Positions 1 to 64,000 of a DNA stretch of 64,000 bases are shown piece by piece (positions within the stretch are counted from its first letter, which is position 1; each line of letters opens with the position of its first letter). Position numbers and translations under genes: made by a program. The stretch is taken from positions 558,001 through 622,000 of the forward strand of contig NZ_CP015103.1 of the NCBI RefSeq assembly GCF_002214505.1. The letters are read 5' to 3'. The notes beneath the pieces are model-generated. The model was not told the origin of the DNA. It ran no database searches and saw only the letters and a list, made by a program, of their open reading frames with translations. The stretch is from Thermococcus siculi (GTDB lineage Archaea; Methanobacteriota_B; Thermococci; Thermococcales; Thermococcaceae).

Positions 1-349
1 CGGTGTAGCCCTCTCCCCCCGTAACTGGGGATGAACCGGTTTGAGTTCCTCCCGTCAGGCACTCCCGGTACTTCTCCCGAAGCTCGGCCATGGTCTGCTG
101 TGTCGCGTTAAGTGCCCTCTCAACGGTCATCAGCCGCTCACTGCACGCGGTTAGATTGCGCTCCAGCACCTCCAGCCGGCTGGTGTTCTCGATGTATCTC
201 GTCGTTGTCTCGGTTTTCGTCTTCGTCACTGTTATCGTTTCCCCTGGAAGGGTCACGGTCTCCCTGGCCGTCCCCCCGAGGCAACCCGCCGAGATAACCA
301 AGAAGGCTATGATTAAAACCACGAGCACCCTTGGGACAATCCGTCTCAT
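1..349 (-). CDS. Lipoprotein with coiled-coil segment (3' end outside window)
   Basis: Reading leftward from the ATG at 347-349, the first 116 codons are open to the window edge, so the C-terminus is missing. The N-terminus is an archaeal lipoprotein signal: two arginines, a hydrophobic stretch (residues about 5-20) and the lipobox-like ISAGCLGG with Cys23 as lipid-attachment site. A Thr-rich linker (about residues 30-50) leads into a heptad-like, charged helix (about 55-95) with several Asn-X-Ser/Thr sites. It is probably a surface-anchored protein of unknown function. A TATA-like stretch (actttttatt, about 378-388 on the reverse strand) lies about 25-30 bp before the ATG, so the message is probably leaderless. 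Confidence 0.75.
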   Translation of the reverse strand, partial: MRRIVPRVLVVLIIAFLVISAGCLGGTARETVTLPGETITVTKTKTETTTRYIENTSRLEVLERNLTACSERLMTVERALNATQQTMAELREKYRECLTGGTQTGSSPVTGGEGYT

Positions 350-475
350 GGGGAGGGGTAAAGGAAAGCCCAATAAAAAGTTAATGCCCTGCCTGGCGAG
401 TGGGTTCTCTGAAAGCCTCTACTCTCTAACTCAACCGACGCAAAGGCTTATGAAGTTCCGCTTCTAGGGGCCTTT

Positions 476-531
476 AGGGATGATGAGTCTGGAGCCCCCT
501 GATCGGTGAAGAGGTTTCGCGGGGCTGACCG
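476..531 (+). ncRNA. C/D-box guide RNA (2'-O-methylation sRNA)
   Basis: All four boxes are present with textbook archaeal spacing: C box ATGATGA (480-486), a 12-nt guide GTCTGGAGCCCC (487-498), D' CTGA (499-502), a 4-nt spacer, C' variant GTGAAGA (506-512), a 12-nt guide GGTTTCGCGGGG (513-524) and D box CTGA (525-528). Such RNAs assemble with L7Ae, Nop5 and fibrillarin and direct 2'-O-methylation opposite the fifth guide nucleotide from each D/D' box. A TATA-like gcttatga at about 446-453 would start transcription near 475-478, exactly before the C box. The RNA ends a few bases before the ATG of the next gene, so it occupies that gene's leader. The exact ends are estimated. Confidence 0.85.
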
Positions 532-533
532 AA

Positions 534-812
534 ATGATAAGGGATCGCATGTGCCGTGACTACATCGCGGAAATTGAGCGCCTGGAGCGCTCCATGCTGG
601 AGCTGGAGGATCAGATAAACGAACTCAAGATGCAGCTCCGGCTGAAGGTGGACGAGGCCAACCGCCTCGCCATAGAGAACGCCAGTCTCAGACACAAGCT
701 TGAACTCACGGAGAGGAGGGAGAGGTACCTTCTCGACCTCCTCCAGAAGCTGAAGGTTCCCCTCGTCATCGTCGATGAGGAGGAGTTCGAGGACGTCGAC
801 GTCTCTGACTGA
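534..812 (+). CDS. Small coiled-coil protein
   Basis: This 92-residue protein is almost entirely predicted alpha-helical coiled coil: Leu/Ile/Met recur at heptad positions from about residue 10 to 75 among Glu, Arg and Lys. It ends in a hydrophobic strand-like segment (PLVIV) and an acidic tail. There are no catalytic motifs, and I do not recognise the family. The ATG at 534 lies directly after the D box of the upstream guide RNA. An internal ATG at 549 is an equally plausible start, and neither has a strong ribosome site. The stop lies 2 bp from the stop of the convergent transporter gene. It could be a dimeric scaffold or regulator, but that is only inference. Confidence 0.65.
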   Translation: MIRDRMCRDYIAEIERLERSMLELEDQINELKMQLRLKVDEANRLAIENASLRHKLELTERRERYLLDLLQKLKVPLVIVDEEEFEDVDVSD

Positions 813-814
813 GC

Positions 815-2122
815 TTAGCGGTGGTATTCCCTGGGCAGCCTTTTTCTCCTGAGTTGCAGCTCCCTCTCCAGCCTGCCGTTCAGGGCGAGTGCGGACAGTG
901 CCACCGCAACGAGGAGTATCGGCGAGATCGGTGAACTCCAGCTCACGAAGGCGTAGAGGCCCAGAATCGCGGCGGTTATTATCCCAACCCATGCCCACGC
1001 CCTGAGCCATCCGGGTATGTAGCTCCTCCCCTTTGCGGCCGCGTAAGCCTCGATTATTCCCCCGAAGAGGATGAACGTTGAGACGGCCCCGTCCAGTATC
1101 TCAATGGGGTTAAAGCCGAGCCACGTGAGGAGGGACACGACCATTCCGATGGAGGCCGCTATGGTTAGCGATATTATCACCCCGTCCCCCCGGTGGATGT
1201 CCAGCAGTTCCGCCGTTATCCTTCCGGTGACCTCCCCTATCGGGAGCATGCTGGTCATCGCGGCCAGGAAGAGCGATACGTTGAAGGCGTAGAGTGCTGG
1301 AAGACCCAGCCTCTCCCTTATGAGCAGAGGGAGATCCTCGAACAGGAGGTCCGAGCTGTTCATCGTGGTTGAGGGTTCCGCCGTTATCAGGGTTGCTATC
1401 AACATTAGCCCTCCGAGTGCCATCAGCGTGTCCAGGACTGCCCCCGCGATAACTATTCCCGTCCCGGAACTCTTCCGTGGTAGTATGGCGCCGAGGAGCA
1501 GGTAAAAGCCCATTCCGACGCCCAGGGAATAGGCCGCCTGGGAGGCCATGTCCAGCGCCATCTTGAGGCTCAACCCCCTCCACGTTAGGATGTCCCGCAT
1601 CGTCTCCGAGAGGGCGGCGTTTCCAACGCTCTGATACATGTACCAGACCAAGACGGATGTGGCTATCACGAACAGCACGAAGGAGACCACCATGAAGTCG
1701 ATGGTTCTCCTCTTTCCCTTGACGAGGATTATGAGGATGATGAATATGAACAGGAACGCCATGCCCATGTTCCACGCCATGTTGTGGGGGATTTCTGGTA
1801 GAATAATCGAGCTGATGGTCCAGCCCCCCACGATGGAGTAGTAGCCGATGAGGAGGACGTCAAACACCAGAAACAGCAGTGCAAAGGCAGGTTTTCCGTA
1901 TTCCCTGGAGAAGTATTCCGTGACCTCGTACCCCTTTTTCTTGGTGGTCTCGACCGCCGCGGCCAGCATCCCGAGGAGAACGACGACCGATGCGATGTAA
2001 ACCGCCAGTCCCCCGAGACCGTACTTTATTATCATCGACGGGAACTTCCACACGTTCCCCAGTCCAACCATGAAAGCTGCCACCATGAGGGTGAGGTAGA
2101 GAAAGCTCAGCCTTCTCGACAT
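815..2122 (-). CDS. Sodium-dependent transporter, NSS (SNF) family
   Basis: This polytopic membrane protein has 435 residues. The first helix carries the family hallmark VGLGNVWKFP (about residues 19-28), the unwound TM1 segment that binds sodium and substrate in LeuT-type transporters. About 11-12 hydrophobic segments follow. At 435 residues it is shorter than LeuT (about 510), as in the short prokaryotic NSS branch. It should import an amino acid or related solute with Na+; the substrate cannot be read from sequence. The start at 2122 has a GGTG ribosome site, with a TATA-like ccatataacc about 36-45 bp upstream. It is divergent from alaS and convergent with the coiled-coil gene. Confidence 0.88.
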   Translation of the reverse strand: MSRRLSFLYLTLMVAAFMVGLGNVWKFPSMIIKYGLGGLAVYIASVVVLLGMLAAAVETTKKKGYEVTEYFSREYGKPAFALLFLVFDVLLIGYYSIVGGWTISSIILPEIPHNMAWNMGMAFLFIFIILIILVKGKRRTIDFMVVSFVLFVIATSVLVWYMYQSVGNAALSETMRDILTWRGLSLKMALDMASQAAYSLGVGMGFYLLLGAILPRKSSGTGIVIAGAVLDTLMALGGLMLIATLITAEPSTTMNSSDLLFEDLPLLIRERLGLPALYAFNVSLFLAAMTSMLPIGEVTGRITAELLDIHRGDGVIISLTIAASIGMVVSLLTWLGFNPIEILDGAVSTFILFGGIIEAYAAAKGRSYIPGWLRAWAWVGIITAAILGLYAFVSWSSPISPILLVAVALSALALNGRLERELQLRRKRLPREYHR

Positions 2123-2303
2123 GGCACCATCAACTTACACAGGTTAGTGTTACTCGAGGTTATATGGTTTTTGGTTATGGGCGGTGGTCTCAGGGATGAG
2201 TTGTGCCTTTTTGGAAGTTCAATGCACCGGGCGATGAACCGGGAACGGAAACCTTAATTAACTTCCCCCTCTTTCTTAGGTTCAGCTAAAGGGGTGAAAG
2301 CTC

Positions 2304-5045
2304 ATGAGCATGGACATGACCACGAGGATGTTTAAGGAGGAGGGCTGGATAAGGAAGCAGTGCCCGAAGTGCGGGAAGTTCTTCTGGACTCTCGACCCGG
2401 ACAGGGAGACCTGCGGCGACCCGCCGTGTGACGAGTACTCCTTCATCGGAAAGCCGGGCATACCGAAGAAGTACACACTTGAGGAGATGCGTGAGGCCTT
2501 TCTGAGATTCTTCGAGAAGCACGACCACGGAAGGGTGAAGCGCTTTCCAGTTTTACCCCGCTGGAGGGACGATGTGCTCCTCGTTGGGGCTTCGATCATG
2601 GACTTCCAGCCCTGGGTTATAAGCGGAGAGGCCGACCCGCCGGCGAACCCGCTCACAATCAGCCAGCCCTCGATTCGCTTTACCGACATCGACAACGTCG
2701 GAATAACCGGCAGGCACTTCACGATATTCGAGATGATGGCCCACCACGCCTTCAACTACCCGGGCAAGCCGATTTACTGGATGGACGAGACGGTCGAGCT
2801 GGCCTTCGAGTTCTTCACCAAGGAGCTGGGCATGAAGGCCGAAGACATCACCTTCAAGGAGAACCCGTGGGCCGGCGGAGGAAACGCGGGGCCGGCGTTC
2901 GAGGTTCTCTACCGGGGTCTTGAAGTGGCTACCCTCGTCTTCATGCAGTACAAGAAGGCCCCCGAAAACGCTGACCCGAGCCAGGTCGTCGAGATAAAGG
3001 GCGACTACTACGTGCCAATGGAGACGAAGGTCGTCGATACCGGCTACGGCCTCGAGAGGCTCGTCTGGATGAGCCACGGTACTCCAACGGCCTACGACGC
3101 CGTCCTCGGTTACGTCGTTGAGCCACTCAAGAGGATGGCCGGAATAGAGAGGATAGACGAGCGCATTCTCATGGAGAACTCCCGCCTGGCTGGAATGTTT
3201 GATATCGAGGACATGGGTGATCTCCGCTACCTTCGCGGGCAGGTGGCGAAGCGCGTTGGAATAAGCGTCGAGGAGCTTGAAAAAGCTGTGAGGCCCTACG
3301 AGCTTATCTATGCCATAGCCGACCACACCAAGGCCCTGACCTTCATGCTGGCAGATGGGGTCATTCCGTCCAACGTGAAGGCCGGCTACCTCGCGAGGCT
3401 CCTCATAAGGAAGAGCATAAGGCACCTCAGAGAACTTGGCCTCGAGGTTCCGCTCGCTGAAATCGTCGCGATGCACATAAAGGAGCTATCCCCGACCTTC
3501 CCGGAGTTCAAGGAGATGGAGGATGTAATCCTCGACATAATCAACGTCGAGGAGAAGCGCTACCAGGAGACCCTCAAGCGCGGAAGCGATCTCGTCAAGC
3601 GCGAGATAGCGAGGCTCAAGAAGGCCGGTAAGAACGAGATGCCTCTGGAAAAGCTCATCCTCTTCTACGAGAGCCACGGCCTAACTCCGGAGATAGTCAG
3701 GGAAGTTGCGGAGAAGGAGGGCGTTAAGGTCGAGATCCCGGACAACTTCTACACCCTCGTTGCCAAGGAGGCCGAGAAGACCGAGAAGAAGGCCGCCGCT
3801 GAGTACGTTGTGGACTTCGAGCTGGTAAAAGACCTCCCCGACACTAGGACGCTCTACTACGAGGATCCGTTCATGAGGGAGTTCGACGCGAAGGTTCTGA
3901 AGGTCATCGACGACTGGGTCGTGCTCGATCAGACGGCCTTCTATCCTGAAGGAGGCGGCCAGCCCTACGACACCGGAGTTCTGATCGTTGATGGGCAGGA
4001 AATCCCGGTTACGAACGTCCAGAAGATAGGCAGGGTCATCCTGCACCGCGTTGAGAGGCCCGGGCTATTCAAGGAGGGCATGGAAGTCCACGGAAAGATC
4101 AACTGGGACAGAAGGATACAGCACATGCGCCACCACACGGGGACCCACGTCCTCATGGGAGCGCTCGTTAGAGTCCTTGGAAAGCACGTCTGGCAGGCCG
4201 GTTCACAGCTCCACACCGACTGGGCCAGGCTTGACATCTCCCACTACAAGCGCATAAGCGAGGAGGAGCTGAGGGAGATTGAGAGGCTCGCCAACAGGGT
4301 TGTCATGGAGAACAGGAAGGTTAGATGGGAGTGGCTCCCAAGGACTGAGGCCGAGATGAAGTACGGCTTCAGGCTCTACCAGGGTGGAGTAGTTCCGGGA
4401 AGGGTAATCCGCGTTCTCAACATCGAGGACTGGGACGTCCAGGCCTGCGGTGGAACCCACCTCCCGAACACAGGTTTAATCGGTCCGATTAAGATACTGA
4501 GAACCGAGCGCATACAGGACGGCGTCGAGCGCATTGTATTCGCGGCCGGTGAAGCTGCAATCAACTGGATGCAGGAGACCGAGAGGATACTCAAGAGAAC
4601 CTCGGAAGTCTTCCGCGTGCCGCCCGAGAAGGTGCCGGAAACCGCCGAGAGGTTCTTCAACGAGTGGAAGGCCGCTAAGAAGGAGGTCGAGAAGCTCAGG
4701 AAAGAGCTGGCGAAGCTCCTCGTCTACGAGCTTGAGAGCGAGGTCGAGAAGGTCGGCGAGGTCGAGTTCATAGGAAAGGTCGTGGAAGGAACGATAGATG
4801 ACCTCAGGGAAGCGGCCAACAAGCTCAGGAAGGAGAAGCGCGTTGTGGCTCTCATCACTAGGGAGGGCCACTTCGTCGTTGCAGTCGGAGACGGCCTCGA
4901 CCTCAAGGCGGGCGAGCTGGCGAAGGTCATAACGAGCGTCGCCGGCGGGGGCGGTGGCGGAAGGAAGGAACTCGCCCAGGGCAGGATAAAGAACCCGCTC
5001 AAGGCGGAGGAAGCCATAGCCGAGGTGAAGAAGAGCCTCGGCTGA
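2304..5045 (+). CDS. alaS: Alanyl-tRNA synthetase
   Basis: It charges tRNA-Ala with alanine in the cytoplasm and edits mischarged Ser/Gly. The 913-residue length and N-terminal Cys cluster (CPKCGKFF, with further Cys near residues 37-42) are typical of archaeal AlaS. The class II catalytic core follows, then the editing domain with zinc ligands HHTGTH (about residue 610) and CGGTH (about 714). A C-Ala/DHHA1 segment rich in Gly ([13 protein letters not shown]) is near the end. The start at 2304 has a GGGGTGA site 6 bp upstream, and a TATA-like ccttaattaac lies at about 2252-2262. An independent editing enzyme of the same superfamily (alaX) is encoded at 26361-27599. Confidence 0.98.
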
Positions 5046-5060
5046 TCCCTTAACTTTTCT

Positions 5061-5429
5061 TTGGTGGTAAAGATCAAGGTAAAAACCCTCACGAGGCAGG
5101 TTCTTCAGCTCTCGAAGGAGCTGGGTTTAACCGCCGTTCCCGAATACAGGACGAGAGACGGCACGAGGATAGACATCGCCATCCTCAACGGTGAGGAAAA
5201 GCTCCTCGCGATCGAACTGGAGGCGTCCTTCAAGTGGTTTCTCCAGAGGCTCCTCTACGACGTCGTCAAGGCCCACAGGGCGGGCTTTCCGGAACTGTGG
5301 GTGGTTTCGAACTTCAGCTCGAACTCTGGCTGGATTGGGGGATACGCGGAGGAACTCGGTCTAGCCCTGAGGGTTCTAAAGGAAAAAGAGGTTCTGGAGG
5401 AGTTCAAAGCCCTGTCGGCTCGTCTATGA
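5061..5429 (+). CDS. Small restriction-endonuclease-fold-like protein, unknown function
   Basis: This 122-residue protein starts with TTG at 5061 (GTG at 5064 is also possible), 15 bp after alaS, and is probably cotranscribed with it. The middle has a GTRIDIAIL strand followed by KLLAIELEAS. This D-x(n)-E-x-E pattern resembles the core strands of PD-(D/E)xK nuclease-fold proteins, but the final Lys is replaced, so activity is uncertain. A helix-rich part follows (WFLQRLLYDVVKAHRAG) and then a strand ELWVVSNF, consistent with that fold. Its end overlaps the convergent Nif3-like gene by 26 bp. The family is not recognised with confidence. Confidence 0.7.
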   Translation: MVVKIKVKTLTRQVLQLSKELGLTAVPEYRTRDGTRIDIAILNGEEKLLAIELEASFKWFLQRLLYDVVKAHRAGFPELWVVSNFSSNSGWIGGYAEELGLALRVLKEKEVLEEFKALSARL

Positions 5430-6159
5430 AAAAAGTCTCCACCCCAAACTTCTCCCTGAGGAGCGGCATCAGGGCCTTAACTCCAAGCGTCTCCGTCTTA
5501 TAATGACCAGCGACCAAAACGCTCTGCGGCAGGTCTACGGCCGTCAAGTAGTCTGCATGGGTGAACTCCCCGGTTATGAGCAGATCAATCCCCTTTCTCC
5601 AGGCCTCTTCCAGTGCGAATGCACCGGCGCCACTTACCGCACCGACGGTCTTTATCTCCCTCTCTCCGAACTCGTAGGTCTTTACCGTTGTATCGAGCTT
5701 CTCCGCGACTATCTGCGCTATCTTCTCTATCGGCTGAGGCTCCTCAAACTCCCCCCAGAAGCCGACGGCCAGGCCCCGGTACTCTCCGAACGGTCCCTTC
5801 GGTTCCAGGCCCAGGAGTCTGAGCAGCTCCACGTTGTTCCCGACTTCCGGGTGGGCATCGAGGGGCAGGTGCGCCGCGTAGAGGTTAATGCCCGAGGAGA
5901 GGAGAGCCTTCAAACGCTTGTAGTGTATCCCGGTTACGTAACCGAGGCCACCCCATATCATGCCGTGGTGGACTACCATCATGTCGGCGCCGGCCTTAGC
6001 GGCGCGCTCTATGGTTCTCAACGTCGTATCGACTGCAAAGGCTATTCTTTCAACCTCTTCCTTTCCCTCCACCTGGAGGCCGTTGCTCGACTTGTCCGGG
6101 TAAGATGAGATGCTGAGGTACTCGTTGAGGAATGAAACGATTTCGTCGCGCTTGACCAT
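5404..6159 (-). CDS. Nif3-like dinuclear metal-centre protein (YbgI/NIF3 family)
   Basis: This 251-residue protein has the short bacterial/archaeal NIF3 architecture. Metal-binding motifs are visible: VVHHGMIWGG (about residue 60), AAHLPLDAHPEVGNN (about 93-107), and near the C-terminus GHYKTETLG plus the conserved final strand region FFIDEPTG. The family assembles into hexameric toroids with two metal ions per subunit. Reported activities include GTP cyclohydrolase I-like and nucleotide hydrolysis, but no general function is established. The start at 6159 is preferred over 6171 because GGTGG lies just upstream of it. It is divergent from elp3 across a region with two tandem dyads and overlaps the preceding convergent gene by 26 bp. 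Confidence 0.9.
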   Translation of the reverse strand: MVKRDEIVSFLNEYLSISSYPDKSSNGLQVEGKEEVERIAFAVDTTLRTIERAAKAGADMMVVHHGMIWGGLGYVTGIHYKRLKALLSSGINLYAAHLPLDAHPEVGNNVELLRLLGLEPKGPFGEYRGLAVGFWGEFEEPQPIEKIAQIVAEKLDTTVKTYEFGEREIKTVGAVSGAGAFALEEAWRKGIDLLITGEFTHADYLTAVDLPQSVLVAGHYKTETLGVKALMPLLREKFGVETFFIDEPTGL

Positions 6160-6176
6160 ACTTTCCACCATCCTTA

Positions 6177-6205
6177 TTCACCTGGTGAATTATTCACTAA
6201 CTGAA
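6177..6205. promoter_or_regulatory. Two tandem inverted repeats between divergent nif3-like and elp3 genes
   Basis: TTCACCTGGTGAA (6177-6189) and TTCACTAACTGAA (6193-6205) are two 13-bp dyads of the same pattern with centres 16 bp apart. The flanks extend the first to a 15-bp dyad (ATTCACC-T-GGTGAAT) and the second to TATTCA-N5-TGAATA. They sit where the leftward nif3-like transcript should start; a palindromic TTTTAAAA at about 6221-6228 could serve as TATA box for either direction. The arrangement looks like a double operator for a dimeric repressor. The regulator is unknown. Confidence 0.55.
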
Positions 6206-6261
6206 TATGCCCCACAAACCCTTTTAAAACCGCGCCACAACTGGGGTCGAGAGGTGTTGAT

Positions 6262-8049
6262 ATGGGCGAGAGCAGGGATGGTGAGAACTTCAGGAAGGCC
6301 GTCGAGGAGCTGGCCAGGGCGGTCCTCTCCGGCGAGATAAAAACGCGGGAGGAGCTTAACAGGTACAAGATTATCGTTTCACGCAGATATCACCTTTCAA
6401 AGATTCCCGGGAACTCGGACATCCTCAAAGCGATACCCGAGGGAGAGCGGGAGAGGTTTAGAGACCTTCTCAAGAGGAAGCCGACGAGGACGATAAGCGG
6501 CGTGGCGGTAGTTGCCATGATGACGAAGCCCTTTCCCTGCCCTCATGGGAGATGTATATACTGCCCGGGAGGGCCAACGGTTGGCTCCCCCCAGAGCTAC
6601 ACCGGGAAGGAACCCTCCGCTCTGAGGGCGGTTCAGAGCGCATACCACCCGTACATCATCATGATGCGCCGCCTAAAGCAGCTCACCGACATAGGCCACG
6701 ACGTCGATAAGGTCGAGGTCATAATCCAGGGTGGGACGTTTCCAGCGGTTGACCTCGATTACCAGGAGTGGTACATCAAATGCGCCTTCAAGGCGATGAA
6801 CGATTTCCCGTACTTCAGGGACATCGAGAACCTCGAGGAGAAGCTCGTGAGGCTTATAGTGAAGAAGGACGAGTCCGTTTTCGAAGAGGATCCAGAGTTC
6901 AGGGAAGCGTGGAAGAAGACCCACAGGAAGCCCTACTACTATCTCGAGGACGAGCAGAGGAGGAACGAGAGGGCAAAGGTCAGGATGGTTGGTTTAACCA
7001 TAGAGACGCGCCCGGATTGGGCCTTCGAGAGGCACATCGACAGGATGCTCAGGCTCGGAACCACGAGGGTTGAGCTTGGGGTTCAGACGATATTCAACTT
7101 CATCCACGAGAGAACGAGGAGGGGTCATGGGGTCGAGGAGATAGTTAAGGCCACGCAGCTCCTTCGCGACGCCGGCCTCAAAATCAACTACCACATAATG
7201 CCCGGTCTGCCCGGGAGCAACTTCGAGAGGGATCTCTACACCTTCAGGGCAATCTTTGAGGATTCCCGCTTCAGGCCGGACATGCTGAAAATCTATCCCA
7301 CGCTCGTTACCGCCGATGCACCGCTCTACGCCTGGTACAAGGCCGGCAAATACAGACCTTACACAACTGAAGAGGCCGTTGAACTGCTCGTTGAGGCCTA
7401 CAAGGGCTTCCCCAAGTGGGTGAGGGTAATGAGGATACAGCGCGACATACCCGCGAAGCTCATCGTCGCGGGAGTTAAGCACTCCAACCTCGGTCAGCTA
7501 GTCTTCAACGAGCTGGTGAAGAGGGGAATAAGGCCGAGGGAGATTAGGTTTAGGGAAGTCGGCCACATGATGGAGAAGTTCGGAATCCAGCCCGAAATCG
7601 AGCACATTAAGCTACTCCGCGAGGACTACGAGGCCGCTGAAGGGAAGGAGATTTTCCTGAGCTTTGAAGACGTTAAGAACGACATCCTCATAGGCTTCAT
7701 AAGGCTGAGGATTCCGAGCGAAAAGGCCCACCGGAAGGAGATAAACTGCTGTCCATCCGCGATAGTGAGGGAACTCCACGTCTACGGCCCTCTCGTGCCC
7801 ATCGGTGGAAAGCCGAAGTACGAGTGGCAGCACCGCGGCTATGGAAGGGAACTCTTGAGTGAGGCCGAGAGGATAGCCCGGGAGGAGTTCGAGGTCAGAA
7901 AGATGCTCGTCATAAGCGGCGTTGGGGTCAGGAACTACTACAGGAAGTTCGGCTACAGAAAGAACGGACCGTACGTTGCCAAGAGGCTTGACAGAGGCTA
8001 CGCAGACTACGAGCCGGACGGAAAGTTTGATGCCCACCTTAACACTTGA
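6262..8049 (+). CDS. elp3: Elp3: radical SAM/GNAT tRNA wobble-uridine carboxymethyl transferase
   Basis: Elp3 makes 5-carboxymethyluridine at position 34 of tRNAs from acetyl-CoA, using a radical SAM centre; archaea use it without the other Elongator subunits. The 595-residue protein has the Elp3-type Fe-S motif CPHGRCIYC (C93, C98, C101), then the TIM-barrel motifs VEVIIQGGTFPA and IETRPDW. A C-terminal acetyl-CoA-binding GNAT domain carries HRGYGRELL (about residue 528) and GVRNYYRKFGY. The ATG at 6262 follows a GAGGTG site. It is divergent from the nif3-like gene. Confidence 0.96.
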   Translation: MGESRDGENFRKAVEELARAVLSGEIKTREELNRYKIIVSRRYHLSKIPGNSDILKAIPEGERERFRDLLKRKPTRTISGVAVVAMMTKPFPCPHGRCIYCPGGPTVGSPQSYTGKEPSALRAVQSAYHPYIIMMRRLKQLTDIGHDVDKVEVIIQGGTFPAVDLDYQEWYIKCAFKAMNDFPYFRDIENLEEKLVRLIVKKDESVFEEDPEFREAWKKTHRKPYYYLEDEQRRNERAKVRMVGLTIETRPDWAFERHIDRMLRLGTTRVELGVQTIFNFIHERTRRGHGVEEIVKATQLLRDAGLKINYHIMPGLPGSNFERDLYTFRAIFEDSRFRPDMLKIYPTLVTADAPLYAWYKAGKYRPYTTEEAVELLVEAYKGFPKWVRVMRIQRDIPAKLIVAGVKHSNLGQLVFNELVKRGIRPREIRFREVGHMMEKFGIQPEIEHIKLLREDYEAAEGKEIFLSFEDVKNDILIGFIRLRIPSEKAHRKEINCCPSAIVRELHVYGPLVPIGGKPKYEWQHRGYGRELLSEAERIAREEFEVRKMLVISGVGVRNYYRKFGYRKNGPYVAKRLDRGYADYEPDGKFDAHLNT

Positions 8050-8138
8050 TGCCCTGTACCTCATCGGGTTTTCAAACTTTTTCTTTTCAGTAAATCTTTT
8101 AAACGTCAATGGACAAAGATGAACTGAGGTGCCTCGAG

Positions 8139-8711
8139 ATGGGGTTGAAGAAGCCTCGGATTTCGTACGAGACATCCTTTAGGGCCAAGGCCATTATAGC
8201 CGCCGTCGCGTTTGGCATACTCATATTCATGATAGTCTACTACCCCCTCCTGGCCCACGACGTCAACCCCTTCGATGTGGCTGCCCCCAAGGGCCAGATA
8301 GTGATGGCATCCAACTTCACCATTGGCGACGTCAGCTACGTGAACGCGGTGGCCTTCACGTCGCAGAACAACCTCCTGGTTCTCAAGGGCAACGACAACG
8401 CCGGAGACACGCTTACGATGAAGGTGGTGACTCCCGACTGGTGCGTTGACCTCTGGGTCTGGGGAGGGCCAGCGAACGGCTGGCAGCTTAAGAGCGGCTG
8501 CTCTCGCGAGCTTGAGATGAGCCAGTACGCCTTCAAGAGGCTGCCGACCCACGAGGCCAAGGAGATACTGTACTGGTACCTCGAACCTGGCTATCTCCTT
8601 GTCTTCCACAAGGAGGGGGCCGTTCAGAACTACGAAATCGTCAATTTCACGGTCACCTACGGTGGCTCCACCGGTGGGGGTTACTTCAAGGTGGCAGTTA
8701 AGGGTTCGTGA
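8139..8711 (+). CDS. Membrane-anchored extracytoplasmic protein, first of a tandem paralogous pair
   Basis: About 190 residues: a short basic N-terminus with SYETS, one hydrophobic helix (about residues 17-37) and a beta-rich domain outside the membrane. It is clearly related to the next gene. Shared blocks are FDVAAPKGQI, an Asn-rich glycosylation region, a WC..D motif and a SGCSRE motif (the two Cys could form a disulfide), a WY.EPGY segment and YEIVNFTVTYGG. I chose the ATG at 8139 because GAGGTG lies 7 bp upstream; the ATG at 8109 lies too close to the TATA-like ctttta at about 8095. The function and family are unknown to me. Confidence 0.75.
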   Translation: MGLKKPRISYETSFRAKAIIAAVAFGILIFMIVYYPLLAHDVNPFDVAAPKGQIVMASNFTIGDVSYVNAVAFTSQNNLLVLKGNDNAGDTLTMKVVTPDWCVDLWVWGGPANGWQLKSGCSRELEMSQYAFKRLPTHEAKEILYWYLEPGYLLVFHKEGAVQNYEIVNFTVTYGGSTGGGYFKVAVKGS

Positions 8712-8720
8712 GGGTGCCGC

Positions 8721-9248
8721 ATGAAGCTTTCCTACGAGACGTCCTCCGCCCTTAAAATCCTCCTCTTCGTCCTCGTGGTGGCGGGGATAACCCTGTATTT
8801 CCTTCTTTCCCCCATTATCACCTACAAACCAGTTCCCTTTGGCGTTGCAGCCCCGAAGGGCCAGATACTATTGCTTGAGAACATTACCCTTGGCAACCAC
8901 AGCTGGGAGAACGCGGTAGACCTTCAGAAGAGCCTCATCCTCATGGGAAGCGAGAACTACGGCAACTCGGTGTTCCTGCAGCTCCAGACGCAGGGGTGGT
9001 GCTTTGACGTCGTTTACTGGAACGGGAGTTCTTACTTCATCGGCGAGAGGTGCTCCCGGGAGACGGCAATCTCAAGGTACCTCTTCATAGTCACCAGCTC
9101 CTTCTACTGGTATCCTGAGAGCGGCTACCACCTGATATTTTACAAGCCCAACGGAAAACCCGAGAAGTATGAGCTGGTTAACTTCACGGTAACCTACGGG
9201 GAGAAGAGCGACTGGGGAGCGTTTAAGGTGGCGTATCCGAAGGACTGA
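8721..9248 (+). CDS. Membrane-anchored extracytoplasmic protein, second of the tandem pair
   Basis: This 175-residue paralogue of the preceding gene starts 9 bp after it, probably in one transcript. The N-terminal MKLSYETSS is followed by a single membrane helix (about residues 10-31) and an outside domain. That domain has FGVAAPKGQI, WCFDVVYW, GERCSRE, WYPESGYHLIFYKP and YELVNFTVTYG. The conserved pair of cysteines and the closing NFTVTYG block match the first copy, while the rest has diverged strongly, so the duplication is old. The two products may form a heterodimer at the cell surface; this is inferred only from their tandem arrangement. Confidence 0.78.
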   Translation: MKLSYETSSALKILLFVLVVAGITLYFLLSPIITYKPVPFGVAAPKGQILLLENITLGNHSWENAVDLQKSLILMGSENYGNSVFLQLQTQGWCFDVVYWNGSSYFIGERCSRETAISRYLFIVTSSFYWYPESGYHLIFYKPNGKPEKYELVNFTVTYGEKSDWGAFKVAYPKD

Positions 9249-9294
9249 AAGGAGAAAGGCCCCCTGAAAAATTGAAAAAAGCTGAAACGGGCCT

Positions 9295-9936
9295 TCAAAC
9301 CTGAAGTTCCGGATTGTTCTTGATGGATCTTGCCTGCAGGGAGAGGGCTATGAAGCTTGCTCCCACAACTATCAGCTCGACTGCCACAAAGATGCCTATG
9401 ACCCACGGGCTCCACTCGGGCCAGTTGGCGAGTATCAGGACGCCTATCAGGAAGTCTATGGCACCGGAGAATATTATTAGGCCGCCGCCCGGCGTCTTGA
9501 AGCCCATGAGAACCTTGACGATTCCGAAGACAAAGTACGCTGCACCGAGTATAAACGTCAGTATCTGGGCCGATAGGAGGGGTTCGCCTATCATGGCGAA
9601 TCCGACCAGGAGATACAGAGCCGCCAGGAGCAACTGGAGAACCCTTGTTCCTCCAGTTTCGCCGCTGGCGAAGAGGGCCATCACTATCATTACCGAACCG
9701 CCTATTATCAGGAAGACACCGAAGACGGCTATGCTTGCCAGGGTCACGAAGGGCAGTATGCCGAGACCAACTATGCCCAGAATCAGCAGGACGACACCGA
9801 GGAGAAGGTACCACTGCCAGTGCGCCATCACGCTGGCCATCTTCTTCTTGGCCATCTCCTCCTGATACTTCTGGTACTCCTCTTGGTCCATCGGCTTCTT
9901 CTCCTCGGGCTTCTCGGGTTCTTTAACCTCATCCAT
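9295..9936 (-). CDS. HdeD-like (DUF308) membrane protein
   Basis: This 213-residue protein has a charged Glu/Lys/Pro-rich cytoplasmic N-terminus (residues 1-35). Six hydrophobic helices in three hairpins follow, with the repeated pattern GxxxxxxGxxxL that is typical of HdeD/DUF308 proteins. Bacterial HdeD is linked to acid resistance at high cell density; no function is established in archaea. The start at 9936 is chosen over an upstream in-frame ATG (9990) because a clear GGAGGT site lies 7 bp before it. A TATA-like acttttatga is on the reverse strand at about 9985-9995. Confidence 0.82.
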   Translation of the reverse strand: MDEVKEPEKPEEKKPMDQEEYQKYQEEMAKKKMASVMAHWQWYLLLGVVLLILGIVGLGILPFVTLASIAVFGVFLIIGGSVMIVMALFASGETGGTRVLQLLLAALYLLVGFAMIGEPLLSAQILTFILGAAYFVFGIVKVLMGFKTPGGGLIIFSGAIDFLIGVLILANWPEWSPWVIGIFVAVELIVVGASFIALSLQARSIKNNPELQV

Positions 9937-10061
9937 TGGTACAACCTCCAAAACGTTTCTTTGCAAATCTGATGTACACTTTGAACTCATAAAAGTGTTT
10001 CGTCGAATAGTTTTCGGAAGGAGTTCGATGGGTTTTTAACCTCACGGTCAAACCGCCCCTT

Positions 10062-10574
10062 ATGAGGTTCGAACCGAGACCTTTCACAGGGCCTGTTCCC
10101 TTCAGGTGCCTCTACTGTCCCGACTGCTGCAGGGGAAGGCACGTCTACCTGACGCTTAAGGACATTGAGAGGATAGCGAGAACCGGTAAAGACCCGCAGG
10201 ACTTCGTTACTTTCTCAGTTGAGGGAGACAAAATCCGCTTCGTCCTCGCGGTCAGGGAGTGGGATTTAGGATGCGTCTTCCACGATCCGGAGACGGGGAA
10301 GTGCACGATTCACGAGGTCAACCCGATCATCTGCCGCATATATCCCTTCATGGTCTCGAGGAAGCCGCTCGGCGTTGAGGGGGAGAAACCCTTCGAGTAC
10401 GAGGGCGAAGGGCTATGGCTCTACTACGACGCTAACTGTCCGGGGATAAACGCCGAGGAACCGGAGACGACGATAGCGCCCGAAGAGATAGCGGAACTCG
10501 GCCTGGAGTTCGAGAGGGAGTTCGAGAGAACGGATATGGACGGCTTCGTGAGGCTCCTTGACGAACTCGGCTGA
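10062..10574 (+). CDS. YkgJ-type cysteine-cluster protein
   Basis: This 170-residue cytoplasmic protein belongs to the zinc/iron-chelating YkgJ (CxxCxxxCC) group. Cysteines appear as CLYCPDCC (residues 16-23), then LGCVFHD, KCTIHE, ICRIYPF and NCPG, the usual spacing of metal ligands in this family. The reaction is not established; a metal-binding or Fe-S role is inferred from the family. It probably starts without a leader, since a TATA-like gtttttaac lies about 28 bp before the ATG. It is divergent from the DUF308 gene and ends 6 bp before the palindromic promoter of the next gene. Confidence 0.85.
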   Translation: MRFEPRPFTGPVPFRCLYCPDCCRGRHVYLTLKDIERIARTGKDPQDFVTFSVEGDKIRFVLAVREWDLGCVFHDPETGKCTIHEVNPIICRIYPFMVSRKPLGVEGEKPFEYEGEGLWLYYDANCPGINAEEPETTIAPEEIAELGLEFEREFERTDMDGFVRLLDELG

Positions 10575-10579
10575 TGGGG

Positions 10580-10595
10580 AAGGTATATATACCTT
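10580..10595 (+). promoter_or_regulatory. Perfect 16-bp palindrome containing a TATA box
   Basis: AAGGTATATATACCTT reads identically on both strands. Its centre is a TATA box about 25-30 bp before the ATG at 10614, so that message should be leaderless. A regulator bound to the palindrome would directly block TBP, suggesting an autoregulated or strongly repressed promoter. No regulator gene adjoins it. Confidence 0.6.
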
Positions 10596-10613
10596 GGTAT
10601 CGTAATCAGCGAT

Positions 10614-11093
10614 ATGGCGCGGTTGAGAGCCTACCTCCCGGCGCTGGCCATCTCCGCTCAGGCCCTCATCAACATCCCCTTCTACGGCATCCCCGCGATA
10701 CTCCTCACCACCATCCTCCCGGCCTCCCTAACGGGGCACCACCCATGGCTCCTCTCGCCCCTGATACTCCTCTACTTCTCGCTGGCCATCGTCTATCTCT
10801 ACCATGCCGGTGTTGCCCCCGATCCTGGTCTGAAAAGGGCAAAACTGGCCGGTGGGGCGTACTTCCTCCTCGGCCTCGTGGCCTCTTTAGCGGTTGTGAT
10901 TTCCTCGCTCTCCAGGGGTGACTATGAGACCCCGCTCCTCCCAATCTTCATGGGGGTCTGGGGCGCCCTTTCCATGCTCGGATTGGCCGGCCTAATCGGA
11001 AACGTTGAAAGGATTAGCAAGGCGGTTTCACTTCCCCTGATCTTCCTTGTGGCCCTCTCCGCGGTGGTGAGCGCATCAACCCTCGAATGGTGA
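10614..11093 (+). CDS. Small polytopic membrane protein, first of a tandem pair
   Basis: This 159-residue protein has five to six hydrophobic helices separated by short loops and no signal peptide or catalytic motif. It resembles the following gene in order and spacing of helices: a QALIN segment followed by a Phe/Gly turn in helix 1, a LSPLILLYF block in helix 2, and GGAYFLLGLVASL in helix 3. It is probably a tandem duplicate. The transcript is likely leaderless from the palindromic TATA element at 10580-10595. The function is unknown. Confidence 0.72.
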   Translation: MARLRAYLPALAISAQALINIPFYGIPAILLTTILPASLTGHHPWLLSPLILLYFSLAIVYLYHAGVAPDPGLKRAKLAGGAYFLLGLVASLAVVISSLSRGDYETPLLPIFMGVWGALSMLGLAGLIGNVERISKAVSLPLIFLVALSAVVSASTLEW

Positions 11094-11098
11094 ATCCG

Positions 11099-11674
11099 AT
11101 GAGACTTGACGGAGATAAAGTCCTAGTGGCGGTCTTCACTCTTCAGGCACTGGTTAACCTGTTCTCCTTTGGAATAGGATTGGACCTGATGATATGGCCC
11201 ATTCTGCGCCCTCTCCCACCCAAATTTGCCTATCTGTCCCCCGTCTTTGTGTTCTTTTATCCCATCTTGGCCGTTTTCGCCCTGTGGTTTCTCTCACGGG
11301 GAGGATCCGGTAAAAAGCTCTCCTATGCCTACTTCACTATCGGAGGCATCGGCTCTCTGGTGGCACTGATCGATTGCCTCTCAAGTCCCCGCGGTCCCGA
11401 CGGAGTTGAGATTTCCCTCACCCTTTTCTGGCTCGTTACATCCATAGTCGGTTTATTCTTGGTTGGAAGAACCGAGAGCATTCCGACGTTCTGGACCTCC
11501 CCGGCGATGGCACTCTTCATACTCTCCGCCTTCTTAGGCTTCGGCTTGTCTTACATGGGGGCCGAAGATTACTACTATCACGCTATAATTCCCAAACCTC
11601 CTCAAAACGCCAACGTTACCTCCGCGAAGCCCGTTTGGCTTCCGCCCCCTAACCTCACCAACGCCTCGGGCTAA
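11099..11674 (+). CDS. Small polytopic membrane protein, second of the tandem pair
   Basis: This protein has about 191 residues from the ATG at 11099, chosen because GGTGA lies 5 bp upstream; the ATG at 11087 overlaps the preceding stop and is an alternative. Four to five membrane helices match the preceding gene (QALVNLFSFG; LSPVFVFFYP; YFTIGGIGSLVALI). A further 40-residue Pro/Asn-rich tail with NVT and NAS sites probably lies outside the cell. Its codons look more AT-rich than those of its partner, suggesting faster divergence. The function is unknown. Confidence 0.7.
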   Translation: MRLDGDKVLVAVFTLQALVNLFSFGIGLDLMIWPILRPLPPKFAYLSPVFVFFYPILAVFALWFLSRGGSGKKLSYAYFTIGGIGSLVALIDCLSSPRGPDGVEISLTLFWLVTSIVGLFLVGRTESIPTFWTSPAMALFILSAFLGFGLSYMGAEDYYYHAIIPKPPQNANVTSAKPVWLPPPNLTNASG

Positions 11675-11704
11675 CCTTTTAAGCCTCCGGGCCAACTAAG
11701 CTCG

Positions 11705-12214
11705 ATGAACACGGAAGAATTGAGGTATAGGCGAGCGTCATCATGGGAGTACGACCTGATCCTCCGCGAGGCTGAGAAGTACGGCGAGCTTAGACATCAT
11801 ACCTTTGCGGTAGTCGAAGGAAAATTCCGGGACGTCTACGCCGTTAACGAGAGCGTCTGGGCCGAGATTGAGGCCCTAAAAATGAAACCCTATTCCTACG
11901 GGACCTTCGTCGGCACCATAAAGGTCGATAAGAACCTCGTCGAGAAGTTCTACCCCAACGTCGAGTTCTTTTACTTCGTTGATGTCCAGAAGAACTACGC
12001 GATACTAAGCCCCAAGGCAGGCTTTCTGTTTACAACAGGAAAGGACGTGCCGAGGAGCGGCGTTAGAAGGTACAACTGGCAGGGCACCAAAAAGCTCGTC
12101 GTCTACGACGAGAACGGCGTAGTTCTCGGCATAGGGAGGATAAACCCCGATAGCAGGCGGAAGTTCATTCTGAACGTGACCGACGTTGGGGAATTCATCA
12201 GGAGGAAGCGCTGA
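11705..12214 (+). CDS. NIP7-like PUA-domain ribosome biogenesis protein
   Basis: This 169-residue protein matches the archaeal NIP7 homologue in length and layout. An alpha/beta pre-PUA domain ([20 protein letters not shown]..., about residues 9-90) is followed by a PUA RNA-binding domain ([31 protein letters not shown], about 95-165). Eukaryotic NIP7 acts in pre-rRNA processing and 60S assembly; an archaeal rRNA-binding role is inferred from the family. A TATA-like ccttttaag lies about 25 bp before the ATG, indicating a leaderless message. Confidence 0.9.
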
Positions 12215-12297
12215 CTTTTCTTACCGGACGTAACATTTTTAAGCCCATCCGCGTTAGAACCTATGGTAACAAAAGGTAACTAAAGGGGGTGACGCTC

Positions 12298-13041
12298 ATG
12301 CACAGGGTAAAGACCGGCATTCCGGGGATGGACGAGATACTCTACGGGGGAATCCCTGAGAGGAACGTCGTTCTTCTCAGCGGTGGTCCCGGAACCGGGA
12401 AGTCGATATTCTCACAGCAGTTCCTCTGGAACGGTCTTCAAATGGGTGAGCCGGGAGTTTACGTAGCACTCGAGGAGCACCCGGTTCAGGTAAGGCAGAA
12501 CATGGCTCAATTTGGCTGGGACGTCAGGAAGTATGAGGAGGAAGGGTTGTTCGTGATGGTCGATGCGTTCACGGCTGGAATCGGCAAGAGCAAGGAGTAC
12601 GAGAAGTACATCGTGCACGATCTGACAGACATAAGGGAGTTCATAGACGTTCTAAGGACAGCTGTCAAGGACATAGGAGCGAAGAGACTGGTCGTTGATT
12701 CAGTTACGACCCTATACATCAACAAACCGGCGATGGCCAGGAGCATCGTGATGCAGCTCAAGCGCGTTCTGGCCGGTCTTGGCGTTACGAGCATCTTCGT
12801 CAGTCAGATAAGCGTCGGTGAAAGGGGCTTTGGCGGCCCCGGCGTCGAGCACGGCGTCGACGGCATAATCCGCCTCGACCTCGACGAGATAGAGGGCGAG
12901 CTGAAGAGAAGCCTTATCGTCTGGAAGATGCGCGGAACGAGCCACTCCATGAGGAGGCACCCCTTCGAAATCACGGACAAGGGGATAGTCGTTCACCACG
13001 ACAAAGTCCTCAAGAGGAAGGCCGTCGTTGAGGTTGAGTGA
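12298..13041 (+). CDS. KaiC-like RecA-superfamily ATPase
   Basis: This single-domain KaiC-like protein has about 247 residues. Walker A GGPGTGKS is near residue 33 and the Walker B-type strand [11 protein letters not shown] near 136. The C-terminal block [18 protein letters not shown] is characteristic of archaeal KaiC-domain proteins. Unlike cyanobacterial KaiC it has one ATPase domain, and the biological role is unknown. The start at 12298 is set by a GGGGGTGA site. The 5' leader contains two direct GGTAAC repeats (12264-12269 and 12274-12279). The next gene, 29 bp downstream, encodes an HTH protein of a type that regularly accompanies such ATPases. A second KaiC-like gene is at 49430. Confidence 0.9.
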
Positions 13042-13070
13042 ATTGTAAAAACTGGAAGGGGGTGAGAGCG

Positions 13071-13574
13071 ATGGAGGTTCCGCTGAACCCGATCGGGAGG
13101 GAGGAGATACACAGGCTCGAGAGCGTACTCCTGTTCGCGACCCTCTTCAGGCCCGAGGTCATAGAGCTGATAAAGGACCCGGCTGAGAGGCTCACGTGGG
13201 TCGACAGCCTGGCGGTGGCGGCTGGAGCGATAGCCAGGGAGAAGGCCGGAATGACCATCAGTGAGATGGCAGAGGAGCTAGGCAGAACGGAGGCAACCAT
13301 CAGGAAGCACCTCAAGGGCGAGACCAAGGCAGGCCAGCTCGTCAGGGAGACCTACGAACTTATCAAGCAGGGCAAGCTCGATGAGCTGGTCAGGAACATC
13401 GAGGTCTTGGCTAAGGGCGGCCAGGTGGTCGCTCTGGAGGAGTACGAGAGGCTCAAGATGGAGAAGGAAGAGTGCGAGTCCAGGGTTAGGGAACTTGAGG
13501 CCAAGATGGAGAACATCAGAAAGGTCCTCAACGACGCGCTGGAGAGGGTAAAAGAGATAGAGAATCTCCTCTGA
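13071..13574 (+). CDS. HTH/coiled-coil regulator paired with KaiC-like ATPase
   Basis: This protein has about 167 residues. The middle contains a helix-turn-helix, MTISEMAEELGRTEATIRKHL (about residues 62-82), and the C-terminal third is a long charged coiled coil with heptad Leu/Met/Val (about 115-165). It matches the known class of regulatory-domain proteins with sigma-70 region 4-like helices found beside archaeal KaiC-domain ATPases. GGGGGTGA before the ATG at 13071 sets the start. The likely role is DNA binding modulated by the ATPase; this rests on gene pairing, not direct proof. It is convergent with speD, with 1 bp between the stops. Confidence 0.8.
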   Translation: MEVPLNPIGREEIHRLESVLLFATLFRPEVIELIKDPAERLTWVDSLAVAAGAIAREKAGMTISEMAEELGRTEATIRKHLKGETKAGQLVRETYELIKQGKLDELVRNIEVLAKGGQVVALEEYERLKMEKEECESRVRELEAKMENIRKVLNDALERVKEIENLL

Positions 13575-13575
13575 G

Positions 13576-14007
13576 CTAGCCCTTTCCGTTTCCGTCTTTT
13601 CTGAGGCTCTCTTCCCAGGTCATTATCATGTGGGTGTAGGTGTCGTCGTCCTCTTCGATGCCCCTCTTTATCTCGGAGACGTGGGCGTACCTGGCCTTGA
13701 ACTGCTCGAGGATGTAGTCGACGGCCTTCTCGGGGTCGGCCTTGGTGCCGCAGGTGTAGACGTCCAGAGCCGCGTAGCCTCTCTCCGGCCAGGTGTGAAC
13801 CGAGATGTGGCTCTCGGCGACGATGACGACCCCGCTGACGCCGGTCGGTGAGAACTTGAAGAAGTAGCTCGATTTGACCTCCATGTTGCTTACCTTCGCC
13901 GCGTCGAGGAATATCTGCCTTATCTTATCAGCGTTACCGAGAACCTCAGGATCGCAACCGGCTGCCTCAACCACGTAGTGAAACCCTATCGTCTCTATCT
14001 CGCTCAT
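13576..14007 (-). CDS. speD: S-adenosylmethionine decarboxylase proenzyme
   Basis: It makes decarboxylated AdoMet, the aminopropyl donor for polyamine synthesis. The prokaryotic class 1B proenzyme (143 residues) self-cleaves at Glu65-Ser66 within AESHISVHTWPE to form the pyruvoyl cofactor. His71 and Cys86 (DVYTCG) correspond to the processing and catalytic residues of the Thermotoga enzyme. The start at 14007 follows GAGGTGAGGG; an upstream GTG (14016) overlaps that site. A TATA-like ttaaaaag lies near 14040-14050 on the reverse strand. Branched or long polyamines are important in hyperthermophiles, but no other polyamine gene is in this window. Confidence 0.96.
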   Translation of the reverse strand: MSEIETIGFHYVVEAAGCDPEVLGNADKIRQIFLDAAKVSNMEVKSSYFFKFSPTGVSGVVIVAESHISVHTWPERGYAALDVYTCGTKADPEKAVDYILEQFKARYAHVSEIKRGIEEDDDTYTHMIMTWEESLRKDGNGKG

Positions 14008-14016
14008 GGCCCTCAC

Positions 14017-14339
14017 CTCTTGTTGTCCCTATTACGAACCCTTTTTAAAGTTAAGCCCCAAAGCGGAAGGCTGTAAACGGGCCGTTTTGGCGTTGAACTG
14101 TTCTGGATAGGCCTGGAATGGATTGAAAGGAGATTTATTGGCTGTTATCGGAATTTTCCGACAGTTCCTTGCTAATTCCGTTTAATCCCGGTTTGAACGT
14201 TTTTTCATCGAATAACGCTCCTCCGGGCTTAGATTAATCCCGCCCACTGGTGGCCATTTCCAGGCATGAACCACTAATTTTAAAACCCGCACTTCCAACT
14301 AACGACAAGTTTTGCAAAAACTAACGACGGGGTGAAGGT
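14017..14339 (+). other. Non-coding gap with divergent promoters (speD leftward, secF rightward)
   Basis: No credible ORF, tRNA or C/D-box RNA was found here. The left edge carries the speD promoter (ctttttaaag, about 14040-14050). The right edge carries a probable secF TATA box (taattttaaaa, about 14275-14285), about 55-65 bp before the secF start. The middle is AT-rich with a T6 run at about 14200 and a short repeat of the type TAATCCCG (near 14184 and 14234). A small RNA here is possible but not supported. Confidence 0.5.
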
Positions 14340-15257
14340 ATGTCGAAGCCCAAGACCAAGGGGAAACCCTCGGCGGGCAAAGCTGCCGGGGCGAATAGAA
14401 CTCGGAAATGGCTCAAGAGCCTGGCTGAAATGGAGTACAAGAAAATGATCCTCTACCCGCTGGTGGTTTTTCTGCTGGCGCTGATACTGCTCGCGGTCAA
14501 CTTCCCAATCCTTGGAATAGACCTCCAGGGAGGTGTCGTCGTTACCGCCTACGGCGTCGACGCCAACCCGGATCAGCTCGCCAAGGATCTCAGCGCGAAG
14601 CTGGGAGTGGATGTAAGGGTTGAGAGCTTCACGGGAGTCGACACCAAGGGAGTCAGGGTATACGCACCCGTTGGAACCGACCCGACGGAGATAATCCAGA
14701 TCATGAGGGAGACCTACCCGGATGCCGAATACACACACAGCGAGGTTCAGCCGACCTTCGGTGAGATAGCCCAGAAGCAGGGCCTCAGGGCGATAGCACT
14801 GGCCTTCATAGCGATGGCAGTCGTGGTGTTCCTGTTCTTCAGGCACCCGGTTCCGTCCTTCACGATAATCTTCTCGGCCCTCTCTGACATGGCCATAGCG
14901 ATAGCCATGATGGGCATATTTGGGATAGAGCTTACCACCGCCACGATAGCGGCACTGCTGATGCTCATCGGTTACACCGTCGACAGCAACATCCTCCTTA
15001 CGACGAAGCTCCTCAGAAGGAAGGAGGACACCGTTGAGGACGCCTATCTGAGTGCGGTCTCGACGGGATTCACCATGAGCACCACCACCCTCGGTGCGCT
15101 CATAGTCCTCTGGTTCATATCCACCAGTCAGACCATAGACAACATCGCCATAGTCCTCATCTTCGGTCTCCTGGCCGACTTCATGAACACGTGGGTTCTC
15201 AACGCCGGCGTGCTGAAGTGGTACCTCTCAAGGGCTCCCAGGGGTGGTAGCGCATGA
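14340..15257 (+). CDS. secF: Protein-export membrane protein SecF
   Basis: SecF partners SecD to drive late steps of protein translocation through SecYEG using the ion gradient. This 305-residue protein has a Lys-rich cytoplasmic start, TM1 (about residues 38-56) and the family motif IDLQGGVVV (about 60-68). A small external domain and five more helices follow (LIGYTVDSNILLTTKLLRRK in the conserved loop). Archaeal order secF-secD is kept: the stop overlaps the start of secD (ATGA). The ATG at 14340 is preceded by GGGGTGAAGG. Confidence 0.96.
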   Translation: MSKPKTKGKPSAGKAAGANRTRKWLKSLAEMEYKKMILYPLVVFLLALILLAVNFPILGIDLQGGVVVTAYGVDANPDQLAKDLSAKLGVDVRVESFTGVDTKGVRVYAPVGTDPTEIIQIMRETYPDAEYTHSEVQPTFGEIAQKQGLRAIALAFIAMAVVVFLFFRHPVPSFTIIFSALSDMAIAIAMMGIFGIELTTATIAALLMLIGYTVDSNILLTTKLLRRKEDTVEDAYLSAVSTGFTMSTTTLGALIVLWFISTSQTIDNIAIVLIFGLLADFMNTWVLNAGVLKWYLSRAPRGGSA

Positions 15258-16777
15258 AGAAGAGAACCAAGAGGCTCCTCCTTAACTGGAGGGTTCTCCT
15301 GCTCATACTGTTCCTCGTTGGTTCGATAGCCACTCTCGCGCTCAAACCGCTCACATTTGGAATAGACATATCCGGCGGTGTTGCCCTCGTTGCCCAGACG
15401 GAGCATCCCGTTGATAGCGATACCATGCAGCTCGTCGTCGATTCGCTCCAGAAGAGGCTTAACACCCTCGGACTGAGGGACATAACCGTTGAGGCCCAGG
15501 GAGACCAGATAGTCCTCGTCAAAGTCGCGAACGTCAGCACGGCGGAGCAGGCCAATCAGATAAAGGCCGTCATCGAGAGTCAGGGTGTCTTCTACATGGA
15601 GTTCACGGGCACGATCTTCGGCACCGGAAACGACATCGAGTACGTCGGAATCTATCAGATAAAGCCGGACAACAGCTGGGCCGTCCCCTTCAGGATTTCG
15701 AAGAGTGCCGCCGAGAAGTTCGCCGAGCTGGCCTACGGCAAGGTCGGCTGGCCGGTTGACATGTTCCTCGACCCTCCCGTTAACTCCCTCATGGTGGTTC
15801 CGGACAGCGTTTACAGGCTCATGAACAGCACGGAGTTCAACGCCGAGGCACCGGAGGCACCGACCCTGATGGAGAGGATTGGAAAGGCATTCAACATAAC
15901 CGTCGTCTCCTACGCCAACCAGAGCGCCGATGAGATAGCCAAGCTCGCCCAGGGCAAGGACAAGATCGTCCTCATCGACGTTCCCCAGGATCTCCAGAAT
16001 GAGCTGGAGAAGATGAACCTAACCGTCCGCTACATTCCAAGGGAACCCGGTGAGAGCGACCACCAGATAGTGGTCAAGGCCCTCGGCCTCTACGGCCCCT
16101 ACTCGCTCGGAGAGGGTCTCACCGTTGGCGAACCCCAGCAGGACGTTCAAATTACCGGAAGTGCCCCCGACAGGCTGACCGCCGAGCAGGAGGCCAGCAC
16201 GATATACACCGTCCTCAAGAGCGGTTCTCTTCCGGTCAAGCTCACCGTCGTCGGCATGGAGTTCATCTCCCCAAGGCTCGGCGAGGACTTCAAGAACCAG
16301 GCACTCTACGCGGGTCTGGCGGCGCTCATAGCGGTGCTGCTCATAGTCTACTTCCACTACAGGAACCTCAGGATAGCCATACCCGTCGCCAGTACGAGCC
16401 TCTTCGAGGCCATCATAATCCTCGGCTTCGCGGCGCTCATCAACTGGAACCTCGACCTCCCGAGCATAGCGGGTATCATAGCGGCGATAGGTACAGGCGT
16501 TGATCAGCAGGTCGTCATAACCGACGAGCTCCTCAGCGGGGAGAAGAGCACCAAGATAACCAGGCGCGCCAGCGTGCTCAAGAGGATGGGCAGGGCGTTC
16601 TTCGTCATCTTCGCTTCAGCGGCAACCACCATAGCGGCAATGAGCTTCCTGCTGGTGTACTTCGTTGGTACTCTCAAGGGATTCGCCTTCACGACGATAC
16701 TTGGCGTGCTCATCGGAATACTCATCACCAGGCCGGCCTACGCCGAGATAGCCAAATACCTGCTCGGTGAGGACTGA
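15254..16777 (+). CDS. secD: Preprotein translocase subunit SecD
   Basis: This 507-residue RND-type protein has TM1, the motif IDISGGVALVAQ (about residues 36-47) and a large external P1-type domain (about 50-355). Five C-terminal helices contain GTGVDQQVVITDELL, the conserved TM4-5 region. It acts with SecF at the cytoplasmic membrane. The ATG at 15254 overlaps the secF stop, and its stop overlaps the ATG of the trkA-like gene at 16777, so the three genes are translationally coupled. Confidence 0.96.
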   Translation: MKKRTKRLLLNWRVLLLILFLVGSIATLALKPLTFGIDISGGVALVAQTEHPVDSDTMQLVVDSLQKRLNTLGLRDITVEAQGDQIVLVKVANVSTAEQANQIKAVIESQGVFYMEFTGTIFGTGNDIEYVGIYQIKPDNSWAVPFRISKSAAEKFAELAYGKVGWPVDMFLDPPVNSLMVVPDSVYRLMNSTEFNAEAPEAPTLMERIGKAFNITVVSYANQSADEIAKLAQGKDKIVLIDVPQDLQNELEKMNLTVRYIPREPGESDHQIVVKALGLYGPYSLGEGLTVGEPQQDVQITGSAPDRLTAEQEASTIYTVLKSGSLPVKLTVVGMEFISPRLGEDFKNQALYAGLAALIAVLLIVYFHYRNLRIAIPVASTSLFEAIIILGFAALINWNLDLPSIAGIIAAIGTGVDQQVVITDELLSGEKSTKITRRASVLKRMGRAFFVIFASAATTIAAMSFLLVYFVGTLKGFAFTTILGVLIGILITRPAYAEIAKYLLGED

Positions 16778-17469
16778 TGTTCGTCGTGATAATGGGTGCC
16801 GGAAGGGTCGGCTTCCTCGTGGCGAAGATGCTCGAGGAGGAGGGACACGACGTAACCATCATCGAGATGGACAAGGAGCGCGCCAAGGAGCTGTCCCTCC
16901 TCATCAACGGCCTCGTCATAGAGGGCGATGCAACCGACCCGAAGACCCTTGAGGAGGCCAACATAAAGCAGGCCGACGCCTTTGCCGCCCTAACCGGCAA
17001 GGACGACGCGAACCTGCTCGCTTGCATACTCGCGAAGCACCTTAACCCGAGGATAAAGACTTCCCTGAGGATAAGCAACCCCCAGAACAGGCGCATCTTC
17101 GAGGAAGTGAAGGACCTCAAGCGCTACTTCGACTTCGTTATCTCCCCGGAGGAGATAGCCGCGGAGTACATAAGCAGGAACATAGTGACGCCGGGCTTTG
17201 ACAGGGTCCTCTTCCCGAAGGAGGGGGCGGAGATAGTCAAGTTCAAGATCGACGAGAACAGCGAGATAGCCGGAAAGCTCGTTAAGGATCTAAAACTGCC
17301 GAAGGACGCGCTTATGATTGCAGTTTACGACGACAAGGGCAACCTGATAATCCCGTCCGGCGACACAAAGCTTCCCGAGAAGGGTCAGGTCATAGTCTTC
17401 GCCAAGAACAGCGTTCTGGAGGGCGTCAAGGGTCTGCTGGAGAGGAAAAAACAGACCAATGAAAGTTAA
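16777..17469 (+). CDS. TrkA-type NAD-binding potassium transport regulator
   Basis: This 230-residue cytosolic RCK protein has an N-terminal Rossmann domain with the dinucleotide-binding motif MGAGRVGFLVA (residues 5-15) and an acidic IIEMDK loop (about 29-34). A C-terminal RCK_C/TrkA_C domain (about 140-220) follows. Such proteins gate Trk/Ktr potassium transporters or channels in response to NAD(H) or other nucleotides. No membrane partner is nearby; instead it is coupled to secD by a TGATG overlap. A T7 run follows the stop. Confidence 0.92.
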   Translation: MFVVIMGAGRVGFLVAKMLEEEGHDVTIIEMDKERAKELSLLINGLVIEGDATDPKTLEEANIKQADAFAALTGKDDANLLACILAKHLNPRIKTSLRISNPQNRRIFEEVKDLKRYFDFVISPEEIAAEYISRNIVTPGFDRVLFPKEGAEIVKFKIDENSEIAGKLVKDLKLPKDALMIAVYDDKGNLIIPSGDTKLPEKGQVIVFAKNSVLEGVKGLLERKKQTNES

Positions 17470-17474
17470 TATGA

Positions 17475-17490
17475 TATTTTTTTCAACTTT
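17475..17490 (+). terminator. T-run terminator after trkA-like gene
   Basis: ATATTTTTTTCAACTTTT begins 5 bp after the stop at 17469 and holds seven consecutive T (17477-17483). Archaeal transcription ends at such oligo-T tracts without needing a hairpin. It separates the secF-secD-trkA unit from the ATP synthase operon. Confidence 0.6.
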
Positions 17491-17542
17491 TATGTCCACT
17501 TGTGTTCCTTCATCGTCAGATCTCTGGCACCGACGCCAAAAA

Positions 17543-17551
17543 CTATTTAAA
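17543..17551 (+). promoter_or_regulatory. Probable promoter of the ATP synthase operon
   Basis: CTATTTAAA is a good archaeal TATA box, followed at once by the short palindrome AACCGGTT. Transcription would begin near 17575, giving a leader of about 43 nt that ends in a G6 ribosome site (17606-17611) before atpH at 17618. No other strong promoter is visible before the last atp gene, so the nine genes are probably one message. Confidence 0.6.
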
Positions 17552-17617
17552 CCGGTTAGGGAAGCCAAAAGCGACGTGTGAGGATTAACCTGTTTTAGGG
17601 TCATTGGGGGGCTAATC

Positions 17618-17929
17618 ATGGAGGACGTCATCAAGCAGATTGTCGATGCAGAGAAAGAGGCCGAGGAACGCATCGAAAAGGCCAAGGAGGAGGCAAGGGA
17701 GATAGTTCTCAAGGCCCGTGAAGAGGCCAAGCTCATCGAGAAGGAGATCATCGAGAACGCCGAGAGCCAGGCACAGGCCCTAGTTGAGAAGGCCAGGCTC
17801 GAGGGTGAGGAGGAGGCAAAGAGAATAATCGAAGAGGGTGAGAGGGGGATAGAGGAGCTCAAGGTGAAGGCCACCAACAACCTTGAGGGCGCTATCTCGG
17901 CAGGTATAGCACTCGTGAGAGGGAGCTGA
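17618..17929 (+). CDS. atpH: A/V-type ATP synthase subunit H (stalk)
   Basis: This 103-residue protein is nearly continuous Ala/Glu/Lys-rich coiled coil (about residues 5-85). This is typical of archaeal AhaH, which pairs with subunit E to form the peripheral stalks that hold the catalytic head against the membrane part. It is first in the operon, with its stop 2 bp before atpI. There is no catalytic function of its own. Confidence 0.92.
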   Translation: MEDVIKQIVDAEKEAEERIEKAKEEAREIVLKAREEAKLIEKEIIENAESQAQALVEKARLEGEEEAKRIIEEGERGIEELKVKATNNLEGAISAGIALVRGS

Positions 17930-17931
17930 CG

Positions 17932-19911
17932 ATGTTCAGGCCCGAAGAAATGGTAAAGATTGAGATCATTACGCTCAACCGATACAAGGATACCCTTCTG
18001 ACGTACCTCCACGAGAACGGCGTCGTTGAGATAAGGGAGCTGGACGTCAAGGCGGCCCAGAAGGACTCGCCCAACGAGTACCACAGGAAGGCGGCCTCGT
18101 ACAGCATAACCATCTCGAGGCTGGTTGAGTTCCTGAAGGCCCACAGGAAGAAGACGGGCGGCGGCATAAAGGAGTTCATCTTCCCGCCGGAACGCGAGAG
18201 GAAGAAGTACCGCTACGAAGGCATCGAGAAGCTCATCAAGGACGTTGAGGACTTCCTGTCCCAGGTCGAGCCGGAGATAAAGGCGGTTGAGGGCAAGATA
18301 ACCTCCACCCAGACGGAGATTGAGAGGATAAAGCAGGAGATAGCGGTTCTTGAGATGCTCTCATCGCTCAACCTCGATGTGTCCTACCTTCGCTCAACGG
18401 ATATGCTTGAGATAGTCGTCGGAACGGTTGACAGGAACAAGTTCAAGCCCCTCGTTGAGGAGATCAACAGTGCCACGGAGGGGAGGGCAGTAATAGTCTC
18501 CAAGGACTTCAAGGACAAGGTTCTGGCCGTCTTCGTCTTCCTCAAGAGGGACTACGAGAGAGCCAACCCGATACTTGCCAAGTACTCACTCGAGAGGGTG
18601 GAGATACCCGAGGGTGAGGGAACCCCAAGGGAGCTTATAGCGGTTTACGGGGAGAAGCTAAGGAAGAAGGAAGAGGAACTCGAGAGCGCCAGGAAGGACG
18701 CCGAAATGCTGGCAGAGAAGTACTACGACGACGTGGTGTTCTACCAGGAGCTGATGGAGAACGAGCGTGACAAATCGACGGTACTTCCAATGCTCGCGAG
18801 GACGAACATGACCTTCGCTTTAACCGGCTGGCTCCCGAGGGCGAACGTCCCTGAGGTTCTCGAGGGAGTAAAGAAGGTCACCGAGGGCAAGGCCTACATC
18901 AACATCAGGGAACCGGACAGGGACGAGATCGACGAGATACCGATAAAGCTCAAGAACCCCGGCTGGGCTAGGCCCTTCGAGATGCTCACCGAGATGTACG
19001 GCGTTCCGAAATACGACGAGATAGACCCCACCCCGATCATAACCTTCACCTACTCGTTCTTCTTCGGCTTCATGCTCACCGACTTCATGTACGGCCTCAT
19101 CATAGCCATAATAGCGGCCCTGCTCGTCAAGGGGCACAAGAAGTTCAACGACGGTACCTACAAGTTCTCCTACACTCTGCTCATCAGCTCGTTCTTCACC
19201 ATGATAATGGGTGTCCTCTTCGGCAGCTACTTCGGCAACGCCCTCGATCTGGCAGGCTTCACCGTCCCGCGCGTCTGGGACACCTTCAAGGACGCGCTCG
19301 TCGTACTTCAGCTGGCGCTGGCGATAGGTCTCGCCCACCTCTTCCTCGGTTATACTGTGGGCTTCGTGGTCAGGCTCAAGAACGGCGACAAGAAGGGCGC
19401 ACTGCTCGACCAGCTCTCCTGGATGCTCATAATCCTCGCCATCGTTGCACTGGTACTTGGAAACCTCATACCTGGCAGCGCCATGACGGGCAAGGGGCTG
19501 TTCATAGTAGGCCTCGTACTCTTCGCGATAGGTGAGATAGTCAACAACGGCGGACTGGCGGTGCTGCTCATCATATCGGACTTCTTCGGCTTCATCGGCA
19601 GCTGGCTCAGCTACGCGAGGCTCATGGCTCTGGCGCTCGCAACTGCAGGAATAGCGATGGTCATCAACATCCTCGTCCAGATGATATGGGGAGTCAGCAT
19701 AGGCCCGGTTCCAATCGGCATAGTCATAGGTCTCATACTGTTTGTCGGCGGCCAGCTGTTTTCGGTCGCCATCAACGCGCTTGGAGCGTTTGTCCACTCG
19801 CTCCGTCTGCAGTACGTTGAATTTTTCGGAACGTTTTACTCAGGTGATGGTAAACCCTTCCAGCCCTTCAGGGCAAAAAGAGAGGTGTCTGAGTTAGAGT
19901 TTGAAGCTTAA
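17932..19911 (+). CDS. atpI: A/V-type ATP synthase subunit I (membrane a-subunit)
   Basis: This 659-residue protein has two parts: a cytoplasmic N-terminal half with coiled coils (about residues 90-135 and 240-290) and a C-terminal half with 7-8 membrane helices. The helix GSWLSYARLMALALATAGIAM (about 561) carries the essential Arg that works with the glutamate of subunit K in ion translocation. It forms the half-channels of the rotary motor. The start at 17932 follows the atpH stop closely. Confidence 0.96.
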   Translation: MFRPEEMVKIEIITLNRYKDTLLTYLHENGVVEIRELDVKAAQKDSPNEYHRKAASYSITISRLVEFLKAHRKKTGGGIKEFIFPPERERKKYRYEGIEKLIKDVEDFLSQVEPEIKAVEGKITSTQTEIERIKQEIAVLEMLSSLNLDVSYLRSTDMLEIVVGTVDRNKFKPLVEEINSATEGRAVIVSKDFKDKVLAVFVFLKRDYERANPILAKYSLERVEIPEGEGTPRELIAVYGEKLRKKEEELESARKDAEMLAEKYYDDVVFYQELMENERDKSTVLPMLARTNMTFALTGWLPRANVPEVLEGVKKVTEGKAYINIREPDRDEIDEIPIKLKNPGWARPFEMLTEMYGVPKYDEIDPTPIITFTYSFFFGFMLTDFMYGLIIAIIAALLVKGHKKFNDGTYKFSYTLLISSFFTMIMGVLFGSYFGNALDLAGFTVPRVWDTFKDALVVLQLALAIGLAHLFLGYTVGFVVRLKNGDKKGALLDQLSWMLIILAIVALVLGNLIPGSAMTGKGLFIVGLVLFAIGEIVNNGGLAVLLIISDFFGFIGSWLSYARLMALALATAGIAMVINILVQMIWGVSIGPVPIGIVIGLILFVGGQLFSVAINALGAFVHSLRLQYVEFFGTFYSGDGKPFQPFRAKREVSELEFEA

Positions 19912-19923
19912 GGAGGTGCATGA

Positions 19924-20415
<492 letters not shown>

Positions 20416-20452
20416 CTCCGCCGACTTTCTTTAATTCCAAGGAGGAAGGAGA

Positions 20453-21064
20453 ATGGAAGGGGCAGAGCTGATCATTCAGGAGATAAACAGGGAAGCGGAG
20501 CAGAAGATACAGTACATCCTCAAGCAGGCCCAGGAAGAGGCTGAGAAGATCAAGGCCGAGGCGAGAAAGAGGGCCGAGGCGAGGGCCGACTGGATACTCA
20601 GGAAGGCCAAGACCCAGGCCGAGATAGAGAGGCAGCGCATAGTGGCCAACGCCAGGCTCGAGGTCAGGAAGAAGCGCCTTCAGGTTCAGGAAGAGCTTAT
20701 ACAGGAGGTTATCTCGGCCCTCCGCGAGAGGCTGGCCGAGCTTCCCGACGAGGAGTACTTCCCGATGCTCGTCGACCTGACGGCGAAGGCCGTTGAGGAG
20801 CTCGGCGCCGAGAAGGTCGTCGTCCGTTCCAACGAGAAGACGCTGGAACTGCTCTCAGGGAGGCTCGATGAGTTCAGGAAAGCTCTCTCCGAGAAGCTCG
20901 GAAGGGAACTGGAGGTCACCCTCGGCGAGCCGATGGCCACGATAGGCGGCGTGGTGGTCGAGACCCCCGACGGGAGCGTCAGGGTGGACAACACCTTCGA
21001 GTCGAGGATAGAGAGGTTTGAGGGTGAGCTGAGGGCAGAGATCGCCAAGGCTCTCTTCGGGTGA
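20453..21064 (+). CDS. atpE: A/V-type ATP synthase subunit E (peripheral stalk)
   Basis: This 203-residue protein has an N-terminal charged coiled coil (about residues 5-100), then an alpha/beta C-terminal domain. That domain ends with IGGVVVETPDGSVRVDNTFESRIER, the block conserved in subunit E that contacts the catalytic head. It works with AtpH as the stator. GGAGGAAGGAG precedes the ATG. Its end overlaps or abuts atpC, depending on which start is used there. Confidence 0.95.
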   Translation: MEGAELIIQEINREAEQKIQYILKQAQEEAEKIKAEARKRAEARADWILRKAKTQAEIERQRIVANARLEVRKKRLQVQEELIQEVISALRERLAELPDEEYFPMLVDLTAKAVEELGAEKVVVRSNEKTLELLSGRLDEFRKALSEKLGRELEVTLGEPMATIGGVVVETPDGSVRVDNTFESRIERFEGELRAEIAKALFG

Positions 21065-21069
21065 GGGCA

Positions 21070-22170
21070 ATGGAACCAGAAGCGGTGAGCGGAATACTCA
21101 ACACGACACTCGCGGTGGTGTTCGCCTGGGTTGGCTATAAGACGGCCAAGATAATCTACAAGTACACCCCGTACTCCTATCCCAACGCCAGGATAAAGGC
21201 CATGGAGGCCAAGCTCCTCACCGAGCAGAGGTTCAACGAGCTTGCCGAGAGCAGGACACTTCAGAACTTCGTGGTTAGCCTGGAGGACACCGACTACAGG
21301 GACTACCTTGCGGGGATTTCCACCTACGACGTCGAGTCGATAGAGAGGGCCCTCGAGAAGGCCCTCGCCGGAACCTACGGACTCATGTTCAAGATACTCC
21401 CGAAGAGGGTCAACCCGTTCTTCAAGCTCATGCTCGAGGAGTGGGACGTCAGGAACATAGCGAGCGTCGTCAAGGCCAAGCTCGCCGGAGAGCCGGCCAT
21501 CGACTACGTTATGGAGATAGGAACCATGCTCCCCAAGGTCAAGGCCATGGCAGAGGCCAAGACCATGGAGGAGATACTGGTCATACTCGAGGGAACCCCC
21601 TACGAGGAACCCTACCAGAGGCTCCTCCTGGGTGAGCTTGACGTCAGGGCCTTCGAGACCGAACTCTACAGGATGCACTACGGGAAGCTACTCAACTACG
21701 CCCTCTCGAAGAAGGAGGACGAGAGGGTTATCTTAGAAGAGTTCGTCAGGCTCAGGATAGACAAGCTGAACATACTCACCGTCCTCCGCGCCAAAGCGGC
21801 CGGAATGTCGGCCGAGGAGATAAGCCCCATGCTCGTCCCCGGTGGAAGCGTCAAGCTCGACCCGCTCCTTCACGTGGACGATCTGAGCATGGCCTTGGCT
21901 GAGCTTGACTCCACCAAGTACGGCCCGGTCATCAGGGAGGTCAGGGAGGAGGTCGAGGGTGACCTGAGCGTCCTCGAAAAAGCCCTCGAGAGGCACATAC
22001 TCGAGAGGCTGAACGAACTCAACAGGTTCTACCCGCTCAGCGTCGCCGCGCCGCTCAGCTACATACTCCAGAAGGAGAGGGAAGTCAGGAAGCTCCGCGC
22101 GATAGTCAAGCTCATCAGCGACGGCCTTCCGCCGGAGAGGATAAAGGAGCTCGCGGGTGATGCCGCATGA
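21070..22170 (+). CDS. atpC: A/V-type ATP synthase subunit C (rotor-ring/central-stalk adaptor)
   Basis: This all-helical protein has about 366 residues. It belongs to the subunit C/d family and forms the funnel joining the central stalk D/F to the proteolipid ring. The internal threefold repeat of helical bundles is visible as recurring L..(Y/F)......E motifs. I prefer the ATG at 21070, since GGGTGAGG lies just before it; the GTG at 21061 overlaps the atpE stop and is an alternative. Its stop overlaps atpF (ATGA). Confidence 0.94.
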
Positions 22171-22475
22171 AGATAGCCGTTCTCGGCGACAGGGACACGG
22201 CGCTGGGCTTCAAACTTGCCGGCGCCCACGAGGTTTACTCGTTTGATGACACGCCCCTCGACATGGAGAGGCTCAGGAACAAGCTGAAGGAGCTTATAGA
22301 GAGGGGCGACGTGGGAATAATACTCCTAACGGAGAGGTTCGCCCAGAGGATTGAGATTCCAGAGGTTACCCTTCCGATCATCCTTCAGGTGCCGGACAAG
22401 TCCGGCTCCAGGCTGGGAGAAGAGGCGATTAAGGAGATTGTTAGGAGGGCAATTGGTGTTGAGCTGAAGAGGTGA
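22167..22475 (+). CDS. atpF: A/V-type ATP synthase subunit F (central stalk)
   Basis: This 102-residue alpha/beta (CheY-like) protein begins [18 protein letters not shown], the signature start of subunit F. It contains [13 protein letters not shown] and [10 protein letters not shown], both conserved. It binds subunit D in the rotor and modulates ATPase activity. Its ATG overlaps the atpC stop by 4 bp, and the stop lies 6 bp before atpA. Confidence 0.95.
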
Positions 22476-22481
22476 AGGCAA

Positions 22482-24239
22482 ATGGGAAGGATAATTCGTG
22501 TTACGGGTCCGCTCGTCGTTGCCGACGGCATGAGGGGCTCGAAGATGTACGAGGTCGTTCGCGTCGGCGAAATGGGTCTCATAGGAGAAATCATCCGCCT
22601 TGAGGGAGACAAGGCTGTCATCCAGGTCTACGAGGAGACCGCAGGTATAAGACCGGGCGAGCCGGTCGAGGGAACCGGCGCCTCGCTCAGCGTCGAGCTT
22701 GGTCCGGGACTCCTCACGGCAATGTACGACGGTATTCAGAGGCCGCTCAACGTTCTCCGCGATTTGAGCGGCGACTTCATAGCGAGAGGTCTCACCGCCC
22801 CGGCCCTTCCGAGGGACAAGAAGTGGCACTTCACCCCAAAGGTGAAGGTCGGCGACAAAGTTACCGGCGGAGACATCCTTGGTGTCGTTCCCGAGACCAG
22901 CATCATCGAGCACAGAATCCTCGTCCCGCCTTGGGTCGAGGGCGAGATAGTTGAGATCGCTGAAGAAGGGGATTACACTATCGAGGAAGTCATAGCCAAG
23001 GTGAAGAAGCCGGACGGGAGCATAGAGGAGCTGAAGATGTACCACCGCTGGCCGGTCCGTGTCAAGAGGCCCTACAAGAACAAGCTCCCGCCGGAGGTCC
23101 CGCTCATCACCGGACAGAGAACCATCGACACCTTCTTCAGCCAGGCCAAGGGTGGAACCGCGGCAATTCCCGGCCCGTTCGGTTCCGGTAAGACCGTCAC
23201 CCAGCACCAGCTCGCTAAGTGGAGCGACGCGCAGGTTGTCGTTTACATCGGCTGCGGTGAGCGCGGTAACGAGATGACCGACGTTCTTGAAGAGTTCCCG
23301 AAGCTCAAGGATCCGAAGACCGGAAAACCCCTCATGGAGAGGACAGTTTTGATAGCCAACACTTCAAACATGCCAGTCGCCGCCCGTGAGGCTTCAATCT
23401 ACACCGGAATCACCATCGCCGAGTACTTTAGGGACATGGGCTACGACGTCGCCCTGATGGCTGACTCGACCAGCAGGTGGGCAGAGGCCCTCCGTGAGAT
23501 ATCCGGCCGTCTCGAGGAGATGCCCGGTGAGGAGGGTTACCCGGCCTACCTAGCGAGCAAGATAGCGGAGTTCTACGAGCGTGCCGGTCGTGTCATAACC
23601 CTCGGAAGCGACGAGAGGATAGGTAGCGTCTCGGTCATAGGTGCCGTTTCACCGCCCGGTGGTGACTTCAGCGAGCCGGTCGTCCAGAACACCCTCCGTG
23701 TCGTCAAGGTCTTCTGGGCACTGGATGCAGACCTCGCAAGGAGGAGGCACTTCCCGGCCATCAACTGGCTGAGGAGCTACTCCCTCTACGTCGACGCCAT
23801 CCAGGGCTGGTGGCACAGCAACGTTGATCCGGAATGGAGAAAGATGCGCGACCAGGCCATGGCCCTCCTCCAGAAGGAAGCTGAACTCCAGGAAATCGTC
23901 CGTATCGTCGGTCCCGACGCCCTTCCGGACAGGGAGAAGGCGATACTCATCGTCACCAGGATGATACGTGAGGACTACCTCCAGCAGGACGCCTTTGACG
24001 AGGTCGACACCTACTGCCCGCCGAAGAAGCAGGTTACGATGATGCGCGTTATCCTAAACTTCTACGAGAGGACCATGGAGGCCGTTGACAGGGGAGTTCC
24101 AGTCGACGAGATAGCGAAGCTCCCGGTCAGGGAGAAGATAGGCCGTATGAAGTACGAGCCGGAGATTGAGAAGGTCGCGGCACTCATCGATGAAACCAAC
24201 GAGCAGTTTGAGGAGCTATTTAAGAAGTACGGGGCGTGA
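22482..24239 (+). CDS. atpA: A/V-type ATP synthase catalytic subunit A
   Basis: This 585-residue catalytic subunit has a beta-barrel N-terminus, the bulge region specific to A/V ATPases (about residues 110-190), and the P-loop GPFGSGKT (about 232-239). The strand [21 protein letters not shown] and the C-terminal helical domain follow. There is no intein, although some Pyrococcus atpA genes carry one at the P-loop. The start GGTGAAGGCAAATG is clear. The stop overlaps the start region of atpB. Confidence 0.98.
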
Positions 24240-24244
24240 TGCTG

Positions 24245-25633
24245 ATGCCGGGAATGGAGTACTCAACCGTTAGCAAGATTTACGGCCCGCTCATGATCGT
24301 CCAGGGCGTCAAGGGCGTCGCCTACGGTGAGGTCGTTGAGATAGAGACGGAGAGGGGAGAGAAGAGGAAGGGTCAGGTCCTTGAGGCAAGGGAGGACATG
24401 GCCATCGTGCAGGTCTTCGAGGGTACTAGGGACCTCGACGTCAAGACCACGAGGGTTCGCTTCACCGGTGAGACCCTCAAGGTTCCGGTCTCAATGGACA
24501 TGCTCGGGAGGATATTCAACGGTATCGGCAAGCCCATCGATGGTGGCCCGGAGATAATACCCGAGGACAGGAGAGACGTCCACGGTGCGCCGCTCAACCC
24601 CGTCGCCCGTGCCTACCCGAGGGACTTCATCCAGACCGGTGTCTCGGCCATAGACGGAATGAACACCCTCATCCGCGGCCAGAAGCTCCCGATATTCAGC
24701 GGTTCCGGCCTTCCGCACAACATGCTCGCTGCCCAGATAGCCAGGCAGGCGAAGGTCCTCGGCGAGGAGGAGCAGTTCGCGGTCGTCTTCGCCGCTATGG
24801 GTATCACCTACGAGGAGGCCAACTTCTTCAAGAAGAGCTTCGAGGAGACCGGTGCCATAGAGAGGGCGGTCCTGTTCCTCAACTTAGCGGACGACCCGGC
24901 CATCGAGCGTATCATCACCCCGCGTATGGCCCTCACCGTTGCGGAATACCTCGCCTTCGACTACGACATGCAGGTCCTCGTCATCCTCACGGACATGACC
25001 AACTACGCAGAGGCCCTCCGTGAGATTTCCGCGGCTAGGGAAGAGGTTCCAGGAAGGCGCGGTTATCCGGGTTACATGTACACCGACCTGGCTACCATCT
25101 ACGAGCGCGCCGGTCGTGTCAGGGGCAGGAAGGGTTCGATAACCCAGGTGCCCATCCTGACGATGCCCGACGACGATATCACCCACCCGATTCCAGATTT
25201 GACCGGTTACATCACCGAAGGACAGATAGTCCTCAGCAGGGAGCTTCACAGGAAGGGTATCTATCCGCCCATCGACGTTCTCCCAAGCTTGAGCCGTCTG
25301 ATGAAGGACGGTATCGGTAAGGGAATGACCAGAGAAGACCACCCGCAGCTCAGCCAGCAGCTCTATGCAGCGTACGCCGAAGGAAGGTCGCTCAGGGACC
25401 TCGTTGCGGTCGTCGGTGAGGAGGCCCTGAGCGAGACCGACAGGAAGTACCTCAAGTTCGCGGAGCGCTTTGAGAAGGAGTTCGTCGCCCAGAGGTACGA
25501 TGAGGACAGGAGTATCGAGGAGACCCTCGACCTCGGCTGGGAGCTTCTCGCTGAGCTTCCGGAGAGCGAGCTGAAGCGTGTCAGGAAGGAATACATCCTC
25601 AAGTACCACCCGAAGTACAGGAAGAGGGCTTAA
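24245..25633 (+). CDS. atpB: A/V-type ATP synthase regulatory subunit B
   Basis: This non-catalytic nucleotide-binding subunit has about 462 residues. In place of a Walker A it has SGSGLPHN (about residue 154), the normal B-subunit form. [18 protein letters not shown] and the C-terminal helical domain are conserved. It alternates with subunit A in the hexameric head. Three in-frame starts exist (GTG 24236, ATG 24239, ATG 24245); the last gives the usual [10 protein letters not shown]-terminus. Confidence 0.97.
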
Positions 25634-25661
25634 CGCCCCTTCAAAATTTTAGGTGGTCGAG

Positions 25662-26315
25662 ATGGCAGAGCTGCTCAACGTGAAGCCCACCAGGATGGAG
25701 CTCCTGAACCTCAAGAGGCGCATCAAGCTGGCCAAGAAGGGCCACAAGCTCCTCAAGGACAAGCAGGACGCCCTCATAATGGAGTTCTTCACAATCTACG
25801 ACGAGGCCCTCAGCCTCCGTGAGGAACTCGGCCTCAAAATGGCCGAGGCCTTCAGTGCCCTCCAGGAGGCGGAGATAGACGTCGGAACCCTCCGCCTCAG
25901 GGAGATCAGCCTCTCGGTCAAGCCGAACAGAGAGGTGGAGGTCAGGAAGAGGAACGTCATGGGCGTTCCCGTTCCGCTCATAGAGGCCGAGTCCTTCAAG
26001 AGGAGCGCCGGGGAGCGCGGCTACGCCTTCGTCTCCAGTTCGGCTAAGGTCGACCTCGCGGCCGAGAAGTTCGAGGAAGTCCTCGATCTGGCGGTTCGCC
26101 TGGCCGAGGTGGAGGAGACCCTCAAGAGACTCGCGAGGGAGATAGAGGTCACCAAGAGGCGCGTCAACGCCCTGGAGTACATCATAATCCCGCGCATGGA
26201 GGCGACTGTGAAGTTCATAAAGCAGCGCCTCGACGAGATGGAGCGCGAGAACTTCTTCAGGCTCAAGAGGGTCAAGGCCCTCATCGAGGCCAGGGCGCAG
26301 GCCGAAGGCTCCTGA
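25662..26315 (+). CDS. atpD: A/V-type ATP synthase subunit D (central rotor shaft)
   Basis: This protein of about 217 residues has two long antiparallel helices (about residues 5-75 and 120-205) forming the coiled-coil axle that turns inside the A/B hexamer. The opening [15 protein letters not shown] is the family signature. The ATG at 25662 is preferred over the GTG at 25653 because AGGTGG lies 5 bp before it. It is the last gene of the operon; T-rich sequence (cccttttatttc) follows the stop, which may also serve as the alaX TATA box. Confidence 0.96.
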
Positions 26316-26360
26316 CGGCAACCCTTTTATTTCTCCGGCATATTTTTCTCCGGTGGTGAC

Positions 26361-27599
26361 ATGACCGAGAAGCTGTTCTACAGGAACGCCTACCTGTGGG
26401 AGGCGGGAGCAACCGTTAGAAGCGTTGAAAAGAGAGACAATTTCGTCAGAATTCTCCTCGACAGGACGATATTCTATCCGGAAGGTGGCGGTCAGCCATC
26501 TGACAGGGGAATAATAGCCGGTGAGGGCTTCAAAATATTCGTGGACAAAGTTCACGGCAAGGACGAGATATGGCACGAGGGAAAACTGGAGGGCAGGCTC
26601 CCCGAACCGGGTGAACCGGTCAGGCTTGTTCTCGATGCTGAATGGCGCTACGAGAACATGCGCCAGCACACGGGTCAGCACATCCTCTCGGCGGTTTTCA
26701 AGGACATCTACGACGCCAACACGACGGGCTTCCAGATATTCGAGACGTACAACAAGATCGAGATAGACTACCCCGGTGAGCTGAGCTGGGACATGATACT
26801 CAAGGTCGAAAGGAGGGCCAACGAGGTCGTTTGGAGCGACCTTCCGGTTCAGGTGGAGGTTTACGACGAACTCCCGGACGAGCTGAGGAAAAAGCTCAGG
26901 AAGGAGCTTTCGGAGAAGGTGAAACCGCCGATAAGGATAGTTTCCATCCCCGGAGTTGACGTCATCCCCTGCGGGGGGACGCACGTTAGGAGCACCAGGG
27001 AAGTGGGCCTCATAAAGGTCATCAACTTCTACAGGAAGAGCCGGAAGCTCTGGCGCATAGAGTTCGTCTGCGGCAACAGGGCGCTTGGATACCTCGAGGA
27101 ACTCCTAAGCGACTATTGGTCGACCCTCGACGAGATGCCCAATAAGAACCGTCCGCTCGTCGAGCGCGTGAGGGAGCTGAAGGGTGAGATCGATGCCCTT
27201 GAGGAGCAGAAGGATTCACTCAGGAAAGAACTCTGGGAGTGGAAGGCTAGAGCTTTACTGAGCGAGGCGGAAGACATCAACGGCGTGAGGGTAATCGCCC
27301 ACCTGGAGAAGGCCCCTCTGAAGGATGCCCAGGCCTTCGTGGTGTACCTCGTCGACAAGAACCCGGGCACGGTCGCCCTGGTCGTCGGAGAGAACTACGT
27401 CATATTCGCCAGGAACAGGGACGTTGAGGGCGTTTCGATGAACGAGCTGCTCAAAGAGGTTCTATCGAAGACCGGTGGCGGTGGTGGCGGCAGCGATGTT
27501 CTAGCCAGGGGCGGAGGTTTCAAGGTGCCCCCAGAAGAAGTTCTCAACGTGGCGATGGAGGCTTTAGAATGTAGAATTAAGGGGAAGGATGCCCCCTGA
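26361..27599 (+). CDS. alaX: Alanyl-tRNA editing protein AlaX-L
   Basis: This trans-editing enzyme deacylates Ser- or Gly-mischarged tRNA-Ala. The 412-residue protein has a beta-barrel ([13 protein letters not shown], about residues 41-53), the zinc site HTGQH (H103, H107) and CGGTH (C204, H208), as in the AlaS editing domain. A C-terminal coiled coil and DHHA1-like segment TGGGGGGSDVLARGG mark the long (AlaX-L) form. A GGTGGTG site precedes the ATG. It stands alone between the ATP synthase operon and convergent genes. Confidence 0.94.
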   Translation: MTEKLFYRNAYLWEAGATVRSVEKRDNFVRILLDRTIFYPEGGGQPSDRGIIAGEGFKIFVDKVHGKDEIWHEGKLEGRLPEPGEPVRLVLDAEWRYENMRQHTGQHILSAVFKDIYDANTTGFQIFETYNKIEIDYPGELSWDMILKVERRANEVVWSDLPVQVEVYDELPDELRKKLRKELSEKVKPPIRIVSIPGVDVIPCGGTHVRSTREVGLIKVINFYRKSRKLWRIEFVCGNRALGYLEELLSDYWSTLDEMPNKNRPLVERVRELKGEIDALEEQKDSLRKELWEWKARALLSEAEDINGVRVIAHLEKAPLKDAQAFVVYLVDKNPGTVALVVGENYVIFARNRDVEGVSMNELLKEVLSKTGGGGGGSDVLARGGGFKVPPEEVLNVAMEALECRIKGKDAP

Positions 27600-27600
27600 A

Positions 27601-28434
27601 TCACTCCCCTTTAAGGAGTTCCTGCAATCCAAGTCTCTCCAAAACCGTCCTCCTCTGCTCCTCCGGAACCACAGGTTTGGCCACTTCCCTCTCGGCTTTC
27701 TCCCGATCCATAAGTCCGTAGCGCACCAGCGCGGCTATCCTCCTGTGCTCGAAGCTGTGCCCATGAACCTCCCAGTATCGTTCCAGTGCCGGGCCGAGGA
27801 CAAGGCAGTTGGTGGTGTATCCCGGAAGCTCCGGGAACTGGAAGGGGAGCCTCTCCAGTATCTCCAGCCTCTCGCGCTCCGTCATCATGGCCAGGAGCCT
27901 TATCTGGGTTGCCCCTCCGCTCATCTTTCTGTAGGGGTGGTGGCCGAAGGGGAGTTCGTGGCCGGTAATTATGTACCGGTAGCCGTTTCTGAGGGCGTAC
28001 TTCCTGAGCTTCTCCATCGTTCTCTTTGAGCATGCCCTGCAGGGACTCTGGGCCTTCTTCAGGGCCTCGCGGAATATGTCGGAGTAGTCGTACCGCAGAA
28101 TCTTAAAGGGAACCCCAAGGTGCTCCGCTATCCTCCTCGCGTTCTCGATGGCCTCCTCCGCCATGAGGCCGTGGTCGACCATGACGGCTTCAAGCTCCGG
28201 AACCTTATAGGCCTCCTTCGCGAGGTACAGCGCGACAACGCTGTCCTTCCCGCCGGAATAGGCCACTATGGCCCTATCCACGCCCTTCATCAGCTCTTCA
28301 ACTTCTCTCCTGATGGCTTCCCTATCAATCGGGTGCTTCAAGTAGACCTGGCACTCCCTGCAGAGGGGTTTTCCGTTTATTATGTCTATCTTTGCAGTCC
28401 TCTCGTCGTGTATGCAGAGCGAACACCTGAGCAT
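27601..28434 (-). CDS. PP-loop (adenine nucleotide alpha-hydrolase) family enzyme, likely RNA or nucleotide thiolation/amidation
   Basis: This 277-residue enzyme begins with a Cys4 zinc-ribbon half (CSLC, residues 4-7; CREC, about 24-27), then the PP-loop YSGGKDSVV (about 59-67) that adenylates substrate using ATP. A central CRACSKR and a later TNC could provide catalytic or Fe-S cysteines, as in TtcA/TtuA/Ncs6-type tRNA thiolases and ExsB-like proteins. The HELPFGHH segment is also notable. I cannot decide between a tRNA thiolase and another PP-loop activity. It ends 1 bp from the alaX stop (convergent). Confidence 0.82.
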   Translation of the reverse strand: MLRCSLCIHDERTAKIDIINGKPLCRECQVYLKHPIDREAIRREVEELMKGVDRAIVAYSGGKDSVVALYLAKEAYKVPELEAVMVDHGLMAEEAIENARRIAEHLGVPFKILRYDYSDIFREALKKAQSPCRACSKRTMEKLRKYALRNGYRYIITGHELPFGHHPYRKMSGGATQIRLLAMMTERERLEILERLPFQFPELPGYTTNCLVLGPALERYWEVHGHSFEHRRIAALVRYGLMDREKAEREVAKPVVPEEQRRTVLERLGLQELLKGE

Positions 28435-28464
28435 GGTTTGAGAGAAGGGGGGCGGTTTAAAAGT

Positions 28465-29157
28465 TTATTTGCCCAGTTTTGGGAGCTTTGAGCGGAGCCC
28501 CTCCGGGGCCTTTTTGGCCTTCTCGACGGTCTCATCGGCCTTCCTCTTGCCCTTTCTGGCGGTGAAGAAGCCAACCGTTGCTATGGCATTTCTGAGAAGG
28601 ATTCCGCGGTTGTTCCTGGCGATAAACCAGCCGAAGAGCAGGCCGAAGGCCAGTCCCGCGAGCCACAGGTAGAGGATGAAGGTGTTGGCGCTCAGGCCGT
28701 TCGGGTTCAGGGTTACGGAGAAGGCCTTGTAGGCAAGGGCGAAGGCAACCACGAACACCGTCTCTAAGAGCAGGGAGAGTTTGGTGGCGGTGCCGATTAT
28801 CCCCAGCACGCTGCTGTCTTCGGTGTACTCCTCGATGATCCTCTGGTCGTGGAGGCCGTAGATTAGCGTCCTCGTGACGTTGGCCCCGCTCCTGAAGGCG
28901 AGGAAGCCGAAGAGTGCCGCCATGACCCTCGTGGCGCTCCACCCCCAGAGCTTGATGAAGGCCCAGCCCCCGACGATGAGCCACACGGCAGTGTAGAGCT
29001 TCTCCCAGTTCTTTTTCTCGTTCTCAGGGATGTCCAGCCTCAGAACCTTTCTCCAGGTCATGCCAGCGAGGCTTCCGAAGGCCCTCATGAAGGCCATGCC
29101 CAGATTGATCAGAAGGAACGTCGACAGCAGTAGGAGGGAGAGCAGCTCACGGAGCAT
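28465..29157 (-). CDS. Polytopic membrane protein with basic tail, unknown function
   Basis: This protein has about 230 residues and 4-5 membrane helices (roughly residues 5-30, 55-72, 80-95, 120-145 and 160-185). Its 40-residue C-terminal tail is rich in Lys, Arg and Glu and should face the cytoplasm. The cytoplasmic loop YGLHDQRIIEEYTEDSSVLG is the most distinctive stretch. GGTGATGACC before the ATG at 29157 sets the start; ATG 29163 and GTG 29166 are alternatives. The family is not recognised. Confidence 0.72.
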   Translation of the reverse strand: MLRELLSLLLLSTFLLINLGMAFMRAFGSLAGMTWRKVLRLDIPENEKKNWEKLYTAVWLIVGGWAFIKLWGWSATRVMAALFGFLAFRSGANVTRTLIYGLHDQRIIEEYTEDSSVLGIIGTATKLSLLLETVFVVAFALAYKAFSVTLNPNGLSANTFILYLWLAGLAFGLLFGWFIARNNRGILLRNAIATVGFFTARKGKRKADETVEKAKKAPEGLRSKLPKLGK

Positions 29158-29221
29158 GGTCATCACCGCATGATAAATTTTGAGTTAATGGTTAAAAATC
29201 TAAACTCCCGCCTAGGGGTGT

Positions 29222-30127
29222 CTATCCTTTTCTGTCACGCTTCATCGCCGGAGCGACGTCCCTCGCGACGCGCCTCGCGCTGAACAGCGTTAGCGGGTCC
29301 ATCGTCCTGTAAACTGCAAGCTGGCAGCCGCTTATTCTGACGTCGATGTACTTCTTAGCCTCCATCGCCGCCTTCAGATACTCCCTCACGCTCTCCGCCC
29401 TCTCGAAGTCGAGGCCGGCCTTTTTGAGCCTCTCGACGTTCAGCTCGTGTATTGTTAGGGGCTGGAGCATCATCTCGTCTATCCCAAGCGAAGCGGCCAG
29501 CTCAGCTATCTTCGGTATGTCATCGTCGTTTATCCCCGGCATGAATATCGTCCTGACGGCGGAGCGGACGCTATCATCTTTTCCGACGATTCTGAGGGCG
29601 TTGACAACTGCATCAAACGTATCGGCGTTGGTTATCGCCAGGTGCTTCTCGCGCGAGGCGGCGTCCAGGCTTATCATAACCAGGTCGAAGTCGAGCTTCT
29701 CCCATAGCTCCTCGGTCAGGAGGGAGCCGTTTGTCTGCAAATCGAGCCTCGCGTTGGGAAACCTCTCGCGGAGCATTCTGTTAACCTCAACTATCCTGGG
29801 ACTTATCAGAGGCTCCCCGTACTGGGAAACGGTTATCGCGTAGGGGTCGTCCCAGCCGTAGTAGCCGGGTTTCGGCGCCTTTCCGAGCTTCACCGCGACG
29901 TTCGAATAGCAGAATATGCAGTCGTGATTGCACGCGGGGGTTAACTCGTAGCTCGGATGATGGACAGGGTTCGGATTGCTCAGATCCAGGCCCTGACAGC
30001 CCTGGCAATGTGTCGGGAACTTTAAATCCATCACAAACTCCTTCAACAGCTTCGCCTCTTTGTTTTCGAGTATCTGAGGCTCGACCCCCATGCTCCTCGC
30101 GAACTCCTCCCAGCTCATCCTCTTCAT
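29222..30127 (-). CDS. Radical SAM enzyme, unknown substrate
   Basis: This 301-residue enzyme has the canonical radical SAM cluster motif CNHDCIFC (about residues 63-70), followed by GEPL (SAM-binding) and LQTNG on the TIM barrel. An extra CQGCQGLD pair (about 41-48) precedes it, and a Cys near residue 273 (SGCQLA) could bind a second cluster. The start at 30127 has a GGTGGGAG site; the longer upstream frame overlaps the region before pyrK. It lies 47 bp downstream of pyrK and may share its transcript. The modified substrate cannot be inferred. Confidence 0.86.
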   Translation of the reverse strand: MKRMSWEEFARSMGVEPQILENKEAKLLKEFVMDLKFPTHCQGCQGLDLSNPNPVHHPSYELTPACNHDCIFCYSNVAVKLGKAPKPGYYGWDDPYAITVSQYGEPLISPRIVEVNRMLRERFPNARLDLQTNGSLLTEELWEKLDFDLVMISLDAASREKHLAITNADTFDAVVNALRIVGKDDSVRSAVRTIFMPGINDDDIPKIAELAASLGIDEMMLQPLTIHELNVERLKKAGLDFERAESVREYLKAAMEAKKYIDVRISGCQLAVYRTMDPLTLFSARRVARDVAPAMKRDRKG

Positions 30128-30174
30128 TCTCCCACCGACCGGGGCGGAGAAAAGGGGTTTAAAAAGGTGATTGG

Positions 30175-30876
30175 TCAGAGTAGGCCCCTCAGCTGAAAGC
30201 CGTCGAAGACCGGTCCGTCCCTGCAGACCAGGTACTTTCCAAGGTTGCAGGAACCGCAGACCCCTATGCCGCACTTCATGTAGCGCTCCGCTGAGATCTG
30301 GACGTTCTGATAATCCATCGTCCGAAGAACAGCCTTTAACATTGGCTCCGGGCCACAAGCGTAAACCCTCTCAAACTCGTCCTTTCTCCCGGCCAGGACG
30401 TCGGTTGGGAAGGCCTTTTTGCCTACGGAACCATCGTCGGTGGTTATTACGACCTCGTCAACGAAATTCTCCACGTCCATCAGCGCGAGATCTTCCTTTG
30501 AGCGGGCGCCGTATATCAGCGTGACGTGCTCGAATTTCCCTTTATTCTGCCTCGCGAATGCGTAGAGTGGTGGAATCCCTATGCCCCCACCAACGAGGGC
30601 CACCTTTCCCCCCACAGGCTTGAAGCCCCTCCCGTAGGGACCGCGAATCCAGATGTAATCCCCCCCCTCAAGCTCGAAGAGCTTCGACGTGAACGGGCCA
30701 ACGCGCTTGACTACTATGAGGTCTTCCCAGGCCAAGCTGAAGGGCTTCTCCCCAACGCCCGGCAACCAGGCCATTACGAACTGTCCGGCCCTGAAATCGA
30801 GCTTCTTGTTAAACCTGAAGGCCTTAACATCCTTCGCGACGTCCCAGACTTCCCTAATGGTCACCCTTTCCAGCAT
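30175..30876 (-). CDS. pyrK: Dihydroorotate dehydrogenase electron-transfer subunit
   Basis: PyrK passes electrons from dihydroorotate dehydrogenase (PyrD) to NAD+ through FAD and a 2Fe-2S cluster. The 233-residue protein has the FAD-binding beta-barrel (FRAGQFVMAWLPG, EKPFSLA) and the NAD-binding motif VGGGIGIPPLYA (about 103-114). The C-terminal Cys set CGIGVCGSC...LVC (about 204-221) ligates the cluster. Its start overlaps the end of pyrC by 23 bp, linking two steps of pyrimidine synthesis. pyrD itself is not in this window. Confidence 0.95.
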   Translation of the reverse strand: MLERVTIREVWDVAKDVKAFRFNKKLDFRAGQFVMAWLPGVGEKPFSLAWEDLIVVKRVGPFTSKLFELEGGDYIWIRGPYGRGFKPVGGKVALVGGGIGIPPLYAFARQNKGKFEHVTLIYGARSKEDLALMDVENFVDEVVITTDDGSVGKKAFPTDVLAGRKDEFERVYACGPEPMLKAVLRTMDYQNVQISAERYMKCGIGVCGSCNLGKYLVCRDGPVFDGFQLRGLL

Positions 30877-32098
30877 GAACGCGAACCCCCTGCGGCTTTC
30901 CTACTATTTCATCGTCCTCCATAACGACTTTCCCGTGTAGAACGGTCATGACGACCCTTCCCCTCAGCTTCCGCCCCTCCCAGGGGCTCCATTTGGCCTT
31001 CGTGTAGAACTCCTCGGGCTTCACCACCCACTCCTCCTTAAGGTCGATTATCGTGAAGTCGGCGTCCTTACCGACCTCCATGCCCTTGTTCCTTATGTTG
31101 AATACCCTTATCGGGTTCGTGTGCATCTTCTCCACGACGTCGTGGAGGCTCATAAGCCCCCGGTTCACGGCGTCGAGTAGCAGGGCAACTTCAGTCTCCA
31201 GTCCCGGAATTCCTGCGGCTCCAGCTTCCTTGTCCTCCAGCGTGTGAGGCGCGTGGTCGCTCGCTATGATGGGGATTTTTGAGAAGTTCTCCCAGAGCTT
31301 TCTCCTGTCGCTCTCGCCCCTCAGGGGTGGGTACACTTTGAGCAACGGATTTCTTTCGTAGTCCTTCCTCGTCAGGAAGAGATGGTGGGGCGTAACCTCG
31401 AAGCTCACCCAGGGCAGGCCCTCCCCCAGGATCGCTTTAATTCCCTCACCCGTTGAGACGTGGCAGATGTTGAGGGGTTTTCTAAGCAATTTTGCAGCGC
31501 TCAATACGCCCTTTATTGCCCTCACCTCGGCTTCCGGTGGCCGGGATGGGTCCTTCTCTATTACCTCCGGGTCTTCCGCGTGGACGCTTAGAACACGGGG
31601 CGCGCACTGGTAGTCCCTCTCGAAATCCTCCGAGAAGATGCCCCCGGTCGAGGCCCCCATGAATGCCTTGTAGAAGTCCGCCCGGACTTTCATGGCCTCT
31701 TCGCAGTTGCCCGAGAGCAGGAAACTGAGGGCGTAGTCGGCGTATGCCCTCCTCCTGAAGAGCACCTCTCTGAGTTTAAAAGTGTTTGAATCGGTTATCG
31801 GAGGCTTTGTGTTTGGCATATCAAAAACCGTCGTTATCCCCCCGTGCAGCGCCGCCTTGGTTCCGCTCTCAACGGTTTCCTTCTTTCCCTGCTCAAAGTC
31901 CCGGAGGTGCACGTGGACATCGATTAGACCCGGGAGGATGACCTTCCCACTCCCAATTTTAATCTCTTCTTCTCCCTTTAATTCGCCGATAGATATTCGG
32001 GAGATTTTGCCGTCAGAAATCCCTATGCTTCCTTCCATCAGTTTCTTACCCGTCAGAAACCGTCCTTTTAGAACGAGGTCGTACATATTGCCCGCCAT
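30854..32098 (-). CDS. pyrC: Dihydroorotase
   Basis: It closes carbamoyl-aspartate to dihydroorotate in pyrimidine synthesis. The 414-residue amidohydrolase has the metal site DVHVHLRD (about residues 60-67), NICHVSTGEG, a VTPHHLFLT block and the catalytic SDHAPHT region (about 300). Later SP.EG and RG motifs are typical of class I dihydroorotases. I take ATG 32098, which lies about 24 bp after a TATA-like cttaaaat and would be leaderless; ATG 32086 is an alternative. pyrK overlaps its end. Confidence 0.94.
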   Translation of the reverse strand: MAGNMYDLVLKGRFLTGKKLMEGSIGISDGKISRISIGELKGEEEIKIGSGKVILPGLIDVHVHLRDFEQGKKETVESGTKAALHGGITTVFDMPNTKPPITDSNTFKLREVLFRRRAYADYALSFLLSGNCEEAMKVRADFYKAFMGASTGGIFSEDFERDYQCAPRVLSVHAEDPEVIEKDPSRPPEAEVRAIKGVLSAAKLLRKPLNICHVSTGEGIKAILGEGLPWVSFEVTPHHLFLTRKDYERNPLLKVYPPLRGESDRRKLWENFSKIPIIASDHAPHTLEDKEAGAAGIPGLETEVALLLDAVNRGLMSLHDVVEKMHTNPIRVFNIRNKGMEVGKDADFTIIDLKEEWVVKPEEFYTKAKWSPWEGRKLRGRVVMTVLHGKVVMEDDEIVGKPQGVRVHAGKGDH

Positions 32099-32444
32099 GG
32101 AGTGGGTCGGTTGGCATTTTAAGTTTTTTGTATCGTTCCTGGAGGGGTGGTACATAGAAACGCCCTCTAACGATTTTTTGGGGTTTCTCCGTTTTTGTAT
32201 GTGGTTTTTTGTTGAATTATCCAGCTTATTTTTGATTAAATCGCCTGTCTGGATGGATTCATGGCGCAATAGTTGTCCTGGTCGTGGAAGTTCCTCCGAC
32301 ACCTCATTGACACCATGTCCTTACTTTTTCATTGAGGTTACTTTTACAGGAACGTAACCCTTAAATAGACTTTCAATGTATACTCTCATGCCATTATACA
32401 CCATATATGGCAACATTGCCAAAAAGTGAAGGAGGCAGTGGAGT
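32099..32444. promoter_or_regulatory. Divergent intergenic region: pyrC promoter, T-tracts, dyad and promoter of the ABC uptake operon
   Basis: No gene is visible. The left edge holds the pyrC promoter. The middle (about 32110-32240) carries five or more T5-T6 tracts at irregular spacing. On the right, GGTTAC-N12-GTAACC (32336-32359) ends 1 bp before the TATA-like TTAAATAG (32361-32368), so the dyad overlaps the TFB-recognition site. The leader (from about 32392) contains the palindrome CCATATATGG (32401-32410) and a GGAGG site (32431-32435) before the ATG at 32445. Confidence 0.55.
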
Positions 32445-34904
32445 ATGAAGAAGGCTTTGGGATTGTTTATTATGGGTTTGATGTTGTTTAGTTTGTTTGC
32501 CATCCGCCCGGTCAGTGCGGCGGACTACACGCCGAAGGACATACCGCTGCAGAGCGATGAGGCCAAGGCCCGCTTCAAGGCCGACCTCCAGTGGTACCTC
32601 AAGTACGGCCACTTTGTGATCAGCAACGGTCCGTACATGCTGGTCATGTACTCCCCGGAGAACCTCTACCTCAAGCTCGAGAAGTATAACGGTCCGAGGA
32701 CCATCTACACTGACACCCTTCCGAAGGATGGAATTGCCGACGTCATCGAGTACCAGGGTGTCCAGAACCCTGAGAACGTTATCCTCCAGATCGCCAAGGG
32801 CGAGTACGACATGGGTATGTTCTCCTTCCCGGCCGGCAAGTACCAGGGTCTGGGAAGCGACGTTCTCGCCAACCTCAACCTCTACAAGAGCGCCAGCTCC
32901 TACAACGAGCTTACCTTCAACACCTACCACGACCCGGACAAGGACGCCCCGCTCGTCACCGTTGGTGACCAGGTGTTCTTCAACCCGTTCGCCATCAGGC
33001 AGATCAGGTTCGCCATGAACTTCCTCATCAGCAGGGACTACATCGTCCAGAACATTTACCAGGGCAGCGGTGCCCCGATGCTCGGCTGCATAAGGCCCAG
33101 CCACCCTGCCAACAAGTACTTCGAGAAGGTTTACGAGCAGCTCGGCATCACCGGTGCTGGTAACGAGGAATTTGCCCTCAAGCTTATAAGCGACGCCATG
33201 ATCCAGGCCGAGGATCAGGTTAAGCAGTACGGCCACACTCTTGAGAAGAGGGACGACGGCTTCTGGTACTTCGACGGTCAGCCGGTTGAGATCAAGTTCA
33301 TCATTCGTATCGAGGATGAGAGGCACGACATCGGTCTCTACGTTGCCGACCTCCTTGAGAAGAAGGTTGGCTTCAAGGTTGACAGGCTTGAGTGGGACAG
33401 GCAGAAGGCCGGGCAGGTTGTCTTCGCTAAACCGCCGAGCAACTACGAGTGGAACATCTACACCGGCGGATGGGGTACCAGCGGTATCCCGAGCGTCTGG
33501 ATTGACGACTACACCGCCTGGTTCTACGCCGCCTGGTACGGATACGTTCCGGGTGCCGTCGAGCCGAAGCACGAGAACACCGTTACCGTTGAGGAGGCCC
33601 TCAAGTTCGTTGGCAACGGCAACGTTGATGCCGGACTCCAGGCCATAGGCACTGCCTACTACAAGAGCGCCGACAGCCTCGGCCCGATGCTCAACTGGAC
33701 CGAGGAGGAGCTCACCTACCTGCTGACCTACTTCACCATCGACAAGGAGTCCGTTCAGGGCATGCCTCACATTAATCCGGACCTCGTTCCGGAGGAGCCG
33801 ATCAAGATAACCACGGAGGACCAGTACTGGGACCTCCAGAAGATCAGCATGCTCATTGGCGTCCTCGAGAGCGAGAGGGTCTTCCTCATCGAGACCTGGG
33901 AGTTCTACCCGGCCAACAAGGAGAGGATCGTCAACATCAAGCCTGAGGCCAGCACCGGTATCGGCCAGCGCTGGAGCGTCATGACCGCCGAGACCCCGGA
34001 CAAGCACCTCAAGATCGCCCAGTTCGCCTCAACCGGTGCCATGTTCATGAGCGCCTTCAACCCGGTCGGCGGTCTGAGCGACGTTTACAGCGTCCGCGTC
34101 TGGAACCTCATCAGGGACTTCGGAGCCACCACCAACTTTGACGGTATCGTTAGCCCGTACAGGTGCAAGTGGGAGCTTGAGCGCGGTGAGTTCACCGTTC
34201 CGGACGATGCCGTCATCTACAACCAGACCCAGGGATGGATTGCCGAGAACGCCGGTGAGAAGGCCGTCGTCAAGGTCAAGGTCACCTGCGACTTCGGCCA
34301 GTGGCACAACGGTGTCACCGGCAACATCGACGACCTCAAGTACTACATCGCCTTCCTCTACACCTGGGCCTACAAGGACACCCCGGACGACCCGTACTAC
34401 GACGACAGCGTTGCCTCCAGTGCCGGTGGTGCCCTTCCGAACATCCTTGGATTCCAGTGGACTGACGATGGCTACATCGTCTACGGTACCTACGAGCACC
34501 CGCTCGCCGACGACATGACCGCTGGATTCTACGTGTTCTACCCGCAGCTCCCGTGGGAGCTCTACTGGGCCATGGGTGAGCTGGTCGCCAACGCCAAGGA
34601 GTACGGCATCGACAAGACCTACTCCTTCAGCAGCGGTGCCGAGGGAGTCCTCTGGCTCGACCTCCTCACCAAGGAGCACGTTGACGACCTCGCCAAGGTC
34701 ATGCTGAAGATCTCAGGCCTCACCTGGGACGAGATAACCAGCACCACGACCCCGAGCTCAACCACTCCGAGCTCAACCACTCCGAGCGAAACCACCACGA
34801 CCACGACTCCGAGCGGTGGAACCAGCACCACGACCTACGTCGTCGTCGGCCTGGTGATAATCATCATCGCCGCGGCCGCCTGGTACTTCACCAAGAAGAA
34901 GTGA
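32445..34904 (+). CDS. ABC transporter solute-binding protein, family 5 (oligopeptide/oligosaccharide type), membrane-anchored
   Basis: This 819-residue surface receptor has a signal peptide (residues 1-27, ending SAA) and a large SBP family 5 domain. A Thr/Ser/Pro linker (about 765-795) includes two exact copies of a 15-bp unit (34752-34781). A C-terminal membrane helix YVVVGLVIIIIAAAAWYF and KKK stop-transfer tail anchor it, as in Thermococcales binding proteins. Related receptors bind peptides or beta-glucosides, so the ligand is undecided. Strong codon bias (for example GGT, AAG and CTC) suggests high expression. It has its own terminator, separate from the permease genes. Confidence 0.92.
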   Translation: MKKALGLFIMGLMLFSLFAIRPVSAADYTPKDIPLQSDEAKARFKADLQWYLKYGHFVISNGPYMLVMYSPENLYLKLEKYNGPRTIYTDTLPKDGIADVIEYQGVQNPENVILQIAKGEYDMGMFSFPAGKYQGLGSDVLANLNLYKSASSYNELTFNTYHDPDKDAPLVTVGDQVFFNPFAIRQIRFAMNFLISRDYIVQNIYQGSGAPMLGCIRPSHPANKYFEKVYEQLGITGAGNEEFALKLISDAMIQAEDQVKQYGHTLEKRDDGFWYFDGQPVEIKFIIRIEDERHDIGLYVADLLEKKVGFKVDRLEWDRQKAGQVVFAKPPSNYEWNIYTGGWGTSGIPSVWIDDYTAWFYAAWYGYVPGAVEPKHENTVTVEEALKFVGNGNVDAGLQAIGTAYYKSADSLGPMLNWTEEELTYLLTYFTIDKESVQGMPHINPDLVPEEPIKITTEDQYWDLQKISMLIGVLESERVFLIETWEFYPANKERIVNIKPEASTGIGQRWSVMTAETPDKHLKIAQFASTGAMFMSAFNPVGGLSDVYSVRVWNLIRDFGATTNFDGIVSPYRCKWELERGEFTVPDDAVIYNQTQGWIAENAGEKAVVKVKVTCDFGQWHNGVTGNIDDLKYYIAFLYTWAYKDTPDDPYYDDSVASSAGGALPNILGFQWTDDGYIVYGTYEHPLADDMTAGFYVFYPQLPWELYWAMGELVANAKEYGIDKTYSFSSGAEGVLWLDLLTKEHVDDLAKVMLKISGLTWDEITSTTTPSSTTPSSTTPSETTTTTTPSGGTSTTTYVVVGLVIIIIAAAAWYFTKKK

Positions 34905-34905
34905 T

Positions 34906-34938
34906 TTCGTTCTTTTCCCTTCTTCTGTTTTCCTTTGT
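34906..34938 (+). terminator. Pyrimidine-rich terminator after the binding-protein gene
   Basis: Immediately after the stop is a run almost entirely of T and C with several T3-T4 groups. It fits archaeal oligo-T termination and would let the binding protein be made in excess of the permease, whose promoter follows. Confidence 0.5.
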
Positions 34939-35033
34939 TGGTCTCTGTTCTATTGGAGTTTACGATGTCCCCCTATGCTGTCGGACTATACTTTTCTGTG
35001 CATTCTGTGAAAATGTGTACATTGATGCAGTAA

Positions 35034-35044
35034 GATATATAAAG
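35034..35044 (+). promoter_or_regulatory. Promoter of the permease/ATPase genes
   Basis: GATATATAAAG is a near-ideal archaeal TATA box. Initiation near 35068 would leave a leader of about 38 nt ending in GGGGGTGG before the ATG at 35106. The four downstream transport genes are spaced 9-12 bp apart and probably form one message. Confidence 0.65.
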
Positions 35045-35105
35045 CCAGTTTTACAATGCTGAAAAAGATACATTAAACACGAGCAACCTACTTGGGGGTG
35101 GAAAA

Positions 35106-36161
35106 ATGGGGTATCTCAAGTACCTTGTGTTCAGGATTTTGAACGCGATACTCGTTCTATTGATAGTGACCTTTATTATCTCGGCACTCTTCGTTAAGGT
35201 TGCCGAGGAGAGCAATCAGTCAAAGATGTACGAGGAACTGATGCAGTGGGAAAGGACTGAGGGTGCTAAAATCAAGCAGACCCAGGGTATAGAAGCCTTT
35301 GAACAGGCTAAGGCCGCAAAACAGGCATCCCTTGAGGAGAAGTACGAACTGAACATCCCCTACTGGGAGAAGGTGTACAACAAAGCGGTTCGTACGCTGA
35401 AACTGGACTTCGGAACGACAAGCATGCCCATCTTCGGTACCAACAACGTCTCCGACATCATCAAGGTTGCAGTCCCGAGGAGTATCCTGCTCTTCACCAC
35501 AGCGACGATAATCGTTATCATACTTGGTCTCTTCCTGGGTGTCAGAGCTGCCAGGCACGCGGGCAGCGTCTTCGACAGGAGCCTCTCGATATTCGCGCTG
35601 TTGACGTACAGTCTGCCGATGTGGTGGACCGGAATGATGTTCCTCCTCATATTCGCCTTCAAGCTCGGCTGGTTCCCGCTCAGCTCGATGTTTGACCCGC
35701 AGCTCACCGGCTGGGAGCACGTCAAGGACGTCCTCTGGAAGCTCGCCCTTCCAGTCTTCACCTACGTCTTCGTCGTCTTCGGTGGCTGGGCCTGGACGAC
35801 CAGGAACATCATGATAGGCACCCTCCAGGAGGACTTCATCATGGCCGCCAAGGCCAAGGGTGTCCCGGAGCACAAGATCATCTACGGCCACGCCCTCCGT
35901 GCAGCCGCTCCCCCGATAGTCACCATGATCATCTTCGCCCTCCTTGGATCCCTCGGAGGTGCCATCATCAGTGAGCTGGTCTTCAACTACCCCGGAATGG
36001 GCAGGCTCTACTGGGTCGCCCTCCAGCAGAACGAGACAAACCTCCTCATAGGACTGACGTACTTCTTCACAGTGCTCTACCTGGCGGGAGTTGTCCTCGC
36101 GGACATGGTCTACGGATTCCTCGACCCGCGTGTCAAGGTCGGTGCTTCCGCCAAGATGTGA
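35106..36161 (+). CDS. ABC transporter permease, DppB/OppB type
   Basis: This 351-residue inner permease has TM1 (about residues 8-30), an extracytoplasmic segment of about 80 residues with charged helices, then five helices. The conserved cytoplasmic EAA-type loop is DFIMAAKAKGVPEHKIIYGHALR (about 240-262). It pairs with the DppC-type protein encoded 11 bp downstream. The substrate is as for the binding protein. Confidence 0.94.
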   Translation: MGYLKYLVFRILNAILVLLIVTFIISALFVKVAEESNQSKMYEELMQWERTEGAKIKQTQGIEAFEQAKAAKQASLEEKYELNIPYWEKVYNKAVRTLKLDFGTTSMPIFGTNNVSDIIKVAVPRSILLFTTATIIVIILGLFLGVRAARHAGSVFDRSLSIFALLTYSLPMWWTGMMFLLIFAFKLGWFPLSSMFDPQLTGWEHVKDVLWKLALPVFTYVFVVFGGWAWTTRNIMIGTLQEDFIMAAKAKGVPEHKIIYGHALRAAAPPIVTMIIFALLGSLGGAIISELVFNYPGMGRLYWVALQQNETNLLIGLTYFFTVLYLAGVVLADMVYGFLDPRVKVGASAKM

Positions 36162-36172
36162 GGTGATTCACG

Positions 36173-37633
36173 ATGAGATGGGTCGACATCAAAGAAGGAT
36201 TTAAGGAATTCCTTGAAGAGTTCAAGAGGGAGAAGACCGGCATAGCCGGTGTCATTCTCCTCGTCATCCTCGTCCTCGTTGCACTTACCGCCCCCTACAC
36301 AACCATGCCCGACCTCCCGACCAAGTGGAGGAGCTCCGCCTACTGGGAGGACAACCCCAAGAACGTCCCCCCGAGCTGGTACAACATGTTCACCTCCCAG
36401 AAGCTCGTTCCCCAGCAGATCTACTACGTCGATAACCTCAAGATAAGCCACCCGTCTGACACCGAGACCGTTATCGAGGCGGATTACAGCTTCCCCGAGG
36501 GTTACTACTACGGGCCTCAGGGTATAATCATCAGGGGGCTGAACGTCACGCTGAAGGCACCATCTCAGGCGCCCACCATGGACATATACCTCCTGAGGCC
36601 TGATGGGAAGAAGATACCCCTCCTCAAGGACAAGCAGCTGAGTTCGAGTACCACCATCTCCATAGGCAGGGACAGCGCCATCTCAACCAACGTTTACATC
36701 TGGATGGTGAACGTTACCGAGGGAAGGGAGATAACGCCCTTCGAGGTTCCCCTCGAGACCATACTCATCAGCGACATGGTCGCCCCGATGTTCGCCAAGG
36801 TCGAACCCGGAATGGATGTTGAGAAGATCATCGAGAACCCCGAGCCTCTCTGGGGAGACTACAAGCTCATACTCGAGGTCAAGAACCCGGCTCCCAAGTA
36901 CAACCAGGTTGACTACAGCAACATAAAGATGTCCTTCCTCGGAAGGAGCTACGGAACCATGGGTACCGATTACCTCGGCAGGGACCTCTGGGCAGGAATC
37001 ATCTGGGGAAGCAGGGTTTCGCTCACCATCGGTGTCCTCGTCTCAGTCCTGAGCACAATAATTGGTCTCGTTTACGGAGTCACAAGTGCCTACCTCGGCG
37101 GCAACTCCGACGAGTTCATGATGCGTATCAACGAGATATTCGCCTCAATCCCGAGCCTGCCGATACTTATCCTCATCGGCGCCACCATGGGTCACGTCAC
37201 CCTGTGGTTCATAGTGGTGCTGCTGGTCATCTTCGGATGGATGGGAATAGCGAGGATTGCCAGGAGTATGGCCCTCCAGATCAAGGAGCAGACCTACATA
37301 GAGGCCGCAAGGGCCCTCGGTGCCGGCAACGGAAGGATAATCTTCAAGCACATCCTCCCGCAGCTGCTCCCGTACGCCTTCGCTGTCATAGCCCTCAGCG
37401 TTCCGGGTGCAGTTATCGCCGAGGCTTCCCTGAGCTTCCTTGGTATAGGTGACCCGAGTGCCGTTACGTGGGGCCAGATACTTAACGCGGCGCAGGCCCA
37501 GTCAGCGACGACCAAGGGTTACTGGTGGTGGGTCCTTCCGCCCGGGCTTGGAATCGCCGTCGTCGGCCTTACCTTCGTCCTGATAGGTACGGCCCTCGAT
37601 AAGATACTCAACCCGAGGCTCAGGAGGCTGTGA
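36173..37633 (+). CDS. ABC transporter permease, DppC/OppC type, with large external insertion
   Basis: This 486-residue protein is much longer than ordinary DppC proteins (about 300). After TM1 (about residues 24-42) it has about 215 residues of beta-rich sequence with NVT sites, apparently outside the membrane. The normal core resumes at GTDYLGRDLWAGIIWGSR (about 265), with five helices and the EAA-type loop TYIEAARALGAGNGRIIFKHILP. The insertion may be a docking or second substrate-contacting domain. The ATG follows AGGTGAT. Confidence 0.94.
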   Translation: MRWVDIKEGFKEFLEEFKREKTGIAGVILLVILVLVALTAPYTTMPDLPTKWRSSAYWEDNPKNVPPSWYNMFTSQKLVPQQIYYVDNLKISHPSDTETVIEADYSFPEGYYYGPQGIIIRGLNVTLKAPSQAPTMDIYLLRPDGKKIPLLKDKQLSSSTTISIGRDSAISTNVYIWMVNVTEGREITPFEVPLETILISDMVAPMFAKVEPGMDVEKIIENPEPLWGDYKLILEVKNPAPKYNQVDYSNIKMSFLGRSYGTMGTDYLGRDLWAGIIWGSRVSLTIGVLVSVLSTIIGLVYGVTSAYLGGNSDEFMMRINEIFASIPSLPILILIGATMGHVTLWFIVVLLVIFGWMGIARIARSMALQIKEQTYIEAARALGAGNGRIIFKHILPQLLPYAFAVIALSVPGAVIAEASLSFLGIGDPSAVTWGQILNAAQAQSATTKGYWWWVLPPGLGIAVVGLTFVLIGTALDKILNPRLRRL

Positions 37634-37643
37634 GGTGGTACCA

Positions 37644-38603
37644 ATGGTCAAGAACGTACTCGAAGTTAAGGACCTCAAGATGTATTACTTCACCAACAAG
37701 GGTGTCGTCAAGGCCGTCGACAACATCAGCTTCAACCTCAAGAAGGGCGAGGTCATGGGACTTGCCGGAGAGAGCGGATGCGGCAAGTCCTCCCTCGGTT
37801 TTACCCTTATGGGTATGCCGACTCCGCCTGGTAAGATCGTTAGCGGCAGCATAAAGATCGACGGAAGGGAGATAGTTGGCCTGCCCGAGGACGTCCTCAG
37901 GAAGGAAATCCGCTGGCAGAAGATATCCATGATATTCCAGGGTGCGATGAACGCCCTCAACCCGGTCTACACCGTCGGTCACCAGATGATCGAGCCTCTC
38001 CTCCTCCACAAGGGAATGAGCAAGGAGGAGGCCATTGACAGGGCGCAGAAGTACCTCGAGCTGGTCGGTCTCGACCCCGAGATCGTCTACCGCTATCCCC
38101 ACGAGCTGAGCGGTGGTATGAAGCAGCGTGTCATCATAGCTACTGCGCTCCTCCTCGAGCCTGAGGTCGTCATCGCGGACGAGCCGACAACGGCCCTCGA
38201 CGTCGTCGTCCAGGCCCAGATCATCAACCTCCTCAAGAGGCTCAAGAAGGAGCTCGGCCTCTCGATGATATTCATCACCCACGACCTCAGCATCCTCGCG
38301 GAGATAAGCGACCGCGTTGCCATCATGTACGCCGGTAAGATCGTCGAGATCGGTGACAGCGAGAAGATCTACTACGAGCCGGCCCACCCGTACACCCAGA
38401 AACTGCTCTCCGCCATACCGAGGCTCCACGAGGACATCGACAGGCTCGAGTTCATCCCCGGACAGCCGCCCAACCTCATCAACCCGCCGAAGGGATGCCG
38501 CTTCAACCCGAGGTGCCCCTACGTTATGCAGGTCTGTAAGGAGCAGGAGCCCGAACTGAAGGAAGTTGATAAGGATCACTACGCCGCATGCTGGCTGCTG
38601 TGA
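37644..38603 (+). CDS. ABC transporter ATP-binding protein, DppD/OppD type
   Basis: This ATPase has about 319 residues with Walker A GESGCGKSSLG (about residue 40), signature LSGGMKQRV (about 154), Walker B VVIADEPTTALDV and the H-loop ITHDLS. The C-terminal oligopeptide-transporter domain ends with the Cys motif GCRFNPRCPYVMQVC (about 285-300), which probably binds metal. GAGGTG before the ATG at 37644 sets the start. It forms a heterodimer with the DppF-type subunit. Confidence 0.95.
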   Translation: MVKNVLEVKDLKMYYFTNKGVVKAVDNISFNLKKGEVMGLAGESGCGKSSLGFTLMGMPTPPGKIVSGSIKIDGREIVGLPEDVLRKEIRWQKISMIFQGAMNALNPVYTVGHQMIEPLLLHKGMSKEEAIDRAQKYLELVGLDPEIVYRYPHELSGGMKQRVIIATALLLEPEVVIADEPTTALDVVVQAQIINLLKRLKKELGLSMIFITHDLSILAEISDRVAIMYAGKIVEIGDSEKIYYEPAHPYTQKLLSAIPRLHEDIDRLEFIPGQPPNLINPPKGCRFNPRCPYVMQVCKEQEPELKEVDKDHYAACWLL

Positions 38604-38613
38604 GGTGTGAGAA

Positions 38614-39621
38614 ATGGCCGAGCCGATACTGAAAGTTGAGAACCTTAAGAAGTACTTCCCGATCAAGAGGGGCTTCATCGACACCCTGAAGGGCGCTCCG
38701 CAGAAGAAGGTCCACGCTGTGGACGGCATCAGCTTCGAGATATACAAGCAGCAGGTCTTTGCCCTCGTCGGTGAGAGCGGCTGTGGTAAGTCCACCACCG
38801 GAAAGCTCATAGTCAAGCTCCTTGAACCCACTGACGGTAAGATATACCTTGAGGGCAAGGACGTCACCCACATAAAGACAAAGGAGGAAGTGCTCGACTA
38901 CCGCAGACACGTCCAGATGATATTCCAGGATCCCTTCAGCTCGATGAACCCGAGGTTCAGGATATTCGACATCCTCGAGGAGCCGCTCCTAATTCACGGC
39001 ATCGGTGAGACCAAGGCCGAGCGCGAGGAGCTTATCTACAAGGCTCTCGAGATGGTCAAGATAACCCCGCCGGAGGACTACGTCGGCAGGTTCCCACACA
39101 TGCTCTCCGGTGGTCAGAGGCAGCGTGTGGCAATAGCAAGGGCCCTCATCCTGAATCCGACCTTCATCGTCGCCGATGAGCCGGTCTCGATGCTCGACGT
39201 TTCGATCCGTGCGGAGATCCTCGAGCTTATGAAGGAGCTCAAGGAGAAGATGGGCGTCACCTACCTCTACATCACCCACGACATGTCGACTGCCAGATAC
39301 TTCGCCGACTGGATGGCGGTCATGTACCTCGGAAGGATCGTCGAGATGGGTCCGGTCGAGAAGGTCATCGACAACCCGCTCCACCCGTACACCAGGGCAC
39401 TGCTCGCGGCCGTTCCGGAGCCGAAGCCCGAAAGAAGGAACATCATCAAGGAACTCCCGATCAGGGGTGAGGTTCCCAACGCGGTCGACATACCGCCGGG
39501 ATGCCGCTTCCACCCGAGGTGCATCTACGCCCAGAAGGGTCTCTGCGACACCAAGCACCCGCAGCTCGTTGAGTACGAGCACAACCACTGGGCCGAGTGC
39601 CACCTCGTCGGCAAGTACTGA
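38614..39621 (+). CDS. ABC transporter ATP-binding protein, DppF/OppF type
   Basis: This 335-residue ATPase has Walker A GESGCGKSTTG (about residue 55), signature LSGGQRQRVAIARAL, Walker B FIVADEPVSMLDVS and H-loop ITHDMST. The tail has the paired Cys motif GCRFHPRCIYAQKGLC. It is last in the uptake operon; only 32 bp separate it from the next, unrelated membrane protein gene, which may be read through. Confidence 0.95.
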   Translation: MAEPILKVENLKKYFPIKRGFIDTLKGAPQKKVHAVDGISFEIYKQQVFALVGESGCGKSTTGKLIVKLLEPTDGKIYLEGKDVTHIKTKEEVLDYRRHVQMIFQDPFSSMNPRFRIFDILEEPLLIHGIGETKAEREELIYKALEMVKITPPEDYVGRFPHMLSGGQRQRVAIARALILNPTFIVADEPVSMLDVSIRAEILELMKELKEKMGVTYLYITHDMSTARYFADWMAVMYLGRIVEMGPVEKVIDNPLHPYTRALLAAVPEPKPERRNIIKELPIRGEVPNAVDIPPGCRFHPRCIYAQKGLCDTKHPQLVEYEHNHWAECHLVGKY

Positions 39622-39653
39622 CCTCTCTTTTCTTTCTCGTTTGGGTGATGCCG

Positions 39654-40130
39654 ATGGGAACACTGAGGGACGCGATGAGCTATCCCCTTATGAGGGCGGG
39701 CATGATAATGCTCCTTCTGGCCCTGCTCATATCTGCGGCGGGCTTCTATCGCGTTGATAAATCGTATTCCTCCTCCGGAATCCTCGGGGAGGGGATGCAC
39801 TACCTGGGGGACGATAAATTCGAGACGGAGTATCTGTACCACAACAGAACCCTCACACTGTCCTCCACCAACGCGACCTTCTCGCTCCTTCAGGGAACAG
39901 AGATGTACAACTACACGCTCGTCAACGGTTCCATGACGCTCCATCCCGAGATGCGCCCCGTGATATACGTTTTTAATGGGCAGGTGAACTACACCTATGA
40001 GGCTAGGGCCATTGACTACCCCTACGCCGTGTACTCGATAGGGGCCTTCGTCCTCATGCTGGTTGGCATCGTAATGTCCTTCCTGGGTTACACCCAGTTC
40101 CTCAGGGACGTTAAGGAGGGTAAGAAATGA
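39654..40130 (+). CDS. Membrane protein with external loop, unknown function
   Basis: This protein has about 158 residues and two membrane helices (about 14-34 and 122-145). They enclose an external domain of about 85 residues rich in Tyr, Thr and N-glycosylation motifs (NRT, NAT, NYT, NGS). GGGTGAT before the ATG at 39654 sets the start; the ATG at 39648 is an alternative. The stop overlaps the nadE start (ATGA), so the two are coupled in translation. The family is not recognised. Confidence 0.72.
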
Positions 40131-40891
40131 GGGAGCTTGATTATCCTGCCGTGGTTGAGAGAATAACCTCCTTTATCCGTGAGAGTGTTGAAAAAGCCGG
40201 CGCCACAGGGGTCGTGGTTGGAGTGAGTGGCGGGATAGACAGTGCAACTGTCGCCTACCTCGCCACAAGGGCCCTCGGAAGGGAGCGCGTTCTCGGCCTG
40301 ATCATGCCCTACTACGAGAATCGCGACCTGGAGGATGCGAAGCTCGTCTGCGAGAGCCTCGGAATCGAGTACAAGGTCATCGGAATAAAGCCCGTTGTTG
40401 ATTCCATCGTCGATGCCCTCGGCTTTGCGCCCGACAGGAAGAGCCTCGGAAACGTCATGGCCCGAACCAGGATGGTCCTCCTCTACGCCCACGCGAACGC
40501 CATGAACCGCCTCGTCCTCGGAACCAGTAACAGGAGCGAGGTTTTGACTGGCTATTTCACCAAGTGGGGGGACGGTGCCAGCGACTACGCTCCTCTGATA
40601 AACCTCTACAAGACGGAAGTATGGGAGATAGCCAGGCTCATCGGCGTCCCGGAGAGGATAATCAAGAAGAAGCCCTCCGCCGGTCTCTGGGAGGGACAGA
40701 CCGACGAGGACGAGCTTGGAATAAGCTACCGGCTCCTCGATGAAATCCTCTGGCGCATGGTCGACCTCAAGATGCCGAGGGATAAAATAGCGGGGGAGCT
40801 TGGAATCCCCGTCGAGAGGGTGGAATACGTCGAGAGGCTCATAAAGTCGAGCGAGCACAAGAGGCGCCTCCCCACCGGGCCGGTCTTCTGA
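40127..40891 (+). CDS. nadE: NH3-dependent NAD+ synthetase
   Basis: It amidates deamido-NAD+ with ammonia and ATP, the last step of NAD synthesis. The 254-residue length lacks the glutaminase domain, so ammonia is the donor. The PP-loop [14 protein letters not shown] (about residues 33-46), GTSNRSE (about 143) and [15 protein letters not shown] are family signatures. Its ATG overlaps the preceding membrane-protein stop by 4 bp. Confidence 0.97.
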
Positions 40892-40900
40892 GGTGAGCCA

Positions 40901-41773
40901 ATGAGGCGCGGTTACATTCTTGTTTTTCTAGCCGCTAGTATGTGGGGTACCCTCGGCATATTCGCAAAGTACCTCAACGGGTTCGGCCTCGACACTTTCA
41001 CGATGGTTTTTTACAGGGTTCTCTTCGCGATCCTCCTGCTGGCCGGCTACCTCAAAGTCCGGGGAATCAACTTCTCCATCGATCGCTCCAGGCTGAGGTT
41101 CTACGCCCTCTACGGCTTCTTCAGTATATTCCTGTTCTACAGCCTCTACTTCTACACTGTAACGATATCATCCGTCTCTTTTGCGGTCCTGCTCCTGTAC
41201 ACCGCCCCGGTCTACTCGATAATCCTCGGGCGGTTGATATTCGGAGAGAGCTTAACCCGGGAAAAGCTCCTCGCTCTTCTCCTTGTCATGGTCGGTGTGG
41301 TCCTAGTCAACGGCTCCGGAGACGGCTTCTCAACGAGGGCCATCGTCTTTGGCCTCCTCACGGGCCTCACCTATGCCCTCTACGGAGTCCTCGCGAAGTT
41401 TGCCGTCAGGAAGGAAGAGCCGGAGAAGGCCCTCTTCTACACCCTCCTCTTCGGACTGTTCTTCCTGCTTCCCTTCACAGACTTCAGCGTCCCCTCAGGC
41501 GCGGTTCCTTACCTCTTCGCCCTCGCCCTCTTCCCGACCTTTCTCGGGTACATACTCTACAACCACGCCCTGAAGGAGGTCGAGGTCAGCAGGGCCAGCA
41601 TAATAGCGACCGTTGAACCCGTCGTCGCGATAGTTCTGGCGTTCCTCCTGTTCGGGGAGACCCTTAGCGCCAAACAGCTGGCCGGCGCGGTCCTCATAAT
41701 ATGCGGCTCGATTATCGTTCACGCGGGAGAAAAGGAAAGTCCCGAGGAGATGGCTCTGGAGGAGGCGCATTAG
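40901..41773 (+). CDS. EamA/DMT-family transporter
   Basis: This 290-residue protein has ten membrane helices in two EamA repeats (about residues 5-140 and 147-280). The hallmark starts ASMWGTLGIFAKY and GLTYALYGVLAKF begin each half. It probably exports a metabolite or amino acid; the substrate is unknown. It follows nadE by 9 bp. Its stop overlaps the convergent glnA stop by 4 bp. A second EamA-type gene is at 46074-46919. Confidence 0.9.
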   Translation: MRRGYILVFLAASMWGTLGIFAKYLNGFGLDTFTMVFYRVLFAILLLAGYLKVRGINFSIDRSRLRFYALYGFFSIFLFYSLYFYTVTISSVSFAVLLLYTAPVYSIILGRLIFGESLTREKLLALLLVMVGVVLVNGSGDGFSTRAIVFGLLTGLTYALYGVLAKFAVRKEEPEKALFYTLLFGLFFLLPFTDFSVPSGAVPYLFALALFPTFLGYILYNHALKEVEVSRASIIATVEPVVAIVLAFLLFGETLSAKQLAGAVLIICGSIIVHAGEKESPEEMALEEAH

Positions 41774-43098
41774 ACGTGGAGGTACCTCTCCAGCTCCCAT
41801 TCGGTTACCTCTTTCGTATCCTCCGGCAGGCCCTTTGATTCAAGGTACTCCGTGTATGCCTTCCACTCGGCCTCCTTGTAAGCCACGAAGTTCCCGTAGG
41901 CACCCCCAAGTGCCTCCCTGATTACGCTGTCCCTTCTCATGGCTTTGAGGGCCTCCCCGAGGCTTCCCGGCAGGGTCTCTATCCCGAACCTTTCCCTTTC
42001 CTGCTCACCCATATCGTACACGTTGGTTTCAACGTAGGCCTCTGGCTCGATTTTCTTCTTTATCCCGTCCAGACCGGCCATCAGTATCGCGGCGAAGGCC
42101 AGATACGGGTTCGCGCTCGGATCCGGACAGCGGTACTCTATCCTGGCCCCGTTGCCCCAGAATGCCGGAACCCTTATCAGGGTGCTCCTGTTTCTGTAGC
42201 CCCAGCTGATGTAGACCGGGGCCTCGTACCCGGGAACGAGCCGCTTGTAGCTGTTGATCGTTGGGTTGGTGACGGCCGTTAACGCCTTCGCGTGCCGAAG
42301 GATTCCACCGATGAAGTGGAGCGCCGTGTCGCTGAGTCCCTTCTCCCCGATGAAGGCGTTCTCCCCCTCCCTCCAGAGGCTTATGTGGAGGTGCATGCCG
42401 TTTCCCGGGAAGCCGTAGAGGGGTTTCGGCATGAAGGTCGCGTGCAGGCCCCTCATCTCGGCGACGGCTTTGACGACGTATTTGAAGCTCACGATGTTGT
42501 CCGCCGTCTTCAGAGCCTCGTCGTAGCGGAAGTCTATCTCGTGCTGGGCCTTCCCGACCTCGTGGTGGAGAACCTCGGGAGTGAGACCTAGGTATGGCAT
42601 GTAGAGCGCTATCTCCCGCCTAACGTCCCTGGCCCTGTCGAGGGCCACGAGGTCAAAGTAACCGCCCCCATCGGGCAGCTGAAGCTCCCAGGTTCCGTTC
42701 TTCTTGAAGAGGTAGAACTCCGGCTCGGGGCCTATGTACGCCCTAAATCCTTCCTTTTCGAGGACCCTCAGTGCGTCCCTGAGGACTCCCCTTGAATCCG
42801 CCACGTAGGGCTTTCCGTCCTTGTACACGTACCCGTAGACCCTCGCTATGCCCTCCCACGGAACCTCGGCGTAAGTGGATGGATCCGCCTTGAAAAGCAA
42901 ATCGCTGTCCTCTATGCCCTGAAATCCAGGAATGGAGGATCCATCGAAGGATATGCCGTCTTCAATCGCATCATCGTACCTGTTGATCGGTATTTCCATG
43001 CCCTTGGGGACACCGTTGATGTCGACAAAAATCAGCTGGAGGAACCTCGGCTTTGAGGGGGCACCCCCCTCCAGAGCCATAGTCTTTAATTCGTTCAT
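41770..43098 (-). CDS. glnA: Glutamine synthetase, type I
   Basis: It makes glutamine from glutamate, ammonia and ATP. The 442-residue protein has DGSSIPGF (about 50), the metal site GPEPEFYLF (about 133-141), HHEVGKAQHEIDF (about 187-199), and GNGMHLHIS and NPTINSYKRL (ATP/glutamate sites). The length and lack of a 25-residue insertion suggest the GSI-alpha group, which is usually not adenylylated. The start at 43098 follows GGTGAT. The promoter region contains repeated TTGAACG motifs that may be regulatory. Confidence 0.97.
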   Translation of the reverse strand: MNELKTMALEGGAPSKPRFLQLIFVDINGVPKGMEIPINRYDDAIEDGISFDGSSIPGFQGIEDSDLLFKADPSTYAEVPWEGIARVYGYVYKDGKPYVADSRGVLRDALRVLEKEGFRAYIGPEPEFYLFKKNGTWELQLPDGGGYFDLVALDRARDVRREIALYMPYLGLTPEVLHHEVGKAQHEIDFRYDEALKTADNIVSFKYVVKAVAEMRGLHATFMPKPLYGFPGNGMHLHISLWREGENAFIGEKGLSDTALHFIGGILRHAKALTAVTNPTINSYKRLVPGYEAPVYISWGYRNRSTLIRVPAFWGNGARIEYRCPDPSANPYLAFAAILMAGLDGIKKKIEPEAYVETNVYDMGEQERERFGIETLPGSLGEALKAMRRDSVIREALGGAYGNFVAYKEAEWKAYTEYLESKGLPEDTKEVTEWELERYLHV

Positions 43099-43117
43099 TT
43101 TTATCACCTTGGATTGC

Positions 43118-43156
43118 TTGAACGTTCAGTTTTATGACTAATCTTTGAACGAATAG
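43118..43156 (-). promoter_or_regulatory. glnA promoter region with repeated TTGAACG motif
   Basis: TTGAACGTTCAG (43118-43129) and TTGAACGAATAG (43145-43156) share 9 of 12 bases with a 27-bp period; the first contains the palindrome GAACGTTC. On the reverse strand the TATA-like cttttatc (about 43161-43168) puts the glnA start of transcription near 43138. The motifs therefore flank it, as expected for a nitrogen-responsive repressor. The factor is unknown. Confidence 0.45.
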
Positions 43157-43311
43157 CCTGATAAAAGCCTTTCTAATGGAATTTTGTCGTTGTGACGATG
43201 GAAGGCCGGTGCCTTTGAGTGATGGACAATTTTCTGTCGAAAAAGACGTCGAAACATTCCTCTTTTGACATTTTTCTGTTAAACAAAGCTTTTTGTGCCC
43301 GAGCCGTAGGC

Positions 43312-43725
43312 ATGAACATGCCGACCGCGGAGGACATTCTGAACAGGGAGATGGCCAGGGTCAACATGCATCTTCCGGCCATCCGTCCGACCCTTTCCCG
43401 GCTGATGGGGGAAGATGAGCCGAAGGTCAGGCTCCGTGACGGGAGCTATCATCACTTCAAGCGCTCCGAGCTTGAATATCTGGCAAGTCTCCTCGATGAA
43501 GGTGAGGCCGAGCGCCTGAAGGTGCCCATAGTCCTCGAGATAAGCACTGTCTATAGGGGATACTTCAGGGTCAGGGGGAGGGTTGAGGTCAAGGTCATCG
43601 ATAAAATCCTGGGAACCTATGATATCCTGGAGGAGAAGAGCGAGGAGCTGTACCCCAGGTACCTCCTTCCCAAGGTCAGGAAGGCCCTCCCGACTACCAC
43701 AACCTACGCCTTCATAGCGGAGTGA
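43312..43725 (+). CDS. UPF0216 family protein
   Basis: This cytoplasmic protein has about 137 residues and begins MNMPTAEDILNREMARVNMHLP, the typical UPF0216 start. LRDGSYHHFKRSELEYL and the C-terminal ALPTTTTYAFI are family features. The function is unknown. The reading frame is open further upstream to 43219, but the family start and a TATA-like gttaaac at about 43277 favour a leaderless start at 43312 (or the ATG at 43318). Confidence 0.88.
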   Translation: MNMPTAEDILNREMARVNMHLPAIRPTLSRLMGEDEPKVRLRDGSYHHFKRSELEYLASLLDEGEAERLKVPIVLEISTVYRGYFRVRGRVEVKVIDKILGTYDILEEKSEELYPRYLLPKVRKALPTTTTYAFIAE

Positions 43726-43730
43726 TGGTT

Positions 43731-44006
43731 ATGGACGAGGAGACGAAGGTGCTCAGGGACTACCTGATGTTCACTGTACCCCACGTCACCGTGCTCGCCG
43801 GGGCCATCCTGGGGATACTGATGATAATAGGCGTGCCGGTGAACGTCGCCCTCGGCATTTTTGCCATCGTCTACGGCCTGATGCTCACGGTGCTGGGGCT
43901 GGTTATACGGCCCCATGTGTCGGGTATCCTGCTCTACCGGCTCTCGATGGCCTTCTTCGTTGGTCTGGTAGTGGTTGGGGCCGTAATACTGCTCTACGGG
44001 GGGTAG
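43731..44006 (+). CDS. Small membrane protein, unknown function
   Basis: This protein has about 91 residues with three hydrophobic helices (about residues 15-35, 38-58 and 68-88), short loops and no motifs. GGAGTGATGG before the ATG at 43731 supports this start; GTG 43722 and ATG 43725 overlap the UPF0216 stop. It is probably cotranscribed with that gene. Confidence 0.68.
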   Translation: MDEETKVLRDYLMFTVPHVTVLAGAILGILMIIGVPVNVALGIFAIVYGLMLTVLGLVIRPHVSGILLYRLSMAFFVGLVVVGAVILLYGG

Positions 44007-44047
44007 GGTTTATATTGAAAAAAGTACAATTACCTGTGGTGGGAAGG

Positions 44048-45679
44048 ATGCGGAAAGCGGTGATGATTTCTATCCTGCTGCTGTTGCTTGTATCGGTACT
44101 CCCGCGGGCTTTGGCTCAGTTTGGCCAGCTGGAAACGAGCGATGAAATAACGGTTCTGCGCGGTGATTATAGCTCCGGAACCGTATGGCTAGTGAACGGA
44201 GGGGGCTTCACCTACAAAGTGGTGAGTTACCAGCGCTTCTGGGTGGAGGACTCGGAGGGAAACAAGATTTCCGGCTTTGAGTTCAACATCTCACCCCACG
44301 TCTTCACGGATTGGAGTCCCAAGGGGAGGTACTCGTTCTCCTACAACGTCTCCTGTCCCTCGAACGTCTCAGGCGGGACGTATACCCTGTACATGAGGTT
44401 TTTGGCCTTCACCCCGGACGGTTCTATGTACATACTGTTCGCCAGAATCCCCCTCCACGTGATTTCGGAGCCTCTGGAGTTCGGGGCCGCGGAGGCGTAC
44501 GTCCAGGACAGGCCTGGCTCCTCCTACGCCCTCAACGGTGAAACCATAGTCGTCTTCTCCCACGTCGTTAACGTTGGCCACAGGAATGTCCTCGCCGTTG
44601 GAAGCGTCTCCCTCGTGATGAACGGGAAAACATATTTCTCTGAGGAGAAAAACCTGACCCTCGTTCCGGGCGATAACCTCGTCAAGTTCGAGATACCGGT
44701 TGGCTACGACTTTCCCGAGGGCGTCTATCGGGTTGATTACAGGATCGGGTATCCCGGTGGAGTGTACACGTACTCAAAGGAATTCCCCGTGAGGTTTGGG
44801 GTTAAGCTGGTCGGTCTCTCCCTGAAATCCGACGAGGTTGCCATAAACGGGGACAACGTGGCCTACATGACACTCCTTTCCGAGAGGGTCATTGACCTGA
44901 ACCTGACCGTTGAGGCCTACCGGGACGGGGAACTCGTGTCGAGAACCGTGAGGCAGGTTAGGGTTCTGGGAGGCACCACAGTCCTTGAGGCTCCGCTTCC
45001 GACCAACGTTTCCGGAGAGATAACGGCACTGCTGAGGCTGAGTTTTGACGGGCGGATCGTTGGGGAGGGCAACGTAACGTACAGGGTCTCAGCTCCGCCG
45101 GTTCTGGAGAACGTGTCCTACGAGAGAACCGCCGATAACGAGGTAACCTTCAGGCTGACCCTTTCCAACCCGGCCGGGAATGAGGTTCAGGGCCTTCTCG
45201 CTTACAGGATATCGACGGACGGTGGTGTTCTTTACAAGGACTCGATAGAGCAGTCTATACCCCCCGGTACAAGTGAGGTTACCGTTCAGTTCGAGGTTCC
45301 CGTTGGAAAGACCGTCTACTACGAATTCTCCCTAATGGCTGCGGGGGAGACCAGCTCCATCAGCGGCGAGTTCTACCTCCAGCCCCCGGCACCACCAACC
45401 ACGACGACCAGTCCGACACCCACCACATCGAGTCCAAGCTCCACGACACCCGTCAACACAACGACCACCCCCGGCGGAGGCTCCAGGGGCACTTGGATAG
45501 GGCTTGTGGTGATAGTCTTCCTTCTCCTCGCGGCAGGCGCGTGGTACTACACCAGCCGCGGGCAACAAAAGAGGAAGCGTGTCAGACCCAAGCCAAAGAG
45601 GCGCTCCCCTCTCGGCAGATTCAAGAGGCCGAAGAAGCCCGAATTCAAGGAGAACAAGGAACTGCCGAAGAAAAAGTGA
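44048..45679 (+). CDS. Secreted, C-terminally anchored beta-sandwich protein
   Basis: This surface protein has about 543 residues. A signal peptide (residues 1-24, ending RALA) is followed by several Ig-like beta-sandwich repeats (about 25-435) with many NVS/NLT glycosylation sites. A Thr/Pro/Ser linker leads to one membrane helix (GTWIGLVVIVFLLLAAGAWYY, about 480-500), and a 40-residue tail with many Lys and Arg is left inside. The TATA-like tttatattg at about 44010 puts the transcript start after the TTG at 44015, so the ATG at 44048 with GGTGGG is chosen. The function is unknown; the long basic tail is unusual. Confidence 0.8.
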   Translation: MRKAVMISILLLLLVSVLPRALAQFGQLETSDEITVLRGDYSSGTVWLVNGGGFTYKVVSYQRFWVEDSEGNKISGFEFNISPHVFTDWSPKGRYSFSYNVSCPSNVSGGTYTLYMRFLAFTPDGSMYILFARIPLHVISEPLEFGAAEAYVQDRPGSSYALNGETIVVFSHVVNVGHRNVLAVGSVSLVMNGKTYFSEEKNLTLVPGDNLVKFEIPVGYDFPEGVYRVDYRIGYPGGVYTYSKEFPVRFGVKLVGLSLKSDEVAINGDNVAYMTLLSERVIDLNLTVEAYRDGELVSRTVRQVRVLGGTTVLEAPLPTNVSGEITALLRLSFDGRIVGEGNVTYRVSAPPVLENVSYERTADNEVTFRLTLSNPAGNEVQGLLAYRISTDGGVLYKDSIEQSIPPGTSEVTVQFEVPVGKTVYYEFSLMAAGETSSISGEFYLQPPAPPTTTTSPTPTTSSPSSTTPVNTTTTPGGGSRGTWIGLVVIVFLLLAAGAWYYTSRGQQKRKRVRPKPKRRSPLGRFKRPKKPEFKENKELPKKK

Positions 45680-45717
45680 GCCTTTCTCTCTTACCTTCCC
45701 GCACCTTCGTTCCAAAC

Positions 45718-45726
45718 CTTTTTATC
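45718..45726 (+). promoter_or_regulatory. TATA box of the RNase P RNA gene
   Basis: CCTTTTTAT lies about 24-32 bp before the 5' end of RNase P RNA inferred from helix P1 (45750), the usual archaeal distance. Confidence 0.6.
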
Positions 45727-45749
45727 CCCCTCGTTTCTAACCTTCTCTG

Positions 45750-46073
45750 GGCGAGGGGGTCGGGGACTCTCGGGGCACTCCCGAGGAAGTTCCGCCCACC
45801 TCACCGGGGCCGCGGTGCCGCAAGGCACCCGCCGAGAGGCGGGGCAACGGCGCAGAAACGACACGGCCTCCCGGGGATGGGTATGAAGGCGGCGAAGGAC
45901 CCGGTGACGGGTTCCGAGCTAACCCGCAGACGACCCGGGAGGATGCGGTGAAACGGCCGTCCCGCGGGGTGCAAGGCCGAGGGAGGGGCGATGAAGTCCC
46001 GGTGCGAGCCCCGTGGTAGGCCGCTCAGTCGAATGTCCCCTTGATACAGAAGGCGGGCTACGGCCCCCTCGCC
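45750..46073 (+). ncRNA. rnpB: RNase P RNA, archaeal type A
   Basis: This catalytic RNA matures tRNA 5' ends. Helix P1 is a perfect 10-bp pairing of GGCGAGGGGG (45750-45759) with CCCCCTCGCC (46064-46073), fixing both ends. Next is P3 (CTCGGG-GCAC-TCCCGAG), then the conserved GAGGAAGTTCCGCCC (P4 5' strand and CR-I), AGAAACGACACGG, GGATGGGTATGAAGGCGG and near the 3' end AGAAGGCGGGCTAC (P4 3' strand and CR-V). Its 324-nt length fits Thermococcales. The mature 3' end touches the stop codon of the convergent transporter gene. Confidence 0.96.
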
Positions 46074-46919
46074 TCACCTTCTCAGAACGTCGAGGGCTGA
46101 AGCGAGCAGTATGAGCGCCCCACCCACGGCAGTTCTAACCCCCGGCACCTCGCCGAAGACGAGGAGAGCATAAACGACGGCGCTCATCGGGTCGAGGTAG
46201 CTGAGCAAAGCCGCTTCGTTCACCTCAACATCCTTCAGACCCTCCATGTAGAGGAAGAGGGCCAGGACTGTGTGAACCAGCACGAGAACGAGAACCGCCC
46301 ACCAGACAGGAGTTCCGGTGCCCCTAACGAGCACAAACGGCCCGAGGGCAAAGGACGCCACCGCCAGCTGGAGGAACGTCAGAACCTTCCCGTCGACGTC
46401 CCTCAGAAACCTGCCGAAGTTCGGGATGAGGGCGTAGAAGAAGGCCGCGATGAGCGCGAGGACTATCCCGAGAAAGTCCCTGTTGCCAAGGTCCAGCCTC
46501 TGACCGCTCATTATGAGGGCCAGCCCGAGGAAGGCCAGGCCTATCAACCCCCACCTCTTCGCGTTCATCTCCTCCCCGAGGAAGCGCCACGAGATCAGGG
46601 TCGCTATGACCGGGGCGGTGTAGTAGACCAGGACTGCGTTCGCTATCGTTGTGTAGTTGAACGCGGTGAACAGGAAGGCCCAGTTGAGGGCGAGGGAGAG
46701 GCCCAGAGCAAGGAGGGGTTTCCACTTCTCCCCGAGGAGTGGCGGGAGGGCCGAGAGTTTTTCTCTCTCCATTAGGGCGATTATCCCGGCGAGGGTGAGG
46801 GCACCCAGAGAGACCCTGGCGAAGGCAACTCCGAGTCCTGAGAGTCCAGAAAAACGGGCGAAAATCCCCACGCTCCCCCATATCAGCATGGAGGTGGCTA
46901 TTTTAGCACGACCGTTCAT
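46074..46919 (-). CDS. EamA/DMT-family transporter
   Basis: This 281-residue protein has ten helices in two EamA repeats, beginning TSMLIWGSVGIFARFSG and, in the second half, ALIAAFFYALIPNFGRFL. It is a distant paralogue of the product at 40901-41773. Its ATG overlaps the priS stop by 4 bp, placing a transporter at the end of the primase operon; the pairing is probably one of transcription only. The substrate is unknown. Confidence 0.9.
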   Translation of the reverse strand: MNGRAKIATSMLIWGSVGIFARFSGLSGLGVAFARVSLGALTLAGIIALMEREKLSALPPLLGEKWKPLLALGLSLALNWAFLFTAFNYTTIANAVLVYYTAPVIATLISWRFLGEEMNAKRWGLIGLAFLGLALIMSGQRLDLGNRDFLGIVLALIAAFFYALIPNFGRFLRDVDGKVLTFLQLAVASFALGPFVLVRGTGTPVWWAVLVLVLVHTVLALFLYMEGLKDVEVNEAALLSYLDPMSAVVYALLVFGEVPGVRTAVGGALILLASALDVLRR

Positions 46920-47956
46920 ATATCATCCCCGTGCTCCTCGAGCCACAGTTTGTAGGCCTCCCTGACCTCTCTTCTCCTGAACTCTGGAACGGCATCCTCG
47001 AACGGGTCAAAGCGCTCCAGCTTCCTCTCGTCCGGACCGATGTACGTGGTTATCAGGCCGACCTTGGAGTGCAGGCTCGATGGCAGGCGGAGTATCCTCT
47101 TGACGTCGACGGTAACGCGGCCGTCGAAGTAGGCCTTCGAGAAGGTGCTCGAAAGCGCGAAGAGCTTTGTGAGGGTTTTGTAACCTATCCCCTGCGGGAA
47201 CGCCGTAAGCAGGCCCTTCCTCACGAAGTTCTCGTATATTTCCTCGCGGTTCTCAAGGAGCATCTCCACCTGGTTTCTCCTGAGGTTTATGTTGAACAGG
47301 TGGTTCTCGTTCATCCTCCTGAGGAAGTAGCCGAAGCGGAGGCGGAAGACGCGGTAGTAGCCGCTCGAGAGCATTATCTTCCTGCTCTGAATGTCGTCGA
47401 AGGTTATCTCCTCCGCCGCGCTGATGTAGGATAGAACCTTCTCCCTCGCCTTTCCATCGAGGCCCATCGCCCACTCGTCGAGAACCCTGATGTGGTAGCC
47501 CCTGCCCGAATAGATAACGTGGACGTCCTCAAAGCCGAAGTCCTCCTTCAAAACTATCAGGGTGTCCCTGGCCAGCTCCTTCGCGTCTTCCAGACATATG
47601 GGGCACACCTTACCATGTTCGTGGAGGTCCTGGCAGCGCCTCAGTGGTAGATCCTTGGCGTCTATGTCGAACACCAGCTCGGCACCAAGCCATCCCTCCA
47701 TGTCCCTCGGGTTCTCGTAGAGAGCCACCGATGAGTAGATCGCGTAAGGCCCGGTGGCCTTTATGTAGTCCTCCAGGTCCCTCACGTCCAGGAAGACGTT
47801 CTTCCTGTCACTCGGCCCCTCCCCGGTGTGGTCGAAGCCGAACTCCCTGTTGTCGAGGGTCTCAACTATGAACCGTGGCAGTTTCTTTGCGCTCCACTCC
47901 TTCTTGTAATACCTCGCCCTCTCGGCCTTCGTTGCTTCCCTGAACAGTTCGCTCAT
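46916..47956 (-). CDS. priS: DNA primase small (catalytic) subunit
   Basis: This archaeal/eukaryotic-type primase makes replication primers with PriL. The 346-residue protein has the catalytic aspartates in VFDIDAKD (D97, D99). A zinc-binding knob follows directly, C108-x3-H112-x5-C118-x2-C121. YSGRGYHIRVLD supplies the nucleotide-binding SGRGxH motif, and a later conserved Asp follows in the palm. Its start overlaps the priL stop by 4 bp. Confidence 0.97.
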   Translation of the reverse strand: MSELFREATKAERARYYKKEWSAKKLPRFIVETLDNREFGFDHTGEGPSDRKNVFLDVRDLEDYIKATGPYAIYSSVALYENPRDMEGWLGAELVFDIDAKDLPLRRCQDLHEHGKVCPICLEDAKELARDTLIVLKEDFGFEDVHVIYSGRGYHIRVLDEWAMGLDGKAREKVLSYISAAEEITFDDIQSRKIMLSSGYYRVFRLRFGYFLRRMNENHLFNINLRRNQVEMLLENREEIYENFVRKGLLTAFPQGIGYKTLTKLFALSSTFSKAYFDGRVTVDVKRILRLPSSLHSKVGLITTYIGPDERKLERFDPFEDAVPEFRRREVREAYKLWLEEHGDDI

Positions 47957-49197
47957 TTGCCCTCACCTTCCATTCCGGCTCCTTTGCCCTCGTTCTCTGC
48001 CCCTTCGGCCTGCTCATTTTCTTTTCTCTTCCTGTTCTCCAGGTAGAGCTTCCTGAGGTAGTAGGTCAGCGGGTTCTTGATGTTCCGGCAGTCCCTGTCC
48101 GGCTTGCAGAGTTCAGGTGCGTTGGCCCTTATCTTCGAGCAGTTCGGCGGGAAGTACCAGGGTGAGTTCCCGCTGTCCTCGAGGGTGGGCTTATCGGTGA
48201 GGCCGAAGCCGAGGTGGTACCAGATGTTTTTTATCTCGTGGGGCTGATCCTCGAAGAGAGGTGGTGAACAGCGGTTTCCGGCCTCGATGATGATCGGCAT
48301 GATTTCCTTCTCCACCACGCTCAGATCCTGGACGCAGTCCCTTATCCTGACGTCCCTCCTTGGCGGGTTGGGGCATATTCTCGCGTAGCTCAAGAAGCTC
48401 GTCAGGAGGACGGTTATCGCGTAGTTCCTCAGGCCGGCGGGGACGCCCCCGAGGGCCATCTTAACGCACGGGGGAAAGAGGTCGAAGCGCAACGGCTGGG
48501 CCTCGGCCCGTCCCATCTTTTCGAGCCTCTCCTTGAAGTGCTCCCTCGCTATCTTTCCGAGTTCCTCGTAGAGCCGGAAGTAATATCCCGGAAGTTCATC
48601 CCTCACCTCGTAGAGCAGGTTCACCGCCCTGTCAAAGTTCCTCTCGAAGGCACGCTTCCACAGCTCCACCGCCTGACCCCGCGTCAGGTACGCGTAGCCT
48701 TTCCTGATGTATACTTCCTTGAGGGAACCGTCCCAGAGTTCGAGGAACTTTGAAAGATGAATCCGGTACTCCAGTCTCAGGTTCTTTTTCTCCTCCGGGG
48801 AGAGCTCCGTGTGGTGGGTTCTCTCTAGTATTGCCCTGTCCCTTGGGGGGATGTAGTCGCCCCGGACTGCCTCCAGGGGCACCGAGGTTCCTTCCATTGT
48901 TTCCGCCGTCTCTATCTTCAGGGAGTAGATGCCCAGACTTGCCTCTTTGACCAGCTCCATTTCCAGTCCGTAGGGTGAGAAGGCAAGCGCCCCCAGGAGT
49001 GCGTAGAAAGTTAGCAGGTCACGGACGTCGTCCAGCTCCAGGATACCCTTCGGTACCTCGCCGGAGTTTATCCACCTGACACGCTCCAGTGCCGCGTCTA
49101 TACCGACGTAGGAGGGTATTACCATGAGCAGTTCCGTTATTCCACCGAACTCATCTTTAACGATCTTCCGGGCCTCTCTCCCGAATGGATCAAGCAT
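47953..49197 (-). CDS. priL: DNA primase large subunit (Fe-S)
   Basis: This PriL has about 414 residues. The helical N-terminal domain contacts PriS. The C-terminal domain carries four cysteines of the 4Fe-4S cluster (near PPCVKM, NRCSPP, PNCSKI and LCKPDRDC, about residues 240-385), with RNPLTYY-like closing helices. It ends in an acidic, Gly-rich low-complexity tail. The start at 49197 follows GAGGTGA; the upstream ATG at 49212 would overlap that site. Confidence 0.95.
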   Translation of the reverse strand: MLDPFGREARKIVKDEFGGITELLMVIPSYVGIDAALERVRWINSGEVPKGILELDDVRDLLTFYALLGALAFSPYGLEMELVKEASLGIYSLKIETAETMEGTSVPLEAVRGDYIPPRDRAILERTHHTELSPEEKKNLRLEYRIHLSKFLELWDGSLKEVYIRKGYAYLTRGQAVELWKRAFERNFDRAVNLLYEVRDELPGYYFRLYEELGKIAREHFKERLEKMGRAEAQPLRFDLFPPCVKMALGGVPAGLRNYAITVLLTSFLSYARICPNPPRRDVRIRDCVQDLSVVEKEIMPIIIEAGNRCSPPLFEDQPHEIKNIWYHLGFGLTDKPTLEDSGNSPWYFPPNCSKIRANAPELCKPDRDCRNIKNPLTYYLRKLYLENRKRKENEQAEGAENEGKGAGMEGEGK

Positions 49198-49399
49198 GGC
49201 TTCACCTCTCATGAATAGGTATGCTTAGGGAATAAAACCGTTTTCCTTTTACTCTGGAGTGTATCCAAAAATTTGCCTTCATTCCGGGCCGTGGGGCGCC
49301 AGCATTTGAATACTTTTCAAATCCGGTGGGAAAGGGCGAAATTTTTCCAAAAGTTTTATATCTCCTTGGTGCTACATGTTATACCAGAGGGGGTCGTGG

Positions 49400-49412
49400 G
49401 TTCGTAACGAAC
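49400..49412 (+). promoter_or_regulatory. 13-bp dyad in the leader of the second KaiC-like gene
   Basis: GTTCGT-A-ACGAAC lies 18 bp before the ATG at 49430 and about 20 bp after the expected start of transcription (TATA-like gttttatat at about 49354-49362). In DNA it could be an operator; in RNA the hairpin has only a 1-nt loop, so DNA binding is more likely. Confidence 0.4.
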
Positions 49413-49429
49413 TCCAGAAGGTGGTTTGT

Positions 49430-50179
49430 ATGGTCATGGAATACACAGTCAAGAGAGTAAAGAGCGGGATCCAGGGGTTTGATGATTTAATCCAGGGTGG
49501 ATTCCCGAGCGGTACAACTGTTCTGGTTACCGGCCCTACTGGAAGCGGCAAGACCACTTTTGGTGTTCAGTTTGTTTACAAGGGTGCCGAACTGTACGAC
49601 GAGCCTGGCGTCATAGTCACGCTTGAGGAGAGGGCCAGTGACCTCAGAAGGGAGATGCTGGCCTTTGGATGGGATATTGAGAAGTACGAGAAGGAGAGGA
49701 AGATAGCCATAGTGGACGGTGTTAGTGCCGTTGTCGGCCTTCCCTCGGAGGAACAGTACGTTCTTGAGGGCAACCTCAACGCGGAAGATTTTCTCCGATA
49801 TATATACCGCGTTGTCAAGGCCATCAACGCTAAGAGACTTGTGATAGACTCCATACCTTCAATAGCCTTCAGGCTCAGGAAGGAGGAGGAGATTAGGAGG
49901 GTTCTTCTCCAGCTCAACACGATTCTCCTCGAGATGGGCGTCACCTCCATACTCACCACCGAGGCCCCGGAACCCTCAAGGGGCAGAATAAGCCGCTACG
50001 GAATGGAGGAGTACATTGCGAGGGGCGTCGTACTGCTGGACTTTGCCGAGAAGGAGGTCGAATTAAAGCGCTACCTCCTCATCAGAAAGATGCGTGAGAC
50101 AAAGCACTCGATGAAGAAGTACCCCTTCGAGATAAACGAGAAGGGCATCGTCGTGTACCCGAGCGGTGAGGTGTACTGA
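49430..50179 (+). CDS. KaiC-like RecA-superfamily ATPase (second copy)
   Basis: This protein has about 249 residues: Walker A TGPTGSGKTT (about residues 30-39), Walker B-type RLVIDSIPSIAF (about 142-153) and the C-terminal KHSMKKYPFEINEKGIVVYPSGE. It is the same class as the product at 12298-13041 but clearly diverged, and it lacks a neighbouring HTH partner. The ATG at 49430 is chosen because AGGTGG lies 5 bp upstream. The role is unknown; the family has been linked to signalling and motility regulation in archaea. Confidence 0.9.
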   Translation: MVMEYTVKRVKSGIQGFDDLIQGGFPSGTTVLVTGPTGSGKTTFGVQFVYKGAELYDEPGVIVTLEERASDLRREMLAFGWDIEKYEKERKIAIVDGVSAVVGLPSEEQYVLEGNLNAEDFLRYIYRVVKAINAKRLVIDSIPSIAFRLRKEEEIRRVLLQLNTILLEMGVTSILTTEAPEPSRGRISRYGMEEYIARGVVLLDFAEKEVELKRYLLIRKMRETKHSMKKYPFEINEKGIVVYPSGEVY

Positions 50180-50250
50180 TATCCTCTCTGTTCTCCTATA
50201 TTCCTCTGGAGAAGAGTAAGGTTTTTAAAGTTTCGTGATTACTTTCAATC

Positions 50251-51417
50251 ATGGTTACAAACAGGAAATTGGTAATAGTACTGATTACGGCCCTCTCCGC
50301 AATCCTCGGCCTTCTCTTCGTCACTGGGAACGAGAGGGTCGAGTCCAGCTCCTTCACGGGGCTATGTGTTTACTCCAGCGGCGGCTTTTCCGTTCTGAGC
50401 AACGGCGAAGACAGCGTTGGCGTCTACGCATCCCTCGAAGTCGGGAAGGTCTACCGCGTCTTTGGTGTTTTCTTCAACACCTCCTCTGGGGTCAAGATAC
50501 GGCCCGAGAGGGTCGAGGTTACCGAACCCACGTTCCCCCTGGAGTCCATAACCGGTGCCTACTGGCCCTCCCGCGGTTATTACCTGCTGACGCCCGGGAG
50601 AATAAAGCTTGCCCTCCCCCTGCATGTTCCCAAGGGAGGGCTGGTTAGGGTAAACGGCCTCTGGTACGGCGGCAGGTTTTACCCCGTTGGGTACACCCAG
50701 CTTGGAATCCCTTCAAGCCCCTCCGCGGACATGCCGTGGCTGGTTGAGGGCGTGATCCTCCGCACCGGGAGGAGCACGATCCTCTGGAACGGGAGCGAGG
50801 AGATCATTCTCTATCTCCCCTACGGCACCGAACTAAAGCCCGGCCAGAGGGTTAAGGTCCTTGGAATCGTCAGGTTCTACTCCAAACTCTCGCTCTTTGT
50901 GGATTCACCGGAGGACGTTGAGATATTGGGAACCGCGATGGAGAGGCCTGTTAGGGAGGCGGGTGTTGGGGAGGTCGCCACGGGAAACTGCACCGTTGTT
51001 GGAAGTGGACGCTCCCTCAAACTGAACTGCACCGACCTGAGGCTCTACGGCTTCTCCGCCAGGGTGGGGGATACCGTTCACCTCGAGGCCCTCAGGAGGA
51101 AATCCTCCCTCCTCTGCCTGAACTGCACCGTCGTGATTCCCCGCGAGGAGCTTCCGAACGGTATCTGCTCGTTCTCCCCCGGAAGGTTTGCGAGAATAGT
51201 CGGAAACGTTTCGTGGGTTAAGGTTTATCGGAACGGCTTTGGGCTGGCCAACGTAACGAGCGGGGACTGCTGGGTTCTCCTCAAGCTCAGAAAGTCCCTG
51301 GGGGTTTCGGTTGAAGAGAACCAGACCGTGACGGCATACGGCTTCTTCACGACCTATAGGGACATGCCGGCCTTCGAGATACAGTCGGGTGATGATCTGT
51401 GCTCAGGGAACTGCTGA
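50251..51417 (+). CDS. Secreted or anchored protein with repeated OB-fold-like modules
   Basis: This 388-residue protein has an N-terminal hydrophobic segment (about 7-26, signal or anchor). Several beta-barrel-like modules of about 70-80 residues follow, each with an OB-type turn: VGKVYRVFGVF, GGLVRVNGLWYGGRFYPV, PGQRVKVLGIVRFYSKLSLFV, VGDTVHLEALR, and RIVGNVSWVKVYRNGFGLANV. Cysteines in the second half may pair. A TATA-like ggtttttaaag about 25 bp before the ATG suggests a leaderless message. Its end overlaps the TctA-like gene by 19 bp. What the OB folds bind outside the cell is unknown. Confidence 0.75.
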   Translation: MVTNRKLVIVLITALSAILGLLFVTGNERVESSSFTGLCVYSSGGFSVLSNGEDSVGVYASLEVGKVYRVFGVFFNTSSGVKIRPERVEVTEPTFPLESITGAYWPSRGYYLLTPGRIKLALPLHVPKGGLVRVNGLWYGGRFYPVGYTQLGIPSSPSADMPWLVEGVILRTGRSTILWNGSEEIILYLPYGTELKPGQRVKVLGIVRFYSKLSLFVDSPEDVEILGTAMERPVREAGVGEVATGNCTVVGSGRSLKLNCTDLRLYGFSARVGDTVHLEALRRKSSLLCLNCTVVIPREELPNGICSFSPGRFARIVGNVSWVKVYRNGFGLANVTSGDCWVLLKLRKSLGVSVEENQTVTAYGFFTTYRDMPAFEIQSGDDLCSGNC

Positions 51418-52529
51418 TGGGGATAGCCGGGGGAACGCTCAGCGGAATCTCGCCCGGGATACACGTTAACACCCTGGCGGCGTTTCTCGACGGACTCGGA
51501 ATCGGAGACAACCTCCTCCTCTTCGCCATGGGGCTGACCCACACTTTTCTCGATGTGATCCCTTCCGCGTTCCTTGGAGTTCCGGACGAGGGGACGGCCC
51601 TCGGCGTACTGCCCGCACACAGGCTGGTTATGGAGGGTAGGGCAATGGAAGTGGTTAGAATAGCGCTCTGGGCCAGCCTTCTCGCGGTTCTGGTATCGTT
51701 CCCCCTCATCCCTCTCTACCTTAGGATCGCCCCCCTCTACCGTCCCGGTTTTGGGCGCTTCGCGGTTCTCCTTCTCGCGGCTTTTCTCATCTTGGCCGAG
51801 AGGGGAACGCTGAAGCTCTACGCTCTTCTCATCTTTCTACTCTCAGGTCTCCTCGGAATTCTCACCTTCCGCCTCGGCCTGAACCAGCCCTTTTACCACC
51901 TCTTCACGGGCCTCTTTGGGATTCCGGTTATCCTGCTGGCCTTGGAAAGGAAAAACTCTCCGGCTTTTGAGTCTAAGGGGCGCGAAATCTTGATGGAGGA
52001 AAAGCACTTCACGGCTTTCTCTTTCCTCGGGACCATTCTTGGAATGGTCGCTTCCCTCGTTCCCGCTTTTACAGCGTCGCAGGCGGCCCTCATGGGTTCT
52101 TTCATTTCCCGGGACGAGCGCTCCTTCTTAGCGGTAGTTTTCTCGGTCAACACCGCCAACTTCCTCTTCTCTTTCCTAAACTTCCTGGCGACTGGAAGGC
52201 GGAGAAACGGCATCGTTGCCCTCATGAACCCCCTGCCCAGAGGGACGCTCACATTCTACCTCCTCGCGGCGTTGTTCGTTTCCATCGCTGTTCTCCTCTA
52301 CGGCGAGCCACTGGCCGGGGTTATACTGGGCGTCCTGCGGAGAATCCCCTACAGAACGCTTAACTCCAGCGTGCTCCTCTTTCTGGTGGTCCTATCGTAC
52401 GCTTTTGACGGCTTCCCCGGTGTTTTGGTGCTCACCGGCGCGTCAATGGTGGGAGTGCTCGCCGTTCTGCTGGGCGTTAAAAGAACGAACTGTATGGGGG
52501 TGCTGATGCTCCCCATAATAATCGGATAA
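51399..52529 (+). CDS. TctA-like (DUF112) transporter
   Basis: This 376-residue protein has about 10-11 membrane helices. The start GGTLSGISPGIHVNTLAAFL is the archaeal form of the TctA signature, repeated in the second half as GTILGMVASLVPAFTASQAALMG. Classic TctA proteins take up tricarboxylates with TctB and TctC, but neither partner is here, so the substrate and mechanism are open. The GTG start at 51399 follows GGGTGATGAT inside the end of the OB-fold gene. Confidence 0.85.
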   Translation: MLRELLMGIAGGTLSGISPGIHVNTLAAFLDGLGIGDNLLLFAMGLTHTFLDVIPSAFLGVPDEGTALGVLPAHRLVMEGRAMEVVRIALWASLLAVLVSFPLIPLYLRIAPLYRPGFGRFAVLLLAAFLILAERGTLKLYALLIFLLSGLLGILTFRLGLNQPFYHLFTGLFGIPVILLALERKNSPAFESKGREILMEEKHFTAFSFLGTILGMVASLVPAFTASQAALMGSFISRDERSFLAVVFSVNTANFLFSFLNFLATGRRRNGIVALMNPLPRGTLTFYLLAALFVSIAVLLYGEPLAGVILGVLRRIPYRTLNSSVLLFLVVLSYAFDGFPGVLVLTGASMVGVLAVLLGVKRTNCMGVLMLPIIIG

Positions 52530-52540
52530 GAAGGAGAGGA

Positions 52541-52849
52541 TCAGGCGGATTTCTCCCTCATAATCCTCTGGAGTTCAACGTAGTCCGTCACGATTTTCTT
52601 TCCGTCGAGGGTGGTGAAGTAGGCCTTCTTGACCCTCACCTTTTTCATCTCTGTGTACTTCATCTCGGGCGGATCGTAAGAACCGGGTTCGACGACCTCG
52701 TCCTCGACCGTGTACGTCTCCAGCTCCGGCTGTCCCACGTACTTCCAGACCTCGTAGAAGACCTCCGGCTCGAGGTGGATTTCGCCGTCGATCTCTATCC
52801 AATCCGCCCCGGTTTCCTCAAGAAACTCCTTCACTACCTCGAAGTGCAT
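52541..52849 (-). CDS. Small conserved-looking cytoplasmic protein, unknown function
   Basis: This acidic protein has 102 residues. A predicted helix-strand start (HFEVVKEFLEETGADWIEIDG) is followed by a Glu/Tyr-rich middle and a basic C-terminal helix (VELQRIMREKS). The frame is open to 52987, but GGTGAT before the ATG at 52849 and the position of the TATA box favour the short form. It is divergent from the methyltransferase gene and shares a TATA element with it. The family is not recognised. Confidence 0.7.
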   Translation of the reverse strand: MHFEVVKEFLEETGADWIEIDGEIHLEPEVFYEVWKYVGQPELETYTVEDEVVEPGSYDPPEMKYTEMKKVRVKKAYFTTLDGKKIVTDYVELQRIMREKSA

Positions 52850-52879
52850 AGAATCACCAGCATAATTTAGGACGCTAAG

Positions 52880-52890
52880 GGTTATATACC
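52880..52890. promoter_or_regulatory. Candidate shared bidirectional TATA element
   Basis: GGTTATATACC is nearly symmetric (9 of 11 positions, counting the central base) and is the only good TATA-like sequence between the divergent starts at 52849 and 52920. Starts 25 bp on each side would leave leaders just long enough for the GGTGAT (left) and GGTGGTGA (right) ribosome sites. Flanking purines on one side may decide direction. Confidence 0.45.
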
Positions 52891-52919
52891 TATCGCCGAA
52901 CTTCAACCGGTGGTGAGAG

Positions 52920-54110
52920 ATGGCGAGGGTAATCGTTGACGCGCAGGCTGCGAGAGCCATAGGAAAGGGTGCGATGATAGTGTTCAAGAAGGGTGTGGTG
53001 AGAACCGAGGGGGAGTTTTCGCCGGGCGATATAGTCGAGGTCTACACGAGGGGAGGCAAGTTCCTCGGGAAGGGTTTCGTCAACCCGAACTCCAATATAA
53101 TGGTCAGGCTGATCACGAAAGACCGCGAGACAGAGGTCAACAAGGAGCTCTTCCGCGAGAGGATAAGGAAGGCCAACGAGTACCGCAAGAAGATCCTCGG
53201 CTACGATAAGGCCTACAGGATGGTCTACGGCGAAGCTGATTACCTTCCGGGTCTCATAGTCGACCGCTTCAACGAGATAGCCTCCGTTCAGATTTCGAGC
53301 GTTGGCATGGAGAGATTTAAACTCGACCTTGCCGAGGCCATAATGGAGGCCGAACCGGAGATAGAGACTGTCTTTGAGAAGAACACGGGGCGCTCAAGAA
53401 GAAGGGAGGGCCTCCCCGAGGTCGAGCGCGTCCTCCTCGGGAAGGAGAAGTACCGGACTATAATAACCGAGGGTAAGGCCAAGTTCCTCGTGGACATGCG
53501 CGGTCAGAAGACGGGCTTCTTCCTCGACCAGAGGGAGAACAGGATAGCCCTTGAGAAGTACGTAAAGCCGGGCATGAGGGTTCTTGATGTCTTCACCTAC
53601 ACTGGCGGCTTCGCAATCCACGCCGCCGTCGCAGGCGCTGACGAAGTCGTTGCCGTTGACAAATCCCCCTGGGCAATCAACATGGTGAAGGAAAACGCGA
53701 AGCTGAACGGTGTCGAGGACAGGATGAAGTACGTCGTTGGAAGTGCCTTCCCGGTCATGGAGGAGATGATAAAGAAGGGTGAGAAGTTCGACATCGTTAT
53801 CCTCGATCCTCCTGCCTTCGTTCAGCACGAGAAGGACCTCAAGAGGGGTCTAAGAGCCTACTTCAACGTGAACTACGCCGGCCTTCAGCTCGTCAAGGAG
53901 GGCGGAATACTCGTCACGGCATCCTGCTCCCAGCACGTGGACATGCAGGCCTTCAAGGACATGGTTATCGCTGCAGCCGCAAAGGCAGGAAAGTTCCTTA
54001 AACTCCTGGAACCCTACAGAACCCAGGCGCCGGACCACCCGATACTCATGGCATCAAAGGATACCGAGTACCTGAAGGCTCTCTTCCTCTACGTTGAGGA
54101 TATGAAGTGA
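52920..54110 (+). CDS. RlmI-type class I SAM-dependent rRNA methyltransferase
   Basis: This 396-residue protein has an N-terminal PUA domain (about 1-75, GDIVEVYTRGGKFLGKGFVNP), a small middle domain and a Rossmann methyltransferase domain. The latter has motif I VFTYTGGFAIHAA (about 222-234), motif IV LDPPAFV (about 298-304) and TASCSQHVD (about 337-345). Its cysteine matches the catalytic position of RlmI-like 5-methylcytosine enzymes. The likely substrate is 23S rRNA, but the exact site cannot be read. GGTGGTGAGAG precedes the ATG. Confidence 0.92.
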   Translation: MARVIVDAQAARAIGKGAMIVFKKGVVRTEGEFSPGDIVEVYTRGGKFLGKGFVNPNSNIMVRLITKDRETEVNKELFRERIRKANEYRKKILGYDKAYRMVYGEADYLPGLIVDRFNEIASVQISSVGMERFKLDLAEAIMEAEPEIETVFEKNTGRSRRREGLPEVERVLLGKEKYRTIITEGKAKFLVDMRGQKTGFFLDQRENRIALEKYVKPGMRVLDVFTYTGGFAIHAAVAGADEVVAVDKSPWAINMVKENAKLNGVEDRMKYVVGSAFPVMEEMIKKGEKFDIVILDPPAFVQHEKDLKRGLRAYFNVNYAGLQLVKEGGILVTASCSQHVDMQAFKDMVIAAAAKAGKFLKLLEPYRTQAPDHPILMASKDTEYLKALFLYVEDMK

Positions 54111-54212
54111 AGGCTATACATAGCGTTGGGGACGATGAGGAGAATGCACCTCCACTGAACCCGGCAGTTCGTGATGAGAAAAAGGGTCTGAGTCCCTGAA
54201 CCATTTTATTAT

Positions 54213-54265
54213 GGCTATTTGAATAACCAAAATTCTTTTATATTTGGTCATTTAAATGACCAAAT
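54213..54265 (+). promoter_or_regulatory. Palindromic double operator at the AAA ATPase promoter
   Basis: A perfect 24-bp palindrome occupies 54242-54265 (half-site ATTTGGTCATTT). A related imperfect dyad, GGCTATTTGAATAACC, lies at 54213-54228, with centres 33 bp apart, about three helical turns. Between and overlapping them is the TATA-like cttttatatt (54235-54244), so transcription should start within or just after the perfect palindrome. This fits cooperative repression by a dimer bound on one DNA face. Confidence 0.65.
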
Positions 54266-54275
54266 GGTGAGTCTA

Positions 54276-55568
54276 ATGGTTGACTTGAATGACTATCTTC
54301 TAAAGCTTTCAGCTGAACTTCCGGGAAGGTTTGACTATGCAAGAAACCTGAGAAAAAGGTTCGTTTTCGAGAAACTCGCCCGTGTTGTTGACGAGTATCT
54401 AAACGATGGGGTTCCCAGAACCCTTCTACTCCCTGGACTCAGGGGCACGGGTAAAACGACCCTTTTAGCCCAGCTCTACTTCTATACCCTTTCCCAGACT
54501 TCAGACGTCATCTATTTCTCAGCCGATGAACTCCACCTCCTTGGGTTCGGCCTCCACGAAGCTATAGAGCGGTATTTTAAGCTGTTTCAGCCAGAAAGGC
54601 CAATTATACTCCTGGACGAGGTTCAGTATGATGACCAGTGGGATTTGACCCTAAAAGTCCTCCACGACAGCAGAAAGGCCTTGGTCATAGCAACTGGCTC
54701 GTCTGCCATAAGGCTCAGGGAGAGCCCGGACCTGGCAAGGAGGGCAGTTCACATAGGCATAAAGCCGCTTAGCTTCAATGAATACCTCCACCTCATCGGA
54801 GAAGAAGCGTTGCCTCCCCAACTGGACGCCCTATTTGAGTGGGAGGCAGATAAACTCGAAAAGGCCGTTTCGAGAACAGTCAGGGTTGGGGGGAAGGTGG
54901 AAGGATATTTAAGAACTGGTTCTCTTCCAGTGGCCCTTGAATTCGATGAGAAGACGGCTTATGAGCTGATATTCTCCCTTATTGAGAGGGTGATCTACAA
55001 AGACCTGCCCGAGGTCAGGAACTTCGATTCATCTACCCTGGACTCCGCCATGAGACTCCTCGTTCTCCTCTCCAATCCAAAAGGGGAACGCTTCAGCTAC
55101 GAAAGGCTGTCCAAGGTGCTGGGGATATCAAAGGGAACCGTCATGGAGCTGGTAAGGGCGTTCGTTGCGAGTGGACTTCTCCTTGAGGTGCCCCCAGTGG
55201 GGAGCGTTTCTAAGAAAATACGGAGAAGTCCAAAGCTCAAGTTTTTGGCCCCGTCTTTCAGGGCGGCACTACTCTCAAAGTTCGACGTCGTTGAGATAGC
55301 CCCTCTCCTCGAAGACGCCGTGGCCCTTTACCTGTCCGAAGAAGGAACTCTGGAGTACGAACCCGGAAAAAGGGGTGCAGACTTCGTTTTGACCAGGAAG
55401 GGAAAGCGCTACGTTGTTGAAGTGGGGCTTGGAAAGGACGACTACTCCCAGGTAAAGAGGAGCATGGAGCGCTTGGGAGCGGATTTTGGAATCGTAATTG
55501 GGAAGGAGTTCGAAGTGAATGGAAACCTGCTCATGATACCGTGGTGGACATTCTTAGGGCTTGTGTAG
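54276..55568 (+). CDS. AAA-type ATPase with DUF4143-like C-terminal region
   Basis: This protein has about 430 residues: Walker A LRGTGKTTLL (about 61-70), Walker B ILLDEVQYDDQWD (about 111-123), a sensor strand ALVIATGSS (about 136-144) and an arginine-rich segment. A winged-helix part with HTH (SYERLSKVLGISKGTVMELV, about 272-291) follows. The C-terminal region has ADFVLTRKGKRYVVEVG, a nuclease-fold-like strand pair of the DUF4143 kind whose final Lys is replaced. Related archaeal ATPases are widespread, often mobile, and of unknown role. Base composition looks more AT-rich than the neighbours. GGTGAG precedes the ATG at 54276. The end overlaps the convergent methyltransferase gene by 15 bp. 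Confidence 0.85.
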   Translation: MVDLNDYLLKLSAELPGRFDYARNLRKRFVFEKLARVVDEYLNDGVPRTLLLPGLRGTGKTTLLAQLYFYTLSQTSDVIYFSADELHLLGFGLHEAIERYFKLFQPERPIILLDEVQYDDQWDLTLKVLHDSRKALVIATGSSAIRLRESPDLARRAVHIGIKPLSFNEYLHLIGEEALPPQLDALFEWEADKLEKAVSRTVRVGGKVEGYLRTGSLPVALEFDEKTAYELIFSLIERVIYKDLPEVRNFDSSTLDSAMRLLVLLSNPKGERFSYERLSKVLGISKGTVMELVRAFVASGLLLEVPPVGSVSKKIRRSPKLKFLAPSFRAALLSKFDVVEIAPLLEDAVALYLSEEGTLEYEPGKRGADFVLTRKGKRYVVEVGLGKDDYSQVKRSMERLGADFGIVIGKEFEVNGNLLMIPWWTFLGLV

Positions 55569-56300
55569 CAGGAGACTGTGCCTCCACCTCGTTCCGGCTT
55601 TGAATTTAATGTCCCTGACGGAGTAGCCGAGTTCTTCCCCTTTTTCTGCTATGGCATTTACCAGCGGCTCTTTGTCCGGAAGGAACAGGGCAACTTTTCC
55701 CCCAGGGTTTAAGTAATCGATGGCCTCCTCAATTAGCTTCACCGAGAACTCCTCACCGTACTTTCCGCCGCCGACGCCCTCCCTCTCTGTTAAAACGCCC
55801 TTCGTCGGGGTCTCGTAGTAGGGCGGTGCTGAGAAAATCACCTTAAACCTCTCGCCTTCAGGCACAACACCCCTAATAATCCCTCCGTTGCTCTTGATGA
55901 GCCTAACCTTTGCCCCGTTTTTCTCTATGTTCCTCATCGCGTACTCGAAGAACTCCTCGTCGAGTTCAGTTGCGGTAACGTCGCAGCCGAAGAGCTTCTC
56001 CGCCATCAGGGCCATCATGGCAGTGTGTCCCGTCCCAATCTCCAGAACCCTCTCCCCGCCCCTCAAAAACGTCTTGAGGAAGAGGTAGCGCGAAACCGGG
56101 GTGGTGACAAGACCGCGCGGGTGGTAGTCTATATCCAGCCCGAAAACGGCCTTCGCTATCGCCCTGTTGTAGAGTATCCTGGCTTCCCTGCTCGAGAAAT
56201 CGAGCCTCCCTCTCTCATCTATGTATCTCTCAAGCTCCGGGAACAGCTTTACAGCTTCTTTCACTGGCAGTCCTAACTTCCCGTCCTTCCAGGTTGGCAT
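55554..56300 (-). CDS. METTL16/RlmF-like SAM-dependent RNA methyltransferase
   Basis: This 248-residue enzyme has an N-terminal block (GRLDFSSREARILYNRAIAK, then GLDIDYHPRGLVTTPVSRY) that resembles the region before the Rossmann fold in METTL16/RlmF proteins, which make N6-methyladenosine. Motif I is VLEIGTGHTAMMALMA (about residues 78-93), the acidic loop TELDEEF follows, and motif IV reads SAPPYYE instead of NPPF. The RNA substrate is unknown. The ATG at 56300 has a nearby GGA-rich site (cctccaa on the + strand). Confidence 0.82.
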   Translation of the reverse strand: MPTWKDGKLGLPVKEAVKLFPELERYIDERGRLDFSSREARILYNRAIAKAVFGLDIDYHPRGLVTTPVSRYLFLKTFLRGGERVLEIGTGHTAMMALMAEKLFGCDVTATELDEEFFEYAMRNIEKNGAKVRLIKSNGGIIRGVVPEGERFKVIFSAPPYYETPTKGVLTEREGVGGGKYGEEFSVKLIEEAIDYLNPGGKVALFLPDKEPLVNAIAEKGEELGYSVRDIKFKAGTRWRHSLLLHKP

Positions 56301-56335
56301 GGAAAAAGTTGGAGGGGAGGTTTAAAAGCTCACTC

Positions 56336-57607
56336 CTAGGGGTTCATCAAGCGCCCCATGAAGAGCACCGCTCCGGTCTCCCTGTCATAGATGAGGAAGA
56401 TGAACGGGTGATCTGCCCTGAAGACCTTGGGCTTCTCCTTCTCTACGGGAGCACTTAGGGTTAGTGTGACCGCGGTCGCTGCAGCCGCTTCCGTCCCGTT
56501 CTCGGCGACGCTTATGAAGGTCTTGTGGACGACGTCGCTTATCACCAGGCCTCCCCCGTCAGAGATTCCCTCAAAATCCGGCACAGTGAAGGCTTTTTTC
56601 ATCCCCATGTCCATCAGGGTGTTCCTGAGGCGGTACTCCCCCTCGAACCTGAACTTCGGCAGTGAAACCTTCACCCACTCAGTATTCATGCTTTCCATGA
56701 TGTTTTCGACGAACCCGGCACTCAGGTTGTTCTCCACGCTCTCAAACTTCCCCTCTCTGGGCAGGATTATCAGCATGCTCAACCTCTCGCCCTCATAGGG
56801 AAGCTCAAGGGCTTGAAAATCGTCGTTTTCGAAGTAGGGGAATCTTCCCGTCTGGTGCATCATTGGGACGATGACGGTCGCGTTGGGCGCCTGAAATGTT
56901 TCGTTCCTGGTATCGCCTGCCTCGAACCTGCTTGACCAGTTTGCCTTGAAGTAAATCGCGTTCGTTATCACGAGCCTCGTCAGGGCGCTTAAGCCTGATA
57001 CGATGTCCCTGATCCTGCCGCTCGTCTGGTTCTCCACCCATTCGTTTATCTCCCTGGCCGCCCCCTCAGGGTCGCCCTGGAAGTCGACCTCTCTGGCCTC
57101 GCCGAGGTAGAACTCCCCCACAACCCAGAGGTACTTTTCACTTACCGGGTAGTCCCTCTGAACCCAGAGGGCGTTGGCGCTCCTGAGGATGAAGGGCGAG
57201 TTTCCCGCGCTTTTCATGGAGAGTATCAAGTACCTGAAACCGGTCCACCTTGTATCGTTGTCCCCTGGAAGACGAAGGACGCTTCCCATCTCCTCTGCGG
57301 TTTCGCCGCTTGCCCCCTCATAGGCCATCGCGAGGGCCGTCTCGATGCTGTACGGGGAGAAGAAGACATTCCCATTCTCCATCCTCAGCCTTCCGTAGAG
57401 GTCGAAGGCAAAGGCGTTGAGCGCTTTAACCACCGGCTCTTCCTGTCCCTCCTTTAGAACGTCGTACTTCGTCATTGGTGGGGTGAAGTGTGACTCCGTT
57501 GAATGTGATGTCTCTGAACTGCTCGTGTGCTGCGGGCTTTCCACCCCACCGAGGCATCCCCCAATGAGGACGATAAGAACTAAAACCGGCAAAATGATGC
57601 GCCTCAT
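56336..57607 (-). CDS. Serpin-family protease inhibitor, lipoprotein
   Basis: This 423-residue protein has a lipoprotein signal with lipobox LIGGCLGG and a Ser/Thr-rich linker, followed by a complete serpin fold (about 55-423). The hinge GTEAAAATA and reactive loop (about 371-395) give Ser-Ala at the predicted P1-P1' by alignment with alpha-1-antitrypsin, with Leu at P2, suggesting inhibition of subtilisin- or chymotrypsin/elastase-like proteases. FRADHPFIFLI and the C-terminal strand are conserved. Secreted subtilisins are common in Thermococcus, so it may protect the cell surface. The ATG at 57607 follows GGTGAT. Confidence 0.95.
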   Translation of the reverse strand: MRRIILPVLVLIVLIGGCLGGVESPQHTSSSETSHSTESHFTPPMTKYDVLKEGQEEPVVKALNAFAFDLYGRLRMENGNVFFSPYSIETALAMAYEGASGETAEEMGSVLRLPGDNDTRWTGFRYLILSMKSAGNSPFILRSANALWVQRDYPVSEKYLWVVGEFYLGEAREVDFQGDPEGAAREINEWVENQTSGRIRDIVSGLSALTRLVITNAIYFKANWSSRFEAGDTRNETFQAPNATVIVPMMHQTGRFPYFENDDFQALELPYEGERLSMLIILPREGKFESVENNLSAGFVENIMESMNTEWVKVSLPKFRFEGEYRLRNTLMDMGMKKAFTVPDFEGISDGGGLVISDVVHKTFISVAENGTEAAAATAVTLTLSAPVEKEKPKVFRADHPFIFLIYDRETGAVLFMGRLMNP

Positions 57608-57693
57608 GCAATCACCTGGATTACTATGGGAGCCGGGAGTATAAATACCTCCCGATAGTTTCAACCGGGGTTAAAGTAAAGATAAAAAGAACC

Positions 57694-58962
57694 TCAGAGA
57701 AGCGCCAGGGCCGCCATGACCTTGGCGTCATCGACCATGTTGTCTATCTTCGCGTACTCGTTGGGCTGGTGGGCCATCTCGTCGAGCGTCGCCCAGACCA
57801 CCGCAGGAATTCCAAGCTTTCTAAAGTATGCCGCGAAGGTTCCGCCGCCTATTCCGCCGACCTTGGCTTCCTTGTTCCTGAGCTTCCTGAGGGCCTCTTT
57901 CAAAAGAACCACTATCTCGCTGTTCGGGTCGGTCGGGGCGGGGGCGTCGAGGCGCTGGAGGATTTCAATCTCTATCTCCGGAAGAACCTTGCCCTCTATC
58001 TCCTTCCTGTACCTCTCCTTGACCTCCTCCGCGAGGGCCCTTGCGTCGTTGAGGATATCGTCGAGCCTGTACCTCGGGAGAACGCGGCAGTCGAAGACCA
58101 CTTCGTGCTCGCCGGGTGCTATGTTCGGGCTGTCTGCCGGTCCGTGGACCATCGTCGGCTCGAAGGTGCTCTCCGACGGGTCGAAGAGCTTGTCTTTCTC
58201 GGCGTACTTCTCGTGAAGGAGCCTGTCGAGGTGGTAGGCGTAGTCAAGGGCCACCCTGTGGGCGTTGAGGCCCTTGTCGGGCATGCTGGCGTGAACCTGC
58301 TTGCCCATGACCCTGACCTTGAACCAGATGATGCTCTTCTCGGCGACCTCGATGAAGGTTCCGTCCTCGTTTCCCCCGTCGGGGACGAGAACGAGGTCTC
58401 CCTTCCTGAACAGCTCCGGGTGCTCCCTCATGAGCCACCCTATTCCGTACTTGCTTCCGGTCTCCTCGTCGCTGACGAAGGCCAGGACTATCGTCCTCTT
58501 GGGCCTGATTCCGAGGTTCATGAGTGCCCTGACGGCGTAGAGGCTGGCAACGAGGCTCTGGCCGTTGTCCTCGCTTCCGCGCCCGTAGATCTTCCCGTCC
58601 TTTACCAGGGGCTTGAACGGCTCGGTAACCGTCCACTTGCTCAGGTCTCCGGGCGGAACCACGTCGATGTGGGTCAGAATCCAGAGCCTCTCGCTCTCCT
58701 CCCCCTTCTCGCCGTAGTAGTAGGCCAGAATGTTAGGCCTCACGCCGTTCTTGGCCCTCTCGTCGGGCGCGTTGTAGACCTCCACCTTGTCGAAGGGCCA
58801 GTCCTTTATGATCCCGAGCAGCCTCTGGGCCTTGTCGTACTCTCCCTCGTAGCCGTAGTCCGGGCTTATCGCCGGGATTTTTATGAGTTCGACCAGGGTG
58901 TTTACCATCTCGTCTCGGAGCTTTTCGATCTCCGTAGAGACCTTCTCAAGGTTTTCGCTCAT
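57694..58962 (-). CDS. M20 family metallo-dipeptidase/deacylase
   Basis: This zinc peptidase has about 422 residues. Metal-site motifs are LTHIDVVPPG (about 95), GRGSEDNGQSL (about 131), SDEETGSKYG (about 166) and PDGGNED. A dimerisation domain has KQVHASMPDKGLNAH, and the C-terminal zinc ligand is in LDEMAHQPNEYAKI. The architecture fits carnosinase-like or ArgE/DapE-like members, most likely hydrolysing short peptides. GGTGGTGA before the ATG at 58962 sets the start. It is 12 bp downstream of the PqqD-like gene, in line with the OPT transporter. Confidence 0.93.
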   Translation of the reverse strand: MSENLEKVSTEIEKLRDEMVNTLVELIKIPAISPDYGYEGEYDKAQRLLGIIKDWPFDKVEVYNAPDERAKNGVRPNILAYYYGEKGEESERLWILTHIDVVPPGDLSKWTVTEPFKPLVKDGKIYGRGSEDNGQSLVASLYAVRALMNLGIRPKRTIVLAFVSDEETGSKYGIGWLMREHPELFRKGDLVLVPDGGNEDGTFIEVAEKSIIWFKVRVMGKQVHASMPDKGLNAHRVALDYAYHLDRLLHEKYAEKDKLFDPSESTFEPTMVHGPADSPNIAPGEHEVVFDCRVLPRYRLDDILNDARALAEEVKERYRKEIEGKVLPEIEIEILQRLDAPAPTDPNSEIVVLLKEALRKLRNKEAKVGGIGGGTFAAYFRKLGIPAVVWATLDEMAHQPNEYAKIDNMVDDAKVMAALALL

Positions 58963-58974
58963 TTCAATCACCAC

Positions 58975-59310
58975 CTAAACTAACTCGTCCCTCCTTTTAA
59001 ACTCAACCAGGTACCTCTTCCCCAGCTCGAAAAGAAACGTCACCAGGCGCTCGTAGAGGGGTTCAACTTCATCCCCGAAGCGGGCCTTCAAGGCCTTTCC
59101 AATTTCCCTGACCGTCCTTTGTCCGTCGCATAGCTCCCAGGTGTATGCGCCTATTTCATCAAGCTCTATCCTCCTGTAGTTCCTGTGGAGCTTTCTGGCC
59201 AGGAAGTCAAGCTTCGAGTCCATTGGGATGAGAAGGTAGTACTTCCCCTCGATCTTCCTTAGCTCGACCCTCCCGTTGCGCACTGGGATGAGGTTCATGT
59301 AGTCTTCCAT
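58975..59310 (-). CDS. Stand-alone PqqD-like protein (RRE fold)
   Basis: This 111-residue protein has an N-terminal beta segment (about 1-30) and then the PqqD pattern IELDEIGAYTWELCDGQRTVREIGKALKARF (about 50-80) with a closing helix. PqqD-type proteins are winged-helix peptide binders; in RiPP pathways they present a precursor peptide to a radical SAM enzyme. No such enzyme or precursor adjoins this gene; its neighbours are an OPT transporter and an M20 peptidase. GGAGG lies 7 bp before the ATG at 59310. Confidence 0.82.
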   Translation of the reverse strand: MEDYMNLIPVRNGRVELRKIEGKYYLLIPMDSKLDFLARKLHRNYRRIELDEIGAYTWELCDGQRTVREIGKALKARFGDEVEPLYERLVTFLFELGKRYLVEFKRRDELV

Positions 59311-59361
59311 GGTCATTCCTCCGGCGCCCAAAATTTAAAGGTTGAGAAGAAAGAGAAAACC

Positions 59362-61236
59362 TCACTCCTTCTTGCCAGTCATATAGAGCCAGATGGCTAT
59401 TCCTGCCAGAAGGAGCACTCCAAGGAGGTTGCTGCTGAAGCCGAAGCTCGGGGCGGCGCCGGCAACGATGAGGGCAGCGAAGAATATGCCCATGAGGGCC
59501 TCGCCGGCTATGAGACCTGCCGCACCGAGGACACCCGGGTCGGTCGGCTTCTCGGCACCGTCTCCCCTGGCCTTGTCGACGAAGTGCTTGATGAGGCCGC
59601 CTACGAATATCGGAACGCCGAGGCTCAGCGGCAGGTAGATGCCGACTGCAACCGGCATGACCGGAGTCCTGAACTTGGAGCCCTTCATGGCGAGTATCTC
59701 GTCAAGGATTATGAGGGCTATCGCTATTCCTGCGCCGATGTATATCATGTTCCACTCGAGGTTGCCGGTGAAGACACCCTCGGTGACCTTGGCCATGAGG
59801 AAGGCCTGCGGTGCCGCTAGGGCGTTCTCCTTGGCGGTCGGGGTTCCGGCTATACCGTAGGCCTGAATGAGGAGGTTGAGAACCGGTGCCATGACGAGGG
59901 CCGCGAAGAATGTGCCTATTATCTCGAAGACCTGCTGCCTCTTCGGAGTCGCACCGACCATGTAACCTGTGGCGAGGTCCTGCATGGTGTCACCGGCTAT
60001 CGCGGCGGCCGTACAGATAACTGCAGCGACGAGTATGGTCGCGGCCATTCCCTCAAACCCGGTGAGACCGAGTCCCTTGAGGACGAAGGCCGTGAAGAGG
60101 AGGCTCATGATGGTGATTCCGGAGACCGGGTTGTTGGAGGAACCGACGACACCGGCGAGGTAGCCCGCTATCGAGCTTCCGAGGAAGCCAACGATAAGGA
60201 GTATCACCGCCATTATTGCGGCGATGCCTGCCGAGCCGATGATGTGGAAGTAGAGCAGGAACAGCGGGATCACGAAGGCCGCTATTAGCATGAGGACGTA
60301 GTTGAGCGGGAGGTCCTCCTCTGTCCTGAGGATGGCGTGTCCGGCCTGCTTCTTCTTGGCGACATCGAGACCCGCGCTGATGCCCCTCTTTATTGGCTTC
60401 CTGAGTTTGATGAGGCTCCAGAGACCACCGACGACCATTGCTCCAACGCCCATGTACCTGATCTTGGTGCTCCAGATGACCCACGCCAGGTCAATGGGGC
60501 TGAGGTCTGTGTGCCCCATCTGGCCTGCGTAGAGTGGGATGGCTATGAACCAGGCTATGGCTCCACCGAGGAAGACGAGGAAGGCTATGTTGAGGCCGAC
60601 GATGTAGCCGACGGCGATGAGCGCCGCCGAGAGGTCGCTTCCAATGTAGTAAACGCGCGAACCGACCATCTTTGCGGTCTCAACGGTTCCGGCCCAGAGA
60701 CCTGAACTCCCGAGGAGCTTGAAGAGCCCGCCGAAGATTCCACCCCAGAGTATGGGCTTGGCGTGACTTCCACCCCTTTCGCCGGCCATCAGAACCTCAG
60801 CACAGGCCATACCCTCCGGGTACGGGAGCTTTTCCTCGGCTATGAATGCCCTCCTCAGCACGATCGTGAAGAGCGCACCGAGGGAACCGCCGAGGGCGGC
60901 GATGACCGTCACTATGTAGTACGGGAAGGTCGTGTAGTAGCCGAGAACCACGAGGGCAGGGAAGGTGAAGATGACGCCCGCCGCGAGGGATTCTCCAGCC
61001 GAAGCCGCCGTCTGAACCATGTTGTTCTCGAGGATGTTCCTGTCCTTGAAGGCAAAGAGTATCGCCATCGAAATGACCGCCGCGGGGATGCTTGCGCTGA
61101 CCGTCATTCCCGCGTACATTCCGAGGTAGGCGTTTGCCGCACCCATAATAATCGAAAGCACTATACCGATGACAAACGCCTTGGCCGTGTACTCCGGTAG
61201 AGATTTCTCAGGTGGTATGTACGGTTTAAACTCCAT
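59362..61236 (-). CDS. OPT family oligopeptide transporter
   Basis: This 624-residue membrane protein has about 15-16 helices. The N-terminal EFTAKA-like start (PEYTAKAFVIG), LGMYAGMTVSASIPAAVISM, GMACAEVLMAGE and GSSNNPVSGITIMSLL are hallmarks of the prokaryotic OPT group. It takes up oligopeptides (or, in some members, metal chelates) with ions. GGGGGTGAACCC precedes the ATG. It is first in the line OPT-PqqD-M20, all on the minus strand with 51-bp and 12-bp gaps. Confidence 0.95.
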   Translation of the reverse strand: MEFKPYIPPEKSLPEYTAKAFVIGIVLSIIMGAANAYLGMYAGMTVSASIPAAVISMAILFAFKDRNILENNMVQTAASAGESLAAGVIFTFPALVVLGYYTTFPYYIVTVIAALGGSLGALFTIVLRRAFIAEEKLPYPEGMACAEVLMAGERGGSHAKPILWGGIFGGLFKLLGSSGLWAGTVETAKMVGSRVYYIGSDLSAALIAVGYIVGLNIAFLVFLGGAIAWFIAIPLYAGQMGHTDLSPIDLAWVIWSTKIRYMGVGAMVVGGLWSLIKLRKPIKRGISAGLDVAKKKQAGHAILRTEEDLPLNYVLMLIAAFVIPLFLLYFHIIGSAGIAAIMAVILLIVGFLGSSIAGYLAGVVGSSNNPVSGITIMSLLFTAFVLKGLGLTGFEGMAATILVAAVICTAAAIAGDTMQDLATGYMVGATPKRQQVFEIIGTFFAALVMAPVLNLLIQAYGIAGTPTAKENALAAPQAFLMAKVTEGVFTGNLEWNMIYIGAGIAIALIILDEILAMKGSKFRTPVMPVAVGIYLPLSLGVPIFVGGLIKHFVDKARGDGAEKPTDPGVLGAAGLIAGEALMGIFFAALIVAGAAPSFGFSSNLLGVLLLAGIAIWLYMTGKKE

Positions 61237-61535
61237 GGGTTCACCCCCTGATTGTGGCGTATGGATTGCACATTCTGATGTTAAAAATGTTTTGATATTG
61301 GGCTATTTTTAAAAAATTTAACTCAAAACTTTGCGTTTTAATGTTACAGAATGTCCTGTTTGCTGCCGTGTTCTCTTGTATACATTTAACCTCGTGTTAC
61401 ATCTGGCTCATATGAAACGGGTGTCATGTTCATATGTGTTCATGCCTTCCAGCTGTGGTCGTTCTGTGCTGGGCAATGTCTTATATACCCCCGTCGTGAT
61501 ATCCCTACGTCTGCAAAAGAAACGGGGGTGGAGAG
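61237..61535. promoter_or_regulatory. Divergent intergenic region between OPT transporter and MBL hydrolase, with inverted repeat
   Basis: No gene is visible. Reverse-strand TATA candidates for the OPT gene are the AT-rich stretches near 61282-61292 and 61305-61318. For the rightward MBL gene, cttatatacc (about 61479-61488) is a good TATA box. Between them CATATGAA-N12-TTCATATG (61409-61436) is a perfect 8-bp inverted repeat, and the motif TGTTACA occurs at about 61342 and 61395. The repeat could control either gene. Confidence 0.5.
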
Positions 61536-62351
61536 TTGATCGAGATTACCTTCCTGGGGAGCGGCGGCGGCAGGTTCATAACGATAACGCAGTTCCGTTC
61601 CACCGGGGGATTCCACATACGGGCCAGCAGGAACATCTACGTTGATCCCGGACCCGGGGCGCTCGTGAGGAGCTGGCGCTACAAGCTCGACCCTCGAAAG
61701 CTCGACGCGATATTCGTCTCCCACAGGCACGTGGATCACTGCAACGACGTCGAGGTAATGATAGAGGCCATGACCGGCGGAGCGCTCAAGAAGCACGGGA
61801 CACTGATAGCGTCGAAGAGCGTGATCTACGGGGACGAGACACACACTCCCGCGGTGAGCAAGTACCACATGGACGTCCTCGAGAGCATCTACATCCCGGA
61901 ACCCGGGAGCAAGATAGCCATAGGCGACGAGGAGATGATCATAACCCCCAGCCAGCACTCCGATCCAACCACCATAGGCTTCCGCCTCAAGACCTCTGTT
62001 GGGGACATCTCCTACATCCCGGACACAGCCTACTTTGAGGAGCTCCGGGACTGGCACGAGGGGGCGAGGCTCCTAATAGCGGCCGTAACGAGGCCGAGGG
62101 ACATGGGGATACCGTACCACCTCAGCACCGACGACATCGTGGACATGCTCAAGAAGATGGAGAAAAAGCCCGAAGCGCTGATAATCAGCCACATCGGTAT
62201 GAAGATGCACTTCGCGAACCCCTACAAGGAGGCCAAGTACATCGAGAACGTCACCGGCGTCAAGACCTACGTGGCTAAGGAAGGTTTCCGGGTGATGATG
62301 GAAAAGGAGAGAATCGCTGTGAGAACCCTCAGGCCCGCGAGGTTCGTTTAG
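61536..62351 (+). CDS. MBL-fold metallo-hydrolase
   Basis: This 271-residue enzyme has the zinc-site motif SHRHVDHCNDVE (about residues 61-72), a further His in PSQHSDPTT (about 145), an Asp in YIPDTAY (about 165) and His in ISHIGMKMH. It resembles the general MBL hydrolase group (phosphodiesterases, lactonases, RNase Z relatives); no exosite specific to RNase Z is seen. It starts with TTG at 61536 after GGGGGTGGAGAG. Its stop overlaps the convergent phosphohexomutase stop by 4 bp. The substrate is unknown. Confidence 0.87.
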   Translation: MIEITFLGSGGGRFITITQFRSTGGFHIRASRNIYVDPGPGALVRSWRYKLDPRKLDAIFVSHRHVDHCNDVEVMIEAMTGGALKKHGTLIASKSVIYGDETHTPAVSKYHMDVLESIYIPEPGSKIAIGDEEMIITPSQHSDPTTIGFRLKTSVGDISYIPDTAYFEELRDWHEGARLLIAAVTRPRDMGIPYHLSTDDIVDMLKKMEKKPEALIISHIGMKMHFANPYKEAKYIENVTGVKTYVAKEGFRVMMEKERIAVRTLRPARFV

Positions 62352-63715
62352 TTCTTTTCTTTCTTTACTGCCTCAACTGCTTTGCTGACGACTCCGTAGG
62401 CGAACTCGAACAGTTCGTCGCGCCTCTTCTCGCTCGGCGCCTCAACCACCACCCTTATCTTCGGCTCGGTTCCGCTGGGCCTCACCAGGACCCACGAGCC
62501 GTCGGTGAGGTTGAACCTCACCCCGGAGATTGTGAGAAGCTCCTTGGTCTCGTTCTCAAACCTCTCGCCCAGTATTTCTTTAACGCGTCCCATAACTTCG
62601 CCCTTCAGCCTGTCCGGACAGGGGACGTTCTTCTTGGTCAGGTAGAAGTCCGGTATGTTCTCCCTGACTATCTCCGAGAGTGGTTTGCCCTCCTCGTCTA
62701 TCATCTTTATTAGGAGTCCCATGGTGACGAAGCTGTCTATCCACGACCCGAACTTTGGATGGACGAGCTTCCAGGGTTCGGCCGCGAAAATGGCCTTATA
62801 GCGCTTTATCCCGTCGTGGGGCTGTCCAAGCGGAATCCTGACCACTCTCCCACCGGCCTTCTCGACCACGTAGTCTATCCTCGAGCCAGTGTCTATGGAG
62901 ACGACCACCGTTCCGCCGCCGTGTTCCTCTACATAGAGCTTGGCGAAGAGCGCTATTAGGGTATCCTCATTGAGGTAGTTGCCCCTCTCGTCGAAGACCG
63001 CTATCCTGTCGGCATCGCCATCCTGTGCTATGGCCAGATCAACGCCCAGCTCCTCCACCAGCTTTCCGAGGTAGGCTATGTTCTCGTACCTCGGCTCGGG
63101 CTTCCTCCCGGGGAAGTGGCCGTCCACGTGGGCGTTGATGCTGAAAACCTTCACTCCCATCTCCCTTAGGAGGTAGGGTGCGAGAACGCTCCCGGCACCG
63201 TTGGCTCCATCGTAGAGGACTTTGAGGTTCGTCTCATGGTCAACGAAGTCGAGAACCGCACCGATGTAATCCCTGATGACGTTGAGGTGCTTGACGGTCT
63301 TTATCTCGTCCCATCTGGCTTTTCTGAAGTTTCCCGAGAAGTAAAGCTCCTCAAGTTCCCTCTCCTGCTCCACGTAGAACTCCGTTCCGTCTCCGTTGAA
63401 GACCTTTATCCCGTTGTCCGTAGGCGGGTTGTGGGAGGCGGTTATCATCACTCCCCCGTCGGCGTGCTCCCTGGTCGCCCAGGCCAGCGCTGGAGTTGGA
63501 ATTAAACCGAGGTCGAGAACCTCTTTTCCTGCACTCAGAAGGCCGGAAATAATGGCGCTCTGGAGCATGACGCTGGAGGTTCTTCCGTCCCTCGCGACCG
63601 CTATCGTATCACCGTCAACGTAGCTCCCGACCGCCATCCCCATTCTCATGGCCAGTTCCGGCGTTACCTTCTCCCACAGCGTTCCGCGTATTCCCGCCGT
63701 TCCGAAGAGCCTCAT
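62348..63715 (-). CDS. Phosphohexomutase (phosphoglucosamine/phosphomannomutase type)
   Basis: This 455-residue alpha-D-phosphohexomutase starts RLFGTAGIRGT. It has the phosphoserine loop ITASHNPP (about 91-98), the Mg2+ loop DGDADRIAV (about 236-244) and the phosphate-binding RPSGTEPKIRV near the C-terminus. The substrate could be glucosamine-, mannose- or glucose-phosphate; archaeal members often act as GlmM in UDP-GlcNAc synthesis or as PMM/PGM in sugar nucleotide synthesis. It lies 30 bp downstream of the UPF0146 gene. Confidence 0.94.
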   Translation of the reverse strand: MRLFGTAGIRGTLWEKVTPELAMRMGMAVGSYVDGDTIAVARDGRTSSVMLQSAIISGLLSAGKEVLDLGLIPTPALAWATREHADGGVMITASHNPPTDNGIKVFNGDGTEFYVEQERELEELYFSGNFRKARWDEIKTVKHLNVIRDYIGAVLDFVDHETNLKVLYDGANGAGSVLAPYLLREMGVKVFSINAHVDGHFPGRKPEPRYENIAYLGKLVEELGVDLAIAQDGDADRIAVFDERGNYLNEDTLIALFAKLYVEEHGGGTVVVSIDTGSRIDYVVEKAGGRVVRIPLGQPHDGIKRYKAIFAAEPWKLVHPKFGSWIDSFVTMGLLIKMIDEEGKPLSEIVRENIPDFYLTKKNVPCPDRLKGEVMGRVKEILGERFENETKELLTISGVRFNLTDGSWVLVRPSGTEPKIRVVVEAPSEKRRDELFEFAYGVVSKAVEAVKKEKN

Positions 63716-63745
63716 TCACACCACCGTATCTAATTCAGCGCCCTC

Positions 63746-64000
63746 TTAAATATCTTTGGCGTAGATGGCTAGCCCTCTGAAGTTGACGAGCCTCATGCCC
63801 CTGGGCATCGCGTCCCCAGTCAGGGGGAGGATGTAGACTGGAACACTGAGCTTCCTTCCAAGTTCCAGAATGGGTTTCACTATCTCCGGACTCGGCCTGA
63901 CGGAGTAGAGGGCCTTAACCCCGCGGTAGAGTTCGAGGTTTGGAGCAAAGAGGTCGTCCCGAACGGCGTTGATGCCCAGCTCCCTCGCCCTCTCAACTGA
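63746..64000 (-). CDS. UPF0146-like protein (5' end outside window)
   Basis: The last 84 codons before a TAA stop (63746-63748, reverse strand) are open to the window edge; the start lies beyond 64000. The visible part includes a strand-helix VERARELGINAVRDDLF, YSVRPSPEIVKPILEL and the ending PLTGDAMPRGMRLVNFRGLAIYAKD, which I match to the small Rossmann-like UPF0146 family. Function unknown. It runs in the same direction as the phosphohexomutase gene, 30 bp away. Confidence 0.75.
   Translation of the reverse strand, partial: SVERARELGINAVRDDLFAPNLELYRGVKALYSVRPSPEIVKPILELGRKLSVPVYILPLTGDAMPRGMRLVNFRGLAIYAKDI

Follow-up and report, generated by a model that had tools for sequence, protein, structure and literature searches.

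A palindrome array ahead of a solitary ATPase gene

The window analysed here is a stretch of 64 kb (bases 558001–622000) of a Thermococcus genome that consists of a single contig of 2.03 Mb and has its near relatives in Thermococcus or the Thermococcaceae. It contains, among housekeeping genes, a solitary ATPase gene (Table 1), whose promoter region carries the perfect 24-bp (12+12) palindrome ATTTGGTCATTTAAATGACCAAAT. Palindromes with arms of at least 12 nucleotides are expected about 0.005 times per 64 kb; ATTTGGTCATTTAAATGACCAAAT is the longest one in the window. A degenerate copy, TTATGGCTATTTGAATAACCAAAA, in which 9 of 12 positions pair, is centred exactly 33 bp upstream of the centre of ATTTGGTCATTTAAATGACCAAAT, and the TATA-like element TTTTATAT is located between the two dyads. 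Both dyads and the TATA box between them had been described in an earlier note on the window and were confirmed by our analysis. The region delimited in that note (54213–54275) covers most of the array, but misses a third, weaker dyad, which is centred exactly 33 bp downstream of the ATTTGGTCATTTAAATGACCAAAT centre and covers the start codon.

Half-site scores of 12 orthologues, calculated as a function of the offset, peaked at exactly –33 (16.2 of 22) and exactly +33 (12.1 of 22), with most other offsets scoring 3–9. The +33 peak was observed in the subfamily of close orthologues as well as in a subfamily whose members are 50–52% identical to the ATPase. A pattern search retrieved the full ATTTGGTCATTTAAATGACCAAAT site only once in the 2.03-Mb genome, the runner-up carrying three mismatches. 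This single occurrence points to a dedicated rather than a global regulator, and an operator shared with a global regulator was ruled out on the same grounds.

Table 1 Features of the ATPase locus (coordinates refer to the window)
Feature	Position	Strand	Basis
Box C/D sRNA gene (sR43)	54130–54193	+	Rfam, E 9e-9, just below gathering score
Distal degenerate dyad TTATGGCTATTTGAATAACCAAAA (candidate operator –33)	54209–54232	.	9/12 pairs; –33 offset peak over 12 orthologues
BRE-like CAAAATT, before TATA-like box	54228–54234	+	sequence reading; putative assignment
TATA-like box TTTTATAT	54236–54243	+	sequence reading; ATG-relative position kept in orthologues; putative assignment
Main perfect palindrome ATTTGGTCATTTAAATGACCAAAT (candidate operator 0), overlapping expected transcription start	54242–54265	.	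single in genome; kept at orthologues
Ribosome-binding site GGTGAG	54266–54271	+	sequence reading
Third, weak dyad over start codon (candidate operator +33)	54275–54298	.	half-site matches 8/12 and 7/12; +33 offset peak
ATPase gene, 430 aa; AAA_14, predicted winged helix (DUF4143) and putative PD-(D/E)XK-like C-terminus; PADLOC PDC-S01	54276–55568	+	domain, profile and model evidence
Codons of predicted winged-helix DNA-binding domain (residues 251–325)	55026–55250	+	AlphaFold; Pfam HTH hits among members

Pfam assigns AAA_14 and DUF4143, in this order, to the gene product. In its AlphaFold model (mean pLDDT of 83.5), an AAA+ domain is followed by a winged helix and an alpha/beta C-terminal part. 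The winged helix, already attributed to the protein in the earlier note, is predicted at about residues 251–325, with helices 275–282 and 286–298 and strands 302–305 and 320–323, and HTH_IclR/MarR-type Pfam hits were found among family members. The closest solved folds, ORC/Cdc6, RuvB and DnaA, match mainly its ATPase portion and give low TM-scores over the whole length; a sequence search for a related solved structure gave none at a convincing E-value. D369, E382 and K387 are conserved in the C-terminal part, and a glycine replaces the canonical lysine of E-x-K. The PADLOC profile PDLC04787 (PDC-S01, a single-gene phage defence candidate) matches residues 50–400 at 1.1e-35. Ten members from other phyla and subfamilies also match PADLOC PDC-S01, all at 9e-17 or below.

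Conservation of the dyads and states of the locus

Absence of the palindrome at orthologues, which by the earlier note would have spoken against its reading, was not observed: a dyad is situated 10–12 bp ahead of the ATG in all 12 close orthologues (68–86% identical to the ATPase, the query itself included). A dyadic element overlapping the gene's own promoter is thus kept among orthologues, albeit with low tandem scores (see below) in three of them (L012, L016, L017). An identical dyad core directly ahead of the start was detected by a strict pattern test in five of ten members of the 50–52% identical subfamily, in which a second dyad at +33 covers the start codon; several of the remaining members carry the diverged form GTTGGTTCAACATAATGACCAAAT. 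Residues 261–290, comprising the helix-turn-helix, show an identity of about 80% between the two core-sharing subfamilies, as compared to 50–52% overall.

The box C/D sRNA gene lies between a predicted methyltransferase gene (52920–54110) upstream and the candidate ATPase operator, and was found at this position in most of the Thermococcus genomes examined. At the other side, the 3' ends of the ATPase gene and a convergent methyltransferase gene overlap by 15 bp (55554–55568). The C-termini of these methyltransferases read ..HKP or ..NKP at most ATPase-bearing loci and are one residue shorter at empty loci.

Three states of the interval between the sRNA gene and the convergent methyltransferase gene were observed. 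It contains dyads and the ATPase gene; or nothing, the sRNA gene then adjoining the methyltransferase stop codon; or, in eight genomes (L064, L067, L077, L080, L081, L096, L097, L103), dyads without the ATPase gene. Seven of these eight orphan arrays retain three dyads or traces of them, and the ribosome-binding site is lost. Their third dyad, which adjoins the methyltransferase stop codon, is on average more symmetric than in gene-bearing genomes; indels within a dyad occur in two genomes. The related (50–52% identical) subfamily is encoded elsewhere in the genome in four of the eight, and not in the other four. The simplest reading of the orphan arrays is that they are decaying relics, though they might still be used in trans.

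Tandem dyads across the ATPase family

The earlier note had anticipated the same half-site near paralogous ATPase genes; what was found is the same architecture with different half-sites. Distant paralogues carry other palindromes in the same layout, i.e., two to four tandem dyads, about 32–35 bp apart, around the TATA box and start codon. A dyad of the TTTGGTACGGTATAGTGTACCAAA type is present twice, 35 bp apart, at two loci (L212, L222), the second copy adjoining the ATG, and a TTTTGTCTTTTCATGAAGACAAAA-type dyad occurs twice, 32 bp apart, at a third (L035). Four TTTATGAAAGTGAACTTTCACAAA-type (TGAAAGTnnACTTTCA) dyads with a strict 32-bp period are found at L114 (G000:C1:1273750–1273880), the last one at the ATG of a paralogous ATPase gene. 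The genome to which the window belongs contains six ATPase paralogues with differing elements. Genome-wide searches with the candidate operators of two of them retrieved one only at its own ATPase gene, and the other at its own gene plus one single match with two mismatches elsewhere.

For comparison across the family, we used a tandem score, which takes two dyads 28–42 bp apart and counts the positions, out of 12, at which their four half-sites all agree. Since this score was devised after the pattern had been seen, the controls matter. Among the Thermococcus members, a set that contains orthologues and amounts to roughly a dozen operator types, 44 of 80 scored at least 5, and in all 44 the spacing was 32–36 bp, although 28–42 bp was allowed. 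The 53 other genes of the window scored at most 4, as did 30 genes of the sister ATPase family PF01637, none of which has tandem dyads. Judged against dinucleotide shuffles, 27 of 51 relatives outside Thermococcus were significant at p ≤ 0.05, compared with 4 of 101 genes in their neighbourhood on the same contigs. In an independent sample of 40 PDC-S01 paralogues from four bacterial genomes, 20 reached p ≤ 0.05 and 16 p ≤ 0.01; the dyads were mostly 31–33 bp apart, and their sequence differed between paralogues. Half or nearly half of the family members have no tandem dyad by this score. A single bacterial genome may hold as many as 19 PDC-S01 paralogues, and several of these have tandem dyads of their own (G078, G083, G087 and others).

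Among 110 members, operator similarity tracks protein similarity (r about 0.45). The helix-turn-helix showed the only clear partial effect on operator similarity (partial r of 0.16, n = 110; reached in none of 2000 permutations). This effect was gone among 33 representatives less than 50% identical, and helix-turn-helix identity as a specific predictor of operator sequence is unsupported among distant representatives. Taken at the level of sequence, the data suggest that many subfamilies, in archaea and bacteria, pair the protein with a private tandem operator.

Autoregulation, alternative readings and known systems

The private site at the gene's own promoter, the three-turn spacing and the winged helix in the product together argue for autoregulation by the product. 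We therefore consider it likely that the ATPase itself uses the palindromes as a tandem operator and, by its predicted binding to them, would regulate, and most likely repress, its own gene. Autorepression had been raised in the earlier note, and self-regulation is now supported by the conservation at orthologues, the uniqueness in the genome, the predicted winged helix and the dyads of paralogues. An ATPase dimer would bind each dyad via the winged helix, and adjacent dimers, on the same helix face about three turns apart, would cooperate. The region around the BRE and TATA elements, the transcription start and the start codon is covered by the sites, so that bound protein would most likely block basal factors or RNA polymerase, and the gene would presumably remain self-repressed until some signal frees the protein. 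A matching private pairing of protein and operator may operate in many archaeal and bacterial PDC-S01 subfamilies. Repression is the likeliest effect, since in most types the sites overlap or flank the TATA box, transcription start or start codon; the dyads located upstream of TATA in some subfamilies would also allow activation. Autoregulation alone does not explain the eight genomes with arrays but without the gene at the locus.

The persistence of orphan arrays where the gene was lost would also be compatible with a separate, dedicated transcription factor that binds the dyads, the ATPase being merely the regulated gene, and binding of the dyads by the ATPase is itself a prediction. However, the site is single in the genome, no regulator gene adjoins it, and each subfamily, including the many paralogues within one genome, would need an extra regulator with the same 32–35 bp geometry, rendering such a factor unlikely. 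The dyads might alternatively serve the main activity of the ATPase as docking sites or targets, for example as a segregation-like site or as a platform of self DNA on which the ATPase/PD-(D/E)XK protein is kept inactive, with the promoter overlap being secondary. The gene-less arrays with a third dyad better than at gene-bearing loci, the array of up to four strictly periodic dyads at L114, and the fold neighbours (AAA+ proteins that act on DNA, e.g., Orc1/Cdc6) are in line with such a role. However, the sites known so far are promoter sites of the gene, and the searched operators occur essentially nowhere else in the genome; we regard docking as quite improbable.

The earlier note had also offered the long, terminal-like palindrome as a recognition site for movement of the gene. 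Such a site, or a transposon-like end, would agree with the presence or absence of the gene at one place, between the box C/D sRNA and methyltransferase genes. This reading is unsupported and very improbable: the dyads are confined to the 5' side in a strict promoter geometry, with copies at promoters and none at the gene's 3' end, comparison of empty and filled junctions revealed no obvious target duplication, and no phage match was found. Neither terminal repeats at both ends nor a target duplication, as expected of transposon or integration ends, were thus found. It is hardly any more credible that the dyad arose by chance or represents an RNA hairpin in the 5' leader, as palindromy in itself might suggest. 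The low number expected per window, the conservation of the dyad, the spacing fixed over paralogues and the matched controls contradict chance, and a loop-less dyad across the expected transcription start would make a poor RNA hairpin.

A 2026 survey ranks PDC-S01 fourth in frequency among the defence (candidate) systems of prokaryotes, with copies in the tens of thousands and so far no mechanism, and states that most such candidates (PDCs) await experimental validation (PMC12988326). TT_P0211 of Thermus thermophilus (AAA_14, DUF4143, HTH) was upregulated 6.6-fold in the presence of a plasmid in an Argonaute-positive strain (PMC4406477), which is consistent with regulated expression. Operators or autoregulation are not mentioned in the accessible portions of the literature naming PDC-S01, and a literature search on DUF4143, COG1373, related ATPases of archaea and the palindrome itself, covering few subscription papers, turned up no description of them. 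Autoregulation as such is a long-known principle, but a family-wide private tandem operator appears to be new. If self-specific operators hold across subfamilies, PDC-S01 proteins would be sequence-specific DNA-binding ATPases with sites readable from the genome. Each protein could then readily be assayed on its own dyads, and dozens of natural protein–operator pairs would be at hand for decoding winged-helix specificity. It is conceivable, though rather doubtful, that PDC-S01 proteins are one-protein immune switches: on the private operator the gene would be silent and the enzyme inactive, until the protein is freed by a signal of infection (the ATP state or competing foreign DNA). Operator and effector would then form a self-contained alarm.

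Archaeal Orc1/Cdc6 initiators bind inverted-repeat sites. The ATPase resembles them in the predicted order of AAA+ domain and winged helix, and 2qby is among its best solved-fold matches. However, it differs in a whole-length TM-score of about 0.3, in the extra, putative PD-(D/E)XK-like domain, and in having its sites at its own promoter and single in the genome, not at an origin; given its Pfam assignment (AAA_14/DUF4143), it was not classed with the initiators. ParA of P1 is a partition ATPase and an autorepressor that acts on its own promoter through a palindromic operator, as proposed here for the ATPase, but belongs to another ATPase class and works with a partner protein and a partition site; no ParB is encoded at the window gene. 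The archaeal ATPase_2 family (PF01637) is likewise expanded in archaea and has a distantly related ATPase domain, but differs in lacking tandem dyads (0 of 30 members). The ATPase also resembles PDC-S01 (AAA_14 + DUF4143, COG1373-like), whose profiles it matches and whose fusion of an ATPase to a PD-(D/E)XK fold, described in the survey (PMC12988326), may correspond to the putative PD-(D/E)XK-like C-terminus; its housekeeping surroundings set the window gene apart from this defence candidate.
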